Origin: a virus
Direction: 5' to 3' (one strand)
IMG/VR virus record: IMGVR_UViG_3300044491_003507
Location: 1-27,533 of that record
DNA: 27,533 nucleotides
Part shown: piece by piece, positions 1 to 27,533 of the stretch
How the letters are laid out: every line of letters begins with the position of its first letter
Numbering within the stretch: position 1 is the first letter of the stretch
Position numbers and translations under genes: made by a program
The notes under the pieces: generated by a model
What the model saw: the letters and a program-made list of their open reading frames with translations, nothing else
What the model was told of the DNA's origin: nothing
The model's database searches: none

Positions 1-44
1 CATGGGCCAATCACGGGACTGGTCCGATGCGGCAGATGCCGGTG

Positions 45-371
45 TCAGCTGATGATGAATTCGCCGTAGGCCAGGTAGTCGTTGACCTCCTCGTCGGTGT
101 GGACGTCCCATGCGCCGATGTCCATGCCGAGGTAGACCGCGGTGTAGACCTTAGCCGCGGAAGATGAGGCGAAGACCACCTCGAGCATCGGGAGGTTGTT
201 GTAGTTCTCGCCCGTGTACTTCACAGAGATAATGTCTGAGGTCTCGAGTTCGGCCTCAGCGGCGATAAGGCCGTGGGCCTCCCAGATGTTCTTGACGCCT
301 TCGCATACCATATCGTACGATGCTTGGAATGGCATGGAGATGGAGGCAGAGGTCATAGTGGTTTTGTTCAT
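45..371 (-). CDS. Hypothetical small phage protein (108 aa)
   Basis: No family is recognised. The 108-residue product starts MNKTTMTSASISMPFQ and is mildly acidic, with no membrane segment or signal peptide. The frame stays open upstream of 371, but ATG 371 is preferred because a TATATT box ends six bases before it, inside a promoter element repeated elsewhere in this region. An upstream start would place coding sequence across that promoter. No Shine-Dalgarno sequence precedes the ATG, so the mRNA may be leaderless. It is the first of a run of small minus-strand genes that look like early host-takeover genes, but this role is inferred from size and position only. Confidence 0.7.
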   Translation of the reverse strand: MNKTTMTSASISMPFQASYDMVCEGVKNIWEAHGLIAAEAELETSDIISVKYTGENYNNLPMLEVVFASSSAAKVYTAVYLGMDIGAWDVHTDEEVNDYLAYGEFIIS

Positions 372-377
372 GAGTCT

Positions 378-419
378 AATATAGGGCTTTTTAGGCCAAA
401 AGAACAGGGCTATTGGGCC
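378..419 (-). promoter_or_regulatory. Phage promoter element, copy 1
   Basis: Minus strand: AATAGCCCTGT, then exactly 20 bases, then TATATT (378-383), then AGACTC and ATG. The same two boxes with the same 20-base gap recur at 1277-1310, 1567-1600 and 3156-3189. The gap is too long for a standard -35 hexamer, so the upstream box may bind a phage factor. Confidence 0.6.
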
Positions 420-435
420 GGTTTCCCGACTGACT
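416..435. repeat. 20-bp dispersed repeat, copy 1
   Basis: Plus-strand reading GGCCGGTTTCCCGACTGACT. It matches 17 of 20 positions of the copy at 726-745. It lies three bases beyond the stop codon of the minus-strand gene ending at 439, so it falls in that gene's 3' untranslated region. Confidence 0.5.
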
Positions 436-438
436 GGA

Positions 439-666
439 TCAGGAGTTCTCGTCGAGGTACTCGGTGAGTTGTTCGTACATATCGATGAAAGTCGGATCGG
501 TGATGTCCAACATCTCACGGATCTGACGTTGGGTCTCCAACCACCCACGGACCTGATCTTCGTAACCACCTTGACACTCCCAACCGTTCCCTTCGTTATA
601 GACCCGGTTGTCGGGGTCGAGTTTGGAGTTCAGGATCTCGGTGAGTTGGGTGGTGGTGTAGGTCAT
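439..666 (-). CDS. Hypothetical small phage protein (75 aa)
   Basis: Unrecognised acidic protein beginning MTYTTTQLTEILNSKLDPDN, without membrane or signal segments; its C-terminal half is probably helical. ATG 666 is chosen over an upstream GTG at 696 because AAGGGA sits directly before it, and a TATAAT box lies at 688-693. Its 3' end is followed by a 20-bp repeat shared with two other small genes. Unlike its neighbours at 371, 1270 and 1560 it has a conventional leader and ribosome-binding site, so it may be expressed differently. Confidence 0.7.
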   Translation of the reverse strand: MTYTTTQLTEILNSKLDPDNRVYNEGNGWECQGGYEDQVRGWLETQRQIREMLDITDPTFIDMYEQLTEYLDENS

Positions 667-687
667 TCCCTTTTTGTCGTTAAAACA

Positions 688-693
688 ATTATA
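688..693 (-). promoter_or_regulatory. -10 box for the gene at 666
   Basis: Consensus TATAAT on the minus strand, about 20 bases before the AAGGGA-ATG start. No good -35 hexamer is visible upstream; the space is taken up by the GC-rich hairpin at 700-718. Confidence 0.5.
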
Positions 694-699
694 CACGAG

Positions 700-718
700 A
701 AAACCCCACCTTTGGGGG
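700..718 (-). terminator. Probable intrinsic terminator after the 747-983 gene
   Basis: Minus strand: CCCC, loop AAAGGT, GGGG, then TTTTCTC, within a longer C-rich/G-rich arm. It lies 29 bases beyond the stop at 747. The stem is short and the T run only four long, so strength is uncertain. Confidence 0.4.
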
Positions 719-725
719 CGGGGTC

Positions 726-745
726 GGACGGTTTTTCGACTGACT
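726..745. repeat. 20-bp dispersed repeat, copy 2
   Basis: Plus-strand reading GGACGGTTTTTCGACTGACT, directly 3' of the minus-strand gene ending at 747. Eighteen of 20 positions match the copy at 22566-22585 and 17 match the copy at 416-435. Confidence 0.6.
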
Positions 746-746
746 C

Positions 747-983
747 TCAGCTGGCCACGAGAGTGTTAGGTGTGCGGCGTCCAAGGAACTTACCACCTTT
801 GGCGTAGAAGGCGAAGGTCAGTGGGCGGGCGTTCCCGGTCTTATTCTTTGAGATGTAGGCGTAATCCGCGCCCAGACGCTCACCGCACTGCTCGAGATCT
901 GTGGCCAGCTCATTCACCATTCCCACTTCAAACTCGGTGCAGTTGTTGATGAAGGTAGGCAGGTACTTTGAGTAGAAAGACAT
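747..983 (-). CDS. Hypothetical small phage protein (78 aa)
   Basis: Unrecognised 78-residue product starting MSFYSKYLPTFINNCTEF and ending in a basic Gly/Arg stretch (GGKFLGRRTPN). No membrane segment. An in-frame TTG at 989 could also start it, but ATG 983 is the simpler choice; neither has a clear Shine-Dalgarno sequence. A terminator-like hairpin and a 20-bp dispersed repeat follow the stop codon. Confidence 0.65.
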   Translation of the reverse strand: MSFYSKYLPTFINNCTEFEVGMVNELATDLEQCGERLGADYAYISKNKTGNARPLTFAFYAKGGKFLGRRTPNTLVAS

Positions 984-1027
984 AGTCAAGAAAGAAGAAG
1001 TGTGCTGAAAAGATTTAATTTAAGTTG

Positions 1028-1051
1028 GTTAGTTTTTATAGGATAACTAAC
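1028..1051. repeat. 7-bp inverted repeat between small genes
   Basis: GTTAGTT and AACTAAC separated by 10 bases, with arms at 1028-1034 and 1045-1051. It lies between the stop of the gene at 1067 and the start of the gene at 983. No T tract follows on the minus strand, so an operator is as likely as a terminator. Confidence 0.4.
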
Positions 1052-1066
1052 GAACCTAAGATATAT

Positions 1067-1270
1067 CTAGTGTCGGTCTGAGATGTTCCAAGTGTCCCAA
1101 TCTGAAGACGCGAGGCGTCCGTCCCTGATGGCCTGGCGTCGTTCGTTCTCCTTCTGGAGTTGGATACGGATCGCGTCCATCGCCCGGGACATCGTTGAGT
1201 CGGGGGCGGTCGGGCTGTGTAGGAAGATCCCATCGGGTGATTGGGTCAGTGGTGAGGTGTTTTTGTCCAT
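1067..1270 (-). CDS. Hypothetical small phage protein (67 aa)
   Basis: Unrecognised 67-residue protein: an N-terminal Ser/Thr/Pro-rich stretch, then a charged helical part (IRIQLQKENERRQAIRDGR) that could bind nucleic acid or protein. The start is ATG 1270. TATACT ends exactly six bases before it and no ribosome-binding site is present, so the predicted transcript begins at or next to the A of the ATG. An overlapping frame (1036-1233) is less likely because this one has its own promoter-linked start. Confidence 0.6.
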   Translation of the reverse strand: MDKNTSPLTQSPDGIFLHSPTAPDSTMSRAMDAIRIQLQKENERRQAIRDGRLASSDWDTWNISDRH

Positions 1271-1276
1271 GAGTCT

Positions 1277-1317
1277 AGTATACTTCAGATCGGGTCAGAT
1301 TGACAGGGCTGTTAGAC
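1277..1317 (-). promoter_or_regulatory. Phage promoter element, copy 2
   Basis: Minus strand: AACAGCCCTGT, 20 bases, TATACT (1277-1282), AGACTC, ATG. The box, gap length and the AGACTC bridge to the start codon all match copy 1. Confidence 0.6.
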
Positions 1318-1344
1318 CGGTTTGGTAACCGGCTAACCGGGCCA

Positions 1345-1560
1345 CTAGGCCAACCGGCTGACCTGGACCTTGACCCGGGCGTGGAGGTCCTCGGCCTCGG
1401 CCAGGATCATGTCGCATCCCTCGAGTGATCCGTTGGGACGCTTGCCGAGTAGGATCTCGCCCTTGATCAGGGTCCATTTGGTCACCTCTGCGCTGAGGGC
1501 ATCGACCAGGCGTTCCTGTTCGTAGGGTGTGAGATCGAGTGTGACTGTTGTGTTTTCCAT
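1345..1560 (-). CDS. Hypothetical small phage protein (71 aa)
   Basis: Unrecognised; begins MENTTVTLDLTPYEQERLVD. The residues that follow look like one long amphipathic helix and a short second helix ending KVQVSRLA. The layout TLDLTPYEQERLVDAL resembles a helix start found in many short phage proteins but does not define a family. ATG 1560 is chosen because TATACT lies six bases upstream within promoter copy 3; the frame is open further upstream, but that sequence is promoter and the end of the preceding gene. Confidence 0.65.
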   Translation of the reverse strand: MENTTVTLDLTPYEQERLVDALSAEVTKWTLIKGEILLGKRPNGSLEGCDMILAEAEDLHARVKVQVSRLA

Positions 1561-1566
1561 CTCTCT

Positions 1567-1608
1567 AGTATACTCCAGATCAGGCGGGAAGTACAGGGCT
1601 AATGGACT
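1567..1608 (-). promoter_or_regulatory. Phage promoter element, copy 3
   Basis: Minus strand: ATTAGCCCTGT, 20 bases, TATACT (1567-1572), AGAGAG, ATG. The AGCCCTGT box doubles as codons near the end of the gene ending at 1580, so promoter and coding sequence overlap. Confidence 0.6.
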
Positions 1609-1798
1609 CTTGATCAACTGTCACCCAGGCCATCGGCTCACCGGTGTGTGGGCACTTCCAGATGGTGGCCTTGACGCCGAAGGTCATCGCGAGGTCGTAG
1701 GCGTGGTCAATGTCCTTGGCCCAGAGGCATCCCCACTGATCGAGTTTGCGGCCGAAGGATGTGGGCTGGACTGCGTAGTCAAAAGTTGATGTGGTCAT
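1580..1798 (-). CDS. Hypothetical small phage protein (72 aa)
   Basis: Unrecognised 72-residue protein starting MTTSTFDYAVQPTSFGRKLD. It contains a WKCPHTGEPMAW stretch with a single Cys and His, not enough for a zinc site. ATG 1798 lies one base after the stop codon of the gene at 1800-1955, so the two are probably co-transcribed and translationally coupled. Its last codons contain the promoter box of the next gene. Confidence 0.65.
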   Translation of the reverse strand: MTTSTFDYAVQPTSFGRKLDQWGCLWAKDIDHAYDLAMTFGVKATIWKCPHTGEPMAWVTVDQESISPVLPA

Positions 1799-1799
1799 C

Positions 1800-1955
1800 T
1801 CAGGAAGCGTAGTGGTAGGTCACGTCGAAATCGTCGCCATACATCTCAGTGACGATATCCTCGGCCACCTCGCGTGATCCGGCGATCCATTCCACCTTGG
1901 CGGGGCGTCCGCCGGTGCCGTCTTTGAGGTCGATGGTGAAGTGGTAGGTGGTCAT
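1800..1955 (-). CDS. Hypothetical small phage protein (51 aa)
   Basis: A 51-residue open frame beginning MTTYHFTIDLKDGTGGRPAK and ending DDFDVTYHYAS. The alternating pattern suggests a beta strand, a helix (SREVAEDIVTEM) and a closing strand, as in many tiny phage proteins. It starts 27 bases downstream of promoter copy 4 and runs almost directly into the gene at 1580-1798. No function can be assigned. Confidence comes from its tight fit between promoter and next gene. Confidence 0.6.
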   Translation of the reverse strand: MTTYHFTIDLKDGTGGRPAKVEWIAGSREVAEDIVTEMYGDDFDVTYHYAS

Positions 1956-1981
1956 CTGGTTTGGTTGATTTCGTTATTACT

Positions 1982-2023
1982 AATATAGGGCCAAACGCCT
2001 CAGATGTATATAGCCGTTGGGCC
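1982..2023 (-). promoter_or_regulatory. Phage promoter element, copy 4 (degenerate)
   Basis: Minus strand: GGCCCAACGGCTATAT, 20 bases, TATATT (1982-1987), AG. Eleven of 16 positions match the GGCCCAATAGCCCTGT of copy 1, at the same spacing. It would transcribe the 51-residue gene starting at 1955 with a short leader containing ACGAAATCAACC. Confidence 0.4.
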
Positions 2024-2165
2024 AGAGGGTGGATTGGCCGGGCGTGAATGCTAAGCCGCCGAGGCCATAAGGGGGGTCCGGCTCGTTTGACCGCCCCCCG
2101 GCCGATTTAGGGTGTGCCAGCCCCCTACGCGCACGGGCTATTTTCTGGTGGGTTGAGGCATAGCC
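2024..2165 (-). other. GC-rich non-coding stretch
   Basis: No supported gene lies here. It holds many GGCC-containing words and the strong hairpin at 2071-2099. It separates the left GC-rich block of small genes from the 2166-3131 block. Confidence 0.5.
2071..2099 (-). terminator. GC-rich hairpin, probable terminator
   Basis: On the minus strand GGGGGGCGGTC pairs, with a small bulge, with GACCCCCC across a loop of about 10 bases, and TTAT follows. It lies downstream of the gene ending at 2166 and before the promoter at 1982-2023, as expected for a transcription-unit boundary. The T run is weak. Confidence 0.45.
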
Positions 2166-2408
2166 CTAGGGCCAAACTACCTTAGAGAAGGATATTACCT
2201 CAAGAAACCCAATCATTATCACTACGTCCCATGATTTTGTCCTAATGAAATAAGGTATTGCTAATCCGTCGCCTACTATATGAAAAACCACTCCTATTGT
2301 CGTGCTAACGTGGAGTACGATGAAATACCCCAATATAACCGCTCCGCTTCCAATCACCCTTGCGATCTCATCTGTAGCCAATCCGAGCCTCATCTCGTCT
2401 CCGTCCAT
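2166..2408 (-). CDS. Small predicted membrane protein (80 aa)
   Basis: An 80-residue protein with a charged N-terminus (MDGDEMRLGL) followed by at least two hydrophobic segments, around residues 17-50 (VIGSGAVILGYFIVLHVSTT onward) and 60-77 (VVIMIGFLEVISF). The size and topology would suit a holin or another inner-membrane effector, but no family is recognised and it lies far from any lysis gene. Its ATG at 2408 lies inside the 3' end of the upstream gene (19-base overlap), indicating coupled translation. Confidence 0.6.
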   Translation of the reverse strand: MDGDEMRLGLATDEIARVIGSGAVILGYFIVLHVSTTIGVVFHIVGDGLAIPYFIRTKSWDVVIMIGFLEVISFSKVVWP

Positions 2409-2626
2409 CCTGAACTAAGGTAATACACATCATCGAGTATATCGTCGAGGGTGGAGTTAGAGTTCTCCGACTCTTTAATAGGCACACCATCAGAAGGTAG
2501 GGTATCGTTTGGCACTCCCAACCTATTCTCCCAGTATAACACCAGGACGTCCGATTCGTTGCGCAATGTATTCAGAGCCATGAGGATCGGCTTAGTATAA
2601 TCCACTGTGTCCGATGGCTCAATCAT
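2390..2626 (-). CDS. Hypothetical small phage protein (78 aa)
   Basis: Unrecognised acidic protein, MIEPSDTVDYTKPILMALNT onward, with a Ser/Asn-rich linker near residue 53. ATG 2626 is chosen rather than the in-frame ATG 2641 because GGAG lies seven bases before it and the codon overlaps the upstream stop as ATGATTGA; the 2641 codon has no ribosome-binding site. It overlaps the membrane-protein gene by 19 bases at its own 3' end. Confidence 0.6.
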   Translation of the reverse strand: MIEPSDTVDYTKPILMALNTLRNESDVLVLYWENRLGVPNDTLPSDGVPIKESENSNSTLDDILDDVYYLSSGWTETR

Positions 2627-2837
2627 TTGTCCACTCCCCATCGTTGTATATGTGCCAGAGCCTTATCACGTCTTCTGGGTCGATCTCGTTAGCATATAGC
2701 TCAAATAACGTGGAGATAGTCGCCCCTTCCAGCCCTAACTCATAGAGAAGGGCGGTGATATAACTATCTGATGTCGGATAGCGTTGGAGCCAGAGGTCAT
2801 CCTCGCGGAGGGCTTCGGCAACTTCAAGTTCAGTCAT
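2619..2837 (-). CDS. Hypothetical small phage protein (72 aa)
   Basis: Unrecognised; MTELEVAEALREDDLWLQRY onward, acidic and largely helical. The frame is open up to an ATG at 2882, but ATG 2837 is preceded by a near-perfect AAGGAG with nine bases of spacing, so it is the likely start. The product ends LWHIYNDGEWTND, and its stop codon overlaps the start of the next gene. A short GCGC-TTAC-GCGC hairpin lies just upstream (2865-2880). Confidence 0.65.
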   Translation of the reverse strand: MTELEVAEALREDDLWLQRYPTSDSYITALLYELGLEGATISTLFELYANEIDPEDVIRLWHIYNDGEWTND

Positions 2838-2882
2838 TGATAAGATCTCCTTATGAGTGGGAAGGTGGGCGCGTAAGCGCAT

Positions 2883-3131
2883 TTAACTATGCTCGACCAT
2901 CTTACCATCAACTCCGTTCCCCCAGTATACCTTAATATCAAAACCTTCGGTCATCTGCTGGATCAAAGAGCCAAGCTGATGCAACTCGACGACATTATCG
3001 CACATCAACTCTACCTCGTAGCCCTCCTCTGAGATGAGATACGCGGCACTGCGGGTGATATCAAGTCGGACCTCTACGATATCTTCGTGGGCACCGATCG
3101 TATTAAGCAGTTCGGGGTTGGTAGGGATCAT
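2883..3131 (-). CDS. Hypothetical small phage protein (82 aa)
   Basis: Unrecognised 82-residue protein, MIPTNPELLNTIGAHEDIVE onward, with alternating strand and helix character and no membrane segment. ATG 3131 lies 24 bases below the -10 box of promoter copy 5. The leader contains ATACGAAACAAACCC, similar to the leader of the 1955 gene, but no clear Shine-Dalgarno sequence. It heads the 2166-3131 block of coupled small genes. Confidence 0.65.
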   Translation of the reverse strand: MIPTNPELLNTIGAHEDIVEVRLDITRSAAYLISEEGYEVELMCDNVVELHQLGSLIQQMTEGFDIKVYWGNGVDGKMVEHS

Positions 3132-3155
3132 GGTGGGTTTGTTTCGTATGAGACT

Positions 3156-3197
3156 AATATACTACGGATAGGAGTCAAGTGACAGGGCTATTAGGCC
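3156..3197 (-). promoter_or_regulatory. Phage promoter element, copy 5
   Basis: Minus strand: GGCCTAATAGCCCTGT, 20 bases, TATATT (3156-3161), AGTCTC. The box is identical to copies 1-3, but here the start codon is 24 bases downstream, so this copy gives a leadered transcript. Confidence 0.6.
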
Positions 3198-3239
3198 ACT
3201 TTGATGGGTGGCCTATCCGCAGGATGGAAGCGCTTGCGC

Positions 3240-3644
3240 TTACCCCCCATCCACCTGGCACCCAACCATCGCCCCGCCAATCACTCCTGCGGGGATGCTC
3301 CAGATCCAGTTCTTCTTGGTGGCTAGCGTACCGCCCAAACCCCCACCTGCGATCCCTCCAAGTATACTACCTTCGATGCAACTATTATCATCGACGCTCG
3401 CGTCCTGGTGATGCGTCCGTCGCGCACCTCGCTGTGCGCATGCTACCTTCTGCCGTTCGTAATACTTCCTAACCCGACCAGGGTTAGATGCGCCTGTGCC
3501 TGGGATATACTCCTCGCGATATACTTTCTTGAAGCAATCCGTACTCTCCATCCCACCACCTTGGGAGTAATCGGCTAAGGCGGGAGTTGGCAGCGCTCCT
3601 ACGATTAGCGCAAGAGCGCCGATAACTTTAGTTAGTTTGTTCAT
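3240..3644 (-). CDS. Exported glycine-zipper protein (134 aa)
   Basis: The N-terminus MNKLTKVIGALALIVGAL followed by PTPALA-DY is a typical Sec signal peptide with an AxA cleavage site near residue 24. The C-terminal third has a glycine-zipper stretch (GSILGGIAGGGLGGT, then IPAGVIGGAMVGC), a pattern of envelope-associated Gly-zipper proteins. The middle is basic and carries several cysteines. ATG 3644 is chosen over the in-frame GTG 3650 because it restores a standard signal peptide. It starts two bases after the upstream stop. An envelope role in the infected host is inferred; it may be host-derived. Confidence 0.65.
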   Translation of the reverse strand: MNKLTKVIGALALIVGALPTPALADYSQGGGMESTDCFKKVYREEYIPGTGASNPGRVRKYYERQKVACAQRGARRTHHQDASVDDNSCIEGSILGGIAGGGLGGTLATKKNWIWSIPAGVIGGAMVGCQVDGG

Positions 3645-3646
3645 AA

Positions 3647-3982
3647 TCACAATTTACCAGAGACAATACCTGAGTTAACAACGTAAGAGTGGTCGCCCAG
3701 CGTACCGTCCTGAAGGCACTTTAGATGCCACCGGGTCATCTTCATGCATCCATCATACTCAAGGGAAGTAAGGAAGTTAGCCCCGAGCGGGTTCTTCAAT
3801 ACGCTGGTATGTAGACCAAACATCGTCTTCTTGATGTAGAATGCCTCGTCGATCCACACAACGTCGGATGGGATCTCCTTCTCTATTGTTATGTTAGCTC
3901 CTAGTGACTGGAGCAGTTCGGGATCCACATAGGCCTCTTCCTCTCGCTCTTGAGCTGTATCTAGCATCTCTTCATGCGTCAT
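3647..3982 (-). CDS. Hypothetical phage protein (111 aa)
   Basis: Unrecognised; MTHEEMLDTAQEREEEAYVD onward, with an acidic N-terminal helix then mixed strands (SDVVWIDEAFYIKKTMFGLH). ATG 3982 is chosen over an upstream in-frame start at 4030 because GAGGAG precedes it and it overlaps the stop of the gene at 3972 by 11 bases. The C-terminus ends SYVVNSGIVSGKL. No signal or membrane segment. Confidence 0.6.
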   Translation of the reverse strand: MTHEEMLDTAQEREEEAYVDPELLQSLGANITIEKEIPSDVVWIDEAFYIKKTMFGLHTSVLKNPLGANFLTSLEYDGCMKMTRWHLKCLQDGTLGDHSYVVNSGIVSGKL

Positions 3983-4196
3983 CTGAAGTCTCCTCTTCGT
4001 CTTTCTTCTTATTAAACCCGAACGGGCCATCCTTCTCTTCTAAAGCTAATCTTAAGGCAACGCCGCCAATTGCCTCCATTACTTTAAGGATGTCTTCAGA
4101 TTTAGCCTCTTCGCCTAGTTCTTTTGCTACATACCAGTACTTTGGCCAGAACGTTTGGCCGGCTAATTCGTAATCTTCGAGTGTGAGTAGTTTCAT
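3972..4196 (-). CDS. Hypothetical small phage protein (74 aa)
   Basis: Unrecognised; MKLLTLEDYELAGQTFWPKY onward, with a helical centre and a highly charged Lys/Asp/Glu tail (NKKKDEEETSDDA). ATG 4196 has no obvious Shine-Dalgarno sequence. The 3' end overlaps the start of the next gene, so the pair is probably coupled. Confidence 0.6.
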   Translation of the reverse strand: MKLLTLEDYELAGQTFWPKYWYVAKELGEEAKSEDILKVMEAIGGVALRLALEEKDGPFGFNKKKDEEETSDDA

Positions 4197-4251
4197 TGTT
4201 AAGAGTTTATTAAATTGATGGTTTCCCGGCGCTTTAGCGTAACATCATGAG

Positions 4252-4758
4252 TTAGCTATCTCTACTCCCTCGCCTCCACATCGCATCTGCAATCGCCCTA
4301 GCCTGCGCTCTACCGGCTTCGATCTGCTCAGGCGTCCTCACTGGGGCCTTGTAAGGCACGGCCCATTTGATCTTCCCAGTACCTGGTTCTCTCTGCCACC
4401 CCTCATCGAAGATCGTTGAGATTAGCTCAAGTGCTTTATTCTCACGGGATAACCGTGTGGCGGGACGTTTTGCTTTAGGGATAGAGTCATGGAGGAGGTT
4501 GTCCAACTCCCTGGAGTCCTTGGCGTAACCTGACGGCGCCATGACGTAGAAGATGTTATACTGAGGCGACTCTCCTTTGGCGTTAGGGAACGGTGTCTTG
4601 TAAAACTTCATGAGCTCACGAATCCTTCTCTCGATTAATTCGTCATCAGGCAAACCTAATTTAGGCACGGCCTCTCCTGATTCGCCATAGCGCCTCTCAA
4701 GGAGTTCGATGATTGAGGCCTTGAGCTTTGCAGAGTCGGGATAGGTACGCGGAGCCAT
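4252..4758 (-). CDS. Hypothetical phage protein (168 aa)
   Basis: Unrecognised basic 168-residue protein. The N-terminal 50 residues look helical and charged (LKASIIELLERRYGESGEAV, then IERRIRELMKFY). A central part contains YNIFYVMAPSGYAKDSRELD, and the C-terminal part is Ala/Arg-rich (AGRAQARAIADAMWRRG). The charge and helices would suit nucleic-acid binding, but this is only a pattern. It starts at ATG 4758 without an evident ribosome-binding site. Confidence 0.6.
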   Translation of the reverse strand: MAPRTYPDSAKLKASIIELLERRYGESGEAVPKLGLPDDELIERRIRELMKFYKTPFPNAKGESPQYNIFYVMAPSGYAKDSRELDNLLHDSIPKAKRPATRLSRENKALELISTIFDEGWQREPGTGKIKWAVPYKAPVRTPEQIEAGRAQARAIADAMWRRGSRDS

Positions 4759-4803
4759 GAAGGGTTGCGAAAGGGTAGGTCCATAGTAATCATACTCTAG
4801 CTC

Positions 4804-5043
4804 CTACGCTTTGTCAACTGGGACGGTGACAGGTTGCAAAGTGGCACCCCCGCGCTCTAAGGCCGCTCTGGTGATAACAACGTTTACGTCCTTTGAGCGA
4901 TGGACAGAAGACTTACAGACTAACACACTTAAAGTTCCTAACTCTAAGTCTATAAAACTAACTAACCCACTGGTTTTATTATCTAAGATAACAATATCAC
5001 CAACTTTGAATGAATTGAAAGGCGGGGAGGCAGCGGCGGTCAT
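4804..5043 (-). CDS. Small KOW-like phage protein (79 aa)
   Basis: The segment FKVGDIVILDNKTSGLVSFIDLELGTLSVLV resembles the KOW-type beta-barrel start found in short proteins conserved among cyanophages: a 'vGD.V' turn, a 'G.V.fiD' strand and a following strand. Cys, Lys and Val-rich strands follow. ATG 5043 is preferred over the in-frame start at 5157, because the upstream part would overlap the divergent promoter and the start of the plus-strand gene at 5094. The assignment is by pattern only; the function is unknown. Confidence 0.55.
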   Translation of the reverse strand: MTAAASPPFNSFKVGDIVILDNKTSGLVSFIDLELGTLSVLVCKSSVHRSKDVNVVITRAALERGGATLQPVTVPVDKA

Positions 5044-5073
5044 AACGCAATGTGGTGAAAGTTCATCATACCA

Positions 5074-5079
5074 TATAAT
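5074..5079 (+). promoter_or_regulatory. -10 box for the 5094 gene
   Basis: TATAAT in the 50-base divergent intergenic space, 15 bases before ATG 5094. AGGGA lies between them. No convincing -35 hexamer is seen. Confidence 0.45.
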
Positions 5080-5093
5080 ACTAGGGAAAGAAA

Positions 5094-5729
5094 ATGGGTC
5101 TTTTTGATGATAGCTCATATTTAGAAAACCGTAGTTTTTCTTCGGCTCTTGGGCCATTTCAAATTACCCCAGAAGATGAGTACCCTGCTCAACTGGAGAA
5201 GATATCTATATTTGTAGATGAGACCGGCACGGTTAATGTAGACGAACAACTATACCTCTACAAACAAACCGACCCCATTGACGCACCTTATAAGCCGACT
5301 TGGAGCGCAGATAATAACTTCGTTAAGTCGTTGCAGACTCAATTGGGCGTGCCGATGTTCTCGGTGATAACCTACCCGACTTTTAAAGTAGAAGGGGCGG
5401 ACGTAGAAGACCTAGAGGCGTCATTCGCTAACCTACAAGTTAAGTTCCCAGAGGATACGCCCGAGGGGTTTGTGCCTTGCAATGGCTGGGTGTGGGAGAT
5501 CGAGGGTGTTAAGTATGCGACTCCTTACCTTATCGATAAATCTGTGACGACCGGGGCCGGGGTTAATGCCGTCACTACTACATCTTATTTGGCACCTCCT
5601 GGCTGTGCGTTTATGATAAAACTGCCGACCGGGAACGTAGATGGTGTGACTTCGCGGACGTTGTTTGGAAGAGTGGTGGATGTGGATGATATCAGCAAAC
5701 CACTGGGGACTTGGGGAAGCCCAGGATAA
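5094..5729 (+). CDS. Hypothetical phage protein, possibly structural (211 aa)
   Basis: Unrecognised acidic 211-residue protein, MGLFDDSSYLENRSFSSALG onward. It has a beta-rich, Gly/Pro/Val-containing body (YPTFKVEGADVEDLEASFAN, then CNGWVWEIEGVKYATPYLID) and no signal peptide or membrane segment. AGGGA lies eight bases before the ATG. It is one of the few plus-strand genes and is followed by a 244-base non-coding stretch with a tandem repeat. A virion component is plausible from its beta-rich, low-cysteine make-up, but there is no direct evidence. Confidence 0.65.
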   Translation: MGLFDDSSYLENRSFSSALGPFQITPEDEYPAQLEKISIFVDETGTVNVDEQLYLYKQTDPIDAPYKPTWSADNNFVKSLQTQLGVPMFSVITYPTFKVEGADVEDLEASFANLQVKFPEDTPEGFVPCNGWVWEIEGVKYATPYLIDKSVTTGAGVNAVTTTSYLAPPGCAFMIKLPTGNVDGVTSRTLFGRVVDVDDISKPLGTWGSPG

Positions 5730-5730
5730 A

Positions 5731-5779
5731 TGCTGAGTAAGTACTGAGTAAGTATTGAGTAAGTACTGAGTAAGTACTG
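5731..5779 (+). repeat. 11-bp tandem repeat, about 4.5 copies
   Basis: Unit TACTGAGTAAG: copies at 5731-5741 (TGCTGAGTAAG), 5742-5752, 5753-5763 (TATTGAGTAAG), 5764-5774, and a partial TACTG. The array starts two bases after the stop codon at 5729. The 11-bp period is close to one helical turn, as in iterons or arrays of protein-binding sites. Confidence 0.85.
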
Positions 5780-5966
5780 TTTGCTTGGCGCCCCGCGACG
5801 TGGGCTGAGGAATAACGCTGTGCGCTTAGGCCGGGCAATATTTACCTAGGCCAGGGGGGACTTGAACTGGCCGGGGTGGGATTGTCACAGTTGGGGGATC
5901 CAACATAGCAAATACAATTCAAAGTCCAGTTTTATCGTTTATAGACACTTGATAGTACTATTAAAA
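5780..5966. other. Non-coding stretch after the tandem repeat
   Basis: No supported gene. It contains an inverted repeat GGCCAG / CTGGCC (5849-5854 and 5867-5872), a G-rich run, and a perfect 10-bp palindrome ATAGTACTAT at 5952-5961 just before the gene at 5974. With the tandem repeat it looks like a control or origin-type region. Confidence 0.5.
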
Positions 5967-5972
5967 TATAAT
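5967..5972 (+). promoter_or_regulatory. TATAAT box abutting a start codon
   Basis: Consensus TATAAT ends one base before ATG 5974. If it were an active -10 box, transcription would begin inside the gene. It may be a chance AT-rich word, or it may drive a shorter product from ATG 6013. Confidence 0.3.
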
Positions 5973-5973
5973 T

Positions 5974-6162
5974 ATGTGGGCCTTACTCTTACCCGTTGCT
6001 AAAAATGTAGTCATGAAGGCCGTTGAATCTGACCAGGTAAAGTACCTTGTGGTTGAAATCCTCAAGCGTATTGTCGCCAAAACAGACAACGACCTCGATG
6101 ATCTTGTTGTTGCTCAGTTAGAAACTGCGCTATTCCCTAAGGAGTCTGCTGAAGCTGAATAG
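5974..6162 (+). CDS. Small hypothetical phage protein (62 aa)
   Basis: MWALLLPVAKNVVMKAVESD onward: a hydrophobic N-terminal segment, then an amphipathic helix and an acidic tail (LFPKESAEAE). The layout resembles small proteins I associate with marine phages that start M(W/F)xLLxPxAK, usually hypothetical. Its last 26 bases overlap the 3' end of thyX on the other strand. No ribosome-binding site is seen; a TATAAT box sits one base before the ATG, which is odd. Confidence 0.6.
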   Translation: MWALLLPVAKNVVMKAVESDQVKYLVVEILKRIVAKTDNDLDDLVVAQLETALFPKESAEAE

Positions 6163-6799
6163 TGGGATTACCCCACATAGCCTTACAAACATTGGGTAAT
6201 TGCTCGGCGAGGATATTCTTTGCCCCTAATGCAATATCCATATGTTCTTTTTGTGTACCATTAGCCGACCGGAGATCAACATAATGAAGCCAAGAACGTA
6301 CAGTGCCAGTCATGTAAAGCCTAGAAGGCGTGGCAATTGGCAAGAAAAACCTAGCGCATTCCTTAGCGACTCCTTTATCCAACATTTTGTTATAAAGTTT
6401 CTTAGATTGTTCGATCAAGACTGAGGCCTCTTCATACAATTCCGCCTTAACTTCAAAAGACAAATCGTTTGTGGAGTTCTGTCGGTTCTTAGTGTCTTGA
6501 CGGCGAAGTTCTGGGAGTTCAATACTAGTTAGTGCGCCAACATCAGCGTAGCGTTGCGAGAACTCTTGGAAAGAAAACGAGCGATGACGAAGGATCTGGG
6601 CGGCAATACCACGGTTGGTATTGATCTCTAAGCACATGCTAGCCATCTCAAATGGGCTCCAGTGGCGATGTTTGATGAGATAACGGATTAACTTATCTGC
6701 AGTATCGTAGTTACCTTGGTTTGATGGGTTGGACACACGCGCCATGTCCGAGATAAGATGCTCTGCATCTGGTGTAACCCATACAAGTTTCACAGACAT
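6137..6799 (-). CDS. thyX: FAD-dependent thymidylate synthase ThyX
   Basis: Makes dTMP from dUMP using methylene-tetrahydrofolate, NADPH and FAD, independently of ThyA. The family signature RHRxxSxxExSxRY is complete at residues 71-84 (RHRSFSFQEFSQRY). It is preceded by the usual HWSPFE stretch (46-51) and followed by an RSWLHYVDLR segment corresponding to the conserved C-terminal substrate-binding helix. The 220-residue length is normal for the family. ThyX is common in cyanophages and would supply thymidine for phage DNA synthesis. The ATG at 6799 has no Shine-Dalgarno sequence; a hairpin followed by TTTT lies directly before it. The 3' end overlaps the plus-strand gene at 5974-6162 by 26 bases. 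Confidence 0.95.
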   Translation of the reverse strand: MSVKLVWVTPDAEHLISDMARVSNPSNQGNYDTADKLIRYLIKHRHWSPFEMASMCLEINTNRGIAAQILRHRSFSFQEFSQRYADVGALTSIELPELRRQDTKNRQNSTNDLSFEVKAELYEEASVLIEQSKKLYNKMLDKGVAKECARFFLPIATPSRLYMTGTVRSWLHYVDLRSANGTQKEHMDIALGAKNILAEQLPNVCKAMWGNPTIQLQQTP

Positions 6800-6803
6800 A
6801 AAA

Positions 6804-6825
6804 AGAGGGCAGTTGATTACCCTCT
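6804..6825 (-). terminator. Hairpin with T tract just before thyX
   Basis: Minus strand: AGAGGG (6825-6820), a 10-base loop, CCCTCT, then TTTT and the thyX ATG. It has the form of an intrinsic terminator, but sits in the thyX leader and overlaps the expected transcription start of the promoter at 6827-6856. It would therefore act mainly on read-through from upstream. Confidence 0.5.
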
Positions 6826-6826
6826 A

Positions 6827-6856
6827 ATTATATCATAGATCAGACGTTCCAGTCAA
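6827..6856 (-). promoter_or_regulatory. thyX promoter, sigma70-like
   Basis: Minus strand: TTGACT (6851-6856), an 18-base spacer, TATAAT (6827-6832). The -35 hexamer lies within the last codons of the upstream gene (6840-7046). Confidence 0.65.
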
Positions 6857-7046
6857 TAGATCTTGTGGCGATCTTATAATTTGAGTCGTAGGTGAGAGTT
6901 TCTGTGGCAGCGATAGGCCCTGTTGCTCCACCCCTCTTATACACAATTGTTGTAGGTCCATGGTTATTCGTCATTCCCGTATGCTCCTCGTAGTCATGCT
7001 CTGGTACTAAGAAGTTTTCGGTTCTGTGCTGATAGGGATGCGCCAT
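6840..7046 (-). CDS. Hypothetical small phage protein (68 aa)
   Basis: Unrecognised 68-residue protein, MAHPYQHRTENFLVPEHDYE onward, polar, rich in Thr, His and Asn, with a likely beta-hairpin (TTIVYKRGG, TETLTYDSN). It starts at ATG 7046 without an evident ribosome-binding site, preceded by AT-rich sequence with TATATT-like words. Its last codons carry the -35 box of the thyX promoter. Confidence 0.55.
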   Translation of the reverse strand: MAHPYQHRTENFLVPEHDYEEHTGMTNNHGPTTIVYKRGGATGPIAATETLTYDSNYKIATRSIDWNV

Positions 7047-7077
7047 GGCTAGTGAATAATATATTTAACTTTAAACT

Positions 7078-8223
7078 CTACTTTTCGATCCTAACCACAT
7101 CGCCATATTTGATATTTTCTTCTTTAACTCCTCCGGGTGAGATACACCAGAGTAGCGGAGTCTCCGGTTCTTCCCAAGTCATCGGAGCGAATCCATCTGT
7201 GTAGATAATTCCCACCGTGTTTGTATAAGAGTTCTCTGACGAGATTTTATTTAGTTCTTTCATGATGGGAACAAAACTTGTACCTCCTAAGCCAACAGGT
7301 TTTGGCACACCATCTAAATCTTCAATGTTACCCTGAGGGTACAGTTCAGTATCGAAGTAATACAAATACCCCGTAGTTCCTTTTGTTGAGTTAATGGCAA
7401 AAAATAACTCGGAGAGGAAGTTTTGTAAAAGCTCCTCGTCTACAGATCCTGAGGTATCTACAAATGCTGCTACATGAACCTTATTACCTCCCACGTCATC
7501 TATGTACATACCATCATGGATAAACCTACGATCATACCCTTCAAAGTCTGCTCGGGATGCCGTAACGTACTTATATAGAGCGTCTTTCCAGTTAATACTA
7601 GGATCAAGTAGTTCTTTGAAAACTCTGGCCATACCGGATCCTTTTACCCCAGCCTGCCTCATTTTAGCCACAGTTTTGGCTTTATTGATAATATCTTCCC
7701 ACTTAGATTTATTGCTTACTTTACTCTCCTTATCGCTAGTACTCCCACCCTTCTTTTTTAAGCATTCATTTACCGCTCCGTCACCATACTTCTCAGAGAT
7801 GTGGTTTTTGTTTTCTTTCTGCTTCTCTTTAATAATAGAGTATATTTCTCTTACGCTTAAATGTTTTAAGTCATCGTCATATATAGCTTCTTCTGGCAAA
7901 GAAATTTTATTATCTTTGATAATTCCATTAACGACTATATCAGCCGCAATATTTGCTAGCATTAAATCGGTTAGATCTTTTGTTCTGTCGATGTGGCAAA
8001 GAGCCATATGAAGAGTCTCATGTAGAAGTACTCCGTTGAAGTTATCTTCTGTTTGCGAGCACATCCACTCCTCGTTAATGAGTAGAGTAGAGCCATCAGT
8101 GGCAGCTGTTTCAATAGAGTCTGTAATCTCATATTCCGTGTGAAGTAAAATCGTACCAAAAAACGGAGACTTTTTAAGTAACTTAACCCTAGATTTGATA
8201 AACTTTTCTTCAAACTTACTCAC
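7078..8223 (-). CDS. VWA-domain putative metallopeptidase (DUF2201-like)
   Basis: Two-part protein of 381 residues. The N-terminal half holds a zinc-protease-type motif HETLHMALCH (68-77; HExxH plus a third His). The C-terminal half is a von Willebrand A fold with the metal-binding DxSxS motif VDTSGSVDEE (D256, S258, S260), a GGTSF loop (313-317) and TDG (342-344). This matches proteins annotated as DUF2201 with a VWA-like C-terminus, which pair with MoxR ATPases. The start is GTG 8223, overlapping the MoxR stop as GTGA, with AGGAG eight bases upstream. Tight coupling to MoxR supports a joint chaperone or protease complex; the substrate is unknown. Confidence 0.85.
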   Translation of the reverse strand: MSKFEEKFIKSRVKLLKKSPFFGTILLHTEYEITDSIETAATDGSTLLINEEWMCSQTEDNFNGVLLHETLHMALCHIDRTKDLTDLMLANIAADIVVNGIIKDNKISLPEEAIYDDDLKHLSVREIYSIIKEKQKENKNHISEKYGDGAVNECLKKKGGSTSDKESKVSNKSKWEDIINKAKTVAKMRQAGVKGSGMARVFKELLDPSINWKDALYKYVTASRADFEGYDRRFIHDGMYIDDVGGNKVHVAAFVDTSGSVDEELLQNFLSELFFAINSTKGTTGYLYYFDTELYPQGNIEDLDGVPKPVGLGGTSFVPIMKELNKISSENSYTNTVGIIYTDGFAPMTWEEPETPLLWCISPGGVKEENIKYGDVVRIEK

Positions 8224-9215
8224 TTAAGTAACTCCTGGTACTTGGCCATAAATGTTTTTGCTTCTTGATCTTTTGCAACTAACTTAACAAAAGCCCCTTG
8301 AAGGTTTTTCACCTTAAGAGCAATCATTGCGTCACTCATGTATAACCCGATATAATCTTCCGTGGTTCCTTTCATTAACCATTTAAGCCCGCGATAAACA
8401 TTATCGGCGCTTTTAGCGCGGTTAATAAGAGCACCGCACACCGCGTACATCAATGATGGTTCATGAGGCACAGGTACGTCTCCACCTTTAAAAATAAGGT
8501 CTACGTCCGGCAGCTCTGTATAAATAGTTTGGTAGGCATAAAACTCAGAAGCAGCACCTAAGCCAACAGCAGATTCGATGCTAAGATCTACGCTGAGAAG
8601 AGTATCAGCAAACTCCCATGACCTTGGTGAAGGCCAGGCTGGCTGATTCTTCTCAAAGTTATACAGAAGTTGAGGCCTAAAATTCAAGAATGCCAAGATC
8701 TTCTCATCTATCTCTTGAGCAATAGCATATTCTTTCCAAGAGTCAAGGCTAGTGTCGATATGAAAGTGGATGAATCGATTTGCTACAGGAGCCGGCATCT
8801 GAGAGATTGCTGCTCGGTCTTCTGTACGATTACCCGCCGCGATAATAAACCAACCCTCGGGTACTTTATAATCGCCTACTTGGCGATCTAGGATGAGTTG
8901 TTGAGCGATACCCATGACACTCGGTGAGGCCATGTTCAGTTCGTCAAGGAACAGTATACCCTCACCATCGCTGGGTAAGAAGGACGGTGGGGCAAAATAT
9001 GCCTTACCGTCTTTAGTATATGGCAGCCCTCGGATATCTGTAGGAGCTAGCTGAGAGATTCTCAGATCAATGAGCTTAAGGTCTTGCTCTTTAGCAACTT
9101 GTTTTACTGCGGAAGACTTACCTATACCGGGAGCACCCCAGATAAAAACAGAATGCTTGACCTGGTTCTCGATCAGAGTACTGAGAGATTTAGTAAGACT
9201 ACTGATCGTGCTCAT
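8220..9215 (-). CDS. MoxR-family AAA+ ATPase
   Basis: Single AAA+ domain of 331 residues. Walker A GAPGIGKS (27-34), Walker B LFLDEL (88-93), sensor-1 region AAGNR (126-130) and an ANRF arginine-finger region (145-148) are all present. MoxR proteins work with VWA-domain partners to remodel or mature protein complexes, and the VWA gene follows with a four-base overlap. GGGAG precedes ATG 9215. A promoter (TTTACA, 17 bases, TAGAAT) lies upstream. MoxR genes have been noted in cyanophages; the target here is not known. Confidence 0.9.
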   Translation of the reverse strand: MSTISSLTKSLSTLIENQVKHSVFIWGAPGIGKSSAVKQVAKEQDLKLIDLRISQLAPTDIRGLPYTKDGKAYFAPPSFLPSDGEGILFLDELNMASPSVMGIAQQLILDRQVGDYKVPEGWFIIAAGNRTEDRAAISQMPAPVANRFIHFHIDTSLDSWKEYAIAQEIDEKILAFLNFRPQLLYNFEKNQPAWPSPRSWEFADTLLSVDLSIESAVGLGAASEFYAYQTIYTELPDVDLIFKGGDVPVPHEPSLMYAVCGALINRAKSADNVYRGLKWLMKGTTEDYIGLYMSDAMIALKVKNLQGAFVKLVAKDQEAKTFMAKYQELLK

Positions 9216-9241
9216 GAAAAATGCTCCCTATGAATAGAAAT

Positions 9242-9270
9242 ATTCTATCATAAGAAGCAGGGCTTGTAAA
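9242..9270 (-). promoter_or_regulatory. Promoter for MoxR-VWA pair
   Basis: Minus strand: TTTACA (9265-9270), a 17-base spacer, TAGAAT (9242-9247), in the 61-base gap between hsp20 and MoxR. The AGCCCTG box word also occurs in the spacer, but not at the standard 20-base distance from this -10. Confidence 0.55.
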
Positions 9271-9276
9271 TAACTT

Positions 9277-9711
9277 TTAATTAATTTTAATCTCTTTTGG
9301 TTTTTGCTCTTCTGGGATTACTCGTTTGAGTCGGATGGATAAGATGCCACTCTGTAATTTGGCTTCTTCTACGTATACGTTATCTTCAAGGTATAGCACC
9401 TTTCTAAAGGATCTTTTTGCTACGCCTTGGTGTTGGTAGATATAATCGTCTTTATCACTAATCGCCCCTTCGACGGTTAGTTCTTGACCTTCTATTTTAA
9501 TCTTGAGGTCTTTTTCTAAATATCCCGCTACCGCAAAGTCAACGTAGTACTCTTCTGAGTCTTCGGATTTTTTATAAACGTTGTATTTTGGAAACGAGGG
9601 CGCTGATGCGCTGTTAATTTTATCTAGTGTGGTGAAATGCTGATCAAACCCAACGGTGTGCGGTCTGTAGGGCGTAAAAAACTCAGCAAAATGAGCGTGT
9701 ATTGGTACCAT
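9277..9711 (-). CDS. hsp20: Small heat-shock protein (Hsp20/IbpA type)
   Basis: ATP-independent holdase. The alpha-crystallin domain is clear: YNVYKKSEDSEEYYVDFAVA, then GYLEKDLKIKIEGQELTVEG, and the closing strand LQSGILSIRLKRVIPEEQKP. The N-terminal PYRPHTVGFDQHF segment matches the phenylalanine-rich start of IbpA-like proteins. ATG 9711 is chosen over a GTG at 9795 because AAGGTGG lies eight bases before it and the resulting 144-residue length is normal. Hsp20 genes are widespread in cyanophages and may aid head or tail assembly or protect host proteins. It lies just upstream of the MoxR-VWA pair. Confidence 0.9.
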   Translation of the reverse strand: MVPIHAHFAEFFTPYRPHTVGFDQHFTTLDKINSASAPSFPKYNVYKKSEDSEEYYVDFAVAGYLEKDLKIKIEGQELTVEGAISDKDDYIYQHQGVAKRSFRKVLYLEDNVYVEEAKLQSGILSIRLKRVIPEEQKPKEIKIN

Positions 9712-9842
9712 GTTAATATCCACCTTAAAAAAGCGTGGGATAGAGTTATCATTGTGTAGAATCTCTGGGATCTCTACTAAATATAATTTAAACACATCTC
9801 GATTAAAGATAAGATGGATAGTGCACTACATATCCATGTATC

Positions 9843-10334
9843 ATGAAAAAGCAGATAATTCTTAGTTTTGCAATGTTGGGATTAGCTAGCCCTGCCTTTG
9901 CGGATATTACACATAAAATGAGTTCTTCAATTCAGCTAACTGTAGACGGAGCAGGCTCTGTCGCAAATAGAATTGGCTCTACATACTCTATCACTGGAAA
10001 CAATATCACCCTAGACACTGCCGGTGGTTTAGGTTCATTAACTCCTGGATCAGGAGTTGGTTACACAGCAGCAGATTACAGCATAACAACGGCAGGCGAC
10101 GCTTTCTCTCTATCAGAAACTTTTATAGAGGGAGATGCAACACCTACAGCAACTTCTGTTTCAACGGGGATTGTTAGTTCGTTACCCATGTTAGGTAGCA
10201 CAACTACAACATCCGGCGGAGTTGCAGGATCTCTTGCAGGAACATTGGCCACTGACGGCGCAATGACTTTAACTGCTGGAGGAGCTGGGACATCAGCAAT
10301 TGGACAGTTTATCACAGAACTTACAATCGACTGA
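9843..10334 (+). CDS. Exported cyanophage-type protein 1 (163 aa)
   Basis: A Sec signal peptide (MKKQIILSFAMLGLASPAFA, cleavage after residue 20) leads into ADITHKMSSSIQLTVDGAGS, then a Gly/Thr/Ser-rich body with little charge. The ADITHK...SIQLTVD start belongs to a family I associate with marine cyanophages, of unknown function. The mature region is low-complexity and probably beta-rich. It shares a YSITGNNI segment with YTITGTNI of the next gene, suggesting old duplication. It is first in a plus-strand trio of exported proteins between divergent minus-strand blocks. No clear Shine-Dalgarno sequence. Confidence 0.8.
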   Translation: MKKQIILSFAMLGLASPAFADITHKMSSSIQLTVDGAGSVANRIGSTYSITGNNITLDTAGGLGSLTPGSGVGYTAADYSITTAGDAFSLSETFIEGDATPTATSVSTGIVSSLPMLGSTTTTSGGVAGSLAGTLATDGAMTLTAGGAGTSAIGQFITELTID

Positions 10335-10336
10335 TC

Positions 10337-10789
10337 ATGAGTAAAATGCACGAGGCTATAGGATTAGGACTGGTTCTAGGAGCCATTCATAGTCTTATGT
10401 CTCCGGCCAATGCGGTACCCGTTGTTCCTAATTTCTCTCAAGGTAGTATGACAAGCCACACAGAAACTACCTCTAAAATAACAGAGACAATTAACTCTAT
10501 TGATTATAATACCGGCTACACTTATACAATAACCGGTACTAATATAGAAAACTCTGGCGGGAGTATGGCTCCTCCTGCTGATAAAATCACTGGCAACGCA
10601 AACGGAATCTCAGCAACATGGACGGGACTAAATCTTTCTCAAAAGCCAAATTGGCAGCAAAAAAACCCAGGACAAGCTTTTCAATTCACAGAATCTTACC
10701 TTGGTCCAGGATTACAAAATCAGACGATAATCCAAAGAACAACAGAAATACAAAGCATAACCGATACCACAAGTATATTTACCCAATAA
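10337..10789 (+). CDS. Exported cyanophage-type protein 2 (150 aa)
   Basis: A hydrophobic segment IGLGLVLGAIHSLMSPANA ends in AxA near residue 26, typical of a signal peptide. The mature part is Thr/Ser/Asn-rich with a YTITGTNI segment like the preceding protein and an AFQFTESYLGPG stretch that parallels AFSLSETFIEGD in protein 1. The two are therefore probably distant paralogs. It starts two bases after the previous stop and ends at TAA 10787-10789, which overlaps the apparent start of the third protein. Function unknown; a periplasmic or virion-surface role is inference. Confidence 0.75.
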   Translation: MSKMHEAIGLGLVLGAIHSLMSPANAVPVVPNFSQGSMTSHTETTSKITETINSIDYNTGYTYTITGTNIENSGGSMAPPADKITGNANGISATWTGLNLSQKPNWQQKNPGQAFQFTESYLGPGLQNQTIIQRTTEIQSITDTTSIFTQ

Positions 10790-11496
10790 AAACGTCATGT
10801 CTACTTGCTCTAAGTGTAATTGTAATTGTCCCTGCAAATGCAGAGACTGTGGGAGGTGTGAGTGCAACCGCGGCTCCAGTAGCTAACAGTTCAGGTTCAG
10901 TTACTAATCAGGCAATTCAAGTTTTACAAGGCCCGTACATTACAAATGCCTATGGCGGAGGTATTCAATGCCAAGGGCCTACAATGAACTTTACTCCTTA
11001 TGTAACTGGGGCAGTTGCTACACAGTCACCATTCCAGGACTATTACAACGACCCGGTGTATGATGTCACTGATAACTTCGGAGCCTTTGATGAAGATGGC
11101 CAGCCAATTGGCGATGGGGTTCTAGATAACCCAGGTAGTGTATTATTTACAAAGAAAACGAGAACAGGTCAGAAAGATAATTATAACCTCGGAGTAGGGT
11201 TCTCTGTTACTTGGTCAAAGCCAATGGACGCAAAGCTTCAAGACCTATGTAAAGACGCAGCCCGGACTCAAGTGGAGCTTCAGCAACAGATAATTTCCAG
11301 TAAAAGACTAGAGTTTGAGCTGGCAAGGTTGAGGAATTGTGGCAACTTAGCTAAAGATGGTATACAATTTCATCCTAGATCTCCGTACTATAAGATTTGT
11401 GCGGATGTTTTAATCAATAATCCCCCGGGTCACGAGCACCCTCATCGCCACGCTATATCTACAAACGCTAAAGACTTAGGCGGGGCAATAGAATAG
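10786..11496 (+). CDS. Exported cyanophage-type protein 3, apparent ATA start
   Basis: From codon 10786 the frame reads [M]KTSCLLALSVIVIVPANA-ET, a textbook signal peptide with cleavage after residue 19. The start codon in the sequence is ATA, overlapping the previous stop as ATAA. An A in place of G (ATGA) would give the usual phage start/stop overlap. The ATG at 10618 in the same frame would add 56 residues that lie wholly inside the neighbouring gene and look like shadow translation. The mature part is 217 residues: a Gly/Thr-rich half, then a helical stretch (ARTQVELQQQIISSKRLEFE) and a Cys/His-rich end. It ends exactly where the minus-strand gene at 11497 ends. Confidence 0.65.
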   Translation: MKTSCLLALSVIVIVPANAETVGGVSATAAPVANSSGSVTNQAIQVLQGPYITNAYGGGIQCQGPTMNFTPYVTGAVATQSPFQDYYNDPVYDVTDNFGAFDEDGQPIGDGVLDNPGSVLFTKKTRTGQKDNYNLGVGFSVTWSKPMDAKLQDLCKDAARTQVELQQQIISSKRLEFELARLRNCGNLAKDGIQFHPRSPYYKICADVLINNPPGHEHPHRHAISTNAKDLGGAIE

Positions 11497-12300
11497 TTAT
11501 TTGGGCTTTAATGTCTGCCTAAGGGCCATTATAGCTCTGTTGCGATCTCTTTGCTCGTTCCTCCTTTCATTTGTAGACTGAACTATTGTCTCTTTACCTC
11601 TTATCTTTGCGATTTTTTTAACAACTTTTTTAGTTGTTGGTTTTACAACCTTTAGTAGCAGGTCGGCAAAAGGCTTCGCCATTAGAGCAGAAGTTGTTGC
11701 TACAATCGCGATAGTAGCTGTTGTTGTTATTGTAGATGCTTCAGGAATAGAAGTTATTATCTGAGTTGGTATAGATAGCTGTTCTGTTACTTGCTTACAA
11801 TAGATGTCGTCTATTAGCTTATAACCTAAGACTTTCTCAGTACCACCTTTCACTAAAGAGCCTACAGGTTGCTCCTCTCTTTGCCTAATGGAAGGGCATT
11901 CTAAAGTCTCTTTTTCTTCCACAGGCGGAACAACAGCGGCTTTAGGCTCTGCTTTAGGAGGAGTGATTTGCTTTGACGGCTCGGGTTTTTTGGGCTGAGT
12001 TCTTGTATCAATCTTTGCTTTAGGAGTAAACAAAAGGCGCTCAGGTTCGTAAGTTAAAGGGTTAAAACTAGGCGTAAGAGCATCACAAAAAGTCAAGTTA
12101 CCCTTAGGGTCATCTTTTATTAACTGCTTATTGTTACTGTTTCTTGCTTCTACACAGCCGGGTATATTTACAATAGGCAATCCTATACGAGTTGTAAGCG
12201 GCCTAGAAAACAAATCAACGACCGGAGGAACTCCTTCCCACGGCCGTATTTCTGCTAAGCGAATCTCTCTTACGCCTATGTCTATTTGCCTAATTGGCAT
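11497..12300 (-). CDS. Proline-rich phage protein with one membrane segment (267 aa)
   Basis: Unrecognised as a named family. The N-terminal 90 residues look globular (REIRLAEIRPWEGVPPVVDL and a Cys-containing stretch). A Pro/Lys/Glu-rich linker follows (TQPKKPEPSKQITPPKAEPK). Residues about 187-215 are hydrophobic (ITTTATIAIVATTSALMAK), and the tail is strongly basic (KPTTKKVVKKIAKIRGKE and later RRNEQRDRNR). This suits a membrane-anchored or virion protein spanning the envelope. Start and stop are tight: the ATG shares one base with the upstream stop, and its stop abuts that of the convergent plus-strand gene. Confidence 0.65.
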   Translation of the reverse strand: MPIRQIDIGVREIRLAEIRPWEGVPPVVDLFSRPLTTRIGLPIVNIPGCVEARNSNNKQLIKDDPKGNLTFCDALTPSFNPLTYEPERLLFTPKAKIDTRTQPKKPEPSKQITPPKAEPKAAVVPPVEEKETLECPSIRQREEQPVGSLVKGGTEKVLGYKLIDDIYCKQVTEQLSIPTQIITSIPEASTITTTATIAIVATTSALMAKPFADLLLKVVKPTTKKVVKKIAKIRGKETIVQSTNERRNEQRDRNRAIMALRQTLKPK

Positions 12301-12677
12301 CAGTCTTCTTCTTCTTCAAAGCCAGGAGGATAGTTCTCTGCCTCAAATCTTACGCCTATAATCTCATCTGAACCATCGATCTCTTCTACTTCAGGATGAC
12401 CAGGGCTTTTTGCCATTAGGTCCTTTACTTTTTCTGAGATTGGGGGAACTGCGGTATCTCTGCGGCCGTTAAGAGCAGCGGCTGCCATCATCCCTGCAAA
12501 AGGAGACGTAGGAGAAGTCAGCTTATCCATTAGCATTGTTTTTTCTCTTAGCTCAAAGTCCATTGCTTCTTTCTTTTTTTGCCATTTTTCGATATTTATA
12601 CCTATGAGAGAGACAAAAGCTACGAGCCCAAGTCCCCATGTGCTAAATGCAAAGATGTAAACAAAGATTGTTGCCAT
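12300..12677 (-). CDS. Small membrane-anchored phage protein (125 aa)
   Basis: One N-terminal membrane segment (IFVYIFAFSTWGLGLVAFVS, residues 4-25), a short basic and helical part (KWQKKKEAMDFELREKTML), and an acidic C-terminus (YPPGFEEEED). The topology suggests a bitopic inner-membrane protein with a cytoplasmic tail. Strong expression signals: TATAAT at 12701-12706 and AGGAG seven bases before ATG 12677. It overlaps the next gene by one base (TGATG), so the two are coupled. No family recognised. Confidence 0.7.
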   Translation of the reverse strand: MATIFVYIFAFSTWGLGLVAFVSLIGINIEKWQKKKEAMDFELREKTMLMDKLTSPTSPFAGMMAAAALNGRRDTAVPPISEKVKDLMAKSPGHPEVEEIDGSDEIIGVRFEAENYPPGFEEEED

Positions 12678-12700
12678 GGGATTACTCCTATATTAGGTCT

Positions 12701-12706
12701 ATTATA
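12701..12706 (-). promoter_or_regulatory. -10 box for the 12677 gene
   Basis: TATAAT on the minus strand, 24 bases before the start codon, with AGGAG in between. The sequence further upstream (ACCACTCTTT) is also found upstream of the primase gene. No good -35 box. Confidence 0.5.
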
Positions 12707-12725
12707 CAGTGAAAGAGTGGTAATA

Positions 12726-13217
12726 TCACCCCTTTGAAGATGACTTTCCTCTACATTTCCATTTCTTACGAGATAAGCACATCGGAGTGTTGCGATCTTT
12801 TCCAGAGCAGTCTTTATTGTGTGACTTCATGTCACCGTAACTCCTAGCGCAATAGCTATCCCCGCGCTTGGTTCCAGGAGAAATAGAGTAACCTTTTGCG
12901 CCGTATCTTACTTTACGTTTCTTGCCAGTTTTAGAGTCTTTGTAAGTATGAGTGTACTTTTTACCATCATCGGCGTAATCAGCTTCCTCTTCCTCTTCTT
13001 TCTTTTCTTCGCATTCGCACCAAAAAGTATACTCTTCCTCGGCCATATCGGCACCGTCCATGTCATCGCCAATCTCATCTCTGAGCATTGCCGACCGATC
13101 CTGGTTACCAGAGAGATGGTCTTTTTTCTTGATTTTCTTTTTATCTACCGTTTCAGCAAAAGATGGATCAATCTGCCATCCCTCGGGTAAAAGATAATCA
13201 CTGTTCGTTGTAGACAT
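12726..13217 (-). CDS. DUF6321-like phage protein with basic C-terminal module (163 aa)
   Basis: Three parts: an N-terminal LLPEGWQIDPSF motif; an acidic centre (CECEEKKEEEEEADYADDG); and a basic C-terminal module with YGAKGYSISPGTKRGDSYC, then ARSYGDMKSH and LSRKKWKCRGK. That last module closely resembles DUF6321, seen in many tailed-phage proteins, with spaced cysteines that could bind metal. Its function is not established. ATG 13217 is preferred; an in-frame GTG at 13223 is the alternative. It overlaps the upstream gene by 20 bases. Context (between tail genes and small structural genes) suggests a head- or DNA-associated virion protein, but that is inference. Confidence 0.7.
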   Translation of the reverse strand: MSTTNSDYLLPEGWQIDPSFAETVDKKKIKKKDHLSGNQDRSAMLRDEIGDDMDGADMAEEEYTFWCECEEKKEEEEEADYADDGKKYTHTYKDSKTGKKRKVRYGAKGYSISPGTKRGDSYCARSYGDMKSHNKDCSGKDRNTPMCLSRKKWKCRGKSSSKG

Positions 13218-13503
13218 TTTCACTTACGCTCCAGCCTTCGGGTACAGAGACTTCAGAGTACATTTCTGACTCAGAATTAGAGCCCTTGGGTACACAGTTA
13301 GGAACTTCCTTGCCGTTCTTTTTCTTCATACCAATTTGCTTGTAATCTTTCCAGCAAGGCTCATCGTGCTCGGTAGATTCTTCCTCACCCATAGCTTTCT
13401 TGATCGCTTTATCTTTGGCCATCATGTAATCCTTGGAGTCGATGTCACCGTCCCTATCATGGTCTTTCTTTTCTCCCATTGTAGGAGGCTTCATGTTCAT
13501 CAT
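13198..13503 (-). CDS. Small phage protein with EF-hand-like loop (101 aa)
   Basis: MKPPTMGEKKDHDRDGDIDS followed by KDYMMAKDKAIKKAM: the stretch DHDRDGDIDSKD fits a calcium-binding EF-hand loop (D-x-D-x-D-G-x-I-D-S-x-D). Downstream is EPCWKDYKQIGMKKKNGKEV followed by PNCVPK, a module I recognise from the ends of various tailed-phage proteins. The C-terminus carries VPEGWSVSENVYNEQ. This layout is common in cyanophage structural or scaffold-type genes, but no activity is known. Start ATG 13503 or 13495; no clear ribosome-binding site. Confidence 0.7.
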   Translation of the reverse strand: MMNMKPPTMGEKKDHDRDGDIDSKDYMMAKDKAIKKAMGEEESTEHDEPCWKDYKQIGMKKKNGKEVPNCVPKGSNSESEMYSEVSVPEGWSVSENVYNEQ

Positions 13504-13539
13504 TAGATTATGCTCTATATCTCGATACAGTTCTTTAAA

Positions 13540-13692
13540 CTATTCCTTTGCCTTCCAGCCTTCTGGTACTGAGAGTTTTACAGGAGAGTCACCTGACTCA
13601 AAGATAGGAGGGCCCTCTTTTTCTTTTTTCTTTTGATCTTTTTTAGAGATCATTCCTTCGCCGCCAGCGCGGGCTTGGTCAATGTTCATCAT
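13540..13692 (-). CDS. Tiny PEGW-tailed phage protein (50 aa)
   Basis: A 50-residue frame: MMNIDQARAGGEGMISKKDQ, a Lys/Glu-rich middle, and a C-terminus KLSVPEGWKAKE. The VPEGW motif also occurs in the next two genes downstream. The start overlaps the upstream stop as ATGA (13689-13692), typical of translational coupling, and the frame fills an otherwise empty gap. Function unknown. Confidence 0.65.
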   Translation of the reverse strand: MMNIDQARAGGEGMISKKDQKKKEKEGPPIFESGDSPVKLSVPEGWKAKE

Positions 13693-14111
13693 AGTCCTAA
13701 AATCTCATCTAAGGTACTTTCATCGATTACGCTGCCAGAGTTTATTTCGGCCAGAGCATCTCTTTTTGCTTCTTCATGGCAAACTTTTGTGATTTCTGTA
13801 AGAACTCCCATCACATTTGCTCTTTCCCACTCTGGGATTTCCCCCATAGCGCTTAGTTCTTTATACTTACCAAGTATCTCTACTAAGATGATATGAGATA
13901 GCTCCCGAATAGCAATCCAGTTATCTCTGACCTCTTCTTCGGTCTCTTCCTGGAGTCTGTGAGATTGCTTAATTAGCCCAATAAGTGTTTTACCCACGTG
14001 AGCAATAGACTTAGGCCCAATCTTTTCAAGATCGATAGTTTGAATCTGATCTATGAGCATCTGCTGCGCATCAGCACCAAACTCGGCGAAGTTTTTATGT
14101 ATTCTTGGCAT
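13689..14111 (-). CDS. Hypothetical phage protein, tail-region (140 aa)
   Basis: Unrecognised, almost entirely helical: MPRIHKNFAEFGADAQQMLI onward, with long amphipathic helices (IGLIKQSHRLQEETEEEVRD and others) and an acidic end (VIDESTLDEILGL). ATG 14111 directly follows the stop of the gp25-like gene (TAA-ATG). By position next to baseplate genes, a tail or baseplate assembly role is possible, such as a chaperone, but no homology is claimed. Confidence 0.65.
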   Translation of the reverse strand: MPRIHKNFAEFGADAQQMLIDQIQTIDLEKIGPKSIAHVGKTLIGLIKQSHRLQEETEEEVRDNWIAIRELSHIILVEILGKYKELSAMGEIPEWERANVMGVLTEITKVCHEEAKRDALAEINSGSVIDESTLDEILGL

Positions 14112-14642
14112 TTAATTATCTGCGGAGTATTTAATTATATAGCGTCCAGAGTCTTCTAAAGAGTACCCCACATAGATCACGGCTCGACCGTTGTCATCTA
14201 TTTCTACAGAAACGTCAAGCTCAACACTAAAAGGTACCGCGTTCTCTATCTGCTTTTTAATAATAGAAGCTAATACGGACTCAGAGATCGTTTCAAATAC
14301 TAACTCAGGGAGTCCAAAGAATTGCTTATAGACTCTTTCACCCACTTTTGTATCAAGTACTTCTAAGATTTGTTCTGATAGTCTTGAGAAGTTAGAAGAG
14401 GTTTTTAAACCTCCGTTACCGTCAAGTTGTAGAGGATAAGAAAGACCTTTAAGAGAGTTTGCTGCGTACTTATTATCTTCAGAGATCTTACCAGACCTTA
14501 CAATTTTTGGGTTGATCCTACTTGATTGTATAATATCGCGACGCTCTGAACGAATGTTATCTGCAAGTTGAAACTTGCTTTTTATTCTTTGAAGCTCTTC
14601 TGTGTCTATCTGAGAAGAGTAAGAAGGGAAATTAGTTGCCAT
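14112..14642 (-). CDS. gp25-like baseplate wedge protein
   Basis: Belongs to the gp25/GPW family of sheath-initiator wedge proteins of contractile tails. Visible family features, residues about 70-176: SYPLQLDGNGGLKTSSNFSR (the 'PF.....G....s..' start), EQILEVLDTKVGERVYKQFF followed by GLPELVFE (the 'GER....FG' turn), and a closing beta region ending SLEDSGRYIIKYS. The N-terminal 65 residues are a helical extension. At 176 residues it is slightly longer than T4 gp25. This gene is the strongest proof of a contractile tail here. It ends directly against the next gene and lies three bases after the tape-measure gene. Confidence 0.85.
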   Translation of the reverse strand: MATNFPSYSSQIDTEELQRIKSKFQLADNIRSERRDIIQSSRINPKIVRSGKISEDNKYAANSLKGLSYPLQLDGNGGLKTSSNFSRLSEQILEVLDTKVGERVYKQFFGLPELVFETISESVLASIIKKQIENAVPFSVELDVSVEIDDNGRAVIYVGYSLEDSGRYIIKYSADN

Positions 14643-14645
14643 GAT

Positions 14646-17573
14646 TTAAGTAGTTTTTACTCCAAGGGCTTTTTGGTTTTCATATATTTCATCCATTTTT
14701 TCCAGCACATTATCTGCTATTTCGTTGGCAAATAGCTCAGCTCCTGGAGCGTTAATGTTAACAACAATGTTATTATTTATTACGCCTCCTCTACCGCCGC
14801 CTCCGCCGCCAAATAGGCCAGCAAATGATGATTGAGGAGTAACGACACTTCCTGAGCCTAAATTAACAAGCTCAGGGCCATTCTCTCCTACAAGAGTTAG
14901 GCCTCGGCCGGCACCCCCTAGAGCTTTTCCATCTTTGCTTTCGGTATTTCCTCCAGGCAAACGGGCCGTGATCGGATCGAGTTTTTCTTTAAACCAATTA
15001 GTAATAGAGGCAAAAGAGTCAGTGATACCTTCCCATACTGTAGATATTCCGCCTCCCAGGTCCTCATATAATTTTTTGGCGAATGCCCCAGTCTTTTGTA
15101 TCGGTCCTTCCTTACCGAAGAAGTCCATAATGCTTTTCCCCCACGCCCCAAAGAAGTTCGTTGTTCCGCCCCAAAGACCTACAAAGAAAGTTCCTACTGC
15201 TCCTCCGAATTCTGTAATCCCGTCGATAATAGGATCAGAAAGGGCCTTGACAGCCTCTTCTCCGGCTACTGCTCCTAAAAACCCTCCTAAAAGAGTTCCT
15301 ATACCGCCTCCAATTGCAGTTCCGGCTGGCCCCCCAAGTACAGTTCCGATCGCAGCACCTGCTTTTAGTCCTAGAGCGCCACCTGCGAGCCCACCAGCAA
15401 CTCCAGCGCCAATCTGAGTAACTCCCCTTGTTTTCTCTCTTTGAGTTTTTTCTTTGTCAGTTATAGTTTGGAAAGCCCTGATCCCACCGATCAAAAGAGT
15501 TAGTGGTGTAGCAATTTTTCCTATAACGTTGGCGGCACCTAGGATCTTAGGAGCTATCCGAGCCGCAGTTGTTGCTCCTCTTGAGGCACCTGGAAGCGCA
15601 CCGACCACGTCATCTACTGCGTAAGCCGTTACATCTACAATTTGTCCGCCAATACCTTTGGGTCCACCGAACCCTCCGCCTCCCCTAGGAGCACCGGGGG
15701 TGACGTTAGTAAGGTTCCTTGGAGAAACTCCGGGGAGACGACGAGGTATTACGTTCGAGCCGGGGAGACGAGGTGCGCCACCAGCGCCAGGAAGGCGGGG
15801 GAGAGTGCTAGTTCCGGGTAAACGAGCGCTAGAGGAACCAGTGAGCCTGGGGGTAAATCTAGAGCCAGATCTATAGGGGTTAGGACTCCTAGGACTTTTG
15901 CGTCTTAAAAGGTCAAGAAGGCCGTTGCCGCCTCCTAACTTTTCACTGATTGTATCTAGTTTTTGATATAAGAGATTCCAGCGTTCTTGATCAGAGCCTT
16001 TAGCTGCTCTAGCATTTTCGGTCTTTTCAACAAGCTTTCCAATAAAAGGTATCTTATTTATAATTGCCTTCTTAATTAGACCTAGAATTCCTTCGCCACC
16101 TGTGAGAAACTTGGTTACGTTGTCGGCAATTAGGCCCGTGCCTAAGGCTCCTAATGCAAGTTTAGTTCCTCCGCTTGACTGAGCAATCGTTGAACCTGCA
16201 ACCTCCACTGCTTTGCCAAGCGCCGTTCCTAGCAAACTTATTAAGGAAGGTAAGATTTCTGTTAAAGAATCAAGTGCCGCAGCAATAACGCCTCCAAGCT
16301 GACCAGCGTCAATTCCCTTTATAAGCTTAGAGATCGTACCGAATAAAACTTTAACAGTTTCTACTAGATTATCAAATAAGTTAGAGACTATGCCTCCAAT
16401 CTTAGACCCATCGATACCCTTGATAAACTCGCCGATATTGGTGATTAATCCCTGTATAGAATCGAATATTTGATCTATAAATTTGTTAATGCTAGATGGA
16501 TTGAAGCTAAATCCATTCGCTAATACACCTTCAAATGCTTCTTGAATAGGAGTAAATACTTCTAAAAAGCTTTTAAAAGTTTCAGACCCAAAGAACTCGC
16601 CAAGCTTCTCTAGTCCAGAAGTTAATAGCTTGGTTCCTTGGATAATAATGCCAAGGACATCAAAACCTCCAAACGTATCACTTAAAGACTTGTTAAGTAT
16701 CGCAAATATCCCTGTCTCTCTGCCAAAGATAGTGTTAATAAGCTTGGCCGCCTCTTGTACTAAAGAGGTAGTCTCGTCTCCTATGGTTATCTCTCTTAAC
16801 GCGCCAAATATCCCCTTAGTGGGTTCAAAGAGCCCCTCGATTTCCCTCCTTATTCTTAAAAACGGTGCTGATTTTTCTAGATCTGCTTTCCCTTTAATAA
16901 AGCTTTCTTCTTCTTGAAAGGCACTTACGATGGATTCAAGTAGCTTTGTCCTTTCTATGTTACTTATACTACTTAATTGACTTAATCCGACACCCTGGCT
17001 CCTGATGAGGTCATTTATTAAGTTAGTAGTGGCGCTGCCTATCCCAAACGCATCCTCGGCGGACATTTCGCCTTTTAGTATTTTAGTTAGATCGGGAACA
17101 ACATTTTGGCCGTATACATCTGCTGTTTCTTGGCCAAATATCGCTATTTCTTTAGTTAATTTTTTAAACTGTTGCTTTCTTTCCTCCTCAGTGCCTCCGA
17201 ACTCCGCAAAAGAAATACCTTTGAGCGCTACAGTATAGGCCTCTGCTCCGATAGTACCCTGCGCTCTTAGAGTTGCAGTTATCTCTTGAAGCTGCCCGCT
17301 AAGCTGATTAGAAGCTTCACCACCAAATCTTCTAAGAGCTACTAAGTTCGCACTAAGATTGTTACGTAGCTGGGCGGCAGTTTCTCCAGCTTTAAATCCC
17401 TGGTCGCTAACAGCAGAGTCAAACTGTCTTGTAATATCTCTGAAGGCAGTCTTGACGACATCGAGCTTTAGTCCTTGAACCAAGAACTTATTATCAAGCT
17501 CGCGCGAGAGTTTTTTAAACTCGCCAAGGGCTTTCTGTGTATTAGCTTTTATGTCAAGAGATATATTTGCCAT
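14646..17573 (-). CDS. Tail tape-measure protein (975 aa)
   Basis: Sets tail length and is ejected with DNA. The N-terminal 300 residues are helical (MANISLDIKANTQKALGEFK onward), followed by Gly/Ile/Leu-rich hydrophobic stretches. A Pro/Gly/Arg linker with repeated RLPG units lies at about residues 571-615. A glycine-rich membrane-active segment (GGLAGGALGLKAGAAIGTVL and following, residues about 718-775) is next. The C-terminal GLTLVGENGPELVNLGSGSV is a motif typical of tape-measure proteins. Its length and place between the gp25-like and tube/hub-like genes agree. The whole chain is intact, without frameshift. Confidence 0.85.
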   Translation of the reverse strand: MANISLDIKANTQKALGEFKKLSRELDNKFLVQGLKLDVVKTAFRDITRQFDSAVSDQGFKAGETAAQLRNNLSANLVALRRFGGEASNQLSGQLQEITATLRAQGTIGAEAYTVALKGISFAEFGGTEEERKQQFKKLTKEIAIFGQETADVYGQNVVPDLTKILKGEMSAEDAFGIGSATTNLINDLIRSQGVGLSQLSSISNIERTKLLESIVSAFQEEESFIKGKADLEKSAPFLRIRREIEGLFEPTKGIFGALREITIGDETTSLVQEAAKLINTIFGRETGIFAILNKSLSDTFGGFDVLGIIIQGTKLLTSGLEKLGEFFGSETFKSFLEVFTPIQEAFEGVLANGFSFNPSSINKFIDQIFDSIQGLITNIGEFIKGIDGSKIGGIVSNLFDNLVETVKVLFGTISKLIKGIDAGQLGGVIAAALDSLTEILPSLISLLGTALGKAVEVAGSTIAQSSGGTKLALGALGTGLIADNVTKFLTGGEGILGLIKKAIINKIPFIGKLVEKTENARAAKGSDQERWNLLYQKLDTISEKLGGGNGLLDLLRRKSPRSPNPYRSGSRFTPRLTGSSSARLPGTSTLPRLPGAGGAPRLPGSNVIPRRLPGVSPRNLTNVTPGAPRGGGGFGGPKGIGGQIVDVTAYAVDDVVGALPGASRGATTAARIAPKILGAANVIGKIATPLTLLIGGIRAFQTITDKEKTQREKTRGVTQIGAGVAGGLAGGALGLKAGAAIGTVLGGPAGTAIGGGIGTLLGGFLGAVAGEEAVKALSDPIIDGITEFGGAVGTFFVGLWGGTTNFFGAWGKSIMDFFGKEGPIQKTGAFAKKLYEDLGGGISTVWEGITDSFASITNWFKEKLDPITARLPGGNTESKDGKALGGAGRGLTLVGENGPELVNLGSGSVVTPQSSFAGLFGGGGGGRGGVINNNIVVNINAPGAELFANEIADNVLEKMDEIYENQKALGVKTT

Positions 17574-17579
17574 GAGTTA

Positions 17580-19565
17580 TTACGTTCCTGGTGGATCTAT
17601 TGATTGTGGCCCACCACTGCTACAATCTTCTTTATATTTTTTCTTTAAAATAACATCTCTTTCTTTTATACATTTTTGATACTTACCGATAAGAGCAACA
17701 GCATCCCTCATTTTTTTAGAGTTTTGTGCCCTAGAAGCTCCGGCTCCTACGTAATCAGGAAGCCTATTAATTTTTTCTTTCTCTTTATTTAACGACGGAA
17801 TCCCGCACCCCGAAGTTCCTGCAGGGATCATTCCGCCAACATTGGTTCTAGAGTTCCAATTAACATACTGAGAGCTCATCTTAGATATACCAATATCTGG
17901 GTCCATGCCCGGCTCTCCAAAGAAAGAAGAACCAAGAAATTCTGCTTTGCCAAAGTCAAGCACTCTTTTTTTGTAATAATCGCCGTTTCTAACGAGCTGA
18001 CTAACGTTATCTATGCCCGTTTTAAGAACACCACATTTCTTAGAATCGGTGGTTTTAACAGGCTCTCTTTCTGAGGAAGGTTTTGAATCTTCATCGGTCG
18101 GGGCTGTATTTGGGGCTGTATTTGGGCTCTCTGAGCTAGTCTGCACAGGAGAGATAATGCTATCTAAAGAGCTCGCGTCATAGACACTTACTTGTCCGTC
18201 ATTAATTGACCACTCAGGGACTTTCTCTAGGGTAAAAGATACTGTTGCATTAACTAATAGACCGTTGTCCCATTGTTTCTCATTAATAGTAATATCTTTA
18301 ATAACGCAAGGGCCAAAACATCTCTGACCCCATACAAACTCAAGAACCTGGGGCCCGTGAGATGTATTACCTGAAGGGTTTTTCATGAACAGATCTATGA
18401 GACCCTGCTCTAAGTTCTCCACTCTCTTACCAAATACGTACCCGTTAAGAAGGACCCTGCTAAATTTTAGCTTAGGGTTTACAAGGTTTGTAAAATGCAA
18501 AGGTTGGCCACCATTTGCGTCATCAAGCACTCCCCAGGTCTCTGTTGCTTTATATTTCGGTCCTACATTTAGTGCTAGTTCGTTAGGATTAAAAAGAAAC
18601 TGCCACATTCCCTCTGGAGCCTCTTGTTGAGCCCCGATGACTTTAGGAGAGCTAGATTGAAGGTTGGGAGGTATGGAAGTAGTTAGCCCGCGGCCTGGGA
18701 TATTAAACCCGAACATTGTGGCTAAGTTAAGGCCCTGGTTAATAACTCCCGCAGGGTTGCCAATATAGACTGGGCCTGATGGGGTATCAGTTGCCCTCCC
18801 CGCCAAGTTCAACCCAGTCTCTATATACTTACCTACCTGAGAGTTATCTTTAGAAAAATAAGAGTTAGCGAGTTGAGCCCCGGTCAACAACCCTTGGCGC
18901 AACCCTATAGGAATCTGAGATGCAAGTTTTTTTTGGCGGGGCTCTTGATCTTGAGCGTTCCCTCCTGTTTTTCCCTTGGTGTCTATATTGAAGTTTGTAT
19001 CAAAATCTAGGCCAACATCTGTAGTGTACCATTCGCTATTTTCAGGATCCCAAACCGGTGAGTTGTTAAAGTCTAGGTCAGAAGCGAATTCTGAAGCACC
19101 TAAATTAAAATTTAAATCCTGGCCAGTAAAGCTTTCAGAATAGAGTCTGTTATTTAGATCACCAAGAAAATCTTCTCTATATAATGCTTCAGAAGGTACA
19201 GAAGGAGAGGACTTACTAGACACCCCTCCTCTCTTCCATGGAGTTATATACGCAATCGCATTTTGCATTGAGCCGTCGCCAAACTTCTCAAATATAACTT
19301 CGTCTAATGTAGATATAACATCTATATTAGCGCCAAATAAATTTTTTGTTTGAGGGATCGGGTACGTTGCGCCGTCTTCTCCTTTATCTTTATAGACGTA
19401 ATAATCAGACCTAGGATAACTAGAAGAATTAGAAGGAGAGGACGTAGGGGCTCTTTCTGACGCACCGGGCTCGCCAAGTTGCCGATCAATTTTGGCGGCA
19501 TCACCAAAACTCTGAACAACGTCAGTAGGATAATTTATGACCTCTAATGGTATTGGTTCTGCCAC
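17580..19565 (-). CDS. Baseplate/hub protein with CIS tube-like domain (661 aa)
   Basis: A large N-terminal region (1-310) rich in Asn, Ser and Gly is unassigned. Residues about 320-452 resemble the contractile-injection-system tube/spike-adaptor domain: WQFLFNPNELALNVGPKYKA, later FSRVLLNGYV, PQVLEFVWGQRCFGPCVIKD and a final strand NATVSFTLEKVPEW. In these systems the domain joins tube, spike and baseplate. A Pro/Thr linker (SPNTAPNTAPTDED) and a Lys-rich tail follow. The start is GTG 19565, since the next in-frame ATG is about residue 99. It is the first gene of the tail block, seven bases before the tape measure. Confidence 0.7.
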   Translation of the reverse strand: MAEPIPLEVINYPTDVVQSFGDAAKIDRQLGEPGASERAPTSSPSNSSSYPRSDYYVYKDKGEDGATYPIPQTKNLFGANIDVISTLDEVIFEKFGDGSMQNAIAYITPWKRGGVSSKSSPSVPSEALYREDFLGDLNNRLYSESFTGQDLNFNLGASEFASDLDFNNSPVWDPENSEWYTTDVGLDFDTNFNIDTKGKTGGNAQDQEPRQKKLASQIPIGLRQGLLTGAQLANSYFSKDNSQVGKYIETGLNLAGRATDTPSGPVYIGNPAGVINQGLNLATMFGFNIPGRGLTTSIPPNLQSSSPKVIGAQQEAPEGMWQFLFNPNELALNVGPKYKATETWGVLDDANGGQPLHFTNLVNPKLKFSRVLLNGYVFGKRVENLEQGLIDLFMKNPSGNTSHGPQVLEFVWGQRCFGPCVIKDITINEKQWDNGLLVNATVSFTLEKVPEWSINDGQVSVYDASSLDSIISPVQTSSESPNTAPNTAPTDEDSKPSSEREPVKTTDSKKCGVLKTGIDNVSQLVRNGDYYKKRVLDFGKAEFLGSSFFGEPGMDPDIGISKMSSQYVNWNSRTNVGGMIPAGTSGCGIPSLNKEKEKINRLPDYVGAGASRAQNSKKMRDAVALIGKYQKCIKERDVILKKKYKEDCSSGGPQSIDPPGT

Positions 19566-19593
19566 CTGAAGCGCTCGGTATCTATCTCATACT

Positions 19594-20583
19594 TTAAACT
19601 GGATCGTCGGAATGGTCTATGCTCCATTTAATTGCATTCATCACAACTCCTTCTGGCTCCCAGTCCCAATCGCTAAAGTAAGGGTTCTTTTTAATAGAGT
19701 CGGTCATCCACTGATACACAGCAGATCCTACAAGCTCAGGCATCCTAGCCAGCCTAGATGTGTTTCTCCAGACACATTCGTACCTAGACCCTTTAGATCC
19801 ATCGAACACCTCTACTTCTTTCAGAATGGCAATAGCTTTCTTGCGTACGTACGTCTGCTTTGATTTACTAAGTTTGTGCAGAATGTTCTTCTGAGCAGTA
19901 GAATCTCCCCAGTGCGTGGCCTCTGGTTTTTCTGCGCCTCTCTCTGCAACTTTAACAAGGTACTGATCAGCATTGATTTCTTTCGCAAGGTCCTGAAGCT
20001 TCTCGATAGATACTGTTGCATTTTTGTTTACTTCGATAATAGAGTTGGGCTTGGATCCGAAGTAGAGTCGTGCAACGTCAATACATTGCTTATCGCCATC
20101 GAAAGCGTAAGCTAGGGCAATAGAGAATCTCTTAGCTTCTTCAAAGTCTGTAATCTTTTCTTCTGTGAATACGATTCCACGGTGTTTTGGAAACTCTTCT
20201 GTACTCGAGAAGCTGTTGTGAATAATCGTGAACTCAATTCCGAGTCCTTTAGCTTTTTCTTTAATCTGTTCAGTGGATTCTCCATTGTCAAAGTCGATTG
20301 CAAATACTTGGCAAGATTTAAATAGTGTCTCGATACGACGAGGGCGTTTCCAATGAGGGCACTCGTTAAATACAAACGGTGACCAGGTCCTTCCTTGAGA
20401 GATAGCTCTAGCGAGAGAAGTTGGAGACACTTTGTCAATATTAGAGCCCATTCGAGCCCCAATAACACTCACCTCTGTACGAGGATTGCCAAACTTATCT
20501 ATCCAATCTTTATACTGAAGTTTTACGCTTGGCTTGTGATCCCAGTTTTCTTCATCAAGGCTGACTAATACAGAGTTAATCAT
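19594..20583 (-). CDS. DNA primase, archaeo-eukaryotic (AEP) type
   Basis: Predicted to make primers for phage replication. Residues 94-100 carry the acidic metal-binding motif VFAIDFDN (D97, D99). A PKHRGIVF segment (132-139) supplies the conserved basic/His motif. DVARLYFGSKPNS (169-181) matches the third AEP signature seen in phage primases. The C-terminal 110 residues are unassigned. ATG 20583 is chosen rather than an in-frame TTG at 20598, which would fall within the promoter-like TATGAT. It lies next to a separate SF3-type helicase gene, so primase and helicase are split rather than fused. Two inverted repeats lie between them. Confidence 0.75.
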   Translation of the reverse strand: MINSVLVSLDEENWDHKPSVKLQYKDWIDKFGNPRTEVSVIGARMGSNIDKVSPTSLARAISQGRTWSPFVFNECPHWKRPRRIETLFKSCQVFAIDFDNGESTEQIKEKAKGLGIEFTIIHNSFSSTEEFPKHRGIVFTEEKITDFEEAKRFSIALAYAFDGDKQCIDVARLYFGSKPNSIIEVNKNATVSIEKLQDLAKEINADQYLVKVAERGAEKPEATHWGDSTAQKNILHKLSKSKQTYVRKKAIAILKEVEVFDGSKGSRYECVWRNTSRLARMPELVGSAVYQWMTDSIKKNPYFSDWDWEPEGVVMNAIKWSIDHSDDPV

Positions 20584-20612
20584 AAAATAATCATACAAGG
20601 TTTAAAAGAGTG

Positions 20613-20655
20613 GTGATACCCCCCTATCACGGATTGTCACAATTATTTTGTGACA
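20613..20655. repeat. Two adjacent inverted repeats at the helicase stop codon
   Basis: First: GTGATA, six C, TATCAC (20613-20630). Second: TGTCACAA, TTATT, TTGTGACA (20635-20655), which spans the TAA stop of the helicase gene at 20643-20645. On the minus strand the first repeat is followed by CACTCTTTT. Together they could form a terminator or an operator for the primase gene. Confidence 0.65.
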
Positions 20656-22502
20656 GGGCCAACTTTTTTAGGGTCATAGTCTGGATCATATAGCCACTGA
20701 GAATCACAAACGGTCATCGAGTTGCAAATTGCTTCTGCTTCTTCAGCGGGAATTTGGCTAATAAGCGTGTCTGCAAGGGCATAGATCTTTTTACATTCTC
20801 CTTTTACAGACTCCCAAGTACGAACAACGTACGGCATTTTCTTACCCATGTTAAATCCATCGCGGAGGCGGAGTACATCTAGAACCATCTCTACGCTAAG
20901 AGCCACGTCTTTGCTGGCTTTAGATTCTTGAAGAGCCGCCCAGGCTTTATCTACAGAAGTAATAAGAACTTTACGTTGTGCCCAGTAAGGATGGCGAGAT
21001 GGACGATTATTATACTCCCAGTCTTGTTTCATTAAGCTGCGAAGGTTATCAGCACGTTTGTCAATCATCAAGAACCTAGTTGCTTCGTAGGCATCTTCAA
21101 AGCTATTTAGAGTTAGCTCAGGTAGCCAGGTTCCTTTAGCAGCACGTTTGCGAATAGCGTATGCCAAAAGCATAAACCTGAGGAAACTTTCCAGTGCAGC
21201 TTTGTGCATTTGAACACGCATGTAAGGAAGAAGTGCCTCAGAGTAAAAATGAATATCTTCTCCTTGCTCTCCTTTACAGTGCTCCATAAAAAAGTCGGCG
21301 CAATCGCGTAATAACAGGATGTACAGCGTTCTAGGCTCTACATTGTACTTTTTACACAACCACCGAATATGCGATGCAGGATGTACATCATGCCCCGCTT
21401 CTTCGGACATTTCTTCAAGTTCGTATAGTCGATAGGTGGCAATAGGAGCCAAGCGAGAGATTGCACCAGAGTCTAGATCGTAAGTAAGTTCAGGTTTCCA
21501 TTCGTTGCAATTTGCCAAGATAACAGTGTTTGCAACAACTTCAACAGCGTCTGTCCCTTTATTTTCAACTCTTTCTGTTCCTCCTGTAACGACCGACTTG
21601 AAGCTATGAGCTGTGAGCATAGACTTCAAACCTTCAGTGGTAAGATCATCGTTGTATGCCAAGTGAGATGTAATGATCTCTCCTTGATTGAAACGAGAAC
21701 CGAAGTCTCCCATGGCGGTAACCTCGTACCCTAGGTACTTCATAGCATCAAGAACTCCATTGAGGGTAATAGTTTTACCAACTCCAGGTTCTCCAATAAC
21801 AACCCCCGCTTTACGAAATCCGTGGTGGATTACTTCTGCAGAGCCAGGATGAACTGTTCCGCTCCTGCCAACAACCGCTCTACCAAGAATAAGTTTCATC
21901 ATCTTTGCCTCGTACTCAGGAAAGATTTTGACAATATCTTCAAACTTTAAGTCTTGGATTTCTTTTTCAAACCACTTTTTTTCTGGAAGGTACGCAAAAA
22001 TAGGGCTCGAGCTTGCGGGGGATTCTAAAGTACTACCAGGTTTGAAAGCGATTCCTTGCTCATATAACCCACCACCGATCTTCTTATGATAACGAGCTTT
22101 AAGGGTTTGGAGCCCCAGCACGTGATCAACAATATCTGATGCTCTTCCTTGACGATAGATAACCAACGGCAAAGCAAATTCTGCTTCTTCTGCGGTTAGT
22201 CCGTCTCCATCTTGACCAGACGCGATGCCAAGGAGCGTTTTCTGGATGCCTTGAAGATAATCTTCATCGGCTGGCATAGCTGTAGAAAATCCGTTAGGAA
22301 ACTTAATTCCTTTGATAGGAGTAGGATCCCCCCAGGTGTACAGACTATGAAAGCTTTGAAGTTTAGCGCTGTAATCAAAACGCAAAATACATCCTTTCTT
22401 CTGCAACCAAGGAGTCAGGTTGTTGTACATCTCTGCAGGAGTACTTGGAGTCAGAGTTGCAAACGCAGAACCATGTTCTTTCTCTGGCTTCTTTCTTGGC
22501 AT
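20643..22502 (-). CDS. SF3-type replicative helicase (619 aa)
   Basis: Unwinds the template for replication. Walker A GEPGVGKT (237-244), a Walker B-like LAYNDDL (281-287), a sensor/motif C region TVILANCNEW (326-335) and an arginine-finger candidate AISRL (348-351) appear in the order and spacing of superfamily 3 (D5-like) helicases. The N-terminal 200 residues lack a recognisable primase motif, consistent with the separate primase gene downstream. The C-terminal 250 residues are helical and unassigned. Expression signals are strong: TTGACA-N18-TATAAT upstream and GGAG seven bases before ATG 22502. Assignment to SF3 is by motif pattern; another AAA+ class is possible. Confidence 0.7.
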   Translation of the reverse strand: MPRKKPEKEHGSAFATLTPSTPAEMYNNLTPWLQKKGCILRFDYSAKLQSFHSLYTWGDPTPIKGIKFPNGFSTAMPADEDYLQGIQKTLLGIASGQDGDGLTAEEAEFALPLVIYRQGRASDIVDHVLGLQTLKARYHKKIGGGLYEQGIAFKPGSTLESPASSSPIFAYLPEKKWFEKEIQDLKFEDIVKIFPEYEAKMMKLILGRAVVGRSGTVHPGSAEVIHHGFRKAGVVIGEPGVGKTITLNGVLDAMKYLGYEVTAMGDFGSRFNQGEIITSHLAYNDDLTTEGLKSMLTAHSFKSVVTGGTERVENKGTDAVEVVANTVILANCNEWKPELTYDLDSGAISRLAPIATYRLYELEEMSEEAGHDVHPASHIRWLCKKYNVEPRTLYILLLRDCADFFMEHCKGEQGEDIHFYSEALLPYMRVQMHKAALESFLRFMLLAYAIRKRAAKGTWLPELTLNSFEDAYEATRFLMIDKRADNLRSLMKQDWEYNNRPSRHPYWAQRKVLITSVDKAWAALQESKASKDVALSVEMVLDVLRLRDGFNMGKKMPYVVRTWESVKGECKKIYALADTLISQIPAEEAEAICNSMTVCDSQWLYDPDYDPKKVGPVTK

Positions 22503-22526
22503 AAATCATCTCCACTAGGGAATTCT

Positions 22527-22556
22527 ATTATAAACCCCTCAAGACGGTTATGTCAA
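22527..22556 (-). promoter_or_regulatory. Consensus sigma70 promoter for the helicase
   Basis: Minus strand: TTGACA (22551-22556), an 18-base spacer, TATAAT (22527-22532). Both hexamers are perfect. Imperfect CCCCTC/GAGGGG arms flank the -35 box and could be an operator. The -35 context TCTTGACATAACC is identical to that of the thyA-family promoter at 24828-24856. Confidence 0.75.
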
Positions 22557-22565
22557 GAGGGGAGT

Positions 22566-22585
22566 GGACGGTTTATTGACTGACT
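22566..22585. repeat. 20-bp dispersed repeat, copy 3
   Basis: Plus-strand reading GGACGGTTTATTGACTGACT, overlapping the stop codon of the 52-residue gene at 22573. It matches 18 of 20 positions of copy 2, which lies almost 22 kb away. Confidence 0.6.
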
Positions 22586-22731
22586 TTGTTGATAAAAACT
22601 CTGTCAGCTGGGTATTGAGCTCTTACTAACTCTTCTAGGAATCTGCGGTCGGCAGAGTCTGAAGTCAAAGAGAAGTTGTGCGATCGACCGCGGGAGTCTG
22701 TGTATCTCCCACTAACGTTAAACTGGGTCAT
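22573..22731 (-). CDS. Hypothetical small phage protein (52 aa)
   Basis: A 52-residue frame: MTQFNVSGRYTDSRGRSHNF, then a helix (SADRRFLEELVRAQYP) and a closing strand VFINKVSQ. The strand-helix-strand pattern resembles other tiny phage proteins, including the 51-residue one at 1800-1955. Its start overlaps the end of the nuclease gene by 14 bases. Its last codons are formed by the 20-bp repeat also found after the genes at 439 and 747. Function unknown. Confidence 0.6.
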   Translation of the reverse strand: MTQFNVSGRYTDSRGRSHNFSLTSDSADRRFLEELVRAQYPADRVFINKVSQ

Positions 22732-23971
22732 ATGCAGCAAACGACTTGAGTTTTTCTTTTATGTCATCTCGAATAGACTTGTAGGCTTGTATTGCCTGCC
22801 TCACCGCTTTCTTGCAAAGCTTATCTTCTTTGCAGTCTTTAAGGTTCTGCTCCTCGTACTTAATCTTCTGCTTAGTGTCCTCGTCCCTGACAACAAGGTC
22901 CTTGCACTTTTCAAAATCAGCCTTAGGAGCCTCCAGACAAAGCTTTTTATTCCTACCCTTGAGCTCGGGGTTTGCCTTTTCCTTGCGGATCCTCTTGGCT
23001 TTTTGAAAGAAAAGCTTTTTGTCGTGGTCGTTAGTCTTAGAGAGTTCAGGGAGGTACATCCCTTGAGATAAGAGGAATTTCTTAGCGGATTCAAAGTGAT
23101 CCGGCCTGTTTGATCTATCGTTAGACTTAAGTACTTTTGATAAGTAAGAGGTATCTTTTTCTGAAAAATACCAAGTATCATCCTCGTCATAAAGGTCAAA
23201 AAATCGTAGGGGTGAGCCAGGGAGCAAGCCGTCGCCGATGTCGCCGACCTCTACCTTAACAGTGTAGCATTCTTTTGCTTCTTTAATCTTTAGTCCTTCT
23301 TTACGAAGGTAGTAATCAACAACCTCGGCGTCTCCTCTCATACGAGGTAACCAAGGCCCTGTGTTACACCAAAGAATCTCTTCTTTATTTGAGACAATCC
23401 CTTGCCAGTCTCCGTCGAGAGTGCCGAGGAGGACTTGCCGCTTGCCGAGCTTAGAGCGTTTAGAAGAGTTACGCTTCATCCGTGCAATCTTGCCAGCAAT
23501 ATCATCGGCCTCGAAGTACTCCTTAGAGAAGTAATGAAAGCTTGAGTTCTTGCTGTCGATATACTCGTAGCCTACGTCTTGAACAAAGATAAAGTTATCT
23601 TTCTTAGGAGCACGACCTGCTTTATACTCTTGCATCTTGAGCTTATGAGCCTCGATATGACGCCAATAGCCCTTGCCATTTACCGAAGCATCATCACCCA
23701 CGGGTCCTTTATAATCGTCTGCGATTACCGCAACAAAGTCAAAAGGCTCGAGCATATCAGGTCCACGATTTAATCGGTAGGCCCACATAGCTTTGATGAT
23801 ATTCTTGAGTAGTTCTTTATCACCTTGTGCCACGTCTTCGGCTATCTCATAAAACCCATTGATGAAATGCGCAGCGACTTTAAAGTCTATAACATAGATG
23901 GGCAAGAGCGGTGCAGTTTTTACTTCAAAGATATCTTCTAGAAGGGTTTCTGTGTGATCATAATCTATCAA
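22718..23971 (-). CDS. FEN-like 5'-3' exonuclease / flap nuclease (417 aa)
   Basis: Predicted to remove RNA primers and flaps or to recycle DNA. Motifs of the 5'-nuclease family occur in order: YVIDFKVAAHF (26-36; D29), IADDYKGPVG (83-92), a basic EYKAGR (115-120), the metal-binding EADDIAGKIAR (154-164), TLDGDWQGIVS (184-194) and the GDIGDGLLPGSP turn (243-254) of the helix-hairpin-helix-like region. The C-terminal 120 residues are Lys-rich and unassigned. The start is TTG 23971: GGAGGT lies six bases before it, it overlaps the upstream stop as TTGA, and the first ATG would delete the first catalytic motif. It follows the ThyA-family gene directly. Confidence 0.8.
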   Translation of the reverse strand: MIDYDHTETLLEDIFEVKTAPLLPIYVIDFKVAAHFINGFYEIAEDVAQGDKELLKNIIKAMWAYRLNRGPDMLEPFDFVAVIADDYKGPVGDDASVNGKGYWRHIEAHKLKMQEYKAGRAPKKDNFIFVQDVGYEYIDSKNSSFHYFSKEYFEADDIAGKIARMKRNSSKRSKLGKRQVLLGTLDGDWQGIVSNKEEILWCNTGPWLPRMRGDAEVVDYYLRKEGLKIKEAKECYTVKVEVGDIGDGLLPGSPLRFFDLYDEDDTWYFSEKDTSYLSKVLKSNDRSNRPDHFESAKKFLLSQGMYLPELSKTNDHDKKLFFQKAKRIRKEKANPELKGRNKKLCLEAPKADFEKCKDLVVRDEDTKQKIKYEEQNLKDCKEDKLCKKAVRQAIQAYKSIRDDIKEKLKSFAAYDPV

Positions 23972-24810
23972 TTAGCCACCTCCATCTTAACGTTTTTATG
24001 GGAACTATATCCCACGAGTTCAAAGTCGGTTTCAGGATCTAGATCAAAGATAGGTTTGTCTGGGTTCATTTTAATCGAACATCTGCCCATAGGAAAGTTT
24101 TTAACGATCTCTGCAATTGCTTGTTCGTTTTGAGAGTAGATATGATTGTTAGCAGAAGCAAACATAACAAACCTAGGAGTTAGGGAAGCATCCTGTGCCA
24201 TCTTGGTGCAAAGGAGTCCGTATCTGAACATATCCAAAGGTACTCCAGTGGCCATGTCGTTAGATCGAGCGTTTACAAGAATGTCAAGGAAAGTCCCGTC
24301 GCTAGAAAAAGTGATGTTAGGATGACAAGGAGGACAGTGGAGAGACTGATAAGCAGGATTAAAAGTTTGTAGAACAAGTTGGCGATTTGTTGGGTTAGTT
24401 CTGAGTTGTTCCCAGATCCATCGGAGTTGGTCAAACGGACCGTCACGGAAGTTCTCCCACTCCATATGCTGTTCAGGACAAACTTGTGGCCAAGCTCTCC
24501 AGCTTCGTCCATAGGCTCCGGCAAGACGTCCTTCCGCGTCGGCGAGGAAATCCCAGAAATGTTTTGCAGGGCCAAGGTTGCTAACTTCATAGTTTCCGTT
24601 TACGTCCCACATGAACTCTCTGAAGAGGTTCTTTACGGGCATCTTACGTAGGGACAAGGCGGGGAATCCATCTCGCAGATCGATCTTGATTGTCTGTCCG
24701 AATACTTGCTTATAGCGCAGATTGTTGCGACCTACGACTTCAACCCCATCCTCAAGGATCTCTTTGGCGATCCTGATGTATTGTTGGTCAAAAGAAAGGG
24801 CCATAGACAT
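23968..24810 (-). CDS. ThyA-family dCMP (hydroxy)methylase candidate
   Basis: Clearly a thymidylate-synthase fold: R28, E65, W86, catalytic C162 in CPPCH, RSND (182-185), H223 and Y225 align with E. coli R21, E58, W80, C146, R166-D169, H207 and Y209 at the same spacing, and the tail ELVGYSSHKNVKMEV is TS-like. At the position of E. coli N177, which selects dUMP, there is D193 (VPLDMF). Asp here is the known determinant for dCMP (T4 gp42 D179). The second Arg of the phosphate pair is Gln (Q144). The product is therefore predicted to be hydroxymethyl- or methyl-dCMP rather than dTMP; which one cannot be told from sequence. A dUMP enzyme with changed specificity is possible but less likely given the separate ThyX. 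Confidence 0.8.
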   Translation of the reverse strand: MSMALSFDQQYIRIAKEILEDGVEVVGRNNLRYKQVFGQTIKIDLRDGFPALSLRKMPVKNLFREFMWDVNGNYEVSNLGPAKHFWDFLADAEGRLAGAYGRSWRAWPQVCPEQHMEWENFRDGPFDQLRWIWEQLRTNPTNRQLVLQTFNPAYQSLHCPPCHPNITFSSDGTFLDILVNARSNDMATGVPLDMFRYGLLCTKMAQDASLTPRFVMFASANNHIYSQNEQAIAEIVKNFPMGRCSIKMNPDKPIFDLDPETDFELVGYSSHKNVKMEVAN

Positions 24811-24827
24811 TGCGTAACTATGACCCT

Positions 24828-24856
24828 ATCATATCATATTTAGTTGGTTATGTCAA
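24828..24856 (-). promoter_or_regulatory. Promoter for the ThyA-family gene
   Basis: Minus strand: TTGACA (24851-24856), a 17-base spacer, TATGAT (24828-24833). The -35 box overlaps the stop codon of the upstream gene. TCTTGACATAACC is shared with the helicase promoter. Confidence 0.65.
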
Positions 24857-25092
24857 GATCCGAAGAACTTCTCTACCAACGTTTTCTGTAGCTTAACGAA
24901 CTTGCGCAATGGATAGTCGAACTCTAATGCCCACTGAAGAAGGGGCTTAGACTTAATGTCTACGAGCTCGATAGAGTCGTCTTCTGAGACATTTGAAGCT
25001 TTAGATACATAAAACTTCTCGCCGTCTCTAGCAACTACCAACCATTCGACGTCCTTGTCAAAGCGGATGGGCTTTTGTAATTTTTCAATCAT
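24853..25092 (-). CDS. Hypothetical small phage protein (79 aa)
   Basis: Unrecognised; MIEKLQKPIRFDKDVEWLVV onward, with alternating strands (WLVVARDGEKFYVSK, IELVDIKSK) and a basic helix at the end (LRKFVKLQKTLVEKFFGS). No membrane or signal segment. The start overlaps the upstream stop (ATGATTGA). Its stop codon lies in the -35 box of the next gene's promoter. Confidence 0.6.
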   Translation of the reverse strand: MIEKLQKPIRFDKDVEWLVVARDGEKFYVSKASNVSEDDSIELVDIKSKPLLQWALEFDYPLRKFVKLQKTLVEKFFGS

Positions 25093-25567
25093 CTGTTTTT
25101 TCTTTGTCTTTTTCTTTGTGAGCTTCTATAATCTGCTCGGTAGATTTTGCCTTGGAGAGCTTAGCCACTTGTTGCTTTGAAAGCCCGCCAAGTACATTTT
25201 TATTATATTTTGTGCGCATCTCTTCTTTTTGAGCAGGAGCGCAAGTTTTACCAACTTTTGTAGTTCCTGCGGGGCAGCGCCCGAGGACCTTACCCCTATA
25301 ATATACCATAGAATCGGAATATTCGGGGCTACGAGATAACTTAATTAACTCGAGGTAATCGGCTTCAGTAAATTGTTTATTATCTTCTTCTGGTTTTTCT
25401 TTCATTTTATTGTGAGTTTCAGTTAAAAAAGCCTCAAGTTCATCACGGTTAAACTTATACTGCTTCGAATAAGCGTATAACTCATCAGAAGATAAATTTA
25501 GTTCCCCTAATGTAGTATTTAATCTATATAAAATATTTTCTAAGGCCGTAAAAAATTTATCATTCAT
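25085..25567 (-). CDS. Hypothetical phage protein with Cys-containing motif (160 aa)
   Basis: Unrecognised. The first 100 residues are helical and acidic (YAYSKQYKFNRDELEAFLTE and following). A motif YYRGKVLGRCPAGTTKVGKT followed by CAPAQK resembles short Cys modules scattered in tailed-phage structural proteins. The tail is charged (KEKDKEKTDD). It starts three bases after the upstream gene. A virion role is a guess from the motif and from the large neighbouring protein. Confidence 0.6.
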   Translation of the reverse strand: MNDKFFTALENILYRLNTTLGELNLSSDELYAYSKQYKFNRDELEAFLTETHNKMKEKPEEDNKQFTEADYLELIKLSRSPEYSDSMVYYRGKVLGRCPAGTTKVGKTCAPAQKEEMRTKYNKNVLGGLSKQQVAKLSKAKSTEQIIEAHKEKDKEKTDD

Positions 25568-25570
25568 CGC

Positions 25571-27508
25571 TCAATTACCTCTAATTATTTTCAAGTTGTC
25601 TCTTAATTTTTCGGCCTGAGTCCTTTTAGCTTTTTGCTTTAGCAGGTTAGGATTAGCAATTTCTTCTGCGCTGAATCCGTATTGGCTCATAGCGGCAGAA
25701 AGATACAAACCATCAAGGTTATTTCCTACTTTAGACTCAGGTGGAAAATTCTTTAAATAAGTGTCTACTGTAAATAAAATATCTCTTGGATTAGAAGGGC
25801 GAGACTTAATCCATTCTGGAGAGTCGTCGGCCTTACCGGATATAAAATGTAGGCTTCTAGAAAGAACTTCGTGAAATTCTACGTTATTATCGCTTTTTCC
25901 TTTTATCAAAGCTTCTCTAGCGTTTCTGATTGCGGCATGAGAAGCGGCAATCATTTGCGCGTGTTGTTCGTATCTGTCTTCGGATATTGTATCAGGTTTC
26001 CCTAAAGCCCTATTTTCAAGAGAAGTTAGCCCAGCAGGACTTTCATTTGTTCCTCCTCTAGTTCCTCTACTTCCATCATGATAGTTATTAAATGCAATTC
26101 TACCAAGATAGTCTCTTACTTTGTTAGTATCTGCTCCTAAGTCTCCCAGAGAAGAAACTAAATCATCTAACTTAGCAGAAGACAAACTTGTAATTTTTGC
26201 GTTCCCTTCAAAATTATTATTTATCTGATCTACAAAAGAATTAAAGTCTTCTAAAGAAGTTTTTAAATCAAGAGGAAGTTTCTTTTGATTAGATGAAATT
26301 AGCTCAAAAAAAGCGGGACTTGTTAAGTCAGATACTTTACCCTTTAGAGGAGATGCAGTTGCGCTTAGAGCGTCATGGATACCCCTCTTTTGTAAGGCAC
26401 CAAGTCTTGTTTGTAAAAATTCCCCGTCTGGGTTTGCTAAGTTCTTATCAACTTCTTTTGCTTTTCTCTCTCCAAGGTTTTGAAGATTAGGCAAAGACAT
26501 AGACCCTCTAGCTTCATTGACATATTTTACTGAAAGAGCAAGATTATCTTTATGGTCTCTACCTCCAGAAGACATGTCTTCAATGTGCTCTACTTGAAAG
26601 TCACCAACAGGTTTGATGTTTCCTCCCGTAGCATAGCAGTCTCTACCTCCCTGTCTTGCGTACATAAATAACGCCATTCTGCCTCTTATATTATTTGCTT
26701 TACCCTGCTGGTTAGGAGCAGTAGGATCGTAGAAATAATTAGGAGTACCACTCTTTTTTAATGCCTCTCTTTGTTTTGCTGGTCTTAACTCAAAAGCTAA
26801 ATCCATAGCCGCAGGAGATAAAGAAGACCAACCTTTACTATCTTCATTTAAAGCTCCTAAAGAATAAGCTTTAGTTCTAATATCTTGTACAGAAGTTTCT
26901 GAGTTAGCAAGATCAGACCTCTGCTCTATCATCTTTGCTGAAGCGTAGTCTAATCCTGGAGACAGGCTATAAGTTGCGGAAGTTCTCCAGGTACTGTCTG
27001 ATTCTGTTTGAGAGTCAAGTAGCCTAATAAAACTAGAAAGAGATTGTAGTTCTTCATCTTTTACTCCTGCCTGAGAAGCAATCTCTCTAATAGTTACTAC
27101 TTCTTTACCGCCTTTCATTTTTATCTTTGCATCTAAATTTCCTTCTCTTATTGCATCAGAAATTTCTTTTACGTTTTGTGGAAATCTATTAAATAATTCT
27201 TGAGCAGGAGAAGATCCAGAATAATGCTTGTCTATTTCTTTAATAGCAGCTTGCCCAGATCCAAACATTGGATCTTGAGATCTTTTAGCTGCTAAGTCAG
27301 CTACTTTTTTTGCAGACTCCTCTGTAACAACGTCTAATGCGTATCTATCAACGTTTGTTTTCGTAGATTGTTTCTCTTGCTTTACTTCAGATTCTGGAAC
27401 TGGAGTTTTTTTATTTTCTTTTGGTTCTACTTCTGGTTTTTTTGATTCCTGAGATTTCTGTTGTTCAGGCTTTGCTACCGCCGCGTTTTCTTTTTCTTTT
27501 TTTATTTT
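25571..27508 (-). CDS. Large HNH-like protein, 5' end missing
   Basis: The frame is open from 27508, 80 codons beyond the first ATG at 27268. Those codons read as a Pro/Lys/Glu-rich linker (PEQQKSQESKKPEVEPK and following), typical of a real inter-domain linker, so the gene very likely extends past the window edge. At 26504-26638 lies an HNH-like module: CYATGG, then FQVEHIEDMSSGGRDHKDNL and NEARG, with His and two Asn in the usual places (last His replaced by Asn). The remaining sequence is helical and unassigned. It could be a virion-linked or DNA-processing nuclease. A TAA at 27509-27511 interrupts the frame within the low-complexity contig tip and may be an assembly artefact. Confidence 0.6.
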   Translation of the reverse strand, partial: KIKKEKENAAVAKPEQQKSQESKKPEVEPKENKKTPVPESEVKQEKQSTKTNVDRYALDVVTEESAKKVADLAAKRSQDPMFGSGQAAIKEIDKHYSGSSPAQELFNRFPQNVKEISDAIREGNLDAKIKMKGGKEVVTIREIASQAGVKDEELQSLSSFIRLLDSQTESDSTWRTSATYSLSPGLDYASAKMIEQRSDLANSETSVQDIRTKAYSLGALNEDSKGWSSLSPAAMDLAFELRPAKQREALKKSGTPNYFYDPTAPNQQGKANNIRGRMALFMYARQGGRDCYATGGNIKPVGDFQVEHIEDMSSGGRDHKDNLALSVKYVNEARGSMSLPNLQNLGERKAKEVDKNLANPDGEFLQTRLGALQKRGIHDALSATASPLKGKVSDLTSPAFFELISSNQKKLPLDLKTSLEDFNSFVDQINNNFEGNAKITSLSSAKLDDLVSSLGDLGADTNKVRDYLGRIAFNNYHDGSRGTRGGTNESPAGLTSLENRALGKPDTISEDRYEQHAQMIAASHAAIRNAREALIKGKSDNNVEFHEVLSRSLHFISGKADDSPEWIKSRPSNPRDILFTVDTYLKNFPPESKVGNNLDGLYLSAAMSQYGFSAEEIANPNLLKQKAKRTQAEKLRDNLKIIRGN

Positions 27509-27533
27509 TTAAATTTAAAAATCAACCCCCCCG
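27490..27533. other. Low-complexity contig tip
   Basis: A run of T, then AAATTTAAAA and a block of seven C. It is unlike the flanking coding sequence and looks like an assembly end artefact or a terminal homopolymer. Confidence 0.4.

Follow-up and report, generated by a model that had tools for sequence, protein, structure and literature searches.

A probable dCMP 5-hydroxymethylase outside the T4 gp42 lineage in an S-TIM5-like marine cyanophage

The DNA analysed here is a 27.5 kb linear fragment from an IMG/VR virus record, hereafter called the window in its full length of 27,533 nucleotides; it derives from a marine cyanophage of the S-TIM5-like type (Aurunvirus). Among named phages, those nearest to it are the Synechococcus phages S-TIM5, S-TIM54, S-TIM61, and S-TIM66 (Aurunvirus), whose counterparts are 93% identical to the thymidylate synthase-like (TS-like) protein and 91% identical to the primase of the window. 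The TS-like gene, whose S-TIM5 counterpart gp076 is annotated as 'ThyA' or thymidylate synthase, belongs to a replication cluster on the minus strand, and the features on which the argument turns are the following:

6137-6799, minus strand: ThyX (flavin-dependent thymidylate synthase; PF02511, 158.6 bits), an independent dTMP source
20643-22502, minus strand: DNA primase/helicase gene, part of this replication cluster; the S-TIM5 counterpart is 91% identical
22718-23971, minus strand: flap/5'-3' exonuclease-like gene, 'flap endonuclease' or 'polymerase' in S-TIM5
23968-24810, minus strand: CDS of the ThyA-fold enzyme (ATG start, 280 aa), a predicted dCMP hydroxymethylase
24232-24234, minus strand: Asp193 codon (GAT), equivalent to E. 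coli N177 and T4 D179, the cytosine-selecting residue
24325-24327, minus strand: catalytic Cys162 codon, aligned with E. coli C146 and T4 C148
24334-24336, minus strand: Cys159 codon, equivalent to E. coli L143 and T4 D145

Four bases (TTGA) at the stop of the TS-like gene are shared with the exonuclease-like gene, which suggests that the two genes are probably read from one transcript. The ThyX gene named in a preliminary description of this DNA was confirmed at its position and strand by the profile match given above; its counterpart in S-TIM5 is gp053, and ThyX is common to most of the large relatives, including two contigs of the sister clade described below. Elsewhere in the window, the genes for a DUF2201 metallopeptidase/VWA protein (7078-8223, minus strand) and an AAA ATPase (8220-9215, minus strand) have four bases in common; the PHROG label of the former, 'HNH endonuclease', seems mistaken. 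The same pair occurs in S-TIM5, adjoining Hsp20. Positions 9843-11496 hold three plus-strand open reading frames amid minus-strand genes, two of them with signal-peptide-like starts.

The 280-aa protein matches PF00303 at 177.9 bits across the entire profile, and its frame is open, free of stops. In the alignment with E. coli ThyA, residues C162, R182, D185, H223, and Y225 correspond to the catalytic C146, R166, D169, H207, and Y209; the ThyA spacing attributed to them in the preliminary description is correct, with Arg exactly 20 residues after the Cys and His exactly 41 after that Arg. R143 and Q144 correspond to R126 and R127, and D193 corresponds to N177, as had been claimed; D193 is also aligned with D179 of T4 gp42, whereas the SPO1 dUMP hydroxymethylase retains Asn (N194) at this site. 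Q144 had been regarded as an oddity, a view that was dropped: Gln is usual at this position in T4-type sequences (8 of 9 surveyed homologs with Asp143 and Thr147) and is found in SPO1 gp29 as well, while Arg occupies it in every Asn177 ThyA examined. The window protein keeps His163 (E. coli H147), the folate contacts Arg28, Asp185, and Ala279, and a TS-like C-terminal tail in which VKMEVAN is aligned with E. coli IKAPVAI. An AlphaFold model built with 24 homologs (mean pLDDT 90.6) shows the TS fold, and its best structural matches in Foldseek are thymidylate synthases, with the dCMP complex of L. casei TS N229D (1njc) among the top ones; this match backs the predicted fold and says nothing on the product.

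Asp193 is found without exception in S-TIM5 and in 20 of 20 distinct IMG/VR relatives (75-93% identity), which excludes neutral drift as well as a sequencing error confined to one record. It is scarcely credible that the protein is a decayed or structural relative devoid of catalysis, given that the catalytic residues are all kept across more than 20 relatives and that the frame is intact.

To place the protein, IMG/VR was scanned with DNA patterns, two of them for Asp177 and one for Asn177 (E. coli numbering here and below), and phage reference sequences were added; the Asn177 phage sequences phi3T ThyP3, Magritte, RHph_Y68, DatBoi, and phage G gp124 were included to broaden the ThyA sampling. 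In the tree of 78 proteins, from which the very divergent SPO1 gp29 was omitted, the window family and seven uncharacterised contig proteins form one clade (support 100/99). A 51-row clade (97/93) holds every sampled Asn177 ThyA, and the window clade lies outside it; placement relative to dUMP-specific ThyA had been set beforehand as a check on the preliminary description, which thus passes it. The window clade is also separate from the T4 gp42 group. The sister clade (IMG/VR contigs L073, L074, L081, L084, L088, L090, and L091) consists of Asp177 TS-like proteins, about 40% identical to the window protein where compared, that share with it the CPPCH motif, Leu83, His or Gln at 127, and a tail ending in Asn; at the position of T4 Ser94 they carry Ser, in contrast to Gly98 in the window protein.

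An ordinary dUMP-specific thymidylate synthase that supplements ThyX and carries a neutral N177D change would agree with the fold, the top structural matches, and the other catalytic residues, which are all TS-like. This reading is nonetheless very improbable: the position is occupied by an Asp that is invariant throughout the family, the clade stands apart from all Asn177 sequences, Gln144, Leu89, and Cys159 depart from ThyA, and DHFR was not found in S-TIM5 or four large relatives.

The survey yielded other Asp177 proteins as well. ThyA-like phage proteins in L111, L123, L127, L137, and other IMG/VR loci combine Asp177 with otherwise ThyA-type residues and interleave with Asn177 sequences in the tree; judged by sequence, they apparently represent repeated N-to-D switches and are candidate dCMP methylases. 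One contig encodes a T4 gp56-like dCTPase (L155:791-1225, 2e-14) near an Asp177 ThyA-like protein (L155:2078-2956), which suggests a further phage that modifies cytosine, its enzyme being otherwise of ThyA type. Two contigs bearing related TS-like genes also encode a DNA polymerase whose exonuclease domain is of the mitochondrial (gamma) type, PF18136 (L072:9320-12247 and L071:6222-9368).

Asp at position 177 is the established dCMP determinant, exemplified by D179 of T4 and by N-to-D mutants of TS. Among 433 metagenomic TS sequences, position 177 was among the two residues that best distinguished contigs with modified cytosine from unmodified ones, with Asp in the former, and a single N-to-D mutation turns TS into a dCMP methylase (PMC8670742). 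The preliminary description had deduced a dCMP-type substrate from this Asp, and both the tree placement and the T4-type DNA alpha-glucosyltransferase of the relatives (below) support it; on sequence grounds, the substrate is very probably dCMP. The CMP hydroxymethylase MilA is likewise a member of the TS superfamily with Asp at 177, and differs in the Lys133/Ala176 sites that set its preference for ribose over deoxyribose (PMC5175136). The window protein has Arg143 and Ser183 instead, which match the deoxynucleotide-preferring enzymes and thus predict a deoxy substrate (PMC5175136).

The residues around the active site set the window clade apart from both of the better-known groups. Arg127 and Leu143 are universal among the Asn177 ThyA proteins examined; Trp83 is found in most of them and His147 in nearly all, phi3T ThyP3 and phage G gp124 having Val there instead. 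In T4-type sequences, Asp177 goes together with Asp143, Thr147, and, as a rule, Gln127. A third combination marks the window clade: Asp177, Cys143, Leu83, Gln or His127, and His147, along with a TS-like tail. In T4 dCMP hydroxymethylase (dCH), the water that hydroxylates the substrate is activated by Asp145 and held in place by Ser94; the D145N mutant is dead, and S94A retains about 25% activity (PMC6400193). The authors of that study proposed Asp145 and Ser94 as a hydroxymethylase signature, formulated as Asp/Glu at the third position ahead of the catalytic Cys and Ser/Thr at the second ahead of the catalytic Tyr (PMC6400193). The window protein lacks both residues, with Cys159 three before Cys162 and Gly98 at the Ser94 position; having been tested against the T4 gp42 signature and found wanting, it is not counted as a member of the gp42 family. 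Its TS-like tail and its separate clade are further departures from T4-type dCH. In E. coli TS, Trp83 governs solvent access and is propped by Leu143, the T4 counterparts being Val85 and Asp145 (PMC6400193). This solvent-excluding pair is replaced in the window protein by Leu89 and Cys159, a change that could let water in by another route; a solved chain of E. coli TS L143C was not found in the PDB.

Compared protein by protein, the window enzyme shares with T4 gp42 the TS fold, the catalytic Cys, Glu, Tyr, Arg, and His, Asp at 177, the RSND motif, the loss of W83, and the co-occurrence with a DNA alpha-glucosyltransferase; it differs in clade, in the replacements Asp145 to Cys159, Ser94 to Gly98, and Arg124 to Gln144, in the TS-like tail and the retained H147, and in that the partners gp1 and gp56 were not detected in S-TIM5. 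With E. coli and phage ThyA it has in common the full-length fold, catalytic residues, C-terminal tail, and H147, and it departs from them by N177D, R127Q, W83L, L143C, and its position outside the ThyA clade. The engineered dCMP methylase L. casei TS N229D has Asp at the equivalent site, as a single change in a dUMP-type enzyme, whereas the window protein has changes at gate positions 83 and 143 as well. The SPO1 dUMP hydroxymethylase gp29 resembles it in Gln for R127, the RSND motif, and a non-Trp residue at 83, yet this protein is very divergent, with Asn194 at the 177 position and Asp159 three before the Cys.

The genomic context bears on the product as well. The preliminary description had proposed a search for a glucosyltransferase, and the search was fruitful: S-TIM5 gp011, already named a DNA alpha-glucosyltransferase in the GenBank record, matches the Pfam family of the T4 DNA alpha-glucosyltransferase (AGT, PF11440) at 2.2e-9, and its only significant matches among PDB sequences are T4 AGT chains (2.3e-14). 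Its AlphaFold model (mean pLDDT 47.9) was set aside. Among 50,697 phage records searched, the T4-type alpha-glucosyltransferase family occurs in 5 of 5 S-TIM5-like records; elsewhere, the matches listed come from T-even relatives and from Bacillus phage G. The gene adjoins topoisomerase II in S-TIM5 and in both of the IMG/VR relatives that reach this region. Its absence from several large relatives was considered as counter-evidence and rejected; relatives without it also lack its topoisomerase neighbor, and these contigs do not reach the region. In 18 sister-clade contigs, all of them fragments, no alpha-glucosyltransferase was found. The window's own virus presumably has the gene, which lies outside the window and is known from relatives. 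A DNA glucosyltransferase is a common, not universal, companion of T4-type dCH, and by way of the S-TIM5 relatives it accompanies the window enzyme as well. DNA alpha-glucosyltransferase requires a hydroxyl on the base, a requirement that argues for hydroxymethylation. Bacillus phage G (JN638751.1; hits H135 and H121) has two alpha-glucosyltransferase-like places; its thymidylate synthase gp124 keeps Asn177, and the record contains a second TS-like place.

The folate economy offers an indirect argument in the same direction. Thymidylate synthase uses tetrahydrofolate (THF) as reductant and leaves dihydrofolate (DHF), whereas dCH gives THF back (PMC6400193). DHFR (PF00186) was found neither in S-TIM5 and four large relatives nor in any of six Synechococcus/Cyanobium (picocyanobacterial) genomes that served as host proxies, and it was detected in nine control genomes, including S. 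elongatus. The same six genomes contain ThyX and yielded no ThyA. Comparative genomics has led to the same view of Prochlorococcus, which has no recognisable DHFR yet must possess an activity that reduces DHF (PMC1971073). Since methylation yields DHF and the phages and host proxies have no recognised DHFR, methylation is disfavored and hydroxymethylation favored; an enzyme producing much DHF would suit this setting poorly, an objection that does not apply to a hydroxymethylase.

These observations bear on the most serious alternative, a dCMP methylase of the kind reported from phage Xp12, which would make 5-methyl-dCMP for 5mC DNA and leave the glucosyltransferase to act elsewhere or by another route. 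Such an enzyme would be in keeping with the TS-like tail, the retained folate contacts Arg28, Asp185, and Ala279, the missing T4 hydroxylation signature, and the dCMP methylase activity of single N-to-D mutants of TS (PMC8670742). We consider it unlikely, since the alpha-glucosyltransferase of every complete relative requires a hydroxyl, the reaction makes DHF that no recognised DHFR of phage or host proxies would recycle, and water-excluding W83 and L143 are both replaced. A Tet/JBP route from 5mC to hmC was also considered and rejected, as no such dioxygenase (PF12851) was found in S-TIM5 or four large relatives. The preliminary description had noted the TS-like tail and a possible lean towards full methylation; the tail is indeed there, and its lean is outweighed by the alpha-glucosyltransferase and the lack of DHFR. 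Reportedly, to go by the title of a paper on phage Xp12, 5-methyl-dCMP can lead to thymidylate, and S-TIM5 encodes a dCMP deaminase that might convert 5-methyl-dCMP to dTMP, a thymidylate detour instead of a DNA modification. The chance of this is slight, as ThyX is already there, the detour still produces DHF, and it leaves the alpha-glucosyltransferase unexplained.

The preliminary description had also suggested looking for a modified-dNMP kinase and a dCTPase, and here the outcome was negative: phmmer found no homologs of T4 gp1 (dNMP kinase) or gp56 (dCTPase) in S-TIM5, and 92 hypothetical proteins scanned against Pfam gave no match to a dCTPase, MazG, or dNMP kinase. The synthesis of hm-dCTP and the removal of dCTP are thus unexplained, and the replacement of cytosine may be partial. 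In a homologous contig, a thymidylate-kinase-like gene (L061:1694-2374, phrog_761) adjoins the TS-like gene (L061:822-1745) and is a candidate modified-dNMP kinase. A C5-cytosine methyltransferase homolog (PF00145; L021:37304-38521, S-TIM5 gp080), with PPC and ENA motifs recognisable by eye and matches in L002, L003, and L005-L018, lies a few kb upstream of the TS-like gene in relatives with enough flank, just past the end of the window; on fully C5-substituted DNA, there would be little left for it to methylate.

Taken together, what the preliminary description observed is confirmed and what it deduced is largely borne out: the enzyme resembles the dCMP-modifying TS family and is most likely a hydroxymethylase outside the T4 gp42 family. 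Our preferred reading, which we hold with fair though incomplete confidence, is a dCMP 5-hydroxymethylase of a lineage apart from T4 gp42 that feeds the formation of glucosyl-hmC DNA; a hydroxymethyl product is, with similar and moderate assurance, the probable one. The basis lies in the sequences, namely fold, residues, conservation, separate clade, co-occurrence with alpha-glucosyltransferase and ThyX, and the lack of a recognisable DHFR. Against the preferred hydroxymethylase stand the missing T4 Asp145/Ser94 signature, the presence of the TS-like tail and His163, the C5-cytosine methyltransferase kept nearby, the failure to find gp1 and gp56 homologs, and the position of the alpha-glucosyltransferase outside the window. 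In the proposed mechanism, Cys162 would attack C6 of dCMP, Asp193 would hold and protonate the cytosine ring, and methylene-THF would donate the one-carbon unit to C5; the exocyclic methylene would then be quenched by water, not hydride, giving hm-dCMP and THF. Putative kinases would convert hm-dCMP to hm-dCTP for incorporation into phage DNA, the T4-type DNA alpha-glucosyltransferase of the phage would add glucose, and dTMP would be supplied by ThyX. The outcome would be virion DNA with (perhaps partial) glucosyl-hmC, presumably resistant to host restriction.

It is somewhat more probable than an even chance would have it that this enzyme represents a second route to cytosine hydroxymethylation, in which the TS tail is kept, Asp145 and Ser94 are missing, and a gate altered from W83 to Leu and from L143 to Cys admits water, with glucosyl-hmC DNA in a widespread marine cyanobacterial virus lineage. 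A 2010 survey of T4-related phages does not list gene 42 for marine cyanophages (PMC2993671), and the literature searched holds no report of hydroxymethylated (and glucosylated) cytosine in cyanophages. The case tests the published rule that separates hydroxymethylases from methylases, as the genome context points one way and the active-site signature another; S-TIM5 itself is an isolate in culture. S-TIM5-like viruses probably coat their cytosines with glucose, and if this is true, such T4-style DNA armour in marine phages would bear on restriction in marine Synechococcus and on DNA-chemistry biases in viromics.
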